From Carboxylicivirga sp. (GTDB lineage Bacteria; Bacteroidota; Bacteroidia; Bacteroidales; Marinilabiliaceae), in the NCBI GenBank assembly GCA_025210475.1, contig JAOARW010000121.1, positions 62,001 through 126,000 of the forward strand: a stretch of DNA of 64,000 nt. The letters run 5' to 3'. Positions 1-64,000 of this stretch are shown piece by piece. The notes below the pieces were generated by a model that worked only from the letters and a program-made list of their open reading frames with translations, was not told the DNA's origin and searched no databases. Made by a program: the position numbers and the translations under genes. How positions within the stretch are numbered: the first letter of the stretch is position 1; the number at the start of each line of letters is the position of its first letter.

Positions 1-5
1 TTTAA

Positions 6-746
6 TCAGGAATTCCAAATGCTCCAGGCTGCTTCTGCCTGAAGGTGTAGCATTTCTAATCCATTTTTAACAACCGCCCCCTGATTGATCCCTTTTTGCA
101 TAAAAAGTGTTGTTTCAGGATTGTATGTTAAATCGTAAAGAATGTGATCTTCAGAGAGTAGATCGTATGGCATATCGGGGCAAGTGTCAATATTTGGAAA
201 CATGCCTAGTGGTGTACAGTTAACCAAAATAGTGAATTCATCAATGATGTCTTTGTTCAGATTCTTGTAGGTGAGCTTGTTGTCTGATTTGTTGCGCGAC
301 ACATACTTGAATTCAATTTGCATTAAGCGAAAGGCTTCTGCTACAGCTTTTGCAGCGCCACCAGTTCCTAGTATCAATGCTTTCTTATGTGATTCTTTTA
401 AAAGCGGTTTAATGGAATTTGAGAAGCCGATGAGATCGGTGTTGTAACCTATTAGTTTGGGTTGCTTTTTATCCCAGTTGACTTTTACTGCATTGCACGC
501 ACCAACAGCCTTGGCACTGTGGTCCAATTCATCCAGATATTCAAATACATTCTCTTTATGAGGAATCGTTACACTAAAACCCGAAATATAGGCATGTTGC
601 TTAAGTACTTCAGGTAATTCAGTGATATGCTCGATTTCAAAATTCAGGAATCTGGCATCGATGTCTTCTTTGCTAAATTTTTCAGTGAAATATTTTTGCG
701 AAAAGGATTGAGCCAGCGGATAACCAATTAAACCAAATGTTCTCAT
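6..746 (-). CDS. aroE: Shikimate dehydrogenase AroE
   Basis: Reduces 3-dehydroshikimate to shikimate with NADPH in cytosolic aromatic amino acid synthesis. The 246-residue protein shows the family signature in order: the shikimate-binding S14-x-S16 pair in a GYPLAQSFS context, catalytic Lys64 in the VTIPHK motif, Asp104 in NTD, and the glycine-rich nucleotide loop LGTGGAAKA near residue 127. It is slightly shorter than E. coli AroE (about 270) but has all key residues. The ATG at 746 lies 3 bases after the stop of the DUF368 gene, so it is the third gene of a minus-strand operon. The TGA stop at 6-8 lies just inside the window, so the gene is complete. The identification is secure. Confidence 0.96.
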   Translation of the reverse strand: MRTFGLIGYPLAQSFSQKYFTEKFSKEDIDARFLNFEIEHITELPEVLKQHAYISGFSVTIPHKENVFEYLDELDHSAKAVGACNAVKVNWDKKQPKLIGYNTDLIGFSNSIKPLLKESHKKALILGTGGAAKAVAEAFRLMQIEFKYVSRNKSDNKLTYKNLNKDIIDEFTILVNCTPLGMFPNIDTCPDMPYDLLSEDHILYDLTYNPETTLFMQKGINQGAVVKNGLEMLHLQAEAAWSIWNS

Positions 747-749
747 GTC

Positions 750-1661
750 TTACTTTTGTTTCTTTGATGCCAATAATTCTGTAGCGGTGATGCTAACAAT
801 ACCTAAAATAATAAAAAGTGCTGCAAAATAAAACTCCTGGTTGAGTTCGGGGGTATAATAATCAAAATCTACCGTTTTGATTTTATCGCCAAATTGTTTG
901 GTTACTTCATGCTTCCATGGCCATAGTATGCCCAATGAACCTGCAATAAAGCCGGTTAATAAGGCGATGGTTTGATTGTGGTATTTCTTTAATAGCCACG
1001 ATAAAAAATGAGAGAAGGCAATGAGTCCGGCTATGGCGCCGATAGCAACCGGAAACAGAACTTTTATTTCCAGATTATTAATGGCATCAATCATTACCAA
1101 CTGGTAATTACCTAATAAAATGAGTACGAAAGAGCCGGAAAGCCCGGGTAATATCATGCTACAAATTGCAACAACACCGCATAAAACTAAATAAAGAAAT
1201 GAATCGTCCTGACTGGCTGGTGTTAAAACAGAAATGGAAACAGCTATGGCTGTTCCAATAATGGCGCTAATAATTGAAGAAGCAGACCAGTTTTTTACTG
1301 TTTTGCCAACAAAATAAACCGAAGCCAATACTAAGCCAAAGAAATAAGCCCAGATATGAATGGGGTAATTTTCAAATAAATATTCAAATAATTTCGCGAG
1401 ACTAACTACTGCAATGCCAATACCAGCAAAAAGAGCAATAAGAAAATAAAGGTCGATGTGTTGTGCCAGTGCTTTAAAGTCTCTTTTTAAAAGTAATTGA
1501 ATGGCTTTACCATTAAAGGACTTGATGGCATTAATTAATCGTTCAAAAATATTGGTGATTAAGGCGATTGTACCACCTGATACACCCGGAATAACATTGG
1601 CAGCACCCATGGCAGCGCCTTTGATGGCAATTTTAATATAGGAAATAATGGAATCGTTCAT
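750..1661 (-). CDS. popT: DUF368 polyprenyl-phosphate transporter (PopT family)
   Basis: A 303-residue polytopic membrane protein of the DUF368 family. Members of this family (PopT) are established as transporters that return undecaprenyl phosphate across the cytoplasmic membrane so the lipid carrier can be reused for peptidoglycan and polysaccharide synthesis. Two internally related loops are visible, NVIPGVSGG near residue 23 and MILPGLSGS near residue 169, each followed by a hydrophobic helix, as expected for the family's internal repeat. It sits between a TPR gene (12-base gap) and aroE (3-base gap), so the three are probably cotranscribed. The family assignment is firm; the transport role is by homology. 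Confidence 0.9.
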   Translation of the reverse strand: MNDSIISYIKIAIKGAAMGAANVIPGVSGGTIALITNIFERLINAIKSFNGKAIQLLLKRDFKALAQHIDLYFLIALFAGIGIAVVSLAKLFEYLFENYPIHIWAYFFGLVLASVYFVGKTVKNWSASSIISAIIGTAIAVSISVLTPASQDDSFLYLVLCGVVAICSMILPGLSGSFVLILLGNYQLVMIDAINNLEIKVLFPVAIGAIAGLIAFSHFLSWLLKKYHNQTIALLTGFIAGSLGILWPWKHEVTKQFGDKIKTVDFDYYTPELNQEFYFAALFIILGIVSITATELLASKKQK

Positions 1662-1673
1662 TCGTAATTTATT

Positions 1674-3077
1674 CTAAGAGTATTGTTGAATTATTTTTTT
1701 TATATCCTTGTCTTCCAATAGATCGGGGTAGTCCTCCTGAATATCCTTGTAGCCTTCCGGATCTATTGAAATAGCATTGTAAAAAGCTACAATGGCTTCT
1801 TCTTTATTCTTTAAATATTGGAAGTGACCAATGGCATTAAGATACCAAACAGCAGCAGTGTCGGGATATCTTTGTGTTAACTCAGTAAGGTAATGAGCGG
1901 TATCGAATCTATCTGACAAAAACAGTTTTAATTTTAAGAGTTCAAACCAGGCTGTTAGTTCATTGGGGTCCAGATTAAGTCCGTTTTCAAGGCTTCTGAC
2001 GGCATCTTCAGTTTTCTCCATTTCAAATAAACCTCTTGCGTGGGCAAACCAATAATCGGCATTGACAGGATTAATGGAAATGGCTTGATCAATGGCTTGC
2101 AGGCCTCCCGCAAAATTGCAGGTTTCCATTAATGTGGTACCTAAACCGTACCAGGCATCAGCTTGCTTGGGCATCAGTTGAATAGTCAGCTTGTAAAAAC
2201 GAATGGCTAAACTGTAATTGCCCAGTTGTTCCCAGCAATCACCAATGTATTGGTAGCACAATCCTTTATCACTGGTTAATGATAGGTGTTCAAAGTAAGC
2301 GTTTAAAGCCTCCTTAAAATGTCCTGATTGTACCAGGCTATTGCCAAGGTTAAAATGTGCTTCTTCGTGCGTAGGATTAATTGTTAAAGTATAATTGTAG
2401 GCATGACAGGCTTTGTGAAATGCGCCGGTTTTGTTGTAAATGATTCCTAAATTGTACCACGCGTTTTCGGAAAAAGGGTTAACCTCTAGCAAGCGGTTGT
2501 ATGTCGAGATGCTTTTTTCGTATTCCAGAGTTTTGTCTAAAGCAAAGGCATATTCGAATAAAGCTTCTTCATAATTTGGTTTTAAATCCAGCAGTTGCTC
2601 AAGAAAACTAATGGATTCCTGGTAGTATTCGCATTGGTTTAAGTTGTAGCTAATTTCCAGCAAAACATCTTCTTTGTCTTCAAAAGATACCTGAACAGCC
2701 TTGTTATAGTGCTTAATGGCTTTTGATCTTTCACTTTTCTGTAAGAAAATCCATCCTAATGTTAAAAAAACATCCGGGTTGCTATTTTCAATTGGAGCTA
2801 TCTTGTTGAGAACAAAAAGAGCTTCATCTGACTGGCCTTTTTCAACCAGTAGCATGGCCCTTTTTACCTGCAGGCTTGATGCTTGAGGATGCTGTTGTAA
2901 GCCTATCTTTAAAATGTGCTCGGCTTGTTTGATCTGATTTTTATCAAAATAGAAATCATAGATGTTCTCTATTTGATGCACATCAAAATATTCGATTTTA
3001 TCAGCGCTTATCATCTTCTCAAATCGTTCGATCGAATGTAAAGCCTCGTCGTGGCTTGCGTGCAAGAAATCCTGCAT
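1674..3077 (-). CDS. TPR-repeat protein
   Basis: A 467-residue protein built almost wholly of tetratricopeptide repeats, about a dozen, recognisable by spaced W/Y-G-A-Y-A-P positions such as AWYNLGIIYNKTGAFHKA and AHFNLGNSLVQSGHFKEA. There is no signal peptide or membrane segment, so it is predicted to be cytosolic and to act as a protein-binding scaffold. It is the first gene of the TPR-popT-aroE minus-strand operon, with a promoter just upstream. Similar cytosolic TPR proteins are common in Bacteroidota. I cannot name the binding partner. Confidence 0.85.
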   Translation of the reverse strand: MQDFLHASHDEALHSIERFEKMISADKIEYFDVHQIENIYDFYFDKNQIKQAEHILKIGLQQHPQASSLQVKRAMLLVEKGQSDEALFVLNKIAPIENSNPDVFLTLGWIFLQKSERSKAIKHYNKAVQVSFEDKEDVLLEISYNLNQCEYYQESISFLEQLLDLKPNYEEALFEYAFALDKTLEYEKSISTYNRLLEVNPFSENAWYNLGIIYNKTGAFHKACHAYNYTLTINPTHEEAHFNLGNSLVQSGHFKEALNAYFEHLSLTSDKGLCYQYIGDCWEQLGNYSLAIRFYKLTIQLMPKQADAWYGLGTTLMETCNFAGGLQAIDQAISINPVNADYWFAHARGLFEMEKTEDAVRSLENGLNLDPNELTAWFELLKLKLFLSDRFDTAHYLTELTQRYPDTAAVWYLNAIGHFQYLKNKEEAIVAFYNAISIDPEGYKDIQEDYPDLLEDKDIKKIIQQYS

Positions 3078-3103
3078 ATAATTATTAAGTATGTTTTATG
3101 CTA

Positions 3104-3133
3104 CAAAAATATAGTTTTTAATAGTTTGTCCAA
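3104..3133 (-). promoter_or_regulatory. Promoter of the TPR-popT-aroE operon
   Basis: On the minus strand, TATTTTTG at 3111-3104 matches the Bacteroidota -7 element TAnnTTTG, and a TTG at 3133-3131 lies 19 bases upstream at the -33 position. The start site would fall near 3098, about 20 bases before the ATG at 3077. Confidence 0.55.
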
Positions 3134-3207
3134 GGTCGTCGGCTAATTGTTATTAACAGCTTTATTGACAATGTTGTAAATGTGGTAGATGGAGGAGTGG
3201 AATGGGC

Positions 3208-3248
3208 AAAAAAAGAGGCTGAACTCTTTGGGTTGGGTTACAGCCTCT
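3208..3248 (-). terminator. Intrinsic terminator, minus strand, of an unassigned unit
   Basis: A perfect 8-bp inverted repeat, AGAGGCTG (3214-3221) and CAGCCTCT (3241-3248), is followed on the minus strand by seven T (3214-3208). It points away from the intergenic region and ends about 75 bases before the operon promoter at 3104-3133. No annotated minus-strand gene lies upstream of it, so it must end an unrecognised transcript. Confidence 0.6.
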
Positions 3249-3488
3249 ATGCCTGAAGAGAAATTACACCTTTATCGCCAAAACACTAGAAACCGTGTTA
3301 GTGAATGACTCTCAGACAATCGCCTGGATTTTTAATGAAGTAAATAATGAGTTAAACTCATTTATAAGTGTAGTAAAGAAATCGCCATTTTCTTTAGAGT
3401 GCTTGTTTGCTTCATTATCCTGGGCAATAAGTTAGGTTTTTTTATTGTTATGCGCTATTTGCATTACATTGATTGTCTTTACAATCGG
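3208..3488 (-). ncRNA. Possible small RNA or short unrecognised transcript
   Basis: About 280 bases lie between a sigma-54-like promoter on the minus strand (3514-3499) and the intrinsic terminator at 3248-3208. No convincing ORF is present. The longest open stretch on this strand (about 39 codons) has in-frame stops on both sides and no good start. An internal hairpin with CACTA/TAGTG arms lies near 3288-3306. The call rests only on promoter and terminator placement, so confidence is low; a decayed gene is the main alternative. Confidence 0.25.
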
Positions 3489-3498
3489 GATTTGTATT

Positions 3499-3514
3499 AA
3501 CAATGTTTGTGCCA
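3499..3514 (-). promoter_or_regulatory. Sigma-54-like promoter, minus strand
   Basis: The minus-strand sequence TGGCACAAACATTGTT reproduces the -24/-12 layout TGGCAC-N6-TTGY with correct GG-to-G spacing. The -12 position carries T rather than the usual C. It would drive the terminator-ended unit at 3488-3208. Confidence 0.3.
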
Positions 3515-3932
3515 TGGGGTGTAATGTGCATTTATACAGGAGTGTAGGTGTGTTTTATCAAATTCGAAGTCAAGTGAATGTGTCCGATTTTGAGATTGTA
3601 ACTGTACGATAATGAACGATTATTAATATTTAATTAACATAGAACATGAAAATTGGACTTGGTGTGAAAGTTGATTTTCTTAAGAAGTGAATATAATTAA
3701 GGGTTTTGAAATGTAAGGGTTCTGATAATCGGGTGGATGAGGTTTTTGTGATGTATATTATGGTTTGCATTTATCTGTAATTTAGATTGTAGTGTGTAAT
3801 GATTAAGTTTAGTAAGGTTGGTGTTTTGATAAGCTGTTTTTTTGATTCCATTTGTTAAGAACCTATTTAAGTTGTGTGTGTTAATTTGAATTTGCCTGAG
3901 TGAATTGATATATTTATACAAAATACATTGTC
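3515..3932. other. Non-coding, C-depleted stretch before the amidohydrolase gene
   Basis: No gene is recognised here. From 3661 to 3900 the plus strand has only 12 C in 240 bases (5%) but 61 G (25%), a strong asymmetry not shared by the flanking genes. This makes minus-strand stops rare and creates a spurious 74-codon minus-strand ORF at 3697-3921. The stretch may be a long untranslated leader for the gene at 3933. I found no exact TAnnTTTG element in it. Confidence 0.4.
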
Positions 3933-5258
3933 ATGGATTATGTCTTGATAAAAAATGGAGAAATTGTTGTTAATGGCATTATGCAGCGACAGGATGTATT
4001 AATTGGCAATGAAAAAATAATTGAAATAGGAGATTCGATTGAACGGCCGGAACCTGAAACTCCAGTAATCGATGCTTTAGGTAAATATTTACTTCCCGGC
4101 GCTGTGGATACAAATATTATTTTTAGTGATCTGATAAAGCAAGATGTATCTGCACTAAAGCGATTTAATCAGGCGCAAATAATCTGCGGGACAACAACTG
4201 TGATTGAGCCCATTATTCCTTTAACTTCCTTTTCTTACAAAGAAGAACTGCAGGGGAGGAAGAAAATGGATTTTGGTATCAAATCGGATTATGGGTTTCA
4301 TTTATCGATAAATAATTGGGATGTGTTTGCTTCTGACGATTTGGAATATTGTTATGCTCATGAAGGGATTGCTTCCTTTTATTTACGTTGGCCCGTAAGA
4401 AAGGGTGAGTTAAAAGGTATACCTAAGTTGCTTAAGTCGGCGGCAAAAGCGAATACACCTGTTTTGATTGATATGCAAAAGCCGGGCGAGGGAGAAGAGG
4501 GGCAGCCTGAAATGTCGAAGGTTTATAATGAAACCATAACAAATCACTTGAGTCAGCTAAGGGCTGTGTTGGATTATGCAGTTGAAGCTGGGTGTATAGT
4601 CTGTGTTTTGAACGTTTGTTTTAAAGAGGAGCTCAATTTGATAGAAAAATTATCTGATTCCGGGTTGGTTTATGCTGAAATTTTGTTTCCTTTTCACATT
4701 GCCAATTCAGATAAAATTTTTGTGGATAATAATTCAATTTATTCTGGATTTCCATTGATTAACAAATTAAACTTGCTGTCGGAGGAAGATATCTGGAAAT
4801 GCCTGAGAAAAGATAACTATTTTATTTCCAGGCCAAAAGTTAAACTGTCCGGGCAGGGAGTTTTGAGTGATAGTCAGGTTGATAATCGCCCGGATGAATA
4901 TATTCTGTTAAAAAATTTATTGTCAGTATTGTATACGTGGGGCGTGGCTGAAAAGAATTTTTCAATGGTGGATCTTGTGGACTTGATTGCTGTAAGAACC
5001 GCCCGTTTTATGGGACTTTATCCTCGAAAAGGTATCTTGCAAACCGGGAGTGATGCGGATATTATAATTTGGAATCCAGATTATAGGCGTAATTTGTATT
5101 GTCACCTGCCAGGGGTGAATAAAGAAGAGGTGAAGTCTTTTCCTTTGGAAGGACGTGTAGAGTTTGTGTTTGTTAAGGGGGGTATGGTGTATAATGGCGA
5201 AAGTTACAGCGCCGATAAAGTAAAAGGCAGGTATTTGTATCGCAGTCCTTGTATATAA
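3933..5258 (+). CDS. Dihydroorotase-like amidohydrolase, probable pseudoenzyme
   Basis: A 441-residue protein with the amidohydrolase fold of the dihydroorotase/hydantoinase group. The N-terminal strand (residues 1-55) and the C-terminal composite domain (RTARFMGLYPRKGILQTGSD, then ADIIIWNP) are well conserved. The metal site is gone: the usual PGxxDxHxH reads PGAVDTNIIF near residues 54-63, the segment that normally carries a histidine reads VLIDMQKPGEG, the PHH segment reads FPFHI, and the DHAPH motif near the C-terminal end of the barrel is absent. Inactive dihydroorotase homologues exist (PyrC' partners of aspartate transcarbamoylase, and CRMPs), so a structural or regulatory role is plausible. 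It lies 62 bases upstream of the tyrosine autokinase gene. The fold is likely; loss of catalysis is inferred from the missing ligands. Confidence 0.8.
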   Translation: MDYVLIKNGEIVVNGIMQRQDVLIGNEKIIEIGDSIERPEPETPVIDALGKYLLPGAVDTNIIFSDLIKQDVSALKRFNQAQIICGTTTVIEPIIPLTSFSYKEELQGRKKMDFGIKSDYGFHLSINNWDVFASDDLEYCYAHEGIASFYLRWPVRKGELKGIPKLLKSAAKANTPVLIDMQKPGEGEEGQPEMSKVYNETITNHLSQLRAVLDYAVEAGCIVCVLNVCFKEELNLIEKLSDSGLVYAEILFPFHIANSDKIFVDNNSIYSGFPLINKLNLLSEEDIWKCLRKDNYFISRPKVKLSGQGVLSDSQVDNRPDEYILLKNLLSVLYTWGVAEKNFSMVDLVDLIAVRTARFMGLYPRKGILQTGSDADIIIWNPDYRRNLYCHLPGVNKEEVKSFPLEGRVEFVFVKGGMVYNGESYSADKVKGRYLYRSPCI

Positions 5259-5293
5259 CAAGTTTTGACCGTTATTAAAACCCTGAAAATATT

Positions 5294-5301
5294 TATATTT
5301 G
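5294..5301 (+). promoter_or_regulatory. -7 element upstream of the autokinase gene
   Basis: TATATTTG matches TAnnTTTG exactly and lies 20 bases before the ATG at 5321. The nearest TTTG (5264-5267) is 26 bases away, longer than the usual spacing, so only the -7 element is well supported. Confidence 0.45.
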
Positions 5302-5320
5302 GCAAGCCAAATTTTAATGA

Positions 5321-7714
5321 ATGAATTATACAGATAATACGCAACAAGGTTTTGAAACACAAGTAAAAAAAACAGGAGGTGATAACCTGTTTGATATTAA
5401 TCGTTTAATTCGTTTAGTTAAAAAGAATTGGTACCTGTTTGTTATCTCCTTTCCTATTTGTTTAGGAAGTGTTATGATTTACCATAGGTATACCGTACCG
5501 GTTTATCGAGCATCAGCCACCTTATTATTAAAGAGTAGCGAGCCAAAGGCAATGTCGCAGGCCAGCCTGATGGAAGGGTTTGGATTGTCGCCGGAGGTGC
5601 GAAGTGTTGAAAATCAGAGCTTTATTATCCGTTCACGAAAAATAATTAAGAAGGCTGTTGACCAATTGGATTTTGGAGTTGAATATTATCGCAAGGGAAG
5701 ATTTAAGGATACTGAAATATATCGAAGTTCTCCTTTTAGAGTGGTGTTTGATTCGATTCATCCTCAGTTATTAAATGTTCCTATAGAAGTGCGTTTTTCT
5801 CAAAGTGGGCGTATTGAATTGAGTGCGAGTTGTGAAAGCGGAATTCTACATAATTATGCAGAAGAAAATTTTGCAGGGAGCATTGGGAATTATAGTCTGA
5901 ATAAAAGTGTTCAGGAAGGTGAGAAGGTTACGGAACAACCATTCTCATTTAAGATAGTCAGGAATGAGCGGGTAAATTTGACTCCGGATGCTACTTACTA
6001 CTTTATGTTTAAATCCCATAATCAAATCGTTTCTGAATTTCGTGGTGGCTTGGGTGTTGATTCGTATCGAGAAGGATCCAGTATTTTATTTATTACTTCG
6101 GTTGGAACCAGTAGGGGAAAGATCGTCAGGTTTCTTGATGAGTTGTGCGAGGTTATAATGGAGCATAATTTGGAGCAAAAAAATGATATGGCTACTCGGT
6201 CCATAGCTTTTATTGAATCGCAATTGGAAACTATTTCAGACACACTCGATAAGGTGCAAAATCAATTATCTTCTTATCGAAAAGCCAATCGATTTATGGG
6301 GCCTTCTGAGTTTTCTCAAAAACTGGCCGATAAGTATTACGATACGGAGAGCGAAATGAAACTGCTGAAGATGCAGATTGAGTATTATGAGTTTTTACAA
6401 GAGAATCTTCAGGAGACGGATGATTTTGAGCAGTTTTTGTTACCCGCTGTGGATAATGAAAACACGGCTTTGATTAATGAGTTGGTCATGCAGTTGATTG
6501 ATCTTCAGAAAGAGGTTGAGATGACGCAAGTGGCAGCTTCATCTGATAATCAATACTTGCAAACCATTAATAATAGCATTGAGGTTACGGTTGATTTATT
6601 AAATAAGGCAATTAATCAGGTGATTAAAAACTTTAAGCTTCAAAAAACAAAGGTGGATAATGAACTAAAGACAATTTTGGCTGATATGGATAAGTTGCCA
6701 GAATTGGAAAGGGATTATCTGATTATCGATCGAACCTATAAGTTGAATGATGCTATCTATACCTTTTTGTTACAGAAGCATTCCGAAACGCAGATTACCA
6801 AGGCGAGTAATGTGCCCGATAACGAGATTATAGATAATGCCTCGGTGGTATCCTTATTATCACCAAATAAACAGAACGATTACCGAAAAGGATTAATGCT
6901 TGCATTGTTAATTCCGGCTGTGTTTATTGGATTAAAAGAGTTTTTAAATACCAAGGTTCGGAGTAAAGAAGAATTACGAACGCTAATTCCTCATGTTCCA
7001 TTGGTTGGATCAGTGGTGCATAGTAAAAATGGAGTGGAGAATGTTATTCATGAGCATCCCAATTCGATAATAAGTGAGTCTTTCAGGTCGATAAGAACCA
7101 AGCTGAAGTTTATGGCCGGAGCGGATGAGTTGCAGGTGATTACTTTAACCAGTTCGAATACCGGAGAAGGGAAGACCTTCTGTGCTCAAAATTTGGCATC
7201 GGTTTTTGCTATTTCTGGGAAGAGAACGGTATTGGTCGGTTTTGATATGCGTAAGCCCAGGTTAACGGCCTTGTTTGACCTGCAAAATCAGGAGGGTTTG
7301 TCTAATTATTACATTGGACAAGTTGAGATTGCCGATATTATTTACAAAACCAATCATGAGCGGGTTAGTGTTATTCCTGCTGGTCCCATACCTCCTAATC
7401 CAAGTGAGTTAATTGTTGGAGAAAAAACCGAACAATTATATGATTATTTGCGAAAGAATTTTGATGTGGTAGTGGTTGACTCTCCGCCAATAGGTTTAGT
7501 TGCAGATGCTCGTTTGTTGATGCATCATTCAGATTGTAACCTGTTTGTTGTGCGTTCAAACTATACGGTTAAGGATCATATGCAGCAAACGGTCGATAAT
7601 TTGGTCAGCGAAAAAGTACACGGCTTAGGTGTTTTGCTAAATGATATAACAGTAAGTGAAAAGGAATATGGTTACTATGCTTCTGAATATTATGAATTTG
7701 GTCAGAAATCTTAG
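5321..7714 (+). CDS. Wzc-type polysaccharide co-polymerase / BY-kinase
   Basis: A 797-residue inner-membrane protein that controls chain length and export of capsule or exopolysaccharide and phosphorylates itself on tyrosine. A Wzz domain begins near residue 20 with the first membrane helix at about 36-56. A long periplasmic coiled-coil region follows, with a second helix at about 525-541 next to a Pro-rich stretch. The cytosolic kinase domain has Walker A (NTGEGKT near 613), Walker A' (VGFDMRKPR near 640) and Walker B (VVVVDSPP near 716). The C-terminus ends in a tyrosine cluster, EYGYYASEYYEFGQKS, the expected autophosphorylation site. The gene is convergent with a glycosyltransferase gene only 3 bases away. 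No partner Wza or Wzx/Wzy genes are adjacent. Confidence 0.93.
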   Translation: MNYTDNTQQGFETQVKKTGGDNLFDINRLIRLVKKNWYLFVISFPICLGSVMIYHRYTVPVYRASATLLLKSSEPKAMSQASLMEGFGLSPEVRSVENQSFIIRSRKIIKKAVDQLDFGVEYYRKGRFKDTEIYRSSPFRVVFDSIHPQLLNVPIEVRFSQSGRIELSASCESGILHNYAEENFAGSIGNYSLNKSVQEGEKVTEQPFSFKIVRNERVNLTPDATYYFMFKSHNQIVSEFRGGLGVDSYREGSSILFITSVGTSRGKIVRFLDELCEVIMEHNLEQKNDMATRSIAFIESQLETISDTLDKVQNQLSSYRKANRFMGPSEFSQKLADKYYDTESEMKLLKMQIEYYEFLQENLQETDDFEQFLLPAVDNENTALINELVMQLIDLQKEVEMTQVAASSDNQYLQTINNSIEVTVDLLNKAINQVIKNFKLQKTKVDNELKTILADMDKLPELERDYLIIDRTYKLNDAIYTFLLQKHSETQITKASNVPDNEIIDNASVVSLLSPNKQNDYRKGLMLALLIPAVFIGLKEFLNTKVRSKEELRTLIPHVPLVGSVVHSKNGVENVIHEHPNSIISESFRSIRTKLKFMAGADELQVITLTSSNTGEGKTFCAQNLASVFAISGKRTVLVGFDMRKPRLTALFDLQNQEGLSNYYIGQVEIADIIYKTNHERVSVIPAGPIPPNPSELIVGEKTEQLYDYLRKNFDVVVVDSPPIGLVADARLLMHHSDCNLFVVRSNYTVKDHMQQTVDNLVSEKVHGLGVLLNDITVSEKEYGYYASEYYEFGQKS

Positions 7715-7717
7715 TTC

Positions 7718-8464
7718 CTAGAAAAACTGAATCAACTTACTGAAATTTTTAATAAACAGGGCGTATAGTCCTCCAACTTTATTTGATTTAAGGGCTTTGT
7801 AATCCTCTTTTGATTTTTGGATGATATTTTTTAAAGAGTTGTTGCTTACACCGCCCAGTCGCATGTCAATCAGTACCTGATTGAGGAAAGTGCTTTGTGT
7901 GTTCTCGTGAGAGAAAGTTCGAAGCATATAATCGTAATCTGCTGCAATTATATAATTGGTGTTGAATAACCCCAGTTCTTTTAAGTGAGATCGTTTTAGA
8001 TAAACAGTTGGGTGAGGTGGCATCCAGCCACGTTTCAATAGTTTATCGGAGAAAGCTTGACTCTTCCAGTGTCGAACAATTTTATGCGGAGGTTCTTCTT
8101 GTATGTAATTAAGATTACCATATAAGCAGTTGAAATCGGAATTGTTTATTTCGTTGATAATGGATTCAATAACGTTGTTGTTGTGAAACAAGTCGTCGGC
8201 GTGCAAGAATCCCACCCATTCGCCTTGTGCGCATTGAAGTCCTTTATTCATGGCATCATAAATGCCATTGTCCTTGTCGCTTATCCAATGATCAATTAAG
8301 TGTTCATTTTCTTTGATAATATCTAAAGTGGCATCGGTTGACTGGCCGTCAATTATAATGTATTCAATAGCATTACGTGCTGTTTGGTTTGAAACGCTAT
8401 TGATGGTGTCAAGCAGGGTTTTCTCACAATTATAGCTAACTGTGATGATCGATACTTTCTTCAT
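7718..8464 (-). CDS. Family 2 glycosyltransferase
   Basis: A 248-residue GT-A fold glycosyltransferase of family GT2. The N-terminus MKKVSIITVSYNCEKTLLDT is the typical nucleotide-binding start, and IDGQSTDAT and DNGIYDAMNKGL follow. The metal-binding DxD-type site is HADD near residues 92-95. There are no clear membrane helices, so it probably works at the inner face of the membrane adding a sugar to a lipid-linked glycan. The acceptor cannot be told from sequence. Its start is 15 bases downstream of the preceding minus-strand gene at 8480, so the two are likely cotranscribed. It converges on the Wzc-type gene, which fits a polysaccharide role. Confidence 0.92.
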   Translation of the reverse strand: MKKVSIITVSYNCEKTLLDTINSVSNQTARNAIEYIIIDGQSTDATLDIIKENEHLIDHWISDKDNGIYDAMNKGLQCAQGEWVGFLHADDLFHNNNVIESIINEINNSDFNCLYGNLNYIQEEPPHKIVRHWKSQAFSDKLLKRGWMPPHPTVYLKRSHLKELGLFNTNYIIAADYDYMLRTFSHENTQSTFLNQVLIDMRLGGVSNNSLKNIIQKSKEDYKALKSNKVGGLYALFIKNFSKLIQFF

Positions 8465-8479
8465 TTTTAGTAATAGAAT

Positions 8480-9007
8480 CTAGTCGAAATAATAAAGTTG
8501 AATGTCCTTTTTGAGTTGTTCTTTGGCTTTCAGTATGTAAAAGGTGGTTTCATTCACTCCTTTTTCCAAAATTACTTTAGATAAACTAATGGACGGAGAA
8601 TTCGGGTCTACTTCGGCTGATGATGTATTGATAAGTTTGATGACTTCATCTCGTGATTTGATAATTTTATCCCAGGTTTTTACCGGTAGGTAAACTTGCA
8701 TGGCAAAATTGTGTTCAAATTCCTGGCGAACCGTGTTTAGGAGTTTTTTTTGTAACTGTAAGCTGGTTAGGCCTGCAATGTTTTCTCTAAGTACCATTGT
8801 ATCGGGGTTGATTCGCTCCAGTAACAATGTTAGTCGCTCGTATGCCTGCAGTCGGGTTGGTATTAGTTCTTTGTATGTGCTGTTGGCTAACTCAAGTTCT
8901 TTAAGTTTTAGGTTGTGCTTTAAAAACCATCTTAGAATAATTAAGATGGGGATCGTTATAAGCAAGGTGAAACTTAATAGTTTGATAATTTCATCAAATT
9001 CAATCAT
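8480..9007 (-). CDS. Small single-pass membrane protein, Bacteroidota-type (DUF7935-like)
   Basis: A 175-residue protein with one N-terminal membrane helix (about residues 9-27, LLSFTLLITIPILIILRWFL) followed by a mostly helical cytosolic domain rich in Leu, Lys and Glu. It resembles a family of conserved Bacteroidota hypothetical proteins with the pattern LQAYERLTLLLERI and YLPVKTWDKI. I believe this is the DUF7935 group but cannot verify it. No catalytic motif is visible. It lies immediately upstream of the glycosyltransferase gene. The function is unknown. Confidence 0.75.
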   Translation of the reverse strand: MIEFDEIIKLLSFTLLITIPILIILRWFLKHNLKLKELELANSTYKELIPTRLQAYERLTLLLERINPDTMVLRENIAGLTSLQLQKKLLNTVRQEFEHNFAMQVYLPVKTWDKIIKSRDEVIKLINTSSAEVDPNSPSISLSKVILEKGVNETTFYILKAKEQLKKDIQLYYFD

Positions 9008-9173
9008 GTGTGTGAAATTTTGGCCTGTCAGTTATAAGGTATGTTAAATTGTAAAATAATAATTTACAAGCTTTGGTGTGGAAATCTAATTAATCCGAAA
9101 AAATATACGTTTTAAAAGTTTTTATGTGTAAGTAAAAAACATTAATTATTTAGAATCTATTTGATTTCATGTG

Positions 9174-9203
9174 TTGGTTGCTTATAAATTTTAACTAATT
9201 TTG
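9174..9203 (+). promoter_or_regulatory. Promoter of the aminotransferase gene
   Basis: TTG at 9174-9176 is followed after 19 bases by TAATTTTG (9196-9203), an exact TAnnTTTG -7 element. The predicted start near 9209 gives a leader of about 80 bases. Confidence 0.55.
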
Positions 9204-9290
9204 TTCCTATTCGATTGCAAGATATAAAATGTTTTGCAGAGCGATAAGTGGATAGAAAAATAAGTCGAAATTTGTAAAAGTGAGTTTTTG

Positions 9291-10490
9291 ATGAGTACAG
9301 ATGTTATTTCAAACAGGATTAAATCGTTATCTGAATCGCAGACCATTCAAATGAACCAGAAGAGTCGGGAGTTGCAGGAGAGCGGTGTAGATGTGATTAA
9401 CTTAACTCTAGGCGAACCTGATTTTAATACGCCTGAGCACATTAAAAACGCGGCTATTCAGGCTATTAATGATAATTTATCTCATTATCCTCCTGTGGCG
9501 GGGTTTCCGAAGTTAAAACAAGCCATTGCTGAAAAATTGGATAAGGATAATGGTTTGAAGTATGCTCCGGACCAAATTGTGGTTTCGGCAGGTGCCAAGC
9601 ACAGTTTGGCCAATGTATTACAATGTGTTGTGAATGCCGGCGATGAGGTTATTATTCCTGCTCCCTACTGGGTGAGCTATATTGAGCTGGTGAAGCTGGC
9701 CGAAGGTAAGCCGGTGATTGTTGAGGCAGGTGTTGATACCAAGTTTAAAATTACAGCTCAACAATTGAAGGATAGTATTACGCCTCAAACTAAAGCCATA
9801 TTGTTCAATTCGCCTTCAAACCCTACCGGTAGTGTTTACAGTTATGAAGAATTAAAAGCACTTGCAGAAGTGTTGGATAAACATCCGCATGTATATATCA
9901 TTTCTGACGAGATTTACGAGAAAATAAACTTTGTAGGTAAGCACGTTGGTTTGGCTGAGTTTGACTCCCTGAAAGAACGAACCATTGTGATTAATGGTGC
10001 TTCAAAAGGATATGCAATGACCGGATGGCGAATTGGTTACATTGCTGCTCCATTGGCGATAGCAAAGGCGGTAACTAAACTGCAGGGACAATTTACCTCT
10101 GGTGTATGTGCAATTGCTCAGGCTGCATCAATTCAGGCTTTTGTTGGTGATCAGGAATGTGTGGAAGATATGCGTTTAGCCTTTAATAAGCGTAGAGATT
10201 TAGTTCTTGATATTGTTAAAGATATAGATGGATTTAAGGTAGCTGTGCCGGATGGAGCTTTCTATATCTTCCCGGATATCAGCGCCTATTTTGGAAAAGG
10301 CGATGGGGAAGTAACCATTAATTCATCCATGGATATGAGTATGTATTTATTGGAGAAGGCTCATGTTGCATCTGTACCAGGTAGTGCTTTTGGTAGCGAA
10401 AATTGTGTGAGATTCTCCTATGCCGCTGCTGATGAATTGTTAGTCAAAGCATTTAATCGGGTTAAAGATGCATTGGCACGTTTGCAATAA
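9291..10490 (+). CDS. aspC: Class I aminotransferase (aspartate aminotransferase type)
   Basis: A PLP-dependent fold-type I aminotransferase of 399 residues, most like the Ib aspartate aminotransferases that link oxaloacetate/aspartate with glutamate. Visible signatures are the N-terminal NLTLGEPDFNTPEHI, the SxPSNPTG-type segment NSPSNPTGSVY, the DEIYE segment with its cofactor-binding Asp/Tyr, the Schiff-base lysine in NGASKGYAMTGWRIGY near residue 238, and the substrate-binding Arg in VRFSYAA near the C-terminus. I chose ATG 9291 over the TTG one codon earlier. The leader carries a good promoter. Exact substrate range is not certain; related enzymes also act on aromatic or prephenate substrates. 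Confidence 0.9.
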   Translation: MSTDVISNRIKSLSESQTIQMNQKSRELQESGVDVINLTLGEPDFNTPEHIKNAAIQAINDNLSHYPPVAGFPKLKQAIAEKLDKDNGLKYAPDQIVVSAGAKHSLANVLQCVVNAGDEVIIPAPYWVSYIELVKLAEGKPVIVEAGVDTKFKITAQQLKDSITPQTKAILFNSPSNPTGSVYSYEELKALAEVLDKHPHVYIISDEIYEKINFVGKHVGLAEFDSLKERTIVINGASKGYAMTGWRIGYIAAPLAIAKAVTKLQGQFTSGVCAIAQAASIQAFVGDQECVEDMRLAFNKRRDLVLDIVKDIDGFKVAVPDGAFYIFPDISAYFGKGDGEVTINSSMDMSMYLLEKAHVASVPGSAFGSENCVRFSYAAADELLVKAFNRVKDALARLQ

Positions 10491-10577
10491 CTGAAAGCAT
10501 AATAGATATAGGTTTTATATCCCATAAAAAAATTGTTTCTTTGGTTGGTAATTGTAATTGCCAACCATTGTTTTATT

Positions 10578-11309
10578 ATGAATAAACAACCAATTAAAAG
10601 CACAAATAGCGAAGGAAACATCATTGAGTTTAAAAATGCCTGTATCAGACAACAGGAGCATTTAATTTTGCAGGATGTAAACTTTACCATCCAACCGGGT
10701 GAGTTTGTCTATTTAATTGGTAAGGTCGGTAGTGGAAAGTCAAGCCTCTTAAAAACCATGTACAAAGAATTGCCATTGCAGGAAGGCTATGGCTTTGTGG
10801 CTGGTTATCCGATTAAAACCATCAAGAACAGTCAGGTGCCACTCTTGAGAAGGAAAATGGGAATTGTCTTTCAGGATTTTCAATTACTTTCGGATCGAAG
10901 TGTATACGATAATCTCATGTTTGTTTTGAAGGCCACCGGGTGGAAAAATAAAAAGGACATGGACAAGCGTATTCGTGATGTTCTGTCGCATGTGGATATG
11001 GTTCATAAAGGCTATAAAATGCCCCACCAGCTTTCAGGAGGTGAGCAGCAACGTATTGGTATCGCCCGTGCTTTGCTGAATTCGCCCGATCTGATATTGG
11101 CAGATGAGCCGACTGGAAACCTTGATCCTGACACCTCAGATGACCTGATGCACTTACTTAAGAAGATTTGTTTGTCGGGCAATACGGTGGTTATGGCTAC
11201 TCATAATTACAATTTACTTAAAAAATTTCCGGGGCGAACCATTCGTTGCGAGGACACGCGCTTGTTTGAATCAAAGCAAGAGGAGATTGACTTCAATCTG
11301 CTAGACTAA
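10578..11309 (+). CDS. ftsE: Cell-division ABC ATPase FtsE
   Basis: A 243-residue ABC ATPase of the FtsE type, the cytosolic partner of membrane protein FtsX, which activates peptidoglycan hydrolases at the division site. Motifs in order: Walker A GKVGSGKS (residues 48-55), Q-loop VFQDFQLL, signature LSGGEQQR, Walker [13 protein letters not shown] and switch His in ATHN. I chose ATG 10578. The longer reading frame from TTG 10533 adds a hydrophobic 15-residue extension foreign to the family. A GGTTGG/CCAACC inverted repeat lies in the leader just before the start. No ftsX is adjacent, and other small ABC ATPases (LolD type) are alternatives, but the short loop structure favours FtsE. Confidence 0.82.
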
Positions 11310-11372
11310 ACTTATTTCGTTTAACTACTCGGAATATTTTGAATAAAGTGCTTACCTGCTTTATCGCTTATG

Positions 11373-11380
11373 TACTTTTG
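11373..11380 (+). promoter_or_regulatory. -7 element of the TPR/outer-membrane barrel operon
   Basis: TACTTTTG matches TAnnTTTG exactly and is the same octamer as in the rpoD promoter. A perfect 9-bp hairpin, CTTTTCAAT (11400-11408) with ATTGAAAAG (11413-11421), lies in the predicted leader before ATG 11466. Confidence 0.45.
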
Positions 11381-11465
11381 TTATCTTTATCACCCACAAC
11401 TTTTCAATAAAAATTGAAAAGATACGTTTTAATGGAAATAATCAATAATTAAAGGCCTTATCCAT

Positions 11466-14400
11466 ATGATGAGAAAAATTGCATTATTGCTTTTTGTCAG
11501 CCTGGTGCATTACTCTTTTGCACAACAATCACTAAAGTATGACTCGCCAAATAAATTATACGAGAAGGGTATGGAAATGTACCGACTCGGTAAGTACGGC
11601 TTGGCAAGAATAAACTTCAGTAAGTTCGTTGATGAAAATAAAGAAGGAAATTCTTCCTTGGTAGCTGAAGCGGCATATTTATCACGTCGTTGTGCGCAAA
11701 AGTTAGAGAATGATGATGTAGAGTATTTGTGGGAGAGTTACTTAAAGGAGTTTCCCTATAGTAATCGTGTTCATTATGCGCGTATGCATCTGGGAGATTA
11801 TTACAAAGATAAGCGTAAGTATAAGCAGGCCATACGTTGGTACGATCGCGTGAAAGCAAAGTCATTGGATGATGAAGCCCAGGTTGAGTATTACTTTTCG
11901 ACTGGTTATTCGCATTTTATGCTCGAAGATTACGATAAAGCATTGGTTAATTTTAATCGCATTAAAGGAAAAAGCGATAAATACAATTCTTCAGTTCAGT
12001 ACTATTATGCACACATTCAGTACGTAAAAGGTAATTACCAAACCGCTTTGGATGAATTTAAAGCTTTGGAAAATGATAAAGGCTTTAAAAAGGTCATTCC
12101 TTTTTATGTGGCTCAGATTCTGTATTTAAAGGAGGACTACAAAGGTGCCATAAAATACGCTGAACCAATGGCCAATGAAGGTACGCGCAAGCGTCAGGCC
12201 GATATGAACAGAATTATTGCCGATTCGTATTATGCTCAGGAGGAGTATGAAAAGTCCGGTGTGTTTTATAAAAAGGTAATTGAGTTAAGTGATAAGCCAT
12301 TAAGGGAAGATTTTTACCATTTAGGATTTGCCAATTACTTCATTAAAAATTACGAAGACGCCATTAAAGGTTTATCAAAAGTAACATCGGCCGAGGATGA
12401 GATGGCGCAAAATGCCTATTATCATTTAGGTGATTGTTACCTCAAGGTCAATGATAAAAAACGAGCACGTGTGGCATTTGAGGCCGCTTCGAAGTTTGAG
12501 TTTGATAAAACCATTCAGGAAGATGCATTTTTAAATTACATCAAGCTTAATTACGAGCTGTCGTTTTCGCCTTTTAACGAAATCATCAACTCATTTATGC
12601 GATTTATTGAGCTTTTCCCCAATAGCGAAAGGATTGATGAAGCATACGAATACCTAGGTAAAGCATTCTTAACAACAAAAAATTACCGGGAAGCTTTAGC
12701 TTCGATGGAGAAAATTCAGCGTAAAACGGGCGATGTTTATCGTGCCATCCAGCGTGTAGCCTATTACAGAGGGCTTGAGTTGTTTACCGATTTAAATTTC
12801 AACGAAGCGATTGAGTTTTTTGATTACAGTCTTAAATATGGCGAGTATGACAAGTCCTTGAAGATTGGGGCCTATTACTGGCGTGGCGAGGCTTATTACC
12901 GCAGTCATAATTACCCCAAGGCCATTCTCGATTTCAGAGAATACATTTATCAGCCGGGATCGTACGAGATGAAAGAATTTCCAATTGCGCATTATAACAT
13001 TGCCTATTCTTATTTCAAACAAAAAGAGTATAGCGAGGCTCAAAGTTGGTTTAGGAAATACATTAAGCTAACCGACGAAAGAGATCGTGCGATGCTGGGA
13101 GATGCTTACAATCGTACCGGCGATTGTTTCTATGTGGGACGACAGTTTTCTCAGGCAATTAAATATTATGAGCTGGCTTCTGCCATTCCTGAAGGATCAC
13201 CGGATTATGCTTTGTTTCAAAAAGCTTTTTGTCTGGGTTTGATGAGGCAATACGAGCAAAAGATCAATGTATTGGAAAATATGGTCAGTCGATATCCCGA
13301 ATCGCCATATGTCGACGATGCATTATACGAAACAGGAAGATCTTATGTGGCGGTGAATAATAACGACCGGGCCATATACTATTATAAATCAACCAAAGAA
13401 AAATATCCGAAAGGAAGTTATGCTAAAAAGGCGATGTTGCAACTTGGTTTGGTATACTACAACAGTAACGATAACCGTAACTCAATGACTTTCTATAAGC
13501 GCGTGGTGAATGAATTCCCAGGCACACCAGAGGCCGAGGATGCCTTAAATGGAATCAGAAATATCTACATGGATAATAACGATCTTAACGGCTACATGAA
13601 GTATACATCGTCATTAGGTTCGTTTGCACGTGTTGATGAAAGAGAGCAGGATAGTCTTACCTTTGTTTCGGCCGAGCGTTTTTACATGCAAAGTGATTGT
13701 TCGAGAGCTATCTCGCATTTTAAAAATTACCTGAATAAGTTTCCTGAAGGTAAATATGTTTTAAATGCACATTTTTATAAGGCCGATTGTCAATATAAAA
13801 CAGGAGCTTATTCCGAAGCCTTGAGCTCGTATGAATATGTGGCTGGTCGCGAGAGAAGCCTGTTTACGGAGGAAGCGCTGCTTCGTATGGGTGAGTTATT
13901 GTTCCAGCAGGAATCCTACGATAAGGCCTACGAAAGCTTCAATCGTTTGGAACTGGAAGCCGAAATTGCCGAAAATCGTTTAGAAGCTAAGATTGGTAAG
14001 ATGCGCTGTCTGGCAAATGTAGATAAGCCACAAGAATGTATTGGTGTTGCAGAGAATTTACTGGGAACATCCAAGTTGGCAGATGAAATTAAACGGGAGG
14101 CAATTTATAACATTGCCAAATCTTACGCGAAACTTGGCGATAACACAAAAGCTCTTGAAAACTATAAAATTGTAGCGGCCAACCCGAAGAGTATCGAAGG
14201 GGCTGAGGCCAAATACCAGGTTGCTCAGATTACCTATGACAATGGAGATTCCAATGGGGCCGAGAAGGTGATTTTTGATTTTATTGATAAAGGCACCTCA
14301 CACCAGTATTGGTTGGCACGAAGTTTTATTCTCCTGGCCGAGTTGTACAACGATCGTGGAGAAACTTTTCAGGCGATACAATATCTGCAGAGCATCAAAG

Positions 14401-14510
14401 ATAATTATGAGGGCGACGACGATATTGAGCAGCGTGTAGATGCTTATTTGAACAGCTGGAAAAGTAAAGAGCAAGAAAATGGGGTGTCAGATACCATTAA
14501 TGTAGGATAG
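11466..14510 (+). CDS. Large secreted TPR protein
   Basis: A 1014-residue protein with a cleavable signal peptide (MMRKIALLLFVSLVHYSFAQ, cut near residue 20) followed by more than 20 tetratricopeptide repeats, many of the YbgF/BamD style (for example YYYFSTGYSHFMLEDYDKA). It is predicted to be periplasmic or bound to the outer membrane as a scaffold. The adjacent gene encodes an outer-membrane barrel 24 bases downstream. This TPR-barrel arrangement recurs in Bacteroidota, so the two probably act together. Either of two adjacent ATG codons (11466 or 11469) could be the start. The role is not established. Confidence 0.85.
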   Translation: MMRKIALLLFVSLVHYSFAQQSLKYDSPNKLYEKGMEMYRLGKYGLARINFSKFVDENKEGNSSLVAEAAYLSRRCAQKLENDDVEYLWESYLKEFPYSNRVHYARMHLGDYYKDKRKYKQAIRWYDRVKAKSLDDEAQVEYYFSTGYSHFMLEDYDKALVNFNRIKGKSDKYNSSVQYYYAHIQYVKGNYQTALDEFKALENDKGFKKVIPFYVAQILYLKEDYKGAIKYAEPMANEGTRKRQADMNRIIADSYYAQEEYEKSGVFYKKVIELSDKPLREDFYHLGFANYFIKNYEDAIKGLSKVTSAEDEMAQNAYYHLGDCYLKVNDKKRARVAFEAASKFEFDKTIQEDAFLNYIKLNYELSFSPFNEIINSFMRFIELFPNSERIDEAYEYLGKAFLTTKNYREALASMEKIQRKTGDVYRAIQRVAYYRGLELFTDLNFNEAIEFFDYSLKYGEYDKSLKIGAYYWRGEAYYRSHNYPKAILDFREYIYQPGSYEMKEFPIAHYNIAYSYFKQKEYSEAQSWFRKYIKLTDERDRAMLGDAYNRTGDCFYVGRQFSQAIKYYELASAIPEGSPDYALFQKAFCLGLMRQYEQKINVLENMVSRYPESPYVDDALYETGRSYVAVNNNDRAIYYYKSTKEKYPKGSYAKKAMLQLGLVYYNSNDNRNSMTFYKRVVNEFPGTPEAEDALNGIRNIYMDNNDLNGYMKYTSSLGSFARVDEREQDSLTFVSAERFYMQSDCSRAISHFKNYLNKFPEGKYVLNAHFYKADCQYKTGAYSEALSSYEYVAGRERSLFTEEALLRMGELLFQQESYDKAYESFNRLELEAEIAENRLEAKIGKMRCLANVDKPQECIGVAENLLGTSKLADEIKREAIYNIAKSYAKLGDNTKALENYKIVAANPKSIEGAEAKYQVAQITYDNGDSNGAEKVIFDFIDKGTSHQYWLARSFILLAELYNDRGETFQAIQYLQSIKDNYEGDDDIEQRVDAYLNSWKSKEQENGVSDTINVG

Positions 14511-14534
14511 GATTTGAAAGAAAAAATTAAACAG

Positions 14535-16292
14535 ATGAAGTATTTCCTCACAATATTATCAATCGGTATAATTTCCGTTTTAAACATTGCAAATAGCCTG
14601 GCGCAGGAAAGCATTAATCAGGATGTGAAAGTGGTGAAGGCCTATACACCTACTGTATCGGATGCCTTTAAGATTAGTTATATGCCGATGCTCGATGATT
14701 CCACCTCGTATAATCCGCGATTCAATTATCGGATTTTGAGCACCTCGGTGGCGACCAATTACGAGCCTGCTTTATTGGCTCCAGCAAAGATTAATACACG
14801 ACGTCGGGAGTATCTGCATAAGTCCTACATAAAAGGGGGCGTTGGTAATTATAGCACTGTATTAGGTGAGCTGGGCTATAATATTCTGGAGAATGAAAAA
14901 TATGTTTTGGGCTTGAATATTGGCCATGTTAGCTCATTTGGTGACATCACACTGGAAGATGATGAAACGGCTGATGCGCCATATGGTGATACATGGGCAA
15001 TGGCCGACTTCAAACATTTTTTCGATGATAAAACCCTGAGCGTTAATATTGATTTTCTTCACAATACCTATCGCTATTATGGTTTTCAAACGCTGAGTAC
15101 GGATAACGCTTACTGGGTACCATCCGGGGAAGAATCTGGAGAGATTGTTCCGGGTAGTAACCTGATGCTGGACAACAAACAACGATTATCGGGTTTCAAG
15201 GCTGGTATTAGTCTGGCTAATAATGAAACGGCTGAACGCAAAACGAAGTATTCGGCCAATGCAGGTATTGATGCCTATGGAAATAAAACCGGAGTAAGCC
15301 AGTTGGGGTTTCTTATCGGGGGTAAGGTTTATCGCCCAATAAACAATATGGCGCTTGAATTGGATGGTTTAATCGAGACTTATAAAACCAGTGTTCCTGG
15401 CAACATAGGACCAATGTATGATTTTAATGATCGCTCACAAACACTTATTAAAGTCAATCCATCCCTGAATTTCAATTTTGATCGGGCATCCTTAAAAGTG
15501 GGAATGTTGATTGCCGGTGTTATCGACACGCAAGGCGATGAGTTTTATCTGACGCCTGACATCCTTGGAGAATTAACTGTTGCGGAAGGGATTGCTTCCA
15601 TTTATGGAGGTGTTACTGGTCGGGTTAACTTAAATGATTACCGCACCATGCAATACGAAAACGTGTTTGCTTCGGCCGATGTGAATGTAAAATCATCGGT
15701 ATATGGTTTAAATATGATTGCCGGTATTAAAGGTAACTTTAGTTCATCTACTTCGTTTGCTGCCGGAGTTGAGTATGGCTTTTTCAATAATGAGCATTTT
15801 TGGGTGAATAAAGGCTACCAGGTGTCACCAAAAATTGGGGATTACCATTATTCAAACCTGTTTGATGTAGCCTACGACGATGGTTCATTGCTAAAGGTAA
15901 AGGGAGAGTTGTTGTTTAAGCCCAAAACGGGTGTGGAGATTGAGTTAAATGGCGCTTATTATGGCTGGAATCTGGATGATTTAAAAGAGGCCTGGCACAT
16001 GCCTGAAGTAGAATTTGGTGTTGAAGCCAATTTTAATATTCTGAAGAATTTATTTACTTCGGCAGGAGTTAAATATTTAGGTGAGCGATCGGCTTTAGAT
16101 GTTTCTTCCCAGGATCAGGTTAAGCAATTAAAAGGCATTGTAGATGTTAATTTTGGTGGCGAATACTATTTCAGTAAGCAATGGTCATTCTGGGCTTCGA
16201 TCAATAATTTGGCGGCCTCTAAATACTATAAATGGAATGGTTATCCAATGCAAGGTTTAAATGTCAAAGCAGGGGTTGTTTACTCATTTTAA
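14535..16292 (+). CDS. Outer-membrane beta-barrel protein, TonB-receptor-like barrel
   Basis: A 585-residue protein with a signal peptide (MKYFLTILSIGIISVLNIAN, then SLAQ) and a short periplasmic segment containing VKVVKAYTPTVSDAFK. A long series of amphipathic beta strands rich in Gly, Asn, Tyr and Phe follows, ending in KAGVVYSF, a typical outer-membrane terminal aromatic. It resembles the barrel part of TonB-dependent receptors without a plug domain. I chose ATG 14535 because it directly precedes the signal peptide; the longer frame begins at TTG 14514. It is the second gene of the TPR-barrel operon and is closed by a strong hairpin. The substrate is unknown. Confidence 0.82.
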   Translation: MKYFLTILSIGIISVLNIANSLAQESINQDVKVVKAYTPTVSDAFKISYMPMLDDSTSYNPRFNYRILSTSVATNYEPALLAPAKINTRRREYLHKSYIKGGVGNYSTVLGELGYNILENEKYVLGLNIGHVSSFGDITLEDDETADAPYGDTWAMADFKHFFDDKTLSVNIDFLHNTYRYYGFQTLSTDNAYWVPSGEESGEIVPGSNLMLDNKQRLSGFKAGISLANNETAERKTKYSANAGIDAYGNKTGVSQLGFLIGGKVYRPINNMALELDGLIETYKTSVPGNIGPMYDFNDRSQTLIKVNPSLNFNFDRASLKVGMLIAGVIDTQGDEFYLTPDILGELTVAEGIASIYGGVTGRVNLNDYRTMQYENVFASADVNVKSSVYGLNMIAGIKGNFSSSTSFAAGVEYGFFNNEHFWVNKGYQVSPKIGDYHYSNLFDVAYDDGSLLKVKGELLFKPKTGVEIELNGAYYGWNLDDLKEAWHMPEVEFGVEANFNILKNLFTSAGVKYLGERSALDVSSQDQVKQLKGIVDVNFGGEYYFSKQWSFWASINNLAASKYYKWNGYPMQGLNVKAGVVYSF

Positions 16293-16334
16293 TAGCTCAT
16301 AATTACATAGAAAAATTTACACATAATTGCAGTT

Positions 16335-16373
16335 AAAAATCATCATTTATTCTCTTAATAAATGATGATTTTT
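16335..16373 (+). terminator. 17-bp perfect hairpin between the barrel gene and gyrB
   Basis: AAAAATCATCATTTATT (16335-16351) pairs perfectly with its complement at 16357-16373 around a 5-base CTCTT loop. The 3' arm ends in a T run, so it can end transcription from the barrel gene. It ends 3 bases before the gyrB -7 element, so it occupies that promoter's upstream region. Confidence 0.75.
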
Positions 16374-16375
16374 GC

Positions 16376-16383
16376 TATATTTG
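16376..16383 (+). promoter_or_regulatory. gyrB promoter -7 element
   Basis: TATATTTG is an exact TAnnTTTG match 72 bases before the gyrB ATG. Its -33 region coincides with the upstream terminator stem, and no TTTG stands at the normal spacing. Confidence 0.55.
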
Positions 16384-16385
16384 TG

Positions 16386-18420
<2,035 letters not shown>

Positions 18421-18443
18421 GTAACGCAAGCATATAATTATAA

Positions 18444-18471
18444 AAGAGCTCCAATTAGGGGCTCTTTTTTT
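18444..18471 (+). terminator. gyrB terminator
   Basis: AGAGCTCC pairs with GGGGCTCT (one G-T pair) around an AATTA loop and is followed by a long T run, 24 bases after the gyrB stop. Confidence 0.75.
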
Positions 18472-18553
18472 ATGACTTGTTTTGGAAATGTACTGCATTG
18501 GACGAAAACCGTATAGCATAGGTGAAATCGTCTAGTGCTAATTATTTTAAGGA

Positions 18554-19339
18554 TTAAACTTCAATTGTGCCGCTGAAGACAAATGTCGCGGGTCCCTCCA
18601 GCCAGATGTCCTGAAACAGATCATTTTGTTTTGAGAAGAAAACCCTAAGTTTGCCGCCCATTACATTAATATTGAAATCAGAATATTTTGGTTCCTTTAA
18701 ATGAGAGGCAATAGCACAGGCTACAACACCGGTTCCACATGCCAGTGTTTCATCCTCCACGCCACGTTCATAGGTGCGTACCGTAATTTCATTAACACCA
18801 TTAAAGTTTACAAAGTTTACATTGGTGCCACCAGGTGAATAGAGTTCTGAATGACGAATTGTTCGCCCTTCTTTAACTATATCAACTTGTTTAACGTCAT
18901 CGACAAACTGCACGTGATGGGGAGAACCGGTATCAAGAAAAGTATGAGCATCGCCCAAAGTAATTTTGTCAACATCAATCATTTTTAAAGTAACAATGCC
19001 ATCATCATAACTGGCATGGTGTTCGCCATCAACAGCCATAAACTTAAAAGCGTCGGGCGTTTTTACCACACCTTCATGAACAGCAAAGGCAGCAATACAT
19101 CGTCCTCCATTACCGCACATTGATGCTTCACGACCATCGCTGTTAAAATACCGCATGGTAAAGTCTAATGTTGGATGATCTTCCAGAAGCATCAATCCAT
19201 CACCTCCTACTCCAAACCGTCTGTCGCATAGCCTTTCGATTAACTGGATGTTTTTTGAATCAAATTGCCCGTTGCGGTTATCTATTATAACAAAGTCGTT
19301 ACCTGTACCCTGATATTTATAAAATGAAATGGCCTTCAT
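18554..19339 (-). CDS. dapF: Diaminopimelate epimerase
   Basis: Converts LL- to meso-diaminopimelate for lysine and peptidoglycan synthesis, by a two-cysteine mechanism without cofactor. The 261-residue protein carries both catalytic cysteines in their signatures: Cys75 in ASMCGNGGRC and Cys201 in ETLACGTGVVACA. The substrate-binding start KYQGTGNDFVIID and the GGDGLM motif are also present. It stands alone on the minus strand, convergent with gyrB and divergent from the DegQ-type protease gene. An exact minus-strand -7 match, TATTTTTG at 19405-19398, lies about 60 bases upstream of the ATG. Confidence 0.95.
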   Translation of the reverse strand: MKAISFYKYQGTGNDFVIIDNRNGQFDSKNIQLIERLCDRRFGVGGDGLMLLEDHPTLDFTMRYFNSDGREASMCGNGGRCIAAFAVHEGVVKTPDAFKFMAVDGEHHASYDDGIVTLKMIDVDKITLGDAHTFLDTGSPHHVQFVDDVKQVDIVKEGRTIRHSELYSPGGTNVNFVNFNGVNEITVRTYERGVEDETLACGTGVVACAIASHLKEPKYSDFNINVMGGKLRVFFSKQNDLFQDIWLEGPATFVFSGTIEV

Positions 19340-19611
19340 TGTTTCTCTTGTTTGTTAATACGATGTAAACAATTGACAAATCGTCTTGTTTAGCTTACAA
19401 AAATAAGTTGATATGGCAGAATTCCCTTAAAGTTTGGCAAAAAAACGTTAAGGTCAAGTTAAAGTTGATATGTGGTATAATTATTGAATCTTTAGAATTT
19501 GTATCTTACATTAAGTGGATATAAAAAATGTTAAAAATCAATTTATAGCTAGCACATCAACGATGATAATTGATTTTTAAACCTAACAATAACACGTAAA
19601 AGATTAATGAT

Positions 19612-21087
19612 ATGAATGCAAAAAGAGTTTTTTACACATTTGCCATCGCAGTGATAAGTGCTGTGACTGGTGTTTACGTTTTCTCACATATTAATAATAG
19701 CGAACCTAAGATTATCACTATAAAAGAAGAGGTGCCTGCAGTTGGGCATTTTACTTCAAGCACTGCACAATCTTCTTTGCCCGATTTAACCGTAGCTGCC
19801 GAAAATAGTGTTCATGCAGTGGTTCATGTTAAAACCAAAAGCAGAGGAAAAGATTATTACTCAGGCAACCCATTTTATGATTTCTTTTTTGGTCCAGGAG
19901 GTGGTAACCGACCACAACCACAACCGGTAATGGGAGCCGGATCTGGAGTTATTTTAACAACTGATGGGTACATTGTTACCAATAACCATGTTATTGACAA
20001 TGCGGATGAGATAGAGGTGACCTTAAATGATAAACGTACTTTTGAGGCGACATTGGTTGGTGCCGATCCGACTTCTGATATTGCGGTTATCAAAATCGAA
20101 GGAAATGACCTGCCTTTTATACCCTATGGTGATTCGGATAATCTAAAGATTGGGGAATGGGTTTTAGCTGTAGGTAATCCATTTAATTTAACGTCAACTG
20201 TTACGGCAGGAATTGTGAGTGCAAAAGCGCGTAGTATTAATATAATAGCCAATCGAAATCAAACCTTGGGAGTTGAATCGTTTATACAGACAGATGCAGC
20301 TGTAAATCCTGGTAACAGTGGAGGTGCGTTGGTTAATCAAAGAGGCGAGTTAGTGGGTATTAATACGGCCATTGCCTCTCGTACCGGTTCTTTTTCGGGC
20401 TACTCCTTTGCGGTGCCTGTGTCCATAGCTAAGAAGGTTGTAGCTGATTTAATGGAGTTTGGTGAGGTGCAGCGCGGGTTACTTGGTGTTAGTATTCTAG
20501 AAGTAAGCAACGTAACAGATGAGTTGGCTGATGAGCTTGGTGTCACCATCGATAAGATTGAAGGGGTTTTTATTGGAAGTGTAGCTCCGGATGGAGGAGC
20601 TGAAGAGGCAGGGCTAAAAGCTGGAGATATAATTTTGTCGGTAAATGGCGAAAATGTAAATTCGGTTCCTGAGCTGCAGGAGAGAGTAAGTTTGCATCGT
20701 CCGGGAGAAAAAGTAAATTTAATTGTACTTAGAGATGGAAAACAAAAACCTTTTGTTGTAACTTTACGTAATATACGCGGAACAACCGGTATTATCTCTT
20801 CCAGTAATTTTGATGAAACTCTAGGAGCAGAAGTTGAAGCAGTGTCAAGTGATAACCTAAGGCGTTTAGGTATTAGATACGGTATTCAAGTAGTTGAAGT
20901 TGGAAATGGAAGTTTGCATCAAAGTGGAGTTAAGGAAGGATACATTATTACTAAGGTTAATAGTGTTGCGATAAAGAGTGTTGAAGATTTTAAATCAGCG
21001 ATAGCCAATGCCGATGAAGGATTATTCTTAACCGGGATTTATCCAAATGGCAGGGTGGTTTATTATGCTGTGAATCTTAACGAATAA
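19612..21087 (+). CDS. degQ: DegP/DegQ-family periplasmic serine protease
   Basis: A 491-residue HtrA-type protease for protein quality control in the periplasm. An N-terminal hydrophobic segment (about residues 6-25) is a signal peptide or anchor. The trypsin-like domain has His126 (NNHVID), Asp156 (SDIAVI) and Ser236 (NPGNSGGAL). Two PDZ domains follow, near 290-380 and 400-480. A Gly/Pro-rich LA-loop segment (GPGGGNRPQPQP) lies near 94-106. It is monocistronic, and rpoD follows after 82 bases with its own promoter. DegP versus DegQ cannot be told from sequence. Confidence 0.93.
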   Translation: MNAKRVFYTFAIAVISAVTGVYVFSHINNSEPKIITIKEEVPAVGHFTSSTAQSSLPDLTVAAENSVHAVVHVKTKSRGKDYYSGNPFYDFFFGPGGGNRPQPQPVMGAGSGVILTTDGYIVTNNHVIDNADEIEVTLNDKRTFEATLVGADPTSDIAVIKIEGNDLPFIPYGDSDNLKIGEWVLAVGNPFNLTSTVTAGIVSAKARSINIIANRNQTLGVESFIQTDAAVNPGNSGGALVNQRGELVGINTAIASRTGSFSGYSFAVPVSIAKKVVADLMEFGEVQRGLLGVSILEVSNVTDELADELGVTIDKIEGVFIGSVAPDGGAEEAGLKAGDIILSVNGENVNSVPELQERVSLHRPGEKVNLIVLRDGKQKPFVVTLRNIRGTTGIISSSNFDETLGAEVEAVSSDNLRRLGIRYGIQVVEVGNGSLHQSGVKEGYIITKVNSVAIKSVEDFKSAIANADEGLFLTGIYPNGRVVYYAVNLNE

Positions 21088-21116
21088 AATGTTTTACGGC
21101 TTATCGGCACGAAAGG

Positions 21117-21147
21117 TTGGAAAACTTATGAATTTATAGTACTTTTG
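21117..21147 (+). promoter_or_regulatory. rpoD promoter
   Basis: TTGG at 21117-21120 and TACTTTTG at 21140-21147 are separated by 19 bases, a close match to the Bacteroidota housekeeping promoter. The start site is predicted near 21153, leaving a very short leader before ATG 21170. Confidence 0.6.
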
Positions 21148-21169
21148 TGCCGGATTTTTTTTAAGGAAT

Positions 21170-22030
21170 ATGAGACAACTCAAGATAACTAAGTCGATTA
21201 CTAATCGCGAAAGCGCATCTCTGGATAAGTATTTACAGGAAATTGGTAGGGAAGAACTGATTTCTGTAGAGGAAGAAGTAGAGTTAGCTCAGCGCATTAA
21301 GAAAGGTGACCAAATTGCTTTGGAAAAATTAACAAGGGCGAACTTGCGTTTTGTTGTTTCTGTTGCAAAACAGTATCAAAACCAGGGTTTAAGTCTGCCT
21401 GATTTAATTAACGAAGGAAACTTGGGACTGATTAAAGCAGCTGAAAAGTTTGATGAAACCAGGGGATTTAAGTTTATTTCTTATGCGGTATGGTGGATTA
21501 GACAGTCGATTTTACAAGCATTGGCTGAGCAATCTCGAATTGTTCGTCTTCCTTTGAACCAGGTTGGATCGTTAAATAAGATCAATAAAGCATATTCTAA
21601 ATTCGAGCAGGAGAATGAGCGTAAGCCATCACCTGAAGAATTAGCCGATAAGCTAGAATTGCCTGCTGAGAAAGTTGCCGATACAATGCGTGTATCTGGT
21701 CGTCACATCTCGGTTGATGCACCATTTGTGGAAGGTGAAGATAATAGTTTATTGGATGTTTTAGTTAATAGTGATTCGCCAAATGCTGATAAGTCGTTGA
21801 TAAACGAATCATTGGCACGTGAGATTGAAAGAGCACTTGCAACTTTAACAGAAAGAGAAAGCGATATAATCAAATTATTCTTCGGAATAGGTTGTCAGGA
21901 GATGACATTGGAAGAAATAGGTGAGCGTTTCGGGTTAACGAGAGAACGTGTTCGTCAGATCAAAGAAAAAGCAATCCGTCGTCTTCGTCACACTTCAAGA
22001 AGTAAACTTTTGAAGTCATATTTAGGATAA
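21170..22030 (+). CDS. rpoD: Primary sigma factor RpoD (short Bacteroidota type)
   Basis: The 286-residue housekeeping sigma factor. It begins near region 1.2 ([10 protein letters not shown], then [14 protein letters not shown]) and lacks the acidic region 1.1, as is normal for this phylum. Region 2 has [17 protein letters not shown] and [19 protein letters not shown]. Region 3 follows, and region 4 has the helix-turn-helix [20 protein letters not shown]. It is expected to recognise the TAnnTTTG promoters seen throughout the window, including its own. A strong terminator closes the gene. Confidence 0.96.
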
Positions 22031-22051
22031 GATCTTAAAAGTATATATTTG

Positions 22052-22080
22052 AAAGCCTCGACTTATTTCGAGGCTTTTTT
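22052..22080 (+). terminator. rpoD terminator overlapping the 3' end of uvrB
   Basis: AAAGCCTCGA (22052-22061) pairs perfectly with TCGAGGCTTT (22068-22077) and a T run follows. The loop holds the uvrB stop codon (22063-22065), and the 3' arm encodes the last uvrB codons, so the two convergent genes share this DNA. Confidence 0.85.
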
Positions 22081-24072
22081 ATTGACTAATTCTTCCAGTC
22101 GCTTAATCTCATCGCGATGTTGTGCAGCAGTAATAAAATCAAGCTCTTTGGCTGCTTTTTGCATTTCTTTTCTAGTCTTTTCAATCGCCTTTTTAAGGGC
22201 ATCTGTACTCATGTAGTTAACAACAGGATCGGCAGCAACATCCACAGTGTCTGATTCAACATAGGCTTTTGCGTTTGATGATGCTTCGATGATCGAATTT
22301 AATTGCTTATTGATTTGTTTTGGTGTGATGTTGTTTTTCTCATTGTACTTAAGTTGCTTTTCTCGTCGATAAAGGGTCGCATCAATTGTTGCCTGCATAC
22401 TTTTTGTGATTTTATCGGCATACATAATAACACGTCCATTGAGGTTTCGGGCGGCCCTTCCTGCTGTCTGTGTTAAAGAACGTTCAGAACGTAAGAAGCC
22501 TTCTTTATCGGCATCTAATATGGCTACGAGTGAAACTTCAGGTAAATCAAGGCCTTCGCGAAGCAAGTTTACCCCAATCAATACATCAAATGTTCCCAAT
22601 CGAAGATTCTCCATTATTTTAACCCTTTCAAGCGTGTCAACGTCTGAATGGATGTATTCACATTTAATGGAAAGGCGCGTTAAGTATTTTGTTAATTCTT
22701 CGGCCATTCGTTTGGTAAGCGTGGTTACCAGAACTCGTTCGCTTTTCTCAATGCGATCATTTATTTCATTAATCAGGTCGTCAATTTGATTTTGACTGGG
22801 GCGAACATCAATTTCTGGGTCCAGCAACCCAGTCGGCCTGATTAATTGTTCCACGACAATACCTTCTGATTTCTCCAATTCATAATCGGCAGGAGTGGCA
22901 CTCACGTAAATAATTTGGTTTACCAAGGATTCAAATTCTTCAAACTTTAACGGGCGATTATCCATTGCAGCCGGTAATCTGAAACCATACTCAACCAGAT
23001 TCTGCTTGCGCGATTTATCGCCACCGTACATTGCTCTGATCTGTGGAATAGTCACATGGCTTTCATCAATAACAATCAGGAAATCATCAGGAAAATAGTC
23101 TAATAAACAGAAAGGGCGAGTTCCTTCCTTTCGACCATCAAAATACCTGGAATAATTTTCTATTCCCGGACAATAACCTAATTCGCGTATCATCTCCAAA
23201 TCATAATTTACGCGCTCATCCAGTCGTTTAGCTTCTTGCGTTTTACCATTCTCCTTAAGAAACGACAAGTGAGCTGTGAGATCGTCTTGTATCTGACGAA
23301 TCGCTTCTTGTGTTCTTTCTTTCGAAGTAATGAATATATTAGCAGGATAAATAGTGATAGCATTCATTGATTCGATTCGCTTGCCGTTTTCAGGATGGAA
23401 GGTTTCTATCTCCTCAATTTCATCTCCCCAAAATATAATTCGACAAGCATGATCGGCATAGGCCAGAAATATTTCCACAGTATCACCCTTAACCCGAAAA
23501 TTACCCCGTTCAAACATGACTTCGTTCCGTGAGTATAAGCTGTCGACCAATTGCCTTAAAAAAGCATTTCTGGAGAGTGACATGCCTCGCTCAATTTGTA
23601 TGACGCCGGAATGAAAATCCTCCGGATTACCAATTCCATATAGACAAGAGACTGATGAAACAACAATAACATCACGCCTGCCCGATAATAAAGCTGAAGT
23701 TGCACTCAGGCGTAATTTCTCGATTTCATCGTTGATTGACAGATCTTTTTCAATGTAAGTATCTGTAACTGGTAGGTAGGCTTCTGGTTGATAGTAGTCG
23801 TAGTAGGATACGAAATACTCAACTGCATTATCAGGAAAGAATTGTTTAAACTCGCCGTATAATTGTGCTGCCAGGGTTTTGTTGTGCGATAGTACAAGTG
23901 TGGGGCGTTGAACCTTTTCAATAACATTGGCAACCGAAAAGGTTTTTCCAGAACCTGTTACTCCTAATAAAGATTGGTGCTTACTGTTATCAAATATCCC
24001 TTGTGACAATTGCTCAATAGCTTGAGGTTGATCGCCTGTAGGACTGAATTCGGATATTATTTTGAGTTCCAT
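22063..24072 (-). CDS. uvrB: Excinuclease ABC subunit B
   Basis: The damage-verifying helicase-like subunit of nucleotide excision repair. The protein has Walker A GVTGSGKT near residue 35 and the beta-hairpin region YYDYYQPEAYLP. Helicase motifs DESHVT and VSATPADYE follow, then a C-terminal UVR domain around DALKKAIEKTRKEMQKAAKELDF that contacts UvrC. I chose ATG 24072, because the protein then starts MELKIISEFSPTGDQPQAI as in other UvrB. The longer frame starts at TTG 24090. At 669 residues it is full length. Its end overlaps the rpoD terminator. Confidence 0.96.
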   Translation of the reverse strand: MELKIISEFSPTGDQPQAIEQLSQGIFDNSKHQSLLGVTGSGKTFSVANVIEKVQRPTLVLSHNKTLAAQLYGEFKQFFPDNAVEYFVSYYDYYQPEAYLPVTDTYIEKDLSINDEIEKLRLSATSALLSGRRDVIVVSSVSCLYGIGNPEDFHSGVIQIERGMSLSRNAFLRQLVDSLYSRNEVMFERGNFRVKGDTVEIFLAYADHACRIIFWGDEIEEIETFHPENGKRIESMNAITIYPANIFITSKERTQEAIRQIQDDLTAHLSFLKENGKTQEAKRLDERVNYDLEMIRELGYCPGIENYSRYFDGRKEGTRPFCLLDYFPDDFLIVIDESHVTIPQIRAMYGGDKSRKQNLVEYGFRLPAAMDNRPLKFEEFESLVNQIIYVSATPADYELEKSEGIVVEQLIRPTGLLDPEIDVRPSQNQIDDLINEINDRIEKSERVLVTTLTKRMAEELTKYLTRLSIKCEYIHSDVDTLERVKIMENLRLGTFDVLIGVNLLREGLDLPEVSLVAILDADKEGFLRSERSLTQTAGRAARNLNGRVIMYADKITKSMQATIDATLYRREKQLKYNEKNNITPKQINKQLNSIIEASSNAKAYVESDTVDVAADPVVNYMSTDALKKAIEKTRKEMQKAAKELDFITAAQHRDEIKRLEELVNKKASK

Positions 24073-24101
24073 ATAAAATGCCTTAACCAAGGTATTAAAA
24101 C

Positions 24102-24129
24102 AAAAAAGAGCTGCAAAAGCAACTCTTTT
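24102..24129 (-). terminator. Terminator of the DUF6089-type gene
   Basis: On the minus strand GAAAAGAGTTGC and GCAGCTCTTTT form a stem around a TTTT loop, followed by six T. It lies between the barrel gene (ending 24148) and the uvrB start. Confidence 0.65.
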
Positions 24130-24147
24130 CGTTCATATTTTATAATG

Positions 24148-24987
24148 CTATCTTCTTTTTCTTCTTTTTCGATTAATTGACTTAAGATTCCTTTTGGAAG
24201 AGCTCTTATATTGAGACCGTGTTTTTAAGTATGCCTTACGGTTATATTTAGGCTCGTTCTTCCAGCGACTATCATCAATTAAGAAGGTGATACCGATGCT
24301 TGTTGTGTAATAAAAATCGTTGGCATCTGTTTTAATAATTTCACCTGCTCCATTTGTCCACTCGCTATGTGCATCCAATTCATCAGATAGAGGTAAAGTA
24401 CCTACAGCTTCTAGATTAACGCTCCATTGCGAGTTTATCCAATATGATAATCCAAAACCTCCTGAAAATGAAGGTGAAATACCACTTTTGTCTCTCCACT
24501 TGCTACCATCAGGATTACCTGATCCTGCACCATAATATTCGGATGCACTATAGTAGATCATACCTACTTGTCCGATCACATATGGATTAAAAGATCGTTG
24601 TTTAAAGTAACCAACAAGAATATTAAGGGGTTTAAAGGTAGCTCCCACATTAAACTCAGTGTATATGTTATCAAAATAGGCATAAACACTATTTGGGTCA
24701 CTTACCCCGCCTGAATAGGCATGCTGTGTTCCGCTCATCATACCTCCCATAATTGAGGCTCTCGCAGAAAGAAAAGTGGTTAGCTCTTTTTCAGCTGTAA
24801 ATCCAAGTGAAATATTAGTTCGTCCATCGTCAACCAAGTCGCCATAAAAATAATTGGCTCCCGCGCGACCTGTGACACTAAATCCTTCCCAGATTTTTGG
24901 TTTTCTTCTACGTTGTGCATTCGATTCGGGTAGGAAAGTTGAAAGCAGAACGATTATAACAATAAAATATCTTAACGATAATGGCAT
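24148..24987 (-). CDS. DUF6089-type outer-membrane beta-barrel protein
   Basis: A 279-residue protein with a signal peptide (to about residue 24, ESNA then QRRRK) and an eight-strand-like barrel rich in Gly, Tyr, Ser and Phe (GANYFYGDLVDDGRTNISLG). It matches the small outer-membrane barrels annotated as DUF6089 in Bacteroidota. The last 25 residues are strikingly basic, ending NRKRRKRR, and would lie outside the barrel. It is a monocistronic unit with its own terminator. The function is unknown; DUF membership is recalled, not searched. Confidence 0.75.
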   Translation of the reverse strand: MPLSLRYFIVIIVLLSTFLPESNAQRRRKPKIWEGFSVTGRAGANYFYGDLVDDGRTNISLGFTAEKELTTFLSARASIMGGMMSGTQHAYSGGVSDPNSVYAYFDNIYTEFNVGATFKPLNILVGYFKQRSFNPYVIGQVGMIYYSASEYYGAGSGNPDGSKWRDKSGISPSFSGGFGLSYWINSQWSVNLEAVGTLPLSDELDAHSEWTNGAGEIIKTDANDFYYTTSIGITFLIDDSRWKNEPKYNRKAYLKTRSQYKSSSKRNLKSINRKRRKRR

Positions 24988-25136
24988 TCGAATGTGCTTT
25001 AATTTCGTGTAAAAATGTAAAAAAGTTTACGATTACAAAAATCTATTAATCCCAAAGTTGTAATAAAGATACGTCTTTATGAAAAAAAGTTTATGGATAG
25101 ACTGTTTTCCTAAATAAAAGTATCATTTTATTAGAC

Positions 25137-25889
25137 CTATGTACGAACCAAAGCATTAATTGTTGCTTTTATTACATCTTTATCTGAAAGAAATCGGCTA
25201 AACTCTGGAATACCCGAAATACCACCCATATTAATTCGGTCATTTTTGAAGCGCATTGGCGATTCTTGTTCCTTTCGTGCAGAGAAGTGAAATTCATTAG
25301 CTCCTGTAGCATCAGCAATCATTTTAATATTTGCTGGTTTAACCCCGGATCCAACGAGAATTTTTAATCGTTGATCAGCTTGTTTTATAACGGATTTAAG
25401 AGTATCGATTCCAAGATTAGCTGTTTGTTCCAGTCCTGAAGTTAAAATACGGCTAACACCAAGATCAATAAGCTGGTCGATTGCCTTAATTGGATCTTTA
25501 CACATATCAAATGCCCGATGGAAAGTAAATGGCAGTCCTTTACAGGCTGTTACAAGTTTCTTTGTATTGACCACATCAATCTCTCCATTCTCCAGCAAAC
25601 AACCGGAAACAATTCCGTCTGCACCAACTTTGATTGCAAAATCAATATCTGAGAGCATAACATCTATTTCGTCGTCACTATATACAAAATCTCCTCCTCG
25701 TGGACGAATTATAACAAACACTTTAATGTTCGGTGCTGCCTGACGAACTTTTTTAATCATGCCTGCACTTGGCGTTGTGCCTCCTTCAAATAAATTATCG
25801 CATAGTTCAACACGATGTGCACCTGCTTCCTGGGCATTTATAGCTGACTGAACCGAGTCAATGCAGACTTCAAATAAGTATTTATCCAT
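25137..25889 (-). CDS. cutC: CutC family protein
   Basis: A 250-residue TIM-barrel protein of the CutC family, originally linked to copper homeostasis though the biochemical role remains uncertain. The family start FEVCIDSVQSAINAQEAGA, then RVELCDNLFEGGTTPS, is present, as are IRPRGGDFVYS, FHRAFDMCKDP and LTSGLEQTA. Its ATG lies inside the 3' end of the acyl-CoA ligase gene (8-base overlap), so translation is probably coupled and both genes share one transcript. No copper-responsive site is visible upstream. Confidence 0.92.
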   Translation of the reverse strand: MDKYLFEVCIDSVQSAINAQEAGAHRVELCDNLFEGGTTPSAGMIKKVRQAAPNIKVFVIIRPRGGDFVYSDDEIDVMLSDIDFAIKVGADGIVSGCLLENGEIDVVNTKKLVTACKGLPFTFHRAFDMCKDPIKAIDQLIDLGVSRILTSGLEQTANLGIDTLKSVIKQADQRLKILVGSGVKPANIKMIADATGANEFHFSARKEQESPMRFKNDRINMGGISGIPEFSRFLSDKDVIKATINALVRT

Positions 25890-27798
25890 TGGTTAATAAA
25901 AAGTGTCTTAAATTATTAATGTTGGTTTCGGAGATGAAATTTTTCGCATCCGGGGTGTAAAGATAATTGATCTCTTTTGAAAAATGTTCTTCTACCTTTG
26001 GTCTCACAACCTTCATTGTACTATTTAATAGTTTGTTTTTTTCTGTGAAGCTTTCGTTTAAAACAACTAGTGTAGAAGGTAACCATCTTGAAGGGAAATG
26101 TAAGGACTTATTGTTTTGTATTTTAAGTTGCTCTATATCTGCCTGAACCAATTTCAGCATTTCAATAATGGTTTCGTCCGATTCAATGGTTTTGTTGTTG
26201 TTTCTTGCCCAAAGATTGAGCTTTTCTTTATTAACCACGATTAAGCCACTTGTAAATGGATTTTGGTTGTTATGCAGAATAAATTGATCGATGTACTGGC
26301 AATGATCAATTATTGCTTCCTCAATTCCTTCAGGGCTGTATTTTTCTCCATCAGCACCAATGAGTAAGCTTTTAAAACGACCTAACACATAAAGGTAGTT
26401 TTCATTGTCAAGATAACCCATGTCGCCAGTGTATAACCAACCCTCTTTTATAGTTTCTCTTGTGGCTTCATCGTTTCGCCAATAGCCTTGCATCACATTT
26501 TCGCCTCGAATTACAATTTCCCCTTTTTCACCGGTAGGAAGAGCATTGTCATCATGATCACAAATTTTAATCTCCAATTGATTAACCACTTTTCCTGATG
26601 AGCCCAATTTGTGATGTTTAGGCGTGTTGGCCGAAATAATTGGTGAAGCCTCGCTTAAGCCATAGCCTTGGTACATTGGAATACCTATCGCATAAAAGAA
26701 GCGTTGTAACTCAAGATCCAGAAGAGCACCTCCTCCAATGAAGTATTGAAGGTTTCCTCCAAAACGCTCTTTAATTTTGCTGAATATTAATTTCTTAAAG
26801 AGAGCATAAATAGGATAAGTTAATTTTTTTAATCCTTGTCCGGCATTTTTCCCATCTCCATTATACCAATAGGCGAAAGCAATTCCGGTATTAAAAATCT
26901 TAGAAGTGAGGTTGCCTTTAGAATCGATGGCTTTTTCAATATTCTTTTTGAAGTTTTTGGCCAGGGCCGGAACACTCATTAAAATTTCTGGCTTTATTTC
27001 CTGCATATTAGAAACAAAGTTCTTTAAGGTTTCATGTTGGTTGCGACCAATTTGAACGGAGGCAATTGAGGCACCCTTATGCATGAATGAATAAAGTGAT
27101 GCAGTATGTGCAAAAGCATGGTCCCAAGGCAGAACAACTAAAGTTTTGTAATGCTCAGGAATATCTATATAACTAAAAGCCTGTTCTACATTTGCCGTAT
27201 AATTTCTGTGGGACAGAATTATTCCTTTAGGATCAGCAGTAGTTCCCGAGGTATAACAAATATTTGCGTGCGTATTCGGTGTAATTTGTTGAATTACTTG
27301 TTCTAGTGTATTAGGATTATTTTCCAAGTATTCTGCACCATGGGCAATGATTTCTTCAAATGCAACTTCATTCTCAGCATAATCCTCGATCTTGTCCAAA
27401 ACGATAATTCGTTTTAAGTGATTGAGCTTGGTTTTTACCAACCGAATTTTGCTTAATTGATTTTTTGAGACAATAATAGTATTGGCTTCAGAATGATTGA
27501 GTCTGAAAATAAGATCATTGTCAGCTTCCAGTTTTGTAGATAATGGAACATTGATCGCACCGATGTGCAAAATTGCCAACTCGCTTACTAGCCAGAGTCG
27601 TCTACCTTCTGAAAGTAAAGCAACTCTATCTTTAGATTCAAGACCTAATGCCAATAAACCATTGGACAACTGATAAACTTCCTGATGAATTTCCTTATAT
27701 GTATATGGTTTAAACTTTTCATCTGATTTTTCCCACATCAAGGGATTATTCGGGTAGTTTTTAACACTTTCACTAAAAAAATCAATTATGCTTTTCAT
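25882..27798 (-). CDS. Long-chain fatty acid-CoA ligase (AMP-forming)
   Basis: A 638-residue adenylate-forming enzyme that activates fatty acids to acyl-CoA via an acyl-AMP. Visible motifs are the P-loop-like YTSGTTADPKGIILSHRN near residues 184-201, YQGYGLSEASPIIS near 375, the ATP-binding YTGDMGYLD near 455 and RFKSLLIGADGEKYSP with the C-terminal domain hinge. It resembles the FadD-like long-chain ligases of Bacteroidota rather than short-chain acetyl-CoA synthetases. It is upstream of cutC, overlapping it by 8 bases. A minus-strand TATATTTG at 28018-28011 may be its promoter. Confidence 0.9.
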   Translation of the reverse strand: MKSIIDFFSESVKNYPNNPLMWEKSDEKFKPYTYKEIHQEVYQLSNGLLALGLESKDRVALLSEGRRLWLVSELAILHIGAINVPLSTKLEADNDLIFRLNHSEANTIIVSKNQLSKIRLVKTKLNHLKRIIVLDKIEDYAENEVAFEEIIAHGAEYLENNPNTLEQVIQQITPNTHANICYTSGTTADPKGIILSHRNYTANVEQAFSYIDIPEHYKTLVVLPWDHAFAHTASLYSFMHKGASIASVQIGRNQHETLKNFVSNMQEIKPEILMSVPALAKNFKKNIEKAIDSKGNLTSKIFNTGIAFAYWYNGDGKNAGQGLKKLTYPIYALFKKLIFSKIKERFGGNLQYFIGGGALLDLELQRFFYAIGIPMYQGYGLSEASPIISANTPKHHKLGSSGKVVNQLEIKICDHDDNALPTGEKGEIVIRGENVMQGYWRNDEATRETIKEGWLYTGDMGYLDNENYLYVLGRFKSLLIGADGEKYSPEGIEEAIIDHCQYIDQFILHNNQNPFTSGLIVVNKEKLNLWARNNNKTIESDETIIEMLKLVQADIEQLKIQNNKSLHFPSRWLPSTLVVLNESFTEKNKLLNSTMKVVRPKVEEHFSKEINYLYTPDAKNFISETNINNLRHFLLTNG

Positions 27799-28132
27799 GA
27801 AATAATCTTTTCTTTCAACATTGTTGCTTGTTCCTAATCTATAGATTTGCTTTATGCGCCATTCAGTATTATTGATTCTAAGATATAGTCAGTAAATTAA
27901 AATCAGTTTCAGCAAGATTTATCGAAATAAAGCTGATTCTGATCGATATAAATGATCGCTTGACATCAATAAAATACTTTGTTTGGCTCATTTAAAGTTA
28001 GATAAGTATACAAATATAAGATAATGGAGATTTCTGGCAAGTGTTCGAAATCGCCCACATGGTGCATAAATGCGTACAAATACAAAGTGGGTAGATTTAG
28101 TTAATGTTCAGTAAGTGAGGGTTAAAGTATTT
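27799..28132. other. Intergenic region between divergent genes
   Basis: No gene is recognised. It holds a minus-strand TATATTTG (28018-28011), the likely -7 element of the acyl-CoA ligase operon with a leader of about 200 bases, and ends at a plus-strand sigma-54-like promoter. The plus-strand frame beginning with GTG at 28115 is an artefact of the open upstream sequence. Confidence 0.4.
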
Positions 28133-28149
28133 TTGGCATATCACTTGCT
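28133..28149 (+). promoter_or_regulatory. Sigma-54-like promoter of the TPR gene
   Basis: TTGGCATATCACTTGCT matches the -24/-12 consensus YTGGCACG-N4-TTGCW with exact GG-to-GC spacing (GG at 28135-28136, GC at 28147-28148). Only two consensus positions differ. The start would be near 28160, leaving 21-27 bases before the ATG. TATTTTTG (28128-28135) overlaps it and could act as a TAnnTTTG element instead. Confidence 0.5.
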
Positions 28150-28186
28150 TAATGAGAGACGCATTATTAAGTTAAACCTGATGACC

Positions 28187-29530
28187 ATGAAGAGACATGT
28201 ATTAAGTTTATTGCTATTAGTGGGGATAATAGCGGGAACGACCAACTCTTTTGCACAAGAAGAGTCTAAAATGGATAGTGTTGAGTGTTTAAAAAACTAT
28301 TCGTTATATAAGGAAGCACTCAAGAAAAAAATGTACGATTATTCGATTGACGCCTGGCGTACCATGTTTGATCAGTGTCCGGATGTTACCATTCGACTTT
28401 ATTCAGATGGTGTAAAGCTGTATAAGCATTATATCAAAAAAGAAACGGATAATGTTAGAAAAGAAGCATTGATAGATACTTTAATGATGGTTTACGACCA
28501 ACGTATTAAATACTTTGGCGATCATCCTAAATATCCTGAAGGTTGGGTGTTGGGTCGAAAAGGTATCGATATTGTTACCTATCGTCGAAATGATGTTGAA
28601 TCCATTAAAATGGCCATTGATTGTTTTGAAGCATCCCATCAGCAACTTGCCACTAAAGTGGAGCCCATGGTGGCTGTTAACTGGTTGCAGGCAACAAACG
28701 CATTGTTAAAAACAGGCGATCGAACAGAAGTCGAGTTATTGAATGTGTATTTGGATGTGGATGAAGTATTATCATCACACATTGCCAAACAAAAGAGTGA
28801 GAAACACATTGCCATGCTCAATAAAGCAAGTAATACGTGTGTTGAAATTGTATCAAACAGTGGGTTGGATGATTGTAATACTTTACAAAGTGCTTTATCA
28901 GATAAATATGAATTAGTAAAAGATAATCCAGCTGGACTGGAGCGTTTATTAACCTTATTAAATTCATTAGATTGTACAAATAGCGAATTGTATGCCAAGG
29001 CTGCAGAGCAGAATTACCAATTGGCACCAACTGCAAAAGCATCGTACTTATTGGCTAAATATTTTATTAAGCAAAATCAGTTTGATAAAGCCAAAGAGTA
29101 TTATTTGAAAACCATCAGCCAGGCCGACGATCAGGAATTACAGGCCAAATGTTTTTATGAGTTAGCAGTTGTTACATTCTCACACTTTAAGAATAGTCCG
29201 GAGGCCAGAAAATATGCTAAAAATGCACTTCAGAAAAAGAATAACTGGGGAAAGCCGCTAATATTGATAGGAAATATCTATGCCCAGGAGAGTGCTAATT
29301 ATGGCGCAAATGATTTTGAGCATAAAACAGTTTATTGGGTGGCTATCGATCAGTTTAGAAAAGCTATAAGTATTGATCCCGAATGTAAGGACGAAGCTAA
29401 CAAGCAGATTAGTTTGTATTCACAATATTTACCAGATAAAGAAACCGGTTTTTTCCATGGAATTCAGGAAGGTGAAAATTATACCGTGGGATCGTGGATA
29501 AACGAAAAAACGATAGTGAGATATCGCTAA
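28187..29530 (+). CDS. Secreted TPR-containing protein
   Basis: A 447-residue protein with a signal peptide (MKRHVLSLLLLVGIIAGTTN, then SFAQ) and a mature part with several divergent TPR units (KASYLLAKYFIKQNQFDKAK; CFYELAVVTFSHFKNSPEAR). The C-terminus FFHGIQEGENYTVGSWI is conserved among Bacteroidales homologues that I recall. I chose ATG 28187 (28181 is possible) because it starts the signal peptide; upstream codons overlap the promoter. It is probably periplasmic. A sigma-54-like promoter would place it under an enhancer-binding activator. A strong terminator follows. The function is unknown. Confidence 0.8.
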   Translation: MKRHVLSLLLLVGIIAGTTNSFAQEESKMDSVECLKNYSLYKEALKKKMYDYSIDAWRTMFDQCPDVTIRLYSDGVKLYKHYIKKETDNVRKEALIDTLMMVYDQRIKYFGDHPKYPEGWVLGRKGIDIVTYRRNDVESIKMAIDCFEASHQQLATKVEPMVAVNWLQATNALLKTGDRTEVELLNVYLDVDEVLSSHIAKQKSEKHIAMLNKASNTCVEIVSNSGLDDCNTLQSALSDKYELVKDNPAGLERLLTLLNSLDCTNSELYAKAAEQNYQLAPTAKASYLLAKYFIKQNQFDKAKEYYLKTISQADDQELQAKCFYELAVVTFSHFKNSPEARKYAKNALQKKNNWGKPLILIGNIYAQESANYGANDFEHKTVYWVAIDQFRKAISIDPECKDEANKQISLYSQYLPDKETGFFHGIQEGENYTVGSWINEKTIVRYR

Positions 29531-29545
29531 ATGAGTGAGATTAAG

Positions 29546-29577
29546 AAGCGTTACCAAATTGGGTAACGCTTTTTTTA
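29546..29577 (+). terminator. Terminator of the TPR gene
   Basis: AAGCGTTACC (29546-29555) pairs perfectly with GGTAACGCTT (29562-29571) around a 6-base loop, followed by a T run to 29577. Confidence 0.85.
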
Positions 29578-29596
29578 ATAATTTTTACGGGATAAT

Positions 29597-29803
29597 TTAG
29601 TTGTTCGATGATAAGAATGTACCTGTTGGCAACATATTATCAGGCGGAGGTGTTCCATTCTTCATTTTAAATGCTTTCCTTTTGCATTGATCTTTTAGCT
29701 CACCATTACAATAGCGATTTATAAATCCTTGACAAGCCAGTTGGTTACTCGGACTGTAGCGGATAAGAAAACCGCACTTGTCAATTAATTCGCAAGTTTC
29801 CAT
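29597..29803 (-). CDS. Cysteine-rich miniprotein, probable metal binder
   Basis: A 68-residue protein with cysteines at 4, 10, 24, 32 and 40, beginning METCELIDKCGFL. The pattern C-x5-C-x-F, then CxGF and YC-x-G, recurs in short conserved proteins of anaerobic bacteria, and the spacing suggests zinc or iron-sulfur binding. There is no signal peptide or membrane helix. It stands alone between two plus-strand genes, beyond the terminator of the TPR gene. The coding call is supported by the ordered cysteine pattern; the function is unknown. Confidence 0.65.
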   Translation of the reverse strand: METCELIDKCGFLIRYSPSNQLACQGFINRYCNGELKDQCKRKAFKMKNGTPPPDNMLPTGTFLSSNN

Positions 29804-29920
29804 AATTTATTAGTTAGTGTTATTATTGGTGAATTAAAAGTAAGTCAATTATTTGTAATTAGCTAATTGTTTATTTGTTGTCAGTGAATGAAATATCATC
29901 ATGATATGTTGCACAAGAAA

Positions 29921-29952
29921 TTTGTCTTCATACTTGAAAGGTGTTACTTTCG
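29921..29952 (+). promoter_or_regulatory. Promoter of the acetyltransferase gene
   Basis: TTTG at 29921-29924 is separated by 20 bases from TACTTTCG (29945-29952), one mismatch from TAnnTTTG. The predicted start lies about 16 bases before ATG 29974, which supports that start over the upstream GTG at 29941. Confidence 0.45.
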
Positions 29953-29973
29953 GTGAGAAAATTAAACTTGAGT

Positions 29974-30525
29974 ATGAGCACAACTGATTTGTCAAAATAT
30001 AATAACGATTGGTTTGATGAGGGCGCCGGAACTTTTAAAAGAAGTATCTGGTTTATGATCAATGCGCTTTTTTTGATTAATCCCCTGAATCCTCTTTCAG
30101 GAATTAAAGTGCGATTACTGCGATATTTTGGCGCTAAAGTAGGCAAAGGTGTGGTTATAAAGCCTGGTGTAAATATCAAATATCCATGGAATCTTGAAGT
30201 TGGAGATTATACGTGGATTGGAGAACGTGTATGGATTGATAACCTTGATAAAGTTATCATCGGAGCCAATTGTTGTTTATCGCAAGAAGCATTGATTCTT
30301 ATAGGGAATCATAACTATAAAAAGTCAACTTTCGATCTGCAAATATCCCCGGTGGTGCTTGAAGATGGAGTTTGGTTAGGTGCCCGGTCAATTGTTACAG
30401 GTGGGGTAACATGCAAGAGTCATTCGGTTTTGGCTGTAAATAGTGTAGCTTCAAAATCATTGGAGGCTAATGGTATTTATCGTGGTAATCCGGCTGTTAA
30501 AGTTAAAGAACGTATTATTGCCTAG
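29974..30525 (+). CDS. WcaF-like hexapeptide acetyltransferase
   Basis: A 183-residue left-handed beta-helix acyltransferase like WcaF, which O-acetylates sugars of exported polysaccharides using acetyl-CoA. The N-terminal part WFMINALFLINPLNPLSGIKV is a family feature. Hexapeptide repeats run from about residue 45 (GAKVGKGVVIKPGVNIKYP) to 165 (GARSIVTGGVTCKSH), with a probable catalytic His in NHNY. I chose ATG 29974 because the promoter overlaps the longer frame. Its 3' end overlaps the convergent dehalogenase-like gene by 11 bases. The specific substrate is unknown. Confidence 0.85.
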   Translation: MSTTDLSKYNNDWFDEGAGTFKRSIWFMINALFLINPLNPLSGIKVRLLRYFGAKVGKGVVIKPGVNIKYPWNLEVGDYTWIGERVWIDNLDKVIIGANCCLSQEALILIGNHNYKKSTFDLQISPVVLEDGVWLGARSIVTGGVTCKSHSVLAVNSVASKSLEANGIYRGNPAVKVKERIIA

Positions 30526-31870
30526 TTTGAAGCCACTTGGGTAGTTTAGCAGGTTTAGCTTTACGGCCGTAAAAGAAATCATCCATTTTTACGGCCCAGA
30601 ATCTGAAATTTGGAAACTGACGAATGCTCCATCGTACCATATTGTGCATGATATTATTGGGGTGAGAGTAGGGGCAGGTGCTCATGCAACGGCCACAATC
30701 TGTACCGGCTGTGCACCAATAATTAAAACATTGTTCTGAATTAATTTGCCAGCGTTTTACTCCGTTGATAAGAAGTGGTTTTTTTTCAGGAATAGCTGAG
30801 GCCGGACAGTTAATGGCGCACTTTAGACATTTGGTGCAAAAATCCTCATAACTGTCATCGTATTTTCTCTCAACATGTGCTAGTGGCATATTGGTTGTTA
30901 CTACTCCAACTCTTACGCGAGGCCCTAACTCAGGTGTCATTAATAGTCCCATACGACCAATTTCACCCAAATTGGCATCACGGGCAACCAATGGTGCTAC
31001 CACCTGATAGTTGCCATCAATATGAGCCCTGGCTTCGAAACCACAATTTCGTATAAATTGAGCCAGCTGAACAGCGATTATACCAGCTTGTAAATATTGG
31101 TTGGCCGACTCCATAATAATGGATGCCTTAGGAGCTGCTTTTACCATCTCATGATCCATTTCTACCGTAAACGCAATGCCAGTGTGGTGATTTTGCTCAA
31201 TTGACTTGCCATATCGATCGCCACGTCCACCAACCGAATACCAATGGTAATCTTTCATTTGGGTGAAACCAATTGATTTAACGCCTGATTTTTTGGCCCA
31301 GGTTTTTATGAATTGACCATATTCTTCCTGAGATAATTGGTTCGTATTCTTTTTAGTTTCGCCTTCTACATGCTCATGCAGGCCGTCAACGATTTGAAAA
31401 ATAGATTTGGTGGCTTCAAAAGATAAAGGGTTATAGAATTTGGAATCTTGTCCCAGTAAGCCGGGTAGTTTTCTAAATCCGTCGTCATTGGTTTTATGAG
31501 AGGGGAATTCTTTGTAGTAACTATCAAATCGTTCTGTTCCGGGTTTTAGTTCGCACCTGGCAAACATGATGGTACGTTCATCAATGTTTCCATTGGCTTT
31601 ATTTTCTGTTTTGGACGAGAAAAAGAATGAAGGAAGGAATAGATAAACAGCGCCGACTATTATTACCAGATTAATACAGGCAAGAATCCAATAAAAATCA
31701 GCAGGAACATACATTGGAACAATGGAAATGGCTAGAAATGGAATTAGCAATATTAAAGCTTTAACAGCAGCTTGTTTTTGTTGCTCAATAAAGCTAGTCG
31801 CTGCCATTAAAATCGACAGGAGTGTGCATACAACTCCGAAAAATGATAATATGCTTGCTTGATAATCCAT
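30515..31870 (-). CDS. Membrane-anchored reductive dehalogenase-like Fe-S/corrinoid protein
   Basis: A 451-residue protein with three N-terminal membrane helices (about 5-25, 35-55, 60-84) and a C-terminal catalytic region resembling RdhA. Diagnostic stretches are GEIGRMGLLMTPELGPRVRV followed by GVVTTNMPL, a ferredoxin-type cluster motif CTKCLKCAINCP, and a second motif with CFNYWC, CGRC and MSTCPYSHP. RdhA proteins use a corrinoid and two [4Fe-4S] clusters to remove halogen from organic compounds; epoxyqueuosine reductase QueG is a distant relative. Classic RdhA has a Tat signal and a separate small RdhB anchor; here the anchor is fused at the N-terminus. It is last in the yigZ-pfkB-rdhA operon (44-base gap). 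The substrate is unknown and halogen reduction is not proven. Confidence 0.8.
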   Translation of the reverse strand: MDYQASILSFFGVVCTLLSILMAATSFIEQQKQAAVKALILLIPFLAISIVPMYVPADFYWILACINLVIIVGAVYLFLPSFFFSSKTENKANGNIDERTIMFARCELKPGTERFDSYYKEFPSHKTNDDGFRKLPGLLGQDSKFYNPLSFEATKSIFQIVDGLHEHVEGETKKNTNQLSQEEYGQFIKTWAKKSGVKSIGFTQMKDYHWYSVGGRGDRYGKSIEQNHHTGIAFTVEMDHEMVKAAPKASIIMESANQYLQAGIIAVQLAQFIRNCGFEARAHIDGNYQVVAPLVARDANLGEIGRMGLLMTPELGPRVRVGVVTTNMPLAHVERKYDDSYEDFCTKCLKCAINCPASAIPEKKPLLINGVKRWQINSEQCFNYWCTAGTDCGRCMSTCPYSHPNNIMHNMVRWSIRQFPNFRFWAVKMDDFFYGRKAKPAKLPKWLQTRQ

Positions 31871-31914
31871 TTCTTCAATTGGGTTTGATAAAGATTTGTG
31901 TTATGGGCTATTTG

Positions 31915-32862
31915 TCATCGCTTCCGATCAGACAAACCAGAGTTATTAAATTTCACATTAAAATCATCGCGCGAATCATAGCTGACTGCTCCTCCGGCAA
32001 CAGTGGTTGATAAGGCTGCATTTTTACAGGCTAATTCAATGATTTGTTCATGAGGTAGCTTTTCGATTAAGCCAGTCAGGTATCCTGCAGTAAAGGCATC
32101 ACCAGCACCAATACAGTCAACCGGGTTTGCATTGTAATAGGTATTGTATGTTTTAATTTCCTTATGGTTGATTAGGCGCACACCTTCACTGCCGAGTGTA
32201 TTGGCAATTGTATGGTTATTGATATTCAACAGTTGTTGAAGCGACATATTGTTTCCTTTTAACAAAAGTTCCAATTCTGTTTCATTTGGGAAAAAGACGT
32301 CTAAATGGGGTACTAAATCCTTCAGTTGGGTATCCCACTTTTCATCAACATCCCATTGTGGATCTAATGAAGTACTGGTTCCAAGAGATTTGATATTTTT
32401 GAAAAATTCAGGGAGCTTGTTTCTAAAATTGGGAAGAACGTATGGATTGGAGAGATGAAAATGGGTGCTGTTTTTTATAAGCTGATCAGGAATATCATCA
32501 GGTCTTAAGTTGGCCATTGCGCCAGCGTGAGTTATGTTAGCGCGTTCTTCACCTTTACTCATCACCACAGTAACACCTGTTTTAAAATTTTCTTTTATTA
32601 CAAGGTAATCAGTATAAACACCGTAATTATCAAGCATGGCTTTAAATTGTTCTCCCAGACTATCATTGCCGATGGCACCAATGTAGGCGACTTTTAAACC
32701 CAAACGTGCTAGATGAGCCGCAGTTATTCCGGCAGAACTACCTAACACAACATCAAAATGATCTGCCAAAACTTCTTCACCAAAGCCGGGTAACTTATTA
32801 AAGTTGTTAAAAATCAAGTCGATGTTGCAATCGCCGGCAACAATTATATCTACTTTATCCAT
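31915..32862 (-). CDS. PfkB-family sugar kinase
   Basis: A 315-residue ribokinase-fold kinase. The N-terminal signature has GDCNIDLIF and LPGFGEEV followed by GSSAGITAAHLARLGLKVAY. The C-terminal signature is DCIGAGDAFTAGYL, with the catalytic Asp in GAGD. It phosphorylates a sugar or nucleoside with ATP; the substrate (ribose, fructose, 2-keto-3-deoxygluconate or other) cannot be fixed from sequence. It lies 18 bases after yigZ and 44 bases before the dehalogenase-like gene, in one minus-strand operon without other carbohydrate genes. Confidence 0.9.
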   Translation of the reverse strand: MDKVDIIVAGDCNIDLIFNNFNKLPGFGEEVLADHFDVVLGSSAGITAAHLARLGLKVAYIGAIGNDSLGEQFKAMLDNYGVYTDYLVIKENFKTGVTVVMSKGEERANITHAGAMANLRPDDIPDQLIKNSTHFHLSNPYVLPNFRNKLPEFFKNIKSLGTSTSLDPQWDVDEKWDTQLKDLVPHLDVFFPNETELELLLKGNNMSLQQLLNINNHTIANTLGSEGVRLINHKEIKTYNTYYNANPVDCIGAGDAFTAGYLTGLIEKLPHEQIIELACKNAALSTTVAGGAVSYDSRDDFNVKFNNSGLSDRKR

Positions 32863-32880
32863 TTTATTAAACTAATTGCA

Positions 32881-33495
32881 TTAAACAGTTTCCAGAAACT
32901 CGAGGTCTGCTGATTCAATCTTTTCCAATTTTGATATTATTCGTCCGACAGATGATTGTCGACAGCTCCATTTGATTGAACACCTTAGGTTAAAGTCCTG
33001 ATTTATTATTTCCGGATTTTCTTCCTTCATTATTTTCATAATGTCATTCATCACCCCATAGTCGAAGTTAACCTGGTAAACATCATTAACCGTTTTTTCA
33101 ACGATCGAGGTATTGTTTATGGCGTCAATACTGGCCTCTTTGTATGCATGAATCAGGCCGCTTGTACCTAATTTAGTGCCTCCAAAATATCGAACCACAA
33201 CAATTAAAATGTTGGTTAACTCGTGCGATCGTATCTGTCCGTATATTGGTTTACCCGCAGTACCAGAAGGTTCGCCATCATCATTCGCCCTAAATCGCTT
33301 CCCATCAAGCCCCAGTTGCCAGGCAAAACAATGGTGGCGGGCATCGTAGTATTTCTTCTTTAAGTCAGTTACCAAATCTTTAACTTCGTCTTCGCTACTA
33401 ATCGGATAGGCATAGCTTATAAATTTACTTCCCTTTTCTTTGTAAATGCCTTCAGAGGCTTTGGCAATAGTTTTGTATTTATCCTGATCGGTCAT
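32881..33495 (-). CDS. yigZ: YigZ/IMPACT family protein
   Basis: A protein of the UPF0029/IMPACT family, related to eukaryotic IMPACT and to translation-factor-like folds. Visible signatures are GSKFISYAYPISSEDE, DARHHCFAWQLG, the DDGEPSGTAGKPI motif and VVVRYFGGTKLGTSGLI. A C-terminal ferredoxin-like domain follows. I chose ATG 33495, giving 204 residues and the family start (TDQDKYKTIAKASEGIYKEK). The longer frame from 33546 adds a hydrophobic 17-residue extension not seen in relatives. It is probably the first gene of the yigZ-pfkB-rdhA operon. The cellular role is not well defined. Confidence 0.88.
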   Translation of the reverse strand: MTDQDKYKTIAKASEGIYKEKGSKFISYAYPISSEDEVKDLVTDLKKKYYDARHHCFAWQLGLDGKRFRANDDGEPSGTAGKPIYGQIRSHELTNILIVVVRYFGGTKLGTSGLIHAYKEASIDAINNTSIVEKTVNDVYQVNFDYGVMNDIMKIMKEENPEIINQDFNLRCSIKWSCRQSSVGRIISKLEKIESADLEFLETV

Positions 33496-33728
33496 TGAAT
33501 TTCCTGCATTTTCAGAATGTGAAAATAAGAAAAATATCATAGGCATTTTTAGAGTGACTTTTATTAATCACAGACATTTACATGTTTTGTAATTGAATTT
33601 TGAGTCTGCGAAGTGGTGTTAGTGATCAGAAAATCAGAATGAAAACTTCTAGTTAATCTTCTTCTAACCTTTATCCTTCTGTTGATGATAACATATCTCA
33701 TTAAAAATACCTGCGAGAATGCTACCTT

Positions 33729-33736
33729 TATATTTG
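33729..33736 (+). promoter_or_regulatory. -7 element of the SnoaL-like lipoprotein gene
   Basis: TATATTTG is an exact TAnnTTTG match lying inside the longer frame that opens at 33719. It argues for translation from ATG 33767, about 25 bases after the predicted start site. Confidence 0.5.
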
Positions 33737-33766
33737 TTTATGCTGCAAACAAAACTATACGGAAAT

Positions 33767-34222
33767 ATGAAATATCTAATTTCTATTGCCTTGATTGGCT
33801 TATTATTCGGTTCGTGTCAGAATAAAATAAGTGAGCAATCCGCAATAACTCAGGTATCCCAAGAGGATAAAGCGAAAATTCTGGCACAAATGGATGCCTC
33901 AAGACAATGCTGGAACAAGGGCGATTTTGAAGGTTATATGAAAGTGTACTGGCAATCCGACTCATTAACATTTATGGGGTTGAATAGTATAACAAAAGGT
34001 TGGCATTCCACCTTAAGGAATTATAAAAAAGGTTACCCTACGCAACAACATCGTGGCGTATTAAGCTATTCCTTTCATCATTTTAATCAGTTGGCATCTG
34101 ATTGTATTTTAGTTGTTGGTAGTTTTCATTTGGAGAGGGAAGTGGGTAATGCAGAAGGGAATTTCTCGCTTATCTGGAAGAAGATAAATGGCGAATGGCG
34201 GATTATTTTAGATCATACCTAA
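33767..34222 (+). CDS. SnoaL/DUF4440-like lipoprotein
   Basis: A 151-residue lipoprotein with signal sequence MKYLISIALIGLLFGSC, where the lipobox LFGSC marks lipidation at Cys17. The mature part has the NTF2-like pattern CWNKGDFEGYMKVYWQSDSL, then TFMGLN, and ends WKKINGEWRIILDHT, typical of DUF4440/SnoaL-like small ligand-binding domains. I chose ATG 33767 on the basis of the signal peptide and promoter position. It stands alone and faces away from the yigZ operon. The ligand is unknown. Confidence 0.82.
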   Translation: MKYLISIALIGLLFGSCQNKISEQSAITQVSQEDKAKILAQMDASRQCWNKGDFEGYMKVYWQSDSLTFMGLNSITKGWHSTLRNYKKGYPTQQHRGVLSYSFHHFNQLASDCILVVGSFHLEREVGNAEGNFSLIWKKINGEWRIILDHT

Positions 34223-34443
34223 CCTGGACAAGCCAGAATTGTACAAAGTACAGAGATATGAGTATCAATATTTACAGCTTACTTAAAATATTCTGCCAAA
34301 AAAACACGAATTTCAGAAGTAAGCGCCCACAAATTTTAGGCTTTTAGTTATAAAAATCAAGATTCAAATATTAAAGATTCGCTATCACAACCCGTGTTGA
34401 AACCCTTTTTTATATCTTCGCATCTAAACAAAAAAATGCAGAA

Positions 34444-34959
34444 ATGAGTAATTTCAAGGAAGATTTGATGAAAGTGAAAGCTTTCGTTTTTGATGTGGAT
34501 GGGGTGTTGTCGTCGCAAATGATACCAATGCATCCAAGTGGAGAGCCGATGCGTACGGCTAATATTAAAGATGGTTTTGCTCTGCAATTAGCTGTTAAAC
34601 TGGGTTATCCGGTGGCGATTATATCAGGGGGTAATACTCTAGCTGTTAAAAAGCGCTACGAAGGTTTAGGTTTGAAAGATGTATACCTTGGAATTTCGGA
34701 TAAATGGCCTTGTTTTGAAAAATGGATGGAAACAGCAGGTATTAAAGCTGAAGAAGTTATGTATATGGGTGACGATTTACCGGATTATCCCGTTATGAAA
34801 CGTGTTGGTATTCCGGTTTGTCCATCTGATGCTGTGGAGGAGATTAAATCACTGTGTAAATATATCTCAGATAAAAAAGGAGGAGAAGGAGCTGTTCGCG
34901 ATGTAATGGAACAAGTATTGCGGGCGCATGGTAAGTGGGCTTTAGATTATATCAGGTAA
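34444..34959 (+). CDS. kdsC: KdsC-type HAD phosphatase (Kdo-8-phosphate phosphatase)
   Basis: A 171-residue HAD-superfamily C0 phosphatase of the KdsC type, which releases phosphate from 3-deoxy-D-manno-octulosonate 8-phosphate for lipopolysaccharide core synthesis. Motifs: catalytic FDVDGVLS near residue 17 (both Asp), ISGGNT (motif 2 Ser), then Lys in SDKWPCFEKW and MGDDLPDYPVM (motif 4). Small size without a cap domain matches KdsC. It begins a short operon with the UbiA-type gene 31 bases downstream. Confidence 0.9.
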   Translation: MSNFKEDLMKVKAFVFDVDGVLSSQMIPMHPSGEPMRTANIKDGFALQLAVKLGYPVAIISGGNTLAVKKRYEGLGLKDVYLGISDKWPCFEKWMETAGIKAEEVMYMGDDLPDYPVMKRVGIPVCPSDAVEEIKSLCKYISDKKGGEGAVRDVMEQVLRAHGKWALDYIR

Positions 34960-34990
34960 ACCTTTAATTGCTTTCTAACACTTGGGCTCT

Positions 34991-35932
34991 ATGGATTTTA
35001 TAAAACTTATCCGTTACAAAAACTTAATAATGATTGGTGTTATGCAATATGCATTACGCTATGGTTTGATCTTACCTATATTAAATCATTTTGAAGTAAG
35101 CCCGGTGTTATCGCACCTTCGTTTTGCCTTGGTAGTATTAGCCACTTTATTGCTCGCAGCCTCGGGTTATATTATAAATGATTATTTCGACATCAGAATC
35201 GATCGAATTAATAAACCCGACAAAGTGCTTGTTGGCAAACGTATTGCGCGTCGAACAGCTTTGTTTTGGCATGTATTACTAACCGTCTTTGGTATTTTAA
35301 TCGGTTTGTTTATAGCTTATGTGGCCCGAAAAGAGACCTATGCGTTAATGTTTGTTGCCGTTCCAATTCTACTTTGGTATTACAGCACCACATTTAAGCG
35401 GCACATCGTTATAGGAAATTTACTTATTTCCTTTTTAACAGCCATTGTTGTTATTTTGGTTGTATCGGTCGAGTTTGCCATGCTTGTTCGTGTGCACGGT
35501 CAGGCAATTGTTCGGTCTGAAGCTTGTTCACTGGCTTGGTTTTGGACCAACGGTTTTGCGATTTTTGCATTTCTCTGCAATTTTATTCGGGAAATAATCA
35601 AGGATACTGAAGATTTAAAGGGCGATCGGGCTGTTGGATGTAAAACTCTGCCAATAGCACTTGGCATACCTTTAACAAAGGTTTTTGTACTCATTCTGCA
35701 AGTAATCTCGTTGCTGGCATTGTGGATTATTTATTTTGGTGTTGATGCCTTTAAAAGCATTCCTTATGCATTGCCCTATTTCATTATCGCATTTACCCTT
35801 CCACACTTATTAATGATGTACAAGTGGTTAAAAGCTCAAACCCGGTCAGATTACCATGGCGTTAGTACCATTAGTAAAATTATTATTCTTTTTGGAGTGA
35901 TTTTCATTGTATTAGCCGGGCAGATGTTTTAA
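34991..35932 (+). CDS. UbiA-family prenyltransferase
   Basis: A 313-residue polytopic membrane prenyltransferase with both Asp-rich motifs of the UbiA family: GYIINDYFDIRIDRINKP near residues 59-76 and NFIREIIKDTEDLKGDRAVG near 199-218. Bacteroidota homologues at this position are usually annotated geranylgeranylglycerol-phosphate geranylgeranyltransferase-like. Menaquinone or heme O synthesis enzymes are alternatives. I chose ATG 34991; the frame also opens at TTG 34982. It follows kdsC closely, suggesting cotranscription with a lipid-envelope function. Confidence 0.87.
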   Translation: MDFIKLIRYKNLIMIGVMQYALRYGLILPILNHFEVSPVLSHLRFALVVLATLLLAASGYIINDYFDIRIDRINKPDKVLVGKRIARRTALFWHVLLTVFGILIGLFIAYVARKETYALMFVAVPILLWYYSTTFKRHIVIGNLLISFLTAIVVILVVSVEFAMLVRVHGQAIVRSEACSLAWFWTNGFAIFAFLCNFIREIIKDTEDLKGDRAVGCKTLPIALGIPLTKVFVLILQVISLLALWIIYFGVDAFKSIPYALPYFIIAFTLPHLLMMYKWLKAQTRSDYHGVSTISKIIILFGVIFIVLAGQMF

Positions 35933-35986
35933 AACACTTCACTGGTCTTACTTTAAAAATTGCCCCTATTAAGTGCGCAATTATTA

Positions 35987-35994
35987 TATATTTG
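35987..35994 (+). promoter_or_regulatory. -7 element of the maf-dpp11 unit
   Basis: TATATTTG is an exact TAnnTTTG match with the predicted start about 33 bases before ATG 36034. No good -33 element is seen. Confidence 0.45.
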
Positions 35995-36033
35995 CCTTTT
36001 TGATTACAGGCAATATTGAAGAATATCATATAA

Positions 36034-36606
36034 ATGCAGAATTATAAATTAATATTGGCATCACAGTCGCCACGCCGTAAGGAATTGTTATCACAATTAA
36101 ACAGACCTTTTGAAGTGGTGGTAAGAGATAGCGGAGAGGAAGTATACCCGGATGGAATGGCAAATGAAGCTGTTCCTGTGTATCTGGCCAAACAAAAAGC
36201 AGAAGCATACAAAGCTGATTATCAGGAAAAGGATGTTGTGGTGATCACCGCTGATACTATAGTGTGCTGTAACGGAGAAGTTCTGGGTAAACCAAAAGAT
36301 AAAGAAGATGCCGTTCGAATGTTGAAAATGCTTTCAAATTGTGGGCATAAGGTAATAACGGGAGTGACCTTAACCAGTGCCGAAAAGCAAAAGTCCTTTA
36401 CTGCCAGTACTACAGTATTCTTTAAAGAGCTCACAGAGGATGAAATAGAGTATTACATCGAAAATTATCAACCATTTGATAAAGCCGGAGCCTACGGAAT
36501 TCAGGAATGGATTGGCATGATTGGTATCGAACGAATCGAAGGTTCTTACTTCAATGTAGTGGGATTACCGGTGCAAAAACTATACACAGAATTATTAAAA
36601 TTTTAA
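36034..36606 (+). CDS. maf: Maf family nucleotide pyrophosphatase
   Basis: A 190-residue Maf/HAM1-fold pyrophosphatase that hydrolyses non-canonical or modified nucleoside triphosphates such as dTTP/UTP or m7GTP. The family signature ILASQSPRRKELLSQL is at residues 7-22. The catalytic acid lies in VITADTIVCCNGEVLGKPKD, and the tail has YDKAGAYGIQ-like FDKAGAYGIQEW. It is 21 bases upstream of the dpp11 gene and probably cotranscribed. Substrate specificity is not assigned; MAF proteins are also linked to arrest of cell division. Confidence 0.92.
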   Translation: MQNYKLILASQSPRRKELLSQLNRPFEVVVRDSGEEVYPDGMANEAVPVYLAKQKAEAYKADYQEKDVVVITADTIVCCNGEVLGKPKDKEDAVRMLKMLSNCGHKVITGVTLTSAEKQKSFTASTTVFFKELTEDEIEYYIENYQPFDKAGAYGIQEWIGMIGIERIEGSYFNVVGLPVQKLYTELLKF

Positions 36607-36627
36607 GTATCCAATAAATCAACAGAA

Positions 36628-38787
36628 ATGATTAAAAAAACATTATTGACATTGCTTGTTGCCTTGTTTATGCAAACAATGGCGAAGGCTGATGAAGGAA
36701 TGTGGATTCCGATGTTGCTCGAAAAATACAACATCGAGCAAATGCAGAAAATGGGTTTTAAACTCACTGCTGAGGATGTATATAGTGTAAACCAGGCATG
36801 CTTAAAGGATGCAGTTGTGATTTTCGGTCGCGGATGTACCGGTGAGTTGATTTCAGACAAGGGGCTAATTGTAACCAATCATCACTGTGGTTATGGACAG
36901 ATTCAATACCATAGTTCGGTTGAGAATGACTACCTGACCAATGGTTTTTGGGCCATGTCGCCTGAGGAAGAATTAATTAATCCGGGCTTGACTGTGACTT
37001 TCCTAAAGCGAATGGAAGATGTGACAGAGAAAGTTTTTGAAGGAACTACAAGTGATATGACCAATGAAGAGCGACAAAAAATAATTGGTAGGAATATTGC
37101 AAAGATCAAAAGCGAAGCAGTTAAGGATACACATTATAAGGCGGTTCTGAAGCCATTTTTCCACGGGAATCAGTATTTCTTATTTGTCAATGAGGTGTTT
37201 AAGGATGTACGTTTGGTTGGTGCACCACCATCGGCCATTGGTAAGTTCGGTGGCGATACGGATAACTGGATGTGGCCTCGACATACGGGTGATTTTTCAA
37301 TGTTTCGTATTTATGCTGATAAGGATAATAAGCCGGCTGAATACTCAAAAGACAATGTTCCTTACAAGCCTGCCAAGCATTTCCCGGTTTCATTAAAAGG
37401 GGTTAATGAAGGTGATTTTACAATGGTGTTTGGTTATCCGGGAAGTACCTACCAATATGTGCCTTCCTACCATCTGCAAATGTTAACGGAAACCATTAAT
37501 CCAAAATTGATTGATGTGCGTACCGAAAAGTTGGCGATAATGAATCGTTTTCAAGAAGCAGATCCTGCTGTACGAATTAAATATGCGGCCAAAAATGCAC
37601 GTATTTCAAACAGTTGGAAACGATGGATTGGAGAAAATCGCGGATTGGAAATTCTGGATGCCATCAATAAAAAGCAACAGTTTGAAGCCGAGTTTAATAA
37701 GTGGGCTAAATCAAACGCTGTTGAATATTCAGATCTGTTAGTTAAATACGAGAAGGTTTATAAGGATTATACCAACTACAACCTTACTTATGGGTATTAT
37801 CGCGAAATGATTCGTTCCAATGGAATGGAGATAGCTTATCTGGCGAGTCAGATGGAAGCCTTAAAAGCCTTGTACAGTGCCGATGAGGTAAACGAAGAAG
37901 CTGCCGGCAAAGTGAAAGAGAAGTTAAAAGAACGCGTTGAATTGTTCTTTAAAGATTATTATAAGCCAATTGATAAAGAACTTTCGGCTAAATTATTAGC
38001 AATGTATGCCGAAAATATTGATAAAGCTTTTCAGCCTGATGTTTATGACCTGATCAATGGAAAGTTCAAAGGTGATATTCAGAAGTTTGTTGATTATTTA
38101 TTTAGTAAATCGATATTTGATGATAAGGAAGCTACATTGGCTTTTGTTAATGATTTCTCTGTCAAATCCATTAAAAAATTAGAGAAAGATCCGGCCTATG
38201 TGCTTAATAATAGTTTCAAAACGGTTTATGAAGATGAGGTTTATCCTAAACTGAAGAAGTATTCATCTGAACTGGCTGAATTGAATAAAGCGTATATGGC
38301 TGCACAAATGAAATTTGAATCGGACAAAGTATTTTACCCCGATGCGAATTTTACCTTACGAGTTTCTTATGGTCAGGTGAAAGGATATACGGCGCGCGAT
38401 GCGGTTTACTACAAGCATTTTACCACATTGGAAGGTATTATGGAGAAAGATAATCCTGATATTTACGATTATCGTGTACCGGCTAAGTTGAAGGAGCTAT
38501 ATAAGAACAAGGATTATGGACGCTATGAAGTTGACGGAACAGTTCCTGTTTGTTTTGTAGCAACTAACCATACAACCGGTGGTAATTCAGGAAGTCCGGT
38601 ATTAAACGCCGAAGGACATCTAATCGGCATCAATTTTGACCGTGCATGGGAAGGTGTGATGAGTGATTTGATGTTCAATCCTGAGCAATGCCGTAATATT
38701 TCGCTGGATATGCGTTACGTATTGTTTATTGTGGATAAAATGGCAGGTGCCGGTTATTTATTAGATGAAATGACAATTATTGAATAA
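36628..38787 (+). CDS. dpp11: Ser46 dipeptidyl-peptidase, DPP11-like (Asp/Glu-specific)
   Basis: A 719-residue periplasmic peptidase that cleaves dipeptides from the N-terminus of oligopeptides for amino acid fermentation. The signal peptide ends near residue 21 (MAKA then DEGMW, the usual mature start). The catalytic triad is His85 in VTNHHCGYGQ, Asp222 in HTGDFSMFR and Ser654 in TGGNSGSPV. Position +18 from Ser654 is Arg672 (INFDRAWEG). In this family an Arg there gives acidic-residue specificity (DPP11) while Gly gives DPP7 specificity. Full length, intact, with a terminator after it. Confidence 0.92.
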   Translation: MIKKTLLTLLVALFMQTMAKADEGMWIPMLLEKYNIEQMQKMGFKLTAEDVYSVNQACLKDAVVIFGRGCTGELISDKGLIVTNHHCGYGQIQYHSSVENDYLTNGFWAMSPEEELINPGLTVTFLKRMEDVTEKVFEGTTSDMTNEERQKIIGRNIAKIKSEAVKDTHYKAVLKPFFHGNQYFLFVNEVFKDVRLVGAPPSAIGKFGGDTDNWMWPRHTGDFSMFRIYADKDNKPAEYSKDNVPYKPAKHFPVSLKGVNEGDFTMVFGYPGSTYQYVPSYHLQMLTETINPKLIDVRTEKLAIMNRFQEADPAVRIKYAAKNARISNSWKRWIGENRGLEILDAINKKQQFEAEFNKWAKSNAVEYSDLLVKYEKVYKDYTNYNLTYGYYREMIRSNGMEIAYLASQMEALKALYSADEVNEEAAGKVKEKLKERVELFFKDYYKPIDKELSAKLLAMYAENIDKAFQPDVYDLINGKFKGDIQKFVDYLFSKSIFDDKEATLAFVNDFSVKSIKKLEKDPAYVLNNSFKTVYEDEVYPKLKKYSSELAELNKAYMAAQMKFESDKVFYPDANFTLRVSYGQVKGYTARDAVYYKHFTTLEGIMEKDNPDIYDYRVPAKLKELYKNKDYGRYEVDGTVPVCFVATNHTTGGNSGSPVLNAEGHLIGINFDRAWEGVMSDLMFNPEQCRNISLDMRYVLFIVDKMAGAGYLLDEMTIIE

Positions 38788-38804
38788 GACAGTATAAAAA
38801 GTAA

Positions 38805-38846
38805 AACAAAAGGGTGACCGTAAAAAGTCGCCCTTTTGTGTTTTTT
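38805..38846 (+). terminator. Terminator of the dpp11 gene
   Basis: ACAAAAGGGTGAC pairs with GTCGCCCTTTTGT (one G-T pair) around an AT-rich loop, followed by TGTTTTTT. Confidence 0.8.
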
Positions 38847-38955
38847 ATAAATCCAGAAACAAACTTTATCAAAGAGGTGAATATTAGGTCTGTACTTTTT
38901 GTATGAAACTTATTAAATTGTATCACACATTTTTAAAGATTAAATATCGGGACGT

Positions 38956-39462
38956 ATGTTAAGAGATACCATTTTAAGGAAATTAAATGAACAAATACAA
39001 TTAGAACACTACACAGCGAACCTTTACCTTGCCATGTCATCGTGGTGTAACGATCAAAGATTAAATGGATCAGCCAAATTTCTTTATGATTTAAGCAGGC
39101 GCAAGATGTCGCGCATGTACAAGTTGTATAACTATGTAAATGAAACTGGTAGCATGGCGATTATGGGTGCGATTGATGCCCCGCCTATTGATTACAAGAA
39201 TTTGAAAGATGTGATTGAGAGAACCTTTGATCACGAAAAGCACCTGAGTTTAAAAATCAACGAATTAACTGAGTTGTCGATGAGTGAGAATGATTTTCCT
39301 TGCTTTAATTTTTTGCAGTTTTTTATGGAAGAAAGGCACGAAAAAGAAGCACTTTTAATGAGTATGTTGGATCGTATTGATATCATTGGTATGGAAGGTC
39401 GTGGTGTTTACATGATAGATAAGGAATTAGGAAGTTTGGTGAGTAGCGAAAACAAAGCATAA
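38956..39462 (+). CDS. Ferritin-like protein lacking ferroxidase ligands
   Basis: A 168-residue four-helix ferritin that aligns without gaps to E. coli FtnA through most of its length (NEQIQLEHYTANLY; FPCFNFLQFFMEE; GRGVYMIDKELGSL). Glu17, Glu94, Glu126 and Glu129 are kept. However, the usual Glu49, Glu50 and His53 are Arg49, Lys50 and Arg53 (SRRKMSRM), and Glu130 is Lys130. These changes remove the diiron ferroxidase site, as in animal L-chain ferritin, where a Lys also replaces the matching Glu. It may form mixed shells with another ferritin or have a storage role without rapid oxidation. It is monocistronic. The fold call is firm; loss of activity is inferred from a recalled alignment. Confidence 0.88.
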   Translation: MLRDTILRKLNEQIQLEHYTANLYLAMSSWCNDQRLNGSAKFLYDLSRRKMSRMYKLYNYVNETGSMAIMGAIDAPPIDYKNLKDVIERTFDHEKHLSLKINELTELSMSENDFPCFNFLQFFMEERHEKEALLMSMLDRIDIIGMEGRGVYMIDKELGSLVSSENKA

Positions 39463-39496
39463 AAAATCCCCGCTAGATTAAAAACTAACGAGGATT
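39461..39496 (-). terminator. Terminator of the C69 dipeptidase gene, overlapping the ferritin stop
   Basis: On the minus strand AATCCTCGTTAG pairs with CTAGCGGGGATT (two G-T pairs) and is followed by a run of T. The T run overlaps the stop codon of the convergent ferritin gene. Confidence 0.65.
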
Positions 39497-39516
39497 AATA
39501 TCAATAACGAGTTTGT

Positions 39517-41130
39517 TTAGAATCCTAGACCGAATCGGGCCCAGTATTTTTCTTCTAATTCTTTCCAACGCAACATGGTTGCACCGGTAAAATCTTTGGT
39601 GTATTTGTTAAGTAAATCCTGAGCTTCTTTTTTCTTTCCGGCTTTAAGTAGTTTTTCAAGTCTAATTTCCAGTTCCTTTGTTTCAGTCTGGCCTTTTTCT
39701 TCCAGGTAAGCCACTTCATCTAACAATCCTTTTTTAGTACTTTGCCATTCAAGGGTAGCCAGCTTATTAGCTTTACGATATTGCCAGATAGCAGCATCTT
39801 CACGATAACGTTTCTGTCCGCAAAAGTTAAAACTTTCTGGTAGCTCTGTTGCACCCGAATAGATTGGAATACGTGGTGATTGCCCAGGATTATCGAAGCT
39901 AAACCAAGCTATACCTCCAATGGCATCGGGCAGCCAGTCGCGTAGTTGAATAATTTCAGAATACGAACACCACGATACTGCCACTGTTCTTTGAAACTCG
40001 ATCGTTTCATCTTTTAATGCATTGTATAAATTGCGCTCGTTGCGACCCAGCCAGGGATTCGCAATTTTTGATTTAAGTGTATCAACACCAATTTCCTCTT
40101 TTTTATCGTTATATTTTTTCTTCGTTACTAGCAGATTTTGGGTCATGTCGTATTCTGTGCCTTCATATGTTTCGCGGTATAAGGCCATAATATCCTGAAC
40201 CGAAACTTTTTTGTCAGGCTTAACCGAGAAAGGAATTTCATCAGCTTCAAAATCAATATTAAGAGATGGAGCTAAAGCGTTTAAAATAAAATATTCACGA
40301 ATTTTAAAAGGTTTTTCAACGTCGCCATAAGCTTTCCAAAATTTAAATGGCTTTTTGCCATCCCAACGGCCCAATTTTTTTGCAGCCGAAAATACATTTT
40401 TAGAAGCCATAAAATGATCTTTATCCTTCAGGTTAAGAATGCCTATGCGTGATATATTGGCCGAAACACCAACATGACCATCCGGAATGCGCTGAGCGGC
40501 CCAGATGCCGCCTATCTGATCAGGCCCCTCACCAACAATCTCCATTTGCCAAACTTCATATTTATCGGCAATGGTGATGCATTCGCCCCAGTCGCCATAA
40601 CCATATTCCTCAATTAGTTCGCCAATAAGTTTTATAGCATCACGAGCTGTAGAGCAACGCTCCAAGGCAATTCGTTCCAACTCTTCGATTAAAAACATCC
40701 CTTTTTCGTTAACTAATTCTTTAGGACCAACAAAAGTTGTTTCTCCAATAGCGAGTTGTTTTTCATTCAGACATGGATAGGCGGTATTTAAAAAGTTATA
40801 GGTTTGCTTAGCCTGAGGAATTGTGCCAACCTGTTGTACTTTACGCATATCCCAAGGTGTTTCAGTTTTAAGCTTACCTTTAAAAATAGGCGTGGTTGTA
40901 TCATTCTTAAAAGTTTGACCTTTTTCTACAGTTAACCAGGTGCGGTAACGTCCATCACATGTATGAGAAGTAATTACTGATCCATCAACAGTAGCTCCTT
41001 TGCTTACCATTATACTTGTGCAACTTTCTCCAAAATAAGGATCATTAACCTGATCAAATATACTTTGTGCGTGCATGCTCATCATTGATGAGATGAGGAG
41101 CATTATTAGAAAAGACAATTGTTTCTTCAT
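39517..41130 (-). CDS. C69-family dipeptidase
   Basis: A 537-residue secreted dipeptidase of MEROPS family C69 (PepD type), an N-terminal nucleophile hydrolase. A signal peptide (to about residue 21, SMHA then QS) precedes Cys37 in GESCTSIMVSKGATVDGSVI, the expected catalytic nucleophile near the mature N-terminus. Further family features are SHTCDGR, GPKELVNEKGMFLIEE and DYGDWGE-like GYGDWGECITIADKYEVWQM. It probably acts in the periplasm on peptides produced by other proteases such as the DPP11 nearby. It is convergent with the ferritin gene. Confidence 0.9.
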   Translation of the reverse strand: MKKQLSFLIMLLISSMMSMHAQSIFDQVNDPYFGESCTSIMVSKGATVDGSVITSHTCDGRYRTWLTVEKGQTFKNDTTTPIFKGKLKTETPWDMRKVQQVGTIPQAKQTYNFLNTAYPCLNEKQLAIGETTFVGPKELVNEKGMFLIEELERIALERCSTARDAIKLIGELIEEYGYGDWGECITIADKYEVWQMEIVGEGPDQIGGIWAAQRIPDGHVGVSANISRIGILNLKDKDHFMASKNVFSAAKKLGRWDGKKPFKFWKAYGDVEKPFKIREYFILNALAPSLNIDFEADEIPFSVKPDKKVSVQDIMALYRETYEGTEYDMTQNLLVTKKKYNDKKEEIGVDTLKSKIANPWLGRNERNLYNALKDETIEFQRTVAVSWCSYSEIIQLRDWLPDAIGGIAWFSFDNPGQSPRIPIYSGATELPESFNFCGQKRYREDAAIWQYRKANKLATLEWQSTKKGLLDEVAYLEEKGQTETKELEIRLEKLLKAGKKKEAQDLLNKYTKDFTGATMLRWKELEEKYWARFGLGF

Positions 41131-41268
41131 GAGATTTTGAGCTTTTTAAACATGTTCTATTGAGGCTAAAAATAATAAAAGGTACATTTATGCTTGCTAA
41201 CAAAGGTCATGTTAGTCATATTTATCATCAGATATCCAGATTTTTAAGCTTTTGAACCTAAAAACCCA

Positions 41269-42405
41269 ATGAAGACAAATTCTATTTTATCCGTAATTCT
41301 TATTTCAATTTTACTATCAGGCTGTTCACTTCTTAAATTACAGCCACAATTTGCCGGTGAAGCGCTGCCTAAACAAGATTTGAATAAACGTATGGCAGTG
41401 CGGTCATTCTATAAAAATTTTAGTGGTGAAGTGATGCAAGCGGCTGATTCGATATTTTCCATGTCCAATGATTTAGCGGTAAAATCAGAAGCGATTAAAT
41501 GGAAAGGTGCGGCCACCTCAGCTTGTGTGCGAACGGCCTTTCAGACAGATGCGGAAGTGGCATTGGTTGAAACCTGGTTGCTGACACGCCAGATGGATGA
41601 ATACTTAAATTCTCGTGGAGAAGGATTTTTTGGCGAATTTCAACAGATTGCTACTGCTTGTTCGGGGAAGTTGTATGAGGATATTCAGAAAATAGCTCGA
41701 AGAAATAATCATCAAAAGGATTTCGAATTGTTGTCGGAATTCGTACTAAACTACCCGGTAAAGAATGATTTTCAGGATTGGCAATTTACGAAAATGGATG
41801 TTCGGCAGCAGTTGCTTGAGCATTTACAAATTCCCGATTCTGCATATACGACAACTGTGGGAACGGGAGCTGAAGTAATGAATGATTTTACTGACCGTAT
41901 AAGTGTTTATAACGATCAAATAAAATCGCAATTATCCTGGGAGAAAGATTTGGTATTATTAACCTTTCAAGACGATAGCATTGCTCAGCCTTATTTGGCA
42001 AGAATCGATTCACTTTCACAAATGTTAAACCGATTAGCCATCGTAGCTCAGGAATCGCCCGAAATGATGGGAGTCATTGCTGTTCGTATGCGGGAAGAAT
42101 TATCTCCCATTGTATCAGATCTTAATTCGGGTATGCGTTCCAGTATCGAAGAATTATCCAACGAACGTGCACAATTACAGGAATACCTGAATACTCAACG
42201 TGTACTCCTGCGTGACGACATGACACAATCGGGAAAAGAGTTGATTCAGGAAACAACCGATAACCTTATTCGTTTTGTTCGTCAGATATCATGGTTAATT
42301 ATTATAGTTGTCATTGTGCTGGTGGCTATTATCTTTGGTCTGCCGTTCATGCTGGGGTATTTATTGGCAAAAGCGCGGTTTAAAAATAAGAATGATAATC
42401 AGTAA
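41269..42405 (+). CDS. Lipoprotein with C-terminal membrane helix, unknown function
   Basis: A 378-residue protein that I do not recognise. It has a lipobox (ILLSGC, lipidation near Cys19), a largely alpha-helical middle region with low conservation to anything I know, a probable coiled coil near 255-320 (SSIEELSNERAQLQEYLNTQ), and a strong membrane helix at about 344-368 (LIIIVVIVLVAIIFGLPFML) followed by a basic tail (KARFKNKNDNQ). The combination suggests an N-terminus anchored in a membrane leaflet on the periplasmic side and a C-terminus across the inner membrane. It lies 24 bases upstream of the lactonase-like gene and may be cotranscribed. Confidence 0.72.
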   Translation: MKTNSILSVILISILLSGCSLLKLQPQFAGEALPKQDLNKRMAVRSFYKNFSGEVMQAADSIFSMSNDLAVKSEAIKWKGAATSACVRTAFQTDAEVALVETWLLTRQMDEYLNSRGEGFFGEFQQIATACSGKLYEDIQKIARRNNHQKDFELLSEFVLNYPVKNDFQDWQFTKMDVRQQLLEHLQIPDSAYTTTVGTGAEVMNDFTDRISVYNDQIKSQLSWEKDLVLLTFQDDSIAQPYLARIDSLSQMLNRLAIVAQESPEMMGVIAVRMREELSPIVSDLNSGMRSSIEELSNERAQLQEYLNTQRVLLRDDMTQSGKELIQETTDNLIRFVRQISWLIIIVVIVLVAIIFGLPFMLGYLLAKARFKNKNDNQ

Positions 42406-42429
42406 AATAAGTAAATAGTAACTTTTAAG

Positions 42430-43524
42430 ATGATGATAAATAAACTCTTGCATTTATTATTGATTGTAGCATTACTTTCATCATGCGTATCAAAAGAAGA
42501 AAATAAGTCTTATCCATTTTATTTGGGAACCTATACAGATGGTGAAAGCAAGGGAATCTATCAAGGAGTATTAAAAAATGATGGCACCTTTGATACTTTG
42601 CAATTAGCGGCAGAAGCGAATAATCCATCCTTTTTGTGCTTTGCAAATCAAGGAAAAAGCTTATTGGCTGTTGGCGAAGTGAATGTTGAGGGAACCGGCA
42701 CTGTTGATTCGTATCAAATTACTGGCAATGGATTAAAGCATGCATCCACATCGATAAGTGGAGGAGCACACCCGTGCCACATTATTTCTAATGATAAGGG
42801 TGATGTTTTAATGGCTAACTATACCGGAGGTAATCTGGGATATGTTCAGATTGATAATGACGGAAATTTAAGTGACTTGTTGGATGTAGCTCAGCATAAT
42901 AACAGTAGCAACCCAGAACAGCAAAATAAAGCACATGCTCATTCAGCATGGATGTTGGGCGAAGATAAATTGGTAGCTGTTGATTTAGGGATCAATCAAT
43001 TAATCTTCTATACGGTAAAGAATAATGAATTACATAGGACTGATAGTTTGTTGATGGAACAAGGTGCCGGACCGCGTCACCTCACTTTTCATCCAACAAA
43101 AGAAATAATGTACGTGGTGAACGAACTTAATAGCACTGTGTCGGTGGTGACCAAGGATAATAAGGGATGGAAATTATTAAATTCAATTACAACATTGCCA
43201 ATGAACTATTCTGATAAAAGCTATTGTGCCGACATACACATTTCAAATGATGGTCGTTTTTTGTATGCTTCAAACCGGGGACACAATTCTATTGCGATTT
43301 TCAAGCTTGATGATACCGGGCAAGCTTTAAAATTGATTGGTCATCAGGATGTAAAAGGGGAGTGGCCCCGTAATTTTTCATTAACTCCCGATGGTGAATA
43401 TTTAGTGGTTGCTAACCAGCATTCGAATAATTTGGTGGCTTTTAAGCGTAGTGATCAAACAGGGCAATTATCATTCTCGAGTGAAATTAAGGCGGGAAGT
43501 CCAGTCTGTATGTTGTTTAAATGA
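42430..43524 (+). CDS. Lactonase-family (YbhE/Pgl-like) lipoprotein
   Basis: A 364-residue seven-bladed beta-propeller of the lactonase family (E. coli 6-phosphogluconolactonase type, PF10282). A lipobox (LLSSC, Cys18 or 19) shows it is exported and lipidated, so a cytosolic pentose-phosphate role is unlikely. Blade motifs include YLGTYTDGESKGIY, HPCHIISNDKGDVLMANYTG, GAGPRHLTFHPTKEIMYVVNEL and ASNRGHNSIAIF. The natural substrate of exported members is uncertain. It probably shares a transcript with the upstream lipoprotein gene and ends in a heptad-repeat hairpin. Confidence 0.85.
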   Translation: MMINKLLHLLLIVALLSSCVSKEENKSYPFYLGTYTDGESKGIYQGVLKNDGTFDTLQLAAEANNPSFLCFANQGKSLLAVGEVNVEGTGTVDSYQITGNGLKHASTSISGGAHPCHIISNDKGDVLMANYTGGNLGYVQIDNDGNLSDLLDVAQHNNSSNPEQQNKAHAHSAWMLGEDKLVAVDLGINQLIFYTVKNNELHRTDSLLMEQGAGPRHLTFHPTKEIMYVVNELNSTVSVVTKDNKGWKLLNSITTLPMNYSDKSYCADIHISNDGRFLYASNRGHNSIAIFKLDDTGQALKLIGHQDVKGEWPRNFSLTPDGEYLVVANQHSNNLVAFKRSDQTGQLSFSSEIKAGSPVCMLFK

Positions 43525-43558
43525 GAAGCTAGAATCTGGCTGCTAGCTTCTGGTTTCT
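43524..43558. repeat. Heptad-phased inverted repeat
   Basis: Five consecutive 7-base units begin at the lactonase stop codon. AGAAGCT and AGAATCT are followed by GGCTGCT, AGCTTCT and GGTTTCT, forming an inverted repeat with a 9-bp perfect stem (AGAAGCTAG with CTAGCTTCT). A second element with the same 7-base phasing lies at 47724-47776. It can act as a terminator but has no T run. Confidence 0.55.
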
Positions 43559-43564
43559 AATTAT

Positions 43565-43572
43565 TATCTTTG
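43565..43572 (+). promoter_or_regulatory. -7 element of the radical SAM gene
   Basis: TATCTTTG is an exact TAnnTTTG match about 21 bases before ATG 43593, giving a leader of roughly 15 bases. Confidence 0.45.
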
Positions 43573-43592
43573 CGCCTCGAAATTTTGACAAT

Positions 43593-44531
43593 ATGCAATA
43601 TCCCTGGGGACACGATAAAAGATACAACGACTACAGTTCATACATTAAACGAACATTTGGAGAGCGGGTGCAAAAGGTATCCATCAATGCGGGCTTTACA
43701 TGTCCCAATCGCGATGGTTCCAAGGGCACTGGAGGGTGTGCATTTTGCAATAACAGCACTTTTAATCCATCCTACTGTGGTCCTGAATTAAGCATCTTGG
43801 AGCAAATTGAGAAAGGAACTTCATTTTTTCGTCCCAAATATCAAACTCAGCAATATTTGGCCTATTTTCAGGCTTATAGTAATACCTATGGGGAAACCAG
43901 TTTTTTAATCGACCAATATCAGCAGGCCTTGAGTCATCCAAAGGTGACTGGCATTGTGTTAGGTACGCGTCCTGACTGTATATCTGATGATTTATTAAAG
44001 GTTTTGGCCGAGTGGCGAAAAGACTATTATATTGCAATTGAGTTAGGAGCTGAATCTACTTCAGATGATACCTTGGAATTAATCAACCGGGGACATTCGT
44101 TTGCAGAAACAGTTGACGCAGCCAATCGTATTTCAAATGCAGGAATTCCTGTTGGTTTGCACATGATTTTGGGCTTGCCTGGCGAAGATCGTCAAGCTTT
44201 ATTGGCTCATGCCGACGAGGTTTCAAAGCTTCCCATTAATTTTCTTAAGCTGCATCAGTTGCAAATAGTTAAAGGCAGTGCTTTCGGCAATATTTATGAC
44301 AATCAGCCAGATTATTTTCAATTGTTTACTGCCGAAGAATTTATTGAGTTGGTGGTTGATTTTCTGGAATTAATGAATCCGGCTATTGTTATGGAGCGAT
44401 TCATCAGTCAGGCACCGCATGATTTATTGATTGCACCGCGTTGGGGCTTAAAGAATTTTGAGTTTGTAGCCAAAGTTGAGAAACGATTGGCTGAGCGAAA
44501 TACCTGGCAGGGTAAAAGGTATAAGAAATAG
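43593..44531 (+). CDS. TIGR01212-family radical SAM protein
   Basis: A 312-residue radical SAM protein of the YhcC/TIGR01212 type. The cluster-binding motif is the unusual long form: a first Cys in AGFTCPNRDGSKGTGGCAFC, then Cys at +14 and +17 in GCAFC. Further signatures are LGTRPDCISDDLL, VELGAESTSD-like IELGAESTSDDTLELINRGH, and HMILGLPGEDRQ. The family's reaction is not established; some members are suggested to act on tRNA. The start at 43593 follows closely on a promoter. Confidence 0.9.
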   Translation: MQYPWGHDKRYNDYSSYIKRTFGERVQKVSINAGFTCPNRDGSKGTGGCAFCNNSTFNPSYCGPELSILEQIEKGTSFFRPKYQTQQYLAYFQAYSNTYGETSFLIDQYQQALSHPKVTGIVLGTRPDCISDDLLKVLAEWRKDYYIAIELGAESTSDDTLELINRGHSFAETVDAANRISNAGIPVGLHMILGLPGEDRQALLAHADEVSKLPINFLKLHQLQIVKGSAFGNIYDNQPDYFQLFTAEEFIELVVDFLELMNPAIVMERFISQAPHDLLIAPRWGLKNFEFVAKVEKRLAERNTWQGKRYKK

Positions 44532-44540
44532 AGTATTAAA

Positions 44541-44573
44541 AAAGGATTCACTGATAATTTCGATGAATCCTTT
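44541..44573. terminator. Hairpin between convergent genes
   Basis: AAAGGATTCA (44541-44550) pairs perfectly with TGAATCCTTT (44564-44573). On the minus strand it is followed by TTTTTT, so it ends the Cys-rich protein transcript and may also serve the radical SAM gene. Confidence 0.7.
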
Positions 44574-44585
44574 ATGTTGTTTTAA

Positions 44586-44855
44586 TTATTTTTCGCTTCC
44601 TATTTTAATAACCATTCCCATTTTACTCATTACATGGTCGTATCCTCCTTTATCATGAGGCAAAGTGCAATCGCTACAATCTTTTATTCCATTTTTGTAC
44701 TTGAAATTGCCACCACATTGATCTTTTAACATGTAAAGCGGACAATAGCAAAATAAACAATTAAATTCTTCGGTGTTTTTGCTTTTGTGACAAGGAAAAA
44801 ATTCACACTTCTTGTTCTGTGAGAATTTATAGTTTTCTGTTTTTAGTTCTTTCAT
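44586..44855 (-). CDS. Cysteine-rich small-domain protein (PF04071-like)
   Basis: An 89-residue protein with eight cysteines at 17, 22, 33, 36, 38, 47, 60 and 63, in the pattern NKKCEFFPCH, FNCLFCYCPLY, CGGN and CSDC. This matches the 'cysteine-rich small domain' family, a presumed metal-binding domain sometimes fused to cobinamide-salvage enzymes. It lies 18 bases downstream of the nucleotidyltransferase-kinase fusion gene and is closed by a terminator, so the two are likely one operon. The metal and function are unknown. Confidence 0.82.
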   Translation of the reverse strand: MKELKTENYKFSQNKKCEFFPCHKSKNTEEFNCLFCYCPLYMLKDQCGGNFKYKNGIKDCSDCTLPHDKGGYDHVMSKMGMVIKIGSEK

Positions 44856-44873
44856 TCTAGTATTCCTTAGGAA

Positions 44874-46028
44874 TTAAATTCCTGAATTTCTTCTTCTGAT
44901 TTTAATTCGCATGGCTCCTTTAATTGGTTTTTCAGCAACCAAAATTAAATAACCACCACCACCTGCACCTGCTAATTTCCAGGCTATTGCTTCATTTTTA
45001 TAACGATCAATCGTTTGATTAATTTCATCATTAACCATGGCAGGGAACATGGTTGTTTGTGCGTTAAAAGAATCTTTAAATGCTTGAGCAAAAGAAACTA
45101 AGTCGCTTTTCTGAATCGCATCCCATGCTTTTTCAGAAGCACCTGCTAAAGCCTTTACATTGGCTTCATTAATGTAGGTTTCTTTCAATAAGTCTAAACC
45201 TTTTTCGCGAGGCCATAACATCACCATGTATAAATGTTCTTCCAGCCATGTCAGAACCTTTTCATCATGGATAGATTCAAATTTTGTTGGCCAATAGGCG
45301 TTATCGTAATAATGTCTAACCAAGCCAGGCATACATATTCCAATGGCATCTTGTGCTCCGGAAATCAACTCCGATCCCGGTGAATTTTCATATTTAAAGA
45401 GTATCTCTGCTAATTTCTCCGGGCGATCAATGGGTAAGAAGTATGGCCATATTTTCTTAGCGGCATTTCTTGTTGATGTAGATAAACCACACCTTTCGTT
45501 ATACTCAATTAATGGTTCCAGAGATAATGTTATAGCCCATCCGGGGTGGTGTTTAGATACATATGGCTGATCAATCCAGGTGCCTGCCAGATCAATTCGG
45601 TAGGGTAATAAACAATTGTCTGAAGTGCGTATGTCAGTGGTTGAGCGCTTAGGCAAGCCAGCTTCCGGTACTCTTTCAAGTACTTTTAGTTCAATACCTA
45701 ATTCGTTGCATAACGATTCCTTGGCTGGCGAGAATCCATCTTCATTAACCACAAAATAATCAGGTTGTAATTCTCTTATTTCATTTTCAAAATCCATAAT
45801 ACCAGAACCGGAATTAACAAAGGCATCTCTTACATGTTTGATGGCTTTGATCATGTATAGTCGCTCAGCTTCGCAGTTGATGGTTTCACGTCCTTTAAGG
45901 TCGCTGATTGTTTTGTCAGAACCAATGCCAACGTATAAATCGCCATACAATGCTGCTTCTTTAAAAAAAGCGACATGACCACTGTGCAGCATATCGTAAC
46001 AACCGGATACAAAAACTTTTTTATTCAT
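44874..46028 (-). CDS. Nucleotidyltransferase-GHMP kinase fusion
   Basis: A 384-residue two-domain protein. Residues 1 to about 135 form a cytidylyltransferase-like domain with HxGH (LHSGH at 14-18) and KRSTTDIR near 127-134, as in RfaE/TagD-type enzymes. Residues from about 139 form a GHMP kinase: LLPYRIDLAGTWIDQP, the ATP motif GLSTSTRNAA, and the C-terminal glycine motif KLAGAGGGGYLI near 350-361. Together they could phosphorylate a sugar or heptose at C1 and activate it as a nucleotide sugar. The domain order is the same as in Bacteroides Fkp, but the nucleotidyltransferase is a different fold. The substrate is unknown. It is the first gene of a two-gene operon. Confidence 0.85.
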   Translation of the reverse strand: MNKKVFVSGCYDMLHSGHVAFFKEAALYGDLYVGIGSDKTISDLKGRETINCEAERLYMIKAIKHVRDAFVNSGSGIMDFENEIRELQPDYFVVNEDGFSPAKESLCNELGIELKVLERVPEAGLPKRSTTDIRTSDNCLLPYRIDLAGTWIDQPYVSKHHPGWAITLSLEPLIEYNERCGLSTSTRNAAKKIWPYFLPIDRPEKLAEILFKYENSPGSELISGAQDAIGICMPGLVRHYYDNAYWPTKFESIHDEKVLTWLEEHLYMVMLWPREKGLDLLKETYINEANVKALAGASEKAWDAIQKSDLVSFAQAFKDSFNAQTTMFPAMVNDEINQTIDRYKNEAIAWKLAGAGGGGYLILVAEKPIKGAMRIKIRRRNSGI

Positions 46029-46053
46029 TCTGGATTTATTATTGATTGCAGTT

Positions 46054-46061
46054 CAAATATA
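46054..46061 (-). promoter_or_regulatory. -7 element of the fusion kinase operon
   Basis: TATATTTG on the minus strand is an exact TAnnTTTG match about 26 bases upstream of the ATG at 46028. Confidence 0.45.
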
Positions 46062-46106
46062 ATTGAATGCGAACTAATACTTATGATGAGTTGATAATAA
46101 AAATAC

Positions 46107-46134
46107 AAAAAAAAGGCACCCTTTGGATGCCTTT
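46107..46134 (-). terminator. Terminator of the pflB-pflA-focA operon
   Basis: On the minus strand AAAGGCA pairs with TGCCTTT around a CCAAAGGG-containing loop, followed by eight T. It lies 20 bases beyond the focA stop. Confidence 0.75.
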
Positions 46135-46153
46135 GAAATAAGTTTAGTAAGAA

Positions 46154-46939
46154 TCAATTCTTTTTATCGTATATAAACCAATAACTTGTTCCAACAAACA
46201 AAGCACCTCCAATGATGTTACCAATCGTTACCGGAATAAGATTGTTAAAAATAAATTCAGTCCAGGTTATATCGGCACCATAAAAAATGGCAGTTGGAAT
46301 AAAAAACATATTGGCAACACTGTGTTCAAAACCCATGGCGACAAATGCCATAATAGGAAACCAAATACCCAGTATTTTCCCCGAAATATCTTTAGCTGCA
46401 TACGCCAGCCACATGGCCAGAGCCACCATCCAGTTACAGGCGATACCTTTTATCATAGCCTTTAAAAATGGTGCTGAGGTTTTGTATTCGCCAATATGAA
46501 TAGCGCTTGAATACCAGGGATCTTTTGCAAACATATCAGTATAGTAAGCAAATAAGAATGCAACAATTATTGAGCCAATAAAATTACCGAAGTAAACGAT
46601 GCCCCAGTTCTTTAATATTGATTTAAAACTACGATTACCAGATAATAAGCCTGGTATAAAATAAGCTGTGTTACCAGTGAATAATTCGGCACCTGCAATG
46701 GCGCATAAAATAAGTCCTAATGGGAAGACAGCTCCAAAAAGTAACTTTTGTATTCCAGGATTATTTGCGCTTAATTCAGGTAATCCGCCCCCTACAGCAA
46801 TTGCTAAAAGGCCGCCCATGGCGATGTATCCGCCGGCTAAAAGTGCCAAAACAAATGTTTTTGCAACTGGTGTTTGGGCTTTACTTTCAGCCACACCATT
46901 TACCTGTTCAACAATTTCTTTTGCTGAATAATAATTCAT
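46154..46939 (-). CDS. focA: FocA-type formate channel
   Basis: A 261-residue member of the formate/nitrite transporter family, a pentameric inner-membrane channel that exports formate made by pyruvate formate-lyase. Signatures are ALLAGGYIAMGGLLAIAVG, FTGNTAYFIPGLLSG, and the Asn-containing GIACNWMVALAMWLAYAAKD with the pore-lining region. Six membrane helices fit the family. It is the third gene of the pfl operon, 38 bases after pflA. A nitrite or hydrosulfide channel is possible by fold, but the neighbours favour formate. Confidence 0.93.
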   Translation of the reverse strand: MNYYSAKEIVEQVNGVAESKAQTPVAKTFVLALLAGGYIAMGGLLAIAVGGGLPELSANNPGIQKLLFGAVFPLGLILCAIAGAELFTGNTAYFIPGLLSGNRSFKSILKNWGIVYFGNFIGSIIVAFLFAYYTDMFAKDPWYSSAIHIGEYKTSAPFLKAMIKGIACNWMVALAMWLAYAAKDISGKILGIWFPIMAFVAMGFEHSVANMFFIPTAIFYGADITWTEFIFNNLIPVTIGNIIGGALFVGTSYWFIYDKKN

Positions 46940-46977
46940 TAAAATAACTTTTAAAGGATGATAATTTACGATTTGGG

Positions 46978-47703
46978 CTAGTTGATTACTACCTCTTTAA
47001 AGTAATTAGTGAGGATTGATTTTGCCGTATCGAGTTGTTCCGGAGTATTGGCCTTCACATCTTTAAGTTGATATTCCCAACCCAGATGTTCGTATTTGTG
47101 AGCACCAAGTTCATGATACGGCTGTATTTCCAGTTTTTCAATGTTCTCAAAGTTCTGAAAGTGCGCTCCGAGTTGATGCAAATGATCAGGGTTATCGGAA
47201 TAGCCTGGAACCAAAACATAGCGCAACCATACAGGTTTGTTAATTTCTTTCAGGTAATTGATAAATGCTAAAGTTTTCTCATTCTTTTTACCAGTTAAAC
47301 GCTCATGCTGTTCACTATAAATGTGCTTAATATCCAGTAAAACTATGTCGGTGAACTGCATGACTGCTTTTACATCTTCATTAAGGATACTGCCATTGGT
47401 ATCGATACAAATGTGAAAACCTTCTTCTTTTAATGCTTTAACAACAGGTAGAAGCTGTTTGGCCTGAACCAGTGGTTCACCACCCGAAAAGGTTAATCCT
47501 CCTTTTTTACCAAAAAAGGGTTTTTGATTTTTTGCCATGGCAACAATCTCTTCAGCAGAAGTTTCTGATCCACCTTTTAATTCAATTGTATCAGCATTGG
47601 CACAATACAAGCACTTAAAATTACAGCCTTGTAAAAAGGCAACTAATCGAATACCAGGGCCATCGTATGTACCCAATGATTCAAAGGAATGAACTCGTAA
47701 CAT
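46978..47703 (-). CDS. pflA: Pyruvate formate-lyase activating enzyme
   Basis: A 241-residue radical SAM activase that installs the glycyl radical on PflB. The [4Fe-4S] motif C-x3-C-x2-C is at Cys27, Cys31 and Cys34 (GCNFKCLYCANAD). The SAM-binding GGE is in LTFSGGEPLVQ, and DIKH and YVLVPGYSD match PflA. It lies 86 bases downstream of pflB with a heptad-repeat hairpin in the gap, and 38 bases before focA. Confidence 0.95.
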   Translation of the reverse strand: MLRVHSFESLGTYDGPGIRLVAFLQGCNFKCLYCANADTIELKGGSETSAEEIVAMAKNQKPFFGKKGGLTFSGGEPLVQAKQLLPVVKALKEEGFHICIDTNGSILNEDVKAVMQFTDIVLLDIKHIYSEQHERLTGKKNEKTLAFINYLKEINKPVWLRYVLVPGYSDNPDHLHQLGAHFQNFENIEKLEIQPYHELGAHKYEHLGWEYQLKDVKANTPEQLDTAKSILTNYFKEVVIN

Positions 47704-47723
47704 ATTATTTTAAGTTATGAGCC

Positions 47724-47776
47724 AGAAGGCAGAAGGCAGAAGGAGTATATCTCACTTCTGCCTAATTACTTCTGCC
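47724..47776. repeat. Heptad-phased inverted repeat between pflB and pflA
   Basis: Three adjacent 7-base units (AGAAGGC twice, then AGAAGGA) face two CTTCTGCC copies spaced 14 bases apart, so both arms keep a 7-base phase. The arms can fold into a stem in the pflB-pflA transcript and could lower pflA relative to pflB. The design resembles the element at 43524-43558. Confidence 0.6.
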
Positions 47777-47789
47777 TGTTATTGTTTTA

Positions 47790-50021
47790 TTACATGTTGC
47801 TGTGGAAGCTACGTGAGATTACCTCAAGCTGTTGTTCGCGTGTTAAACGAACAAAGTTTACAGCATAACCCGATACACGAATAGTTAACTGTGGGTACTC
47901 ATTTGGATTTTCCATAGCATCCTCTAAAAGTTCACGGTTAAGAACGTTTACGTTCAGGTGGTGAGCCTCTTTTGAGAAATAGGCATCCATCATGGTTACC
48001 AGGTTGTCAACGCGTGTTTCTGTATCGGCACCTAATGACTTAGGGATGATGCTGAATGTATTAGAGATACCATCCAAAGCATTTTTATAGTCAAGTTTTG
48101 CAACTGAGTTCAATGAAGCAATTGCACCATTTTTATCACGCCCGTGCATTGGGTTAGCACCAGGAGCAAAAGGCACACCCTGCTCACGTCCGTCAGGAGT
48201 TGCACCAGTCTTCAATCCATAAACTACATTGGATGTAATGGTTAGGATCGACATGGTTGGCTCGGCATTTTTGTAGGTATTTAAGCCGCATAATAACTGG
48301 TTGAAGTGATTTGAAATTTCAACAGCCAGGTTATCTACGCGATCATCATCGTTACCGTAACATGGGAACTCTCCATCGATTAAGAATTGAGAAGACAAGC
48401 CATCGTCGTTACGTACCACTGTTACATTGGCGTGCTTAATAGCAGATAATGAATCGGCTACAATTGACAAGCCTGCCATACCATACGCTAAGTTTACTCT
48501 TGGATTAGTATCCACAAAGGCCATCTGAGCTTTTTCGTAGTAGTATTTGTCGTGCATGAAGTGGATGATGTTCATCGACTCGTTGTAAACGCGAGCTACT
48601 TCTTTCATCGCCAGCTTGTAATTAGCCATTACCTCGTCGAAATCTAGCTTATCGCTTTTTAATGCAGGAATACCCTCTACAATAACTTTACCCGACATTT
48701 CGCAACGACCACCATTGATTGCCAATAGTAAGGTTTTTGCTAAGTTGGTACGCGCGCCGAAGAACTGGATGTGCTTACCAATTTCCTGGAACGATACACA
48801 ACAGGCAATACCATAGTCATCCGAGTTACGTGTTTCCGTCATCAAGTCATCGTTTTCGTACTGAATAGATGATGTATCGATAGAAACCTGTGCACAGAAT
48901 GCTTTAAAGTTTTCTGGTAAATCCTGTGACCAAAGAACTGTCATGTTTGGCTCTGGTGAAGGACCTAAGTTGTATAATGTCTGTAAGAAACGGTAAGAAG
49001 TTTTAGTAATTTTATGACGTCCATCCATCAATTTACCACCAATCGCTTCTGTTACCCATGTTGGGTCACCGGCAAAAATTTCATTGTATGCATTCATGCG
49101 AAGGTGACGAACCACACGTAGTTTCATTACGAATTGATCGATAAATTCCTGAGCTGTTTCTTCAGTGATGTTACCGTTTTTCAAATCGTACTCCATGTAA
49201 ATGTCGATGAATGACGATACGTTACCCAATGACATGGCAGCACCATCTTGCTCTTTAACTGCAGCCAAATATGCAAAATAAACCCACTGAACAGCTTCTT
49301 GTGCAGATTCTGCCGGACGAGACAGATCTAAACCATATTTAGCACCTAACTCTTTAATTTGAAGCAACGCTTTAATCTGTTCCGCAACTTCTTCACGTAA
49401 GCGAATTTTTTCGTCAGACATAGGTCCAACCAAACCTATCATATCGGATTTTTTGGCAGCTACTAAGCGATCAATACCATACAATGCCAAACGACGATAG
49501 TCACCAATGATACGGCCACGTGCATAGTTGTCAGGTAAACCAGTTAAAAATCCTAATGAGCGGTATTTACGAATCTCATCGGTATAAACATCAAATACAC
49601 CATCATTGTGTGTTTTGGCGTAATTGCGGAAGATATCTTTAACGCGGTCAGATACTTCTAAACCTTGCTCGCTACAAGCTTTTTCAACTACAGCGATACC
49701 ACCGTAAGGCTTCATGGCGCGCTTTAATAGTTCATCAGTTTGTAAACCAAGGATTAACTCAAGATCCTTTTGGATGTATCCGGCTTCGTGTGATGCAATT
49801 GTAGAAATGGTTTCGGTATCAATTGATCGAACACCGTTATTAGCTCTTTCTTCTTTGATAGCTTCCAAACAAATATCCCAAAGCTTTTTGGTGCGTTCGG
49901 TAGCGCCGCATAAGAATGAACTATCTCCATCAAATGGAGTAATGTTTTTTTGAACAAAATCTCTAACGTTTACTTGCTCGTTCCAAGCACCATTTACGAA
50001 CGTCTCATTAATTTTACTCAT
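47790..50021 (-). CDS. pflB: Pyruvate formate-lyase
   Basis: A 743-residue glycyl radical enzyme that splits pyruvate with CoA to acetyl-CoA and formate in anaerobic growth. Visible signatures are the adjacent catalytic cysteines in [10 protein letters not shown] near residue 407, and the glycyl radical loop [15 protein letters not shown] near residue 717, followed by the family's C-terminal EVISRSFH. The start [16 protein letters not shown] and full length match PFL rather than other glycyl radical enzymes. It heads the pflB-pflA-focA operon, behind its own promoter and a long upstream region. Confidence 0.97.
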
Positions 50022-50040
50022 AATTTAACTGTTATCCTGT

Positions 50041-50056
50041 ACAATTTATAATTTGT
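50041..50056. promoter_or_regulatory. Imperfect palindrome upstream of pflB
   Basis: ACAATTTATAATTTGT is symmetrical at 14 of 16 positions and lies between the predicted pflB start site and the ATG. It could be an operator, but it is AT-rich and matches no regulator consensus I can name with confidence. Confidence 0.2.
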
Positions 50057-50081
50057 GCGTTATTTTCTGTATTTGCGACGG

Positions 50082-50112
50082 CAAAGTAAGCTTCTTTTAT
50101 TTTACTGTGCAA
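50082..50112 (-). promoter_or_regulatory. pflB promoter
   Basis: On the minus strand TTG (50112-50110) and TTACTTTG (50089-50082), one mismatch from TAnnTTTG, are 20 bases apart. The start near 50076 gives a leader of about 55 bases. The same TTACTTTG octamer lies upstream of the phoH-type gene. Confidence 0.4.
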
Positions 50113-50474
50113 TCCTCATTATTAGGGATAAAGGGGAGTGCTGGGTCTGTTTTTGCTACTTGAGCGCATGCATTTATTTTAGAATATTGACGTTTAAGAT
50201 TCGAATGTAAATTGTAATGTGCAGATTACAAAAGAGATTTGAGAGTGTAATTTCTGAGGTGCAAATGATGGTGTCTTTCGAAATCTGTTGTTTCGGATTA
50301 ATATTTGAAAATAAGAATCAGGTGCAGATTTAATTATTTTTAACATCTCAATCGCTGGTAAGCAAAGTCAGGACGCCTTACTCCTTATATTAATCGTGCG
50401 AATTTGACTTTATATAACGATTGTTCGATGTGATTCTTTACTTTTAGAGAAAATTTAAACCTAAAAGATGTAGT
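50113..50474. other. Intergenic region, no gene recognised
   Basis: About 360 bases between the divergent pflB and oligopeptidase genes. I see no ORF, tRNA or strong hairpin. TACTTTTA near 50439, one mismatch from TAnnTTTG, could be the -7 element for the peptidase gene. Confidence 0.3.
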
Positions 50475-52634
50475 ATGAAAAAAATGTTTGGCCTAATGGC
50501 TATAACGCTGCTTATAGCTTGTACCCCACAAAAAAAGAAAGTTTCGATGATACCAGAGAATTTACCGAATGCGCCGGTTGCTGAGAAGAAGGATTCTGTT
50601 TTAACAATGCATGACCATACGCGTGTTGATCCTTATTTTTGGATGCGATTGACAGATGAACAGAAGAATGCAGAAAACCCGGATGAGCAAACGCAAAAAG
50701 TGCTAGATTATTTAAATGCCGAGAATACATATACCAAAACTGTAATGAGTAAAACGGAGGCATTGCAGGAAAAACTTTTTAATGAGATTGTTGGTCGCAT
50801 AAAGAAAGATGATGAGTCAGTGCCTTATTTCTCAAATGGTTATTGGTATTATTCTAAGTTTGAAAAAGGTAAAGAATACCGCATCCATTGCCGCAGGAAA
50901 GGAACAATGGAGGCTCCTGAAGAAGTATTCTTCGATGAGAATGAGCGTGCCGAAGGTCAGGCCTATTACGGATTAGGAAGTTTAACCATCAGTATCGATA
51001 ATAAATTATTGGCCTTTGCCGAAGATTTTGTTAGCCGACGAATCTATACCATTCGGTTTAAGAATCTTGAGACAGGCGAGATATTACCCGATGTGTTAAC
51101 TAATGCTGAAGCCGGGGGTGCCTGGGCAAATGATAACCTAACTTATTTCTATACGACCAAAAATGAAGTGTCTTTATTAAGTGAAAAGATTTGGCGTCAT
51201 AAATTGGGTAATGACAAGGATGTGATGGTTTACCACGAAAAAGATCCTTCGTTTTACATTGGCGTTTATAAAACCAAATCGGATAAATACCTTGTAATTG
51301 ATGAAAGTTCTACTTTGGTTTGTGATTATCACATTTTGGATGCGGATAATCCAACAGGGGAGTTTAAGCAATTTACACCGCGTACGGAAGAACACGAATA
51401 TTTCATTCAGCACTTTGAAGATAAATGGTTTGTTACGACCAATAATGAAGCCACTAACTTTCGTTTAATGGAAACACCTGTTGGTGCTACCGAAATGAGC
51501 AATTGGAAGGAAGTAATTCCGCATCGTGAAAATGTTTTGCTTGACGAGATTGAAGTATTTAAAGATTACCTGGTGGTGAGTGAACGTAAAGACGCACTTA
51601 ATCATTTACGCATCATCAACCAAAAAACGAAAGAAGAGCATTACCTGGATTTTGGTGAGGATGTTTATGTAGCTTATATTTCGATTAATCCTGAATTTAA
51701 CACCAACAAATTAAGATTTGGTTATAGCTCTATGACCACACCAACATCAACAATTGATTATGATATGTCGGCTAAAACAAAAGATGTTAAAAAAGTACAG
51801 GAAGTGGTTGGCGGACATGATCCGGAAAAGTATGTGACTGAGCGCTTATGGGCAAAGGCGCGAGATGGTGTTAAAGTACCAATGTCGGTTGTGTATAAAA
51901 AAGGGGTTAAGAAAAATGGCGAGGCACCATTGCTATTGTACGCCTATGGATCATATGGGTCCACGATGGATCCCTGGTTTAGTTCAACCAGATTAAGTTT
52001 ATTAGATCGCGGTTTCATATTTGTTGTAGCACACATCAGAGGAAGTCAGGCAATGGGGCGCCAGTGGTACGATGATGGTAAGATGCTGAATAAAATAAAC
52101 ACCTTCAACGATTATATTGATTGTAGTCAGTATCTGATTGATCAAAAATATACCTCGTCTGAGCATTTATATGCCATGGGAGGAAGTGCAGGTGGTTTAT
52201 TAATGGGAGCTGTGGCTAACATGGCACCTGAGTTATATAATGGAATGGTAGCAGCAGTGCCTTTTGTTGATGTGGTATCAACCATGTTGGATGAAACAAT
52301 TCCGTTAACAACGAATGAGTTTGATGAGTGGGGGAATCCGAAAAACAAGGAATATTACGATTACATGCTAAGCTATTCGCCATATGATAATGTGAAAGCG
52401 ATGGACTATCCTAATCTTTTAATAACAACAGGTTTATTTGATTCGCAGGTGCAATATTGGGAACCGGCTAAGTGGTTGGCAAAACTCCGTGATACAAAAA
52501 CGGGCGATAATCTTCTGATAATGCATACTAATATGGAAGCGGGTCATGGAGGTGCATCGGGACGATTTAAGCGTTACCGTGAAACAGCCATGGAATATGC
52601 TTTTATGATGATGCTGGAGGGAATAAACGAGTAG
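50475..52634 (+). CDS. S9A oligopeptidase B-like lipoprotein
   Basis: A 719-residue serine peptidase of family S9A with an N-terminal beta-propeller and C-terminal alpha/beta hydrolase domain, like oligopeptidase B, which cleaves short peptides after basic residues. The Ser is in AMGGSAGGLLMG, the Asp in GLFDSQVQYWEP and the His in MEAGHGGASGR. The N-terminus MKKMFGLMAITLLIAC has a lipobox with Cys at 16, so the enzyme is exported and lipidated, unlike the cytosolic E. coli enzyme. A terminator follows 25 bases after the stop. It is monocistronic. Confidence 0.93.
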   Translation: MKKMFGLMAITLLIACTPQKKKVSMIPENLPNAPVAEKKDSVLTMHDHTRVDPYFWMRLTDEQKNAENPDEQTQKVLDYLNAENTYTKTVMSKTEALQEKLFNEIVGRIKKDDESVPYFSNGYWYYSKFEKGKEYRIHCRRKGTMEAPEEVFFDENERAEGQAYYGLGSLTISIDNKLLAFAEDFVSRRIYTIRFKNLETGEILPDVLTNAEAGGAWANDNLTYFYTTKNEVSLLSEKIWRHKLGNDKDVMVYHEKDPSFYIGVYKTKSDKYLVIDESSTLVCDYHILDADNPTGEFKQFTPRTEEHEYFIQHFEDKWFVTTNNEATNFRLMETPVGATEMSNWKEVIPHRENVLLDEIEVFKDYLVVSERKDALNHLRIINQKTKEEHYLDFGEDVYVAYISINPEFNTNKLRFGYSSMTTPTSTIDYDMSAKTKDVKKVQEVVGGHDPEKYVTERLWAKARDGVKVPMSVVYKKGVKKNGEAPLLLYAYGSYGSTMDPWFSSTRLSLLDRGFIFVVAHIRGSQAMGRQWYDDGKMLNKINTFNDYIDCSQYLIDQKYTSSEHLYAMGGSAGGLLMGAVANMAPELYNGMVAAVPFVDVVSTMLDETIPLTTNEFDEWGNPKNKEYYDYMLSYSPYDNVKAMDYPNLLITTGLFDSQVQYWEPAKWLAKLRDTKTGDNLLIMHTNMEAGHGGASGRFKRYRETAMEYAFMMMLEGINE

Positions 52635-52658
52635 CATATAATTAATAGGATATACAAT

Positions 52659-52692
52659 AACCCGCATGGATAATTATTCATGCGGGTTTTTT
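52659..52692 (+). terminator. Terminator of the oligopeptidase gene
   Basis: AACCCGCATG (52659-52668) pairs perfectly with CATGCGGGTT (52679-52688), followed by six T. Confidence 0.85.
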
Positions 52693-52798
52693 ATAGTTGT
52701 AATGATTAAGATTAGTGTCTTTCTATCAATGAAATGAAGTGGTGTGATTGATAGCGAAATGTATAATTTTAAGAAGGCTTGTTAAGGAGTGTTAATTT

Positions 52799-52815
52799 TT
52801 GGCACGCCCTTTGTT
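52799..52815 (+). promoter_or_regulatory. Sigma-54-like promoter of the His/Tyr-rich protein gene
   Basis: TTGGCACGCCCTTTGTT carries a perfect -24 half (TTGGCACG) and a -12 half TTGT with correct spacing (GG at 52801-52802, G at 52813); only the -12 C is replaced by T. The start would be near 52826, about 50 bases before ATG 52878. Confidence 0.5.
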
Positions 52816-52877
52816 TTAGCTTCAGTAACAAATGAATGTTCCGGCCAGAATAATTGTCTAACTTAAAATCGACTGTC

Positions 52878-53471
52878 ATGAAAGCTTTAACAATTATACC
52901 AACCTTATTAATTAGTTTACTTATTTCTGTTTCAACTGTTGCTCAGAGGCAATCACATCGTCATCACCAAAGAGCTGATGAGCGAGTACGTTGCGAAAAG
53001 AACAGAGTTTATGACCAAAATACATGCAATAAGAAGGATCATTACACACATCGTTACCATTCGAATCATTATAAAAAGCCTAAGTATAACCATAGTCATT
53101 ACAATAGCTGTGATCATCGTTCAAGATGCGATGTAAATAACCGTCGACATTATAAACAACATCATTACAAGCATCACTACCATTGTAACACACACGATGT
53201 TTGTTCGCGTCGCTATATCCGTCGATTACCTTCGAGGCACTATGTGAGTGTTCGCTATGGAAATGATGTGTTTTACTATTGCGAGGGTTTGTTTTATTCT
53301 TTCCAACCAGATTATGGCTATTGGCAAGTGAACCTGAAAATACCTGTTGTCAGATACCGACCACAGCATTGTCAAACACGAATCGTAAGAGGCAGACATT
53401 ATTATATCAGTAATGGCAGTTATTATTTGCCTGTTTCCAATGGCGAATATCTTGTTTGCAGAGTTTATTAA
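52878..53471 (+). CDS. Secreted His/Tyr/Arg-rich protein, DUF6515-like
   Basis: A 197-residue protein with a signal peptide (MKALTIIPTLLISLLISVST, then VAQ). Residues about 25-120 are exceptionally rich in His, Tyr, Asn, Arg and Lys with several Cys (for example HYKQHHYKHHYHCNTHD). The C-terminal part has short repeats of the DUF6515 kind: RLPSRHYVSVRYGNDVFYYC, EGLFYSF, then GRHYYISNGSYYLPV. His clusters suggest metal binding in the periplasm or at the surface. I chose ATG 52878; the longer frame begins at TTG 52854. A sigma-54-like promoter lies upstream. The function is unknown. Confidence 0.75.
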   Translation: MKALTIIPTLLISLLISVSTVAQRQSHRHHQRADERVRCEKNRVYDQNTCNKKDHYTHRYHSNHYKKPKYNHSHYNSCDHRSRCDVNNRRHYKQHHYKHHYHCNTHDVCSRRYIRRLPSRHYVSVRYGNDVFYYCEGLFYSFQPDYGYWQVNLKIPVVRYRPQHCQTRIVRGRHYYISNGSYYLPVSNGEYLVCRVY

Positions 53472-53494
53472 TAAGATGTAGTAGAAAAGCGCAC

Positions 53495-53521
53495 AAAAAA
53501 GGGGAGCCTGAAAAGCTCCCC
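53495..53521 (-). terminator. Terminator of the phoH-purC unit
   Basis: GGGGAGC (53501-53507) pairs perfectly with GCTCCCC (53515-53521), and on the minus strand a run of six T follows. It lies about 24 bases beyond the purC stop. Confidence 0.85.
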
Positions 53522-53544
53522 ATATTATTTATGTTTCAATTCTT

Positions 53545-54495
53545 TTATAACGAATTCAAATAGTCAGTCACATTCTTCTCAACACGACCAACCACTTCAG
53601 AAACATCTGCTTTTTCGAACTTATCGCCAGTGATGCTTTCATAAAGTTCAATGTAGCGCTCAGAAACTTGCCCAACAAACTCATCTTTCATTTCAGGTAA
53701 TGTATCACCTTCACGTCCCTGGAAATCATTTTCCATCAACCACTCACGAACAAACTCTTTCGACAATTGCTTTTGGTTTTCACCTTTGTCGAAACGCTCC
53801 TGGTATCCATCAGCATAGAAATAACGCGATGAATCTGGTGTGTGAATTTCATCGATCAGGTAAATTTTACCATCTTTTTTACCAAATTCGTATTTCGTGT
53901 CAACTAGAATCAGACCCATTTCTTTGGCAATTTCGCTTCCGCGCTTAAATAGCTCTAAAGAAATACGTTCCAGTTCTTTATACTCCTCTTCAGAAACCAA
54001 ACCTTGCTTGATAATTTCTTCACGAGTAATGTTTTCATCGTGTGCACCTTGTTCAGCTTTGGTTGTTGGTGTTAGAATTGGTTGTGGAAAAGCCTGGTGT
54101 TCTTTCATGCCGTCAGGAATTGGAACACCACAAATATCACGTCCGCCATCCTTGTATAAACGCCATGAGCTACCGGTTAAATACCCACGTACAATCATTT
54201 CAACAGGATAGGTTTCGCACATGTGACCAACAGTTACGGTTGGATCTGGGGTAGCAATCTTCCAGTTTGGAACAATGTCAGCTGTGGCATCCAGGAATTT
54301 AGCTGCAATTTGGTTCAATACCTGACCTTTAAAAGGAATGCCCTTTGGAAGCACCACATCAAAAGCTGAAATACGGTCAGAAACCACCATTACCAGGTAG
54401 TCGTCGTTAATGTTGTAAACGTCACGAACTTTTCCTTTGTAAACACTTTTTTGTCCCGGAAAATTGTAATCCGTTTTAACAATTGCTTTACTCAT
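53545..54495 (-). CDS. purC: SAICAR synthetase (PurC)
   Basis: Joins CAIR and aspartate with ATP in purine synthesis. The protein has the family signatures [55 protein letters not shown] and [20 protein letters not shown]. With ATG 54495 it is 316 residues; an upstream ATG at 54501 adds two residues. It is 41 bases downstream of the PhoH-type gene and likely cotranscribed. The long form (about 310 rather than 240 residues) is normal in Bacteroidota. Confidence 0.95.
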
Positions 54496-54536
54496 AATCA
54501 TTAGTTTATATCAATATTTGTTTCCCTTAGTTTCTG

Positions 54537-55469
54537 TTATTCTTTATCGTATGCTTCTACAATATCCTGAACCAACTTGTGTCTAACAATGTCTTTGACT
54601 GTAAAGTTTATTCTTTCGACTCTTTTTATACCTTTTAATATGCGCATGGCCTGCACCAGGCCTGATTGCTGTTTATTTGGCAAGTCAATTTGTGTGACAT
54701 CACCGGTTACAATAAACTTTGCATATTCCCCCATTCGGGTAAGGAACATCTTCATTTGGTTGTTTGTGGTATTTTGCGCCTCGTCTAAAATAACGCAGGC
54801 ATTGTTGAGTGTTCGTCCCCTCATAAATGCCAATGGTGCAATTTGAATGGTGCCATTTTCCATAAACTCCTTTAGCTTAACAGGAGGGATCATATCCTGA
54901 AGCGCATCGTATAAGGGTTGCAGATAAGGATCAATTTTATCTTTCATATCTCCCGGTAAAAATCCCAGTTTTTCCCCTGCTTCAACAGCGGGACGGCTTA
55001 AGATGATACGGCGCACCTGACGGTTTTTTAAAGCTGCAACGGCCAGGGCAATTGCTACATAGGTTTTACCCGATCCGGCAGGACCTACGGCAAACAATAA
55101 GTCATTTTTCTTGAATGATTTAACCAGTTTGTCCTGGTTCTTAGTTCTGGCTTTAATCGGCTTGCCATTAAGGCCGAACAACACCACGTCACTATCACTT
55201 CCGGCCTGGGTTAATCGTTCACCAACCAGTATTTCGTTTAAAGATGATTCTTTAAGTACATTGTACTCGTTATAGTGTTTTAAAAGGAGGTTCACTTTTT
55301 CTTCAAAGTCAGCTACTTCTTCGGCATCCCCAATGGCCTTAAGCCAATTGCCGCGAGCTACAATGTTTAATTTTGGGAAATGATTTTTCAGGAGTTCTAA
55401 TTTAGCATTTTTAATTCCTAAAAACTCTACTAAATCAACAGATTCGAGGTAGATTAACTTTTCTATCAT
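54537..55469 (-). CDS. PhoH-family ATPase (PhoL/YbeZ type)
   Basis: A 310-residue protein of the PhoH/YbeZ type, an ATPase associated with RNA metabolism, often with the endoribonuclease YbeY. Motifs: Walker A VGPAGSGKTYVA near residue 128, Walker B VILDEAQNTTNNQMKMFLTR near 222 and SGLVQAMRIL. An N-terminal KH-like part precedes them. I chose ATG 55469; the longer frame opens with GTG 55499. A TTACTTTG element upstream (55502-55509, minus strand) may be its -7 box. It is the first gene of the phoH-purC unit. Confidence 0.93.
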   Translation of the reverse strand: MIEKLIYLESVDLVEFLGIKNAKLELLKNHFPKLNIVARGNWLKAIGDAEEVADFEEKVNLLLKHYNEYNVLKESSLNEILVGERLTQAGSDSDVVLFGLNGKPIKARTKNQDKLVKSFKKNDLLFAVGPAGSGKTYVAIALAVAALKNRQVRRIILSRPAVEAGEKLGFLPGDMKDKIDPYLQPLYDALQDMIPPVKLKEFMENGTIQIAPLAFMRGRTLNNACVILDEAQNTTNNQMKMFLTRMGEYAKFIVTGDVTQIDLPNKQQSGLVQAMRILKGIKRVERINFTVKDIVRHKLVQDIVEAYDKE

Positions 55470-55607
55470 AAAGTGGTTTAATTCCTTAATTTTGTACACT
55501 GCAAAGTAACAATATTTTTTGCATTTGAAAGCTGATAAAAGCCCTATAAGTGGGGTGTAATATTCAAATTATTTCAAATTATTAACTGTTAATTCACTAA
55601 AAGAGAT

Positions 55608-56393
55608 ATGAGCCAGGATCGACACGAATCAACGATAAAGGTGTTTAATGAACTTCTTAATATTATGGATGAACTTCGAATGAAGTGTCCATGGGATAAA
55701 AAGCAAACCAATGAATCGTTGAGAACATTAACCATAGAAGAAACCTACGAATTGGCAGATGCCATAATAAAGCAAGATGCGACTTTGATAAAAAAGGAGT
55801 TGGGAGATTTGTTATTGCACATTGTTTTTTATGCCAAAATTGGATCAGAAACAGATGAGTTTACGATGGAAGATGTGATTCGTTCCTTAAATGAAAAACT
55901 GATTTATCGTCATCCACATATTTTTGGTGATGTGGAAGCAAAGGATGCTAAGACAGTAGAAGAGAATTGGGAGAAGCTTAAGCTGAAAGAAAAAGGTGGT
56001 AATAAATCGGTACTGGAAGGTGTGCCACTTTCGTTGCCAGCTATGGTTAAAGCCAATCGTATACAAGATAAGGCTCGCGGTGTAGGTTTTGATTGGGAGC
56101 ACAAAGAGCAGGTATGGGATAAGGTTCAGGAAGAATTAGATGAGTTAAAAGTTGAGATTGAAGCACATGATGAGGATCGCATGGAAGCTGAATTTGGCGA
56201 TCTGTTATTTTCGGTAATCAATGCAGCGCGTTTGTATGGCGTTAATCCCGAAAATGCTTTGGAAAGGACTAATCGTAAGTTTATTAAACGATTCAATTAT
56301 CTCGAAGAAAAGACCTTGAAGGTCGGCAGAGACCTGAAAAAGATGAGTTTGGCTGAAATGGATGAAATATGGGAAGAAGCTAAGAATCTTTAG
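55608..56393 (+). CDS. mazG: MazG nucleoside triphosphate pyrophosphohydrolase
   Basis: A 261-residue two-MazG-domain all-alpha pyrophosphohydrolase that degrades nucleoside triphosphates. The N-terminal domain has CPWDKKQTNESLRTLTIEE and the metal-binding ExxE of EETYELADAI. The second domain has GFDWEHKEQVWDKVQEELDE and EFGDLLFSVINAARLYG. Length and layout match E. coli MazG. It is convergent with nothing and faces a long non-coding region. Confidence 0.95.
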   Translation: MSQDRHESTIKVFNELLNIMDELRMKCPWDKKQTNESLRTLTIEETYELADAIIKQDATLIKKELGDLLLHIVFYAKIGSETDEFTMEDVIRSLNEKLIYRHPHIFGDVEAKDAKTVEENWEKLKLKEKGGNKSVLEGVPLSLPAMVKANRIQDKARGVGFDWEHKEQVWDKVQEELDELKVEIEAHDEDRMEAEFGDLLFSVINAARLYGVNPENALERTNRKFIKRFNYLEEKTLKVGRDLKKMSLAEMDEIWEEAKNL

Positions 56394-56787
56394 CCAATTG
56401 GGCAATCGGTTTGATGCAGCATGTCTGGCATTGAAACTCCCTATTTTACTGTTTTTCGACTGATTGCATTAATTTTTTGATGAACGCCTTTATTGGGTAA
56501 AAGTGATTTAACAATATTGAGTTATATAATGGCATTTATTAATATTGCTATTTGAGGATTATTACGGGTAAGTGTCAGTTGTACAGGTGGATGTGGTGTT
56601 TTGTTATTCGTTTGAGCTTTAAATAGAATAACTCGTTTAAGAGAACTTATATATAAATGAAGTGAAAAAGTCAAGTTGTTAATCATTGAAAATAGATCAT
56701 TAATCACAAAATATCATCCGTTCGTCAATTGAAAACAACTAATGAGCTATTTGTGGGGTAAACAAAAACGAATTCACAATTCATTAG
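56394..56787. other. Intergenic region, no gene recognised
   Basis: Low-GC sequence after mazG. I see no promoter that clearly fits, no RNA gene and no ORF with coding character. A short 13-base palindrome, GAATTCACAATTC (56770-56782), lies just before the first structured RNA element and could be an operator. Confidence 0.3.
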
Positions 56788-56897
56788 ACACTCAAGGAAA
56801 CTGAAACGGACGGTTTCTTGAACACCCAACACTATTCAACATCCTTTTACCTCTGCAGCCCGATTCCAACCCAAGTGAAAACTGCAGAGGTTTTTTT
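56788..56897 (+). ncRNA. Structured small RNA element, copy 1
   Basis: A roughly 110-nt element homologous to the one at 57001-57095. It begins ACACTC, then a hairpin pairs AAGGAAACT (56794-56802) with GGTTTCTTG (8 pairs including two G-T) around the loop GAAACGGAC (56803-56811). A single-stranded stretch follows, with CAACATCCTTTT. It ends in an intrinsic terminator, CCTCTGCAG (56850-56858) with CTGCAGAGG (56882-56890) and seven T. No ORF of note is inside. Conservation of layout with copy 2 and covarying stems support an RNA gene rather than a plain terminator. Confidence 0.6.
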
Positions 56898-57000
56898 ATG
56901 CCATTATTTAATATTTATCAATGCGAAGCGTCAGTTGGTCAAAACAAATCAACGATTACCCCTATAGCAATGTATATGTAAATGATTTTGCAAAAATAAA

Positions 57001-57095
57001 ACACTCGTAATCGAAACGGACGATTACACATGCATTAATCAACAACCTTTCGCCTCTGTAGCATTCTAGCCCAAGAATAACTATGGAGGTTTTTT
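57001..57095 (+). ncRNA. Structured small RNA element, copy 2
   Basis: A roughly 95-nt element matching copy 1 in order: ACACTC start, hairpin GTAATC (57007-57012) with GATTAC (57022-57027) around the identical loop GAAACGGAC, a spacer with CAACAACCTTT, and a terminator CCTCTGTAG (57053-57061) with CTATGGAGG (57081-57089) plus six T. The stems differ from copy 1 yet remain paired. TGATTTTG at 56983-56990, one mismatch from TAnnTTTG, is placed for transcription beginning near 57001. It lies 160 bases upstream of a Crp/Fnr gene. Confidence 0.6.
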
Positions 57096-57256
57096 ATTGG
57101 ATTGACCAAAGGATTGCACCTCTGTAAACGAAATGCTTAGCCAATAATTTCGCTTTGATATACTGTGATTAAACAACTATTTTTTATAAAAGAGTTTTTA
57201 GTTTATAAAAAGAAATTCGTATGTTGGCAATTAGACAATAATTAGCTAAGAAAGAC

Positions 57257-57919
57257 ATGCCATTAAGCAGTATACTCAAACATATTCAGGCCGACGAGCA
57301 ATTGTGGAATGAAGCGATTAAACAATGTTCTTACTATAAAAGTGGTGAGGTTGTTTATGAGCAGGATACGAATATGAAACACGCTTACTTTGTAAAAAAA
57401 GGTTTGTTAAAGATATATAGGATTGGTTCCAAGGGAGAACAACAGATTGTTCGATTGATTAAGGAGGGTGACCTGTTTGGATTTCACTCATTACTTGGGG
57501 ATGAACCAGAGGTGACCGCGTGTGAAAGTCTGACTGATAGTGAGGTGTGTCTTGTGCCGGGCGAAGCTTTTAAAAAGACAATTAGTGAAAACAAAGAACT
57601 GACGGATTTACTCATTAAGAAGACTTGCGATGAGTTAAAAAACTCCTATAATTCATTGGTTGAGTTATCGCAACGAACCGTGAGGGGGCGTTTGGCTAAT
57701 CTTCTTTTAAAGCTTCAGGATTTATTTAAAACATCGGCAGATGAAGCTATTCCTCTAGTGATCTCAAGATTGGATATGGCGCGTTGGATTGGGACTTCCA
57801 AGGAATCGGTAAGTCGGTTGATTACCGAATTTAAAAATGATGGCATTATACGTTTCGACCGACGCGAGCTGATAATCACCAATAAAGAAAAACTGGAGAG
57901 AATAATAATGCTTTCCTGA
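57257..57919 (+). CDS. Crp/Fnr-family transcription regulator
   Basis: A 220-residue regulator with an N-terminal cyclic-nucleotide-type effector domain (about 20-130; EQDTNMKHAYFVKKGLLKIY, EGDLFGFHSLLGDEPEV) and a C-terminal winged helix (SRLDMARWIGTSKESVSRLI, then TEFKNDGIIRF). The N-terminus has only one cysteine, so it is not an iron-sulfur FNR. The residues for cAMP binding are not clearly kept, so the effector is unknown. It may control anaerobic or redox genes. The two small RNA elements just upstream may be regulated with it or regulate it. Confidence 0.9.
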   Translation: MPLSSILKHIQADEQLWNEAIKQCSYYKSGEVVYEQDTNMKHAYFVKKGLLKIYRIGSKGEQQIVRLIKEGDLFGFHSLLGDEPEVTACESLTDSEVCLVPGEAFKKTISENKELTDLLIKKTCDELKNSYNSLVELSQRTVRGRLANLLLKLQDLFKTSADEAIPLVISRLDMARWIGTSKESVSRLITEFKNDGIIRFDRRELIITNKEKLERIIMLS

Positions 57920-57945
57920 TAAAGTGCCGTATTGCCTGATCTTCT

Positions 57946-58605
57946 TTACTGCTCGGAAACCAGTTTAAGGTATTTTTTAAGGATGCTGATTATATCATGA
58001 TCATTAAGACGAGCATTATGAATATCTTTTTTTAATGCAGGATAGTCCTTAAAAATGTAAGTTAATGTTCCTAAATACTCTTTACGAACAGGATTATAGG
58101 ATCGTGTATTAGTAAATCCTTGATTGTTAAAAAATACCTGTTCATTTTCTTTATAAGTTGATCTGGTTTGCAAAAGGGTGTATGTTTGGTCGTCTTTTTC
58201 TAATACATAAGCGATATCATTTACATATTTGATGTCGTTTAGTTCATAGATTGGTAAATAAATCTTATATAAGCTCACTTTATTTTCAAATATTAATTCC
58301 CCAAATCCTTGTGTAGTGTCTTTACTGCTATTAATGTAAGAAAGGGATTTGAAAAATCGATTTTTACCATGAAAACAAAAGGAGGATATGTCTGCAGGTA
58401 AGTAAATACTAATTGAATCACTTCCCATATTATCTTTAAATTTGACTGTCTCGCAAAGTGAATTATTTGCAGAATACTTAAGGTTGCCCTCAATTGTATC
58501 ACCTTTATTTGTTATTATATATCCCTCTTTAAATTTTCTTTTTTGAGATAATGAAGTAAAAGGAATAATAATTAGGAATGTGGTAATCAAGAGTAATTTA
58601 ATCAT
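57946..58605 (-). CDS. Secreted hypothetical protein
   Basis: A 219-residue protein with a signal peptide (MIKLLLITTFLIIIPFTSLS, then Q). The mature part begins KFKEGYIITNKGDTIEGNLK, a start seen in a group of Bacteroidota secreted proteins (GYIxTxxGDTxxG). The C-terminus carries charged residues (LNDHDIISILKKYLKLV). There are no catalytic motifs, lipobox or membrane helix. It is probably periplasmic or outer-membrane associated. It is convergent with the Crp/Fnr gene, 26 bases away. The function is unknown. Confidence 0.75.
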   Translation of the reverse strand: MIKLLLITTFLIIIPFTSLSQKRKFKEGYIITNKGDTIEGNLKYSANNSLCETVKFKDNMGSDSISIYLPADISSFCFHGKNRFFKSLSYINSSKDTTQGFGELIFENKVSLYKIYLPIYELNDIKYVNDIAYVLEKDDQTYTLLQTRSTYKENEQVFFNNQGFTNTRSYNPVRKEYLGTLTYIFKDYPALKKDIHNARLNDHDIISILKKYLKLVSEQ

Positions 58606-58729
58606 CTGAGGCCGTGTTATTAACTATCCTGTAAATTTATAAACCTTTATTAATAAGTAAAATGGATAAAGTTACTAAGTGGTTGCTTTATTGGAAGTAG
58701 ATAATAGTTATTAAAAGTCTAATATAAAT

Positions 58730-58757
58730 AATCCCAACATTCCTGAATGTTGGGATT
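58730..58757. other. Perfect 12-bp intergenic hairpin
   Basis: AATCCCAACATT (58730-58741) pairs perfectly with AATGTTGGGATT (58746-58757) around a CCTG loop. There is no T run on either strand. It lies downstream (minus strand) of the small ORF at 58799 and may end that unit. Confidence 0.5.
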
Positions 58758-58798
58758 ACTATCTTATATCCTCAAAGGAAATGAGTGTTTGTCAACTG

Positions 58799-58903
58799 TT
58801 ATTTTTTATTGAGCGGTAGCTCTACACCAAAATCTTTCTTTTTATCTTCAAACTTAAGTAACAGGGCAAAGACGAGGCCAAGTAAGCTAACGCCGGCGAA
58901 CAT
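58799..58903 (-). pseudogene. C-terminal permease fragment or 34-residue coupled membrane miniprotein
   Basis: A 34-residue frame starts at an ATG that overlaps the NUDIX gene stop in TGATG. It encodes one hydrophobic helix (MFAGVSLLGLVFALLLKF) and a charged tail ending GVELPLNKK. The same frame extends a few codons further upstream into the NUDIX 3' end (KIQATIL before the Met) and then meets stops. It reads like the last helix and tail of a 12-helix permease, suggesting a deletion relic. Translational coupling through TGATG would instead make it a real small membrane protein. It is too short to decide. Confidence 0.4.
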
Positions 58904-59961
58904 CAGAATTGTTGCTTGTATTTTTCAAACTCAAATTCAAAGTTAGGGGTAAATATGCCTTTCCCTTTGTTTTCCATTATTTCGTCGAACGACCAGAATC
59001 GAACTTCTTCCACTTCAGTCTTGTCAAAATTAAAAGGGCCCCGATGGTCTGTAACAAAACTAAATACCAGTTCATTTTCGACCGAACTAGTCCATTTGTA
59101 TTGTCCAAGCGCTCTGACTTTAAAAGATTTCAGACCAATTTCCTCTGAAGTCTCTCTTTGTAATGCTGTTTCGATGCTTTCGCCAACAGAAACATGTCCA
59201 CCAACTGCAGTATCCCATTTTCCAGGCTGAATCAATTTATGTGCCGGGCGTTTTTGCAGTAATATTTTACCCTTGTGAATCACATGCAGATGAACCACCG
59301 GATGCATTAAAAAAGATTTAGCATGTACAATGGAACGAGGTGCCGAACCGGTTATTTTACCTGTGTCATCAACCAGTGGCAGCCATTCCTCATTTTGATA
59401 ACGAATGTTTTGCTTTCGTTTTATCAACCATTCATAAGCCATGTAAAATCCCATAACAACAAATAATCCAGCACTTCCAAGAAACTTCCACAGCGTATCA
59501 TCTTTAATGAAAGAAGAAGCTGTTGTGGCCAAGGAATAGATGAGTAATAGCCAAAATATCCGTTTCATACTTTGTTGCATCATCCAGAGGTGGTAAGTGT
59601 TCATTTCAACACTTTTCATATAGCGTTGAGTCATTTGCAACATTAGGTTGTGTTTCGAGAAGGCCGAAAAACCAATGAGTCCTGTCATCATTAAACTGAT
59701 AATGCCAGGTTTTAATTTGAAAAATAAGTCATTATCCAAAGCGATGGAAACAACCCCCAATGCAACGATTAAGCCTACGTCAAACAAAATGAAGCGTTCA
59801 ATTCGTCGTTCTTTTACATAGCCATATATTAATTCGATTATTCCAATAATAATGGCTGTAATTAAGCCGTAAACAGTTCCCCATATTTCATCAACCACTA
59901 TAAATACAATGATGGGCAGAAAGCCGGGCAGGAGGCGTTTAATCAGTTGAAGTTTGTCCAT
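58903..59961 (-). CDS. YciB-like membrane domain fused to a NUDIX hydrolase
   Basis: A 352-residue protein with two parts. Residues 1 to about 185 form five or six membrane helices resembling YciB/IspZ (intracellular septation protein A: LPGFLPIIVFIVVDEIWG; FFKLKPGIISLMMTGLIG). Residues from about 205 form a cytosolic NUDIX domain of the YfcD/IDI-like kind (HLHVIHKGKILLQKRPAHKL), with a complete NUDIX box from Gly255 to Leu277 (RETSEEIGL at its end). Such hydrolases act on nucleoside diphosphate-linked or isoprenoid-like substrates. The fusion suggests a membrane-associated phosphohydrolase. I know no characterised example. Its stop overlaps the small ORF downstream. Confidence 0.82.
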   Translation of the reverse strand: MDKLQLIKRLLPGFLPIIVFIVVDEIWGTVYGLITAIIIGIIELIYGYVKERRIERFILFDVGLIVALGVVSIALDNDLFFKLKPGIISLMMTGLIGFSAFSKHNLMLQMTQRYMKSVEMNTYHLWMMQQSMKRIFWLLLIYSLATTASSFIKDDTLWKFLGSAGLFVVMGFYMAYEWLIKRKQNIRYQNEEWLPLVDDTGKITGSAPRSIVHAKSFLMHPVVHLHVIHKGKILLQKRPAHKLIQPGKWDTAVGGHVSVGESIETALQRETSEEIGLKSFKVRALGQYKWTSSVENELVFSFVTDHRGPFNFDKTEVEEVRFWSFDEIMENKGKGIFTPNFEFEFEKYKQQF

Positions 59962-60080
59962 AATTTAAAAAATGAAGTGCGAAGATAAAAAACTTTGATC
60001 AGCTGTAATATTCTTCAAACAGAATGGGTTTTGCCGCAGTGATATTTATACACAGATATCAATGCTGTCATCCTTTTTAT

Positions 60081-60088
60081 TACTTTTG
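60081..60088 (+). promoter_or_regulatory. -7 element of the WecA-like gene
   Basis: TACTTTTG, identical to the rpoD -7 octamer, lies within the longer frame that opens at ATG 60062. It supports translation from ATG 60116. Confidence 0.45.
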
Positions 60089-60115
60089 TGTACTGTTATT
60101 GCTGAAACATTATCT

Positions 60116-61225
60116 ATGAACAGTTACACTATTCAGTTGCTGGTGCCTTTTGCATCTTTTCTTTCATTTATGATGGTATTTCTATCGATACCAACCATCT
60201 TGCGGGTGGCACATTCTAAAAATCTTTTCGACGAACCTAATAAACGAAGTGTACATCGTATGCGCATTCCAACATTGGGGGGGCTGGCTATCTTTGTGGG
60301 ATTTTTATTTACCTATTCTTTGTTTGTTGATTGGTTTAAGTTTATTGAGATACCATTTCTTATTCCGGCTTTATTAATCATTTTTGGAATAGGGATAAAG
60401 GATGATATTTTGGTAACAGCACCAATGGTGAAACTTGGAGGGCAGTTGATTGCTGTGATCATAATTGTTGGTTTGGGAGGATTGCAAATAACCGATTTTC
60501 ACGGCTTTTTTGGTTTACAGCCTGATCCTTTTTGGGGCACGATACTAACCATTGTCGGAATGGTGTTTATTATCAATGGTTTTAATCTGATTGATGGCAT
60601 TGATGGTTTAGCGGCAATTACCGGAATTATTACCATGTTGTCCTTCTCAACCTGGTACTTTATCAACGAGGATTACCACATTCCAACACTTGCGGCAGCG
60701 CTTGTGGGCGGATTGTTTGCGTTTGCTTACTACAATATTTTCTCAAAGCGCCAGAAGATTTTTATGGGAGATACAGGTTCTCTTATTTTAGGTTTTTTAG
60801 TGGCTGTTGTAGCTGTTCATTTTAGTGAGTTTAACCGCCCTGACAATCAATACAAGCTAGTGAGTACCATGAATAGTGCTCCTGCTGTAGCGATGGCCAT
60901 TCTTATTGTGCCGATAGTTGATACTATGCGCGTGTTTATGCTGCGTGTGGCACAAGGAAATTCGCCTTTTATGGCGGATAAAAATCATATCCACCACCGC
61001 ATGTTGGCTTTGGGATTCACACATCTGCAAATTAGTTTAATTATTGGTGCCATTAATATTGGGTTTGTCATATTAGGATTTGCGTTGCGCAATTTAGGGA
61101 TGCTAAAGCTCAGTATAATTATTTTATCACTTGGATTTGCTGTAGCGTACATTCCATCAATTGTATTGTATTATAAACGTCGTCATTTTATTCGTCGCCT
61201 GCGAAGTATTCGTAAACATCGATAA
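60116..61225 (+). CDS. WecA/TagO-type undecaprenyl-phosphate sugar-1-phosphate transferase
   Basis: A 369-residue polytopic membrane enzyme that transfers an N-acetylhexosamine-1-phosphate (likely GlcNAc) from UDP-sugar to undecaprenyl phosphate, starting O-antigen or capsule synthesis. Signatures: RSVHRMRIPTLGGLAIFVGF, the catalytic DD in GIKDDILV, NGFNLIDGIDGLA, MGDTGSLILGFL and the C-terminal HIHHRMLALGFTH, typical of WecA rather than MraY. I chose ATG 60116 because a promoter element lies inside the longer frame from 60062 (387 residues). It is monocistronic. The transporter PopT encoded at the start of the window would recycle the same lipid carrier. Confidence 0.9.
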   Translation: MNSYTIQLLVPFASFLSFMMVFLSIPTILRVAHSKNLFDEPNKRSVHRMRIPTLGGLAIFVGFLFTYSLFVDWFKFIEIPFLIPALLIIFGIGIKDDILVTAPMVKLGGQLIAVIIIVGLGGLQITDFHGFFGLQPDPFWGTILTIVGMVFIINGFNLIDGIDGLAAITGIITMLSFSTWYFINEDYHIPTLAAALVGGLFAFAYYNIFSKRQKIFMGDTGSLILGFLVAVVAVHFSEFNRPDNQYKLVSTMNSAPAVAMAILIVPIVDTMRVFMLRVAQGNSPFMADKNHIHHRMLALGFTHLQISLIIGAINIGFVILGFALRNLGMLKLSIIILSLGFAVAYIPSIVLYYKRRHFIRRLRSIRKHR

Positions 61226-61392
61226 GGTTTGATATTGAGGATGGTTATTGTTGTTTTGTAAATTCTTGATTTTTAATCGATGAAGCGATTTTACATAGCA
61301 AAACTTTGATCTTGAAGAAATCATTTTAAACATCTGGTCCAATAAGATGTTGATAATTGTAATGAATCTGGATTATTTATTAACGATTTGAA

Positions 61393-62847
61393 ATGAAAAA
61401 ACAATCAGATATAGGGTTGATCGGGTTAGCTGTAATGGGCGAAAACCTGGTTTTAAATATGGAGAGTAAAGGTTATCAGGTTTCTGTTTATAACCGTTCT
61501 ACCGATAAAGTAGATAATTTTATCAAAGGTCGTGGTCAAGACAAAAACATCATAGGAACCTATTCCATTGAAGAATTGGTGTCCTCTCTGGAGCGTCCGC
61601 GAAAGGTTATGATGATGATAAAAGCCGGTCCTGCTGTTGATGCCACCATTGATGCCTTGTTGCCACACCTTGAGCAAGGTGATATTATTATTGATGGAGG
61701 AAATACGCACTATCCGGATACTGACCGACGCGTGAAACTAGTTGAAAGTAAGGGAGTGCATTATATTGGTGCTGGTGTATCAGGAGGCGAAGAAGGTGCT
61801 TTGCTGGGGCCATCAATTATGCCCGGAGGATCAAAAGCGGCCTGGCCTGCACTAAAGCCAATTTTTCAATCTATTGCTGCCAAAGTTGAGGATGGTTCGC
61901 CCTGTTGTGACTGGGTAGGTGAGAACGGAGCCGGACATTTTGTGAAGATGGTTCACAATGGAATCGAATATGGCGATATGCAATTGATCACCGAGGCTTA
62001 CCATATAATGAAGGACTTACTTGGTTTATCGGCTGACGAAATGCACGAGGTATTTAAAGAATGGAATGAGCAGGAGCTGGATTCGTATCTAATTGAAATA
62101 ACCCGTGACATAATGGCTTATCGGGATGAAAAAGGAGAACCTTTGGTAGAGAAAATTCTTGACAAAGCTGGACAAAAAGGAACCGGCAAATGGACGGGGA
62201 TTACTGCATTGGATTTAGGGGTGCCTCTGACATTGATTGGTGAGGCTGTATTTTCACGTTGCCTTTCGTCAATAAAAGACGAACGTGTTGAAGCCTCGAA
62301 AATATTAAGCGGACCAACACCTGCCTTTGATGGCGATAAAAAAGAATTTATCAGTGCAATTAAGGATGCTTTGTATGCTTCAAAAATAGTATCGTACGCA
62401 CAAGGCTATGCTTTAATGAGAGCTGCAGCCGATGAAAATAACTGGAACTTAAATTATGGAGGAATAGCACTGATGTGGCGGGGTGGCTGCATTATTCGAT
62501 CGGCCTTTTTAGGAAAGATTAAGGAGGCATTTGATAATCAGCCAGGCTTAAGCAACCTATTGCTCGATCCGTATTTTAAGGCGGCTATTGATAAGGCGCA
62601 GGCCGGATGGCGAAAAGTTGTTGCAATGGCAGTGATGAATGGTATTCCAACTCCGGCGTTTGCAACGGCACTTAGTTATTACGATGGCTATCGAACAGAA
62701 ACCTTACCTGCCAACTTGTTACAGGCTCAACGCGATTATTTCGGAGCGCATACCTATGAAAGGGTTGATAAGCCCCGTGGAGAATTTTTTCATACCAATT
62801 GGACAGGCAGGGGAGGCGATACTGCCAGTACAACTTATAATGTATGA
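61393..62847 (+). CDS. gnd: 6-phosphogluconate dehydrogenase (decarboxylating)
   Basis: Converts 6-phosphogluconate to ribulose 5-phosphate with NADP reduction in the oxidative pentose phosphate pathway. The 484-residue long form shows the nucleotide motif GLIGLAVMGENLVLNM near residue 8, DGGNTHYPDTDRR, SGGEEGALLGPSIMPGG, catalytic Lys in AGHFVKMVHNGIEYGDM near 185, and RGGCIIRSAFL, ending in the family's C-terminal tail. It is monocistronic with a strong terminator. No zwf or pgl is adjacent here. Confidence 0.97.
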   Translation: MKKQSDIGLIGLAVMGENLVLNMESKGYQVSVYNRSTDKVDNFIKGRGQDKNIIGTYSIEELVSSLERPRKVMMMIKAGPAVDATIDALLPHLEQGDIIIDGGNTHYPDTDRRVKLVESKGVHYIGAGVSGGEEGALLGPSIMPGGSKAAWPALKPIFQSIAAKVEDGSPCCDWVGENGAGHFVKMVHNGIEYGDMQLITEAYHIMKDLLGLSADEMHEVFKEWNEQELDSYLIEITRDIMAYRDEKGEPLVEKILDKAGQKGTGKWTGITALDLGVPLTLIGEAVFSRCLSSIKDERVEASKILSGPTPAFDGDKKEFISAIKDALYASKIVSYAQGYALMRAAADENNWNLNYGGIALMWRGGCIIRSAFLGKIKEAFDNQPGLSNLLLDPYFKAAIDKAQAGWRKVVAMAVMNGIPTPAFATALSYYDGYRTETLPANLLQAQRDYFGAHTYERVDKPRGEFFHTNWTGRGGDTASTTYNV

Positions 62848-62868
62848 TCTGCTTCTTTATAATATAAT

Positions 62869-62898
62869 AACCCAATCAACTGCTGATTGGGTTTTTTT
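62869..62898 (+). terminator. gnd terminator
   Basis: AACCCAATCA (62869-62878) pairs perfectly with TGATTGGGTT (62884-62893) around an ACTGC loop, followed by a T run. Confidence 0.88.
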
Positions 62899-62985
62899 AT
62901 ACTCATACAGATTAAGAAAGCTTATAAAAGATTTTCGAAACCTTATTTTTTTATAATATTGTAATTGAATATAGGGAAAACTAAT

Positions 62986-63573
62986 ATGTCAATATCAGTT
63001 GATAAGTCGATGCTCAAGCTTTTGCATAAGGGCGATGAGCACTTTTATCGAAGTGTTTTTAACCAGCTGCAACCGGCTTTGGTATCATATGCGAAGGAGT
63101 ATGTGATCGATACTGATATGGCTTCGAATATTGTTCAGGAAGCATTTTTAAAGCTTTGGGAACAGCGGAAGAATATAAAAGTTGGTACTGTTTTAAATGC
63201 TTATTTGTATAAATCGGTTCGTAATATCTGCTTGAATTATTTAAGGCATTTAAAGGTTGTTGACAAGCATGCTGGCCAGATGAATGAGCTAAGCCTTAAT
63301 TATGACGCATTAAAAGATAAAAGTGCCGAACGATTATTGGAAGCGGAGATAATGGAACGTTTGCAAAGTGCGATTGAGAAAATGACACCACAGTGTCGCA
63401 ATGTGTTTGTGTTAAGCCGATTTGAAAATAAAACTTATAAAGAAATTGCCGCCGAACTCGGAATCGCTGAAAAAACGGTTGAAAACCAAATGGGCAAAGC
63501 ACTTAAAGTTGCCCGTATGGAACTTAAAGAGTTTTTACCCATTACTGTTATGTTGTATAATATCCTTAATTAG
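62986..63573 (+). CDS. ECF-type sigma factor, Bacteroides family
   Basis: A 195-residue RNA polymerase sigma-70 factor of the ECF group, of the Bacteroides expansion family. Region 2 shows FYRSVFNQLQPALVSYAKEY and QEAFLKLWEQRKNIKVGT. Region 4 shows MTPQCRNVFVLSRFENKTYK with EIAAELGIAEKTVENQMGKA. I chose ATG 62986; the frame also opens at TTG 62965. These factors usually pair with a FecR-like anti-sigma gene directly downstream, but here the next gene is convergent with a 5-base gap, so no such partner follows. Confidence 0.9.
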   Translation: MSISVDKSMLKLLHKGDEHFYRSVFNQLQPALVSYAKEYVIDTDMASNIVQEAFLKLWEQRKNIKVGTVLNAYLYKSVRNICLNYLRHLKVVDKHAGQMNELSLNYDALKDKSAERLLEAEIMERLQSAIEKMTPQCRNVFVLSRFENKTYKEIAAELGIAEKTVENQMGKALKVARMELKEFLPITVMLYNILN

Positions 63574-63578
63574 AGAGT

Positions 63579-64000
63579 CTATTTCCCTGGCCAGATAGGT
63601 TGCTCTGCTTCATCATCCCAAAATGGACCCCACTGAATTTCTGTCAAAAGATCATGATCAAAAAACAAGTTAAGGCTAAAGTCGGGGTTAGCTGCTAAGC
63701 TCTGATTAGGAATAACATCAGTCGATAAATCTTCCAAGTCAAACTCCCCCAGGTTAAACACTTCCATTTGTTCCATCACTTCACCCTGGCTTAGGCCAAT
63801 CAAATCAATTCCTTCGAAAAGAACATCCGGCGATGCAGTTGTTATCGAGGTGAGTTTCCAATTGCAATCTTCTTCAAACGACAAAGACAATTCTTTTTCA
63901 TCAAAATGCCAGGCTTCCATGGCGCCTGATTCCTTGTCTCCATCCATACCTTCAACTTCGCTTGGCTCGCCAAGTATATCCAATATTTGCTGTCGATTTA
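63579..64000 (-). CDS. Hypothetical acidic protein, cut at the window edge
   Basis: A minus-strand reading frame that remains open to the right edge, so the N-terminus is missing. The visible part is about 140 residues and strongly acidic. Its first residues NRQQILDILGEPSEVEG resemble the turn-forming LGxP segment of BamE/SmpA-like and other small envelope proteins, but nothing else fits well enough to assign. TTG at 63983 is an internal codon, not a good start. It is convergent with the sigma factor gene. The function is unknown. Confidence 0.6.
   Translation of the reverse strand, partial: NRQQILDILGEPSEVEGMDGDKESGAMEAWHFDEKELSLSFEEDCNWKLTSITTASPDVLFEGIDLIGLSQGEVMEQMEVFNLGEFDLEDLSTDVIPNQSLAANPDFSLNLFFDHDLLTEIQWGPFWDDEAEQPIWPGK

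Follow-up and report, generated by a model that had tools for sequence, protein, structure and literature searches.

Sibling Genes for Probable Small Regulatory RNAs in Carboxylicivirga and Some Relatives

The 64-kb stretch of Carboxylicivirga DNA that was analyzed (hereafter the window) carries a tandem pair of genes whose products are very probably small, folded RNAs with a regulatory role. Their family is absent from the RNA libraries searched. We consider it reasonably probable that they encode sibling, independently terminated, noncoding small RNAs (sRNAs) that are transcribed from their own promoters, act in trans, and are governed by a switch that is probably of the LytTR type. The family would be new but of an ordinary kind, present in Carboxylicivirga and some relatives.

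Two Probable sRNA Genes in Tandem

The two elements lie where the original prediction placed them, with the sequence ACACTC at 56788 and 57001, 213 bases apart. They have a common architecture, in which a 5' hairpin with the loop GAAACGGAC (56803-56811 and 57013-57021) is followed by an unpaired linker and an intrinsic terminator (table 1). Both fold as claimed, and the terminator stem of copy 2 still pairs by way of two G-U pairs; the first stem also pairs, but with one bulged G that the prediction left out. As folded, the loop is the 7-mer AAACGGA with a G-C closing pair. Fold energies of copies 1 and 2 are -25.0 and -22.5 kcal/mol (z of -2.68 and -4.03), and shuffled sequences were as stable as the native fold in three of 200 cases for copy 1 and in none of 200 for copy 2. 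The linker of copy 1 has a mean unpaired probability of 0.91 over 56820-56842. The copies score 123.7 and 91.3 bits, respectively, in cmsearch, each being itself among the copies from which the model was built. A simple terminator scan with a loop limit of 8 called neither window terminator, no -33/-7 Bacteroidota promoter was recognized by eye at the sRNA genes, and a sigma-70 scan returned three sites versus 4.0 expected.

Table 1. Features of the sRNA locus, in window coordinates
Feature	Position	Strand	Description and basis
mazG (nucleotide pyrophosphohydrolase)	55608..56393	+	Pfam PF03819; usual upstream neighbor; synteny
Putative operator of copy 1	56679..56727	+	TTAATCA, TTAATCA, TTCGTCA at an exact 21-bp period
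sRNA gene copy 1	56785..56897	+	113 nt; 5' end inferred from conservation; alignments, covariation
Hairpin 1 of copy 1	56792..56821	+	Loop AAACGGA at 56804-56810; fold and family covariation
Unpaired linker of copy 1	56822..56848	+	Contains CCCAACACTATTCAACATCC, candidate seed; alignment
Intrinsic terminator of copy 1	56849..56897	+	AACCCA inner loop and T run; fold, covariation
Putative operator of copy 2	56914..56941	+	TTTATCA, TTGGTCA at a 21-bp period
sRNA gene copy 2	56997..57095	+	About 99 nt; loop AAACGGA at 57014-57020; diverged linker; terminator 57052-57095
Crp/Fnr-family regulator gene	57257..57919	+	Pfam PF00027 and PF13545; neighbor in some species, not part of the element

By itself, GAAACGGAC is weak evidence for the window pair. 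It occurs twice in the 64 kb versus 0.18 times expected, and two occurrences were reached in two of 100 shuffles. The genome has 27 copies of it, and each of the 25 outside the window pair overlaps a stop-free frame, on one of the two strands, that is at least 130 codons long (0.8-1 kb read around each). One of these 25 sites, L016, folds into the same 7-base loop (-9.1 kcal/mol); it was rejected as a further sRNA copy, being inside a frame of at least 300 codons with no T run behind it. The loop fold recurs elsewhere in the genome; it is the whole arrangement that stands out, and only the two window copies among the 27 sites combine a hairpin and a terminator outside a long frame. Family-wide copies, covariation, and upstream repeats place the pair beyond chance.

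Covariation and Conserved Blocks

Changes on both sides of paired positions bear out the claim that selection acts on RNA pairing. Across 17 copies fitted to the covariance model (16 distinct rows), 99.2% of cells are paired versus 88.7% when shuffled. Eleven of 17 pairs changed on both sides, a count reached in none of 500 shuffles (mean of 4.0), and controls with slid partners gave 0-3 such pairs. A MAFFT alignment of 16 copies that was not fitted to the model has two-sided changes at nine of 18 pairs. Family-wide, the helix of hairpin 1 has them at six of seven pairs.

A T run follows the second stem in all 17 copies. In the 13 copies of the genus, as well as in G022b (the second copy of genome G022), the inner loop of the terminator reads AACCC or differs from it slightly, judged by eye. 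As folded, the RNAs range in length from about 91 to 118 nt. Start codons inside the copies open no frame common between copies, again by eye. The marks of a terminated trans-acting sRNA were thus found together: its own terminator, a conserved structure, and no conserved open reading frame.

The loop had been predicted to be invariant. It is identical in both window copies, but across the family it is kept in only 15 of 17 copies, being absent from G008b and G022b, the second copies of their genomes. Twelve of the 13 copies of the genus, all but window copy 2, have an exact linker block CCCAACACTATTCAACATCC, and none of the four copies of other genera does; by eye, part of the linker survives in G022a, G022b, and G339 but little of it in G040. 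Of the two copies without the loop, G008b has the linker block in exact form and G022b has one close to it. The predicted unpaired probability of the loop is 0.95-1.0 in all 15 loop-bearing copies, and that of the linker is 0.91-1.0 in 13 of these 15, with 0.62 in G040 and 0.79 in G339. The original prediction had stressed the loop; the unpaired linker and the direct repeats upstream of the genes, the latter absent from that prediction, are at least as telling.

Distribution of the Family

Homologues carrying the loop were found in related genomes by a covariance-model search, as the original prediction had anticipated. The model was built from 14 copies (G022b, G040, and G339 not among them) and matched 17 copies in 12 of 71 genomes of the taxonomic family, representing three of its 21 genera. 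The sRNA is present in nine of 14 genomes of Carboxylicivirga, that of the window (G000) included, and outside the genus in G022, of another genus, and in G040 and G339, of a third (E-values of 4.6e-7 and 3.8e-6, respectively). Five genomes (G000, G005, G008, G010, and G022) have two copies each and the others one. A DNA search (BLAST) of 60 relatives found homologues in 10 genomes, G000 included. The combined pattern of loop and linker is present in C. marina, C. mesophila, C. sediminis, Carboxylicivirga sp. M1479, sp. A043, and an uncultured isolate, as well as in metagenome-assembled genomes of Saccharicrinis sp. UBA6048, a Marinilabiliaceae bacterium, and a Bacteroidales bacterium. A rigid three-part pattern was too strict and matched only window copy 2 among the 60 relatives. 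An order-wide model search of low sensitivity matched one of 295 genomes, that of the window; because the rows listed included only three other family members and 12 candidates scored per genome, it could miss weak homologues.

The prediction that the RNAs belong to no known Rfam family held. At gathering score, Rfam 15 gave no match in the 64-kb window or in six relative loci, and a relaxed scan of 56400-57260 returned only snoR07 at 24 bits (cut-off of 44), not covering the whole element. No description of this RNA or its like was found in the literature searched, which covered Carboxylicivirga sRNAs and, judged by title, Bacteroidetes sRNAs with GGA-loop hairpins. On the strength of these searches, we regard the family as undescribed. 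The 7.4-Mb genome of the window has an estimated contamination of 5.15%, and the sRNA locus recurs in genomes with lower estimates.

Genomic Neighborhood

The sRNA genes have a steadier neighbor in mazG than in the Crp/Fnr-family gene: nine of the 12 genomes (G000, G005, G007, G009-G013, and G040) have mazG 0.1-0.4 kb upstream of them, on the same strand. In G022, the distance is about 1.75 kb, and in G339, mazG is on a different contig. The G008 contig starts 0.28 kb before the sRNA, so that the position of mazG is not readable there. When the stretch around mazG was searched in 20 family genomes, the model matched in G040 only. Within the genus, G001-G004 and G006 lack the sRNA, and in these five genomes mazG is followed by another gene, judged by eye. 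This gene encodes a His-rich protein (L123-L127) and resembles by eye the one at 52854-53471 of the window; it is preceded by TTGGCATAAAGTTTG or a near variant, a motif that we take to be sigma-54-like and that is absent from the window.

The original prediction had also linked the elements to the Crp/Fnr-family gene (crp). This gene is indeed directly downstream in the window, but the association is loose: crp is within about 0.3 kb of the sRNA in only four of the nine sRNA-bearing genomes of the genus (G000, G005, G008, and G012). In three others of the nine, it is 2.5-3.2 kb away and in G007 it is on another contig. No close crp orthologue was found in the fragmented assembly of G013, and the 6.5 kb surrounding the two copies of G022 contain no match to crp. 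These positions bear on whether the elements could be a cis-acting leader or attenuator of crp, a reading that draws on the common strand, on the start of crp about 160 bp past the second terminator, and on its proximity in the four genomes. Because the distance to crp varies across genomes, and with each window element having its own terminator and its own repeats, synteny mostly refutes this reading and we consider it very unlikely; the Crp/Fnr neighbor is incidental. The tandem pair and the presence of copies in three genera might instead suggest a terminator-like DNA element that is mobile or repetitive and has no role in regulation; a match to a known family of mobile or terminator repeats would, in the terms of the original prediction, have counted against it. 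Copy number and synteny largely refute this: one or two copies were found per genome, usually in the same place beside mazG. In light also of the compensatory changes and the conserved upstream repeats, such an element is hardly credible.

Upstream Direct Repeats and a Candidate Regulon

Direct repeats of TTNRTCA exactly 21 bp apart are located upstream of 13 of the 17 copies, with three in a row at eight. In shuffled upstream stretches, a mean of 0.012 copies had a pair (largest value of 1 in 1000 rounds) and none of 17,000 sequences had a triple. The copies without 21-bp pairs are G022a (three cores at other spacing), G040 (one core), and G022b and G339 (none). The 64-kb window has only three pair matches, all at the two sRNA genes, versus 0.10 expected. 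The triple of copy 1 ends about 58 bp before the putative 5' end and is one of four in the 7.4-Mb genome, in which the reversed control has none.

Across 17 genomes, the triple repeat occurs 49 times and its reversed control twice. In G008, two of these 49 triples overlap each other within a single simple repeat, and another also looks repetitive. The triple is absent from five of the 17 genomes (G001-G004 and G012), and eight of the 49 are sRNA promoters. Given the excess over the reversed control, the repeats, whatever protein reads them, likely control a wider regulon. In G000, G009, G010, and G011, a triple ends 69-75 bp before the start of a bPH_1-type gene (around 1500 in L094, L144, L157, and L158), as assigned by Pfam for the G010 protein and by eye for the three others. 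An ADP-ribosylglycohydrolase-family gene (Pfam) is downstream of a triple in G339 and a look-alike, judged by eye, in G008. Also recurring downstream of the repeats (L149, L173, L145, L147, and L183) are proteins of about 156-170 aa that resemble one another, judged by eye, and have an LTxEERxxLPKMGEKTLAFV-like stretch; the three that were scanned have no Pfam match.

Two further observations concern the surroundings of the repeats, both by eye. About 30 bp after them is a second common block, roughly GTGTTACG(T)TTT...TTTCTGC(A/T)ATTAACT (L164, L166, L183, L167, and L175), and this GTGTTACG-containing block is perhaps a special promoter. Triples are also found near a gene that starts MKRILLLTDFSDTARNAAMYALKMF and is universal stress protein-like, with the repeat reading away from it (L152, L153, L160, L177, and L181).

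The unit of a LytTR repeat is 9 bp, so a gap of 12 bp gives a 21-bp period, whereas PhoB-type repeats are usually 11 bp apart. In a published account, LytTR regulatory systems mostly have 12 bp between their repeats, which tend to be placed about 10 bp before the -35 element (PMC6193735), and the core bound by AlgR is given as CCGTTCGTC (PMC4064291). The repeats described here resemble LytTR-type sites in their 21-bp period and the core GTTCGTC; they stop some 50-58 bp short of the putative 5' end, somewhat further than the published position. No LytTR gene was recognized by eye beside the triple repeats. The regulator is most likely of the LytTR type, judging from period and core. That it is instead a non-LytTR protein, for example of the OmpR/PhoB type, responding to a different stimulus, is a real though lesser possibility. 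What likens the repeats to LytTR sites is their spacing and a short core, and they are further from the start than is usual, but the exact period and the core GTTCGTC fit published LytTR sites. Such a regulator would be compatible with trans-acting sRNAs.

Proposed Mode of Action

In the mechanism that we propose, each window copy would be transcribed from its own promoter and ended by its own terminator. The 5' hairpin with its AAACGGA loop would protect the RNA and/or be gripped by an RNA-binding protein, while the exposed C/A-rich linker (CCCAACACUAUUCAACAUCC), perhaps together with the AACCCA loop of the terminator, would pair with target mRNAs. The regulator of the TTNRTCA repeats, most likely a LytTR protein, would switch transcription within the wider regulon. 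Base-pairing is the likeliest mode because the linker is exposed and strongly conserved. Against it, the linker of window copy 2 has diverged, and in G040 little is left of the linker although the hairpin remains; because the hairpin persists where the linker changes, a role in protein binding may also be considered.

To look for targets, we searched 10 genomes with a 17-base pattern, wobble included, that complements a portion of the linker, allowing at most two mismatches. There were 164 matches versus 52 for the reversed pattern, and at least 12 of the 164 are the sRNA genes themselves. Sixty regions were examined: the 14 non-self matches of G000, 20 of G010, 18 of G005, and eight chosen from G007, G009, G011, G012, and G013, some because they recurred. 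The match is inside a sense frame in 42, only antisense to a frame in 10, and neither in eight. Five are within -60 to +30 of a first ATG (L218, L237, L240, L246, and L253), a number that we judge to be no more than chance; two of these five are over short frames antisense to longer ones. A match located 59 bases past an ATG of a membrane-protein-like frame is common to G010, G005, and G013. The 60 regions yielded no convincing mRNA target, and the excess over the reversed control may reflect codon composition.

The sequence ACGGA in the loop had raised the possibility that a CsrA/RsmA-type protein binds it, with another binder or base-pairing to mRNAs held equally possible; the genomes lend no support to a CsrA/RsmA-type binder. 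CsrA (PF02599) is found in none of 40 genomes, that of the window included, and in three of 14 control genomes, making a CsrA sponge unlikely. Sponges of the CsrB/RsmZ type carry several GGA hairpins per RNA; with no CsrA found and a single ACGGA hairpin in each window copy, the RNAs do not fit this type. The RNAs could still titrate a protein. In this reading, the AAACGGA loop would sequester some RNA-binding protein that is not CsrA, and the linker would serve only as a spacer or form part of the site to which the protein binds. The loop survives in G040 and G339, the most distant copies, and in window copy 2, although their linkers differ, and tandem copies behind a repeat-type operator recall the GacA-RsmY/Z system. 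However, each RNA offers one such loop rather than several, two copies have lost the loop while retaining an exact or near linker, and CsrA itself is lacking in the genomes searched; we regard titration as unlikely. A narrower version appears improbable, namely a CsrA-free counterpart of Gac/Rsm in Bacteroidota in which sibling sRNAs under a LytTR-type regulator use their AAACGGA hairpin to titrate an RNA-binding protein. If true, it would couple the regulon, with its bPH_1 gene, to global translation control. A protein with an RRM_1 domain is encoded in 16 of 17 genomes (one in each of 15 and three in G022), and none was found in G339; this protein is one candidate partner of the RNAs.

Comparison with Known sRNA Systems

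RsmX/Y/Z and CsrB/C resemble the window family in being small terminated RNAs with GGA in a hairpin loop, duplicated copies, and operator control of the two-component type. The window family differs in the lack of CsrA across 40 genomes, in the single loop per RNA, and in the loss of that loop from two copies. To our knowledge, few sRNA families of Bacteroidota have been described beyond gut Bacteroides, and their CsrA-free workings are only emerging. According to one such description, the RRM_1 protein RbpB of Bacteroides thetaiotaomicron binds sibling sRNAs and counters them, and the FopS group has 14 members in that species, of about 65 and 70 nt, that pair via their 5' end (R1') (PMC11697453). 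By that description, FopS and GibS are likewise sibling sRNAs of Bacteroidota, and the domain of RbpB is the one found in 16 of the 17 genomes here. They are set apart by description rather than by sequence: there, 12-15 sRNAs per genome of 65-70 nt, versus one or two copies of about 91-118 nt here, with the 5' hairpin first, the candidate seed in the linker, one locus usually beside mazG, and repeats upstream. Qrr, OmrA/OmrB, and the streptococcal csRNAs, treated in a review of sibling sRNAs (PMC4211561), are similar in that closely similar copies in one genome are each a separate sRNA; they belong to a different phylum and are likened by arrangement, with no sequence relation known.

Covariation, sibling copies, a usual locus, and a recognizable control site that these genes have in common with protein genes together make the trigger and the targets of these sRNAs testable in culturable strains.
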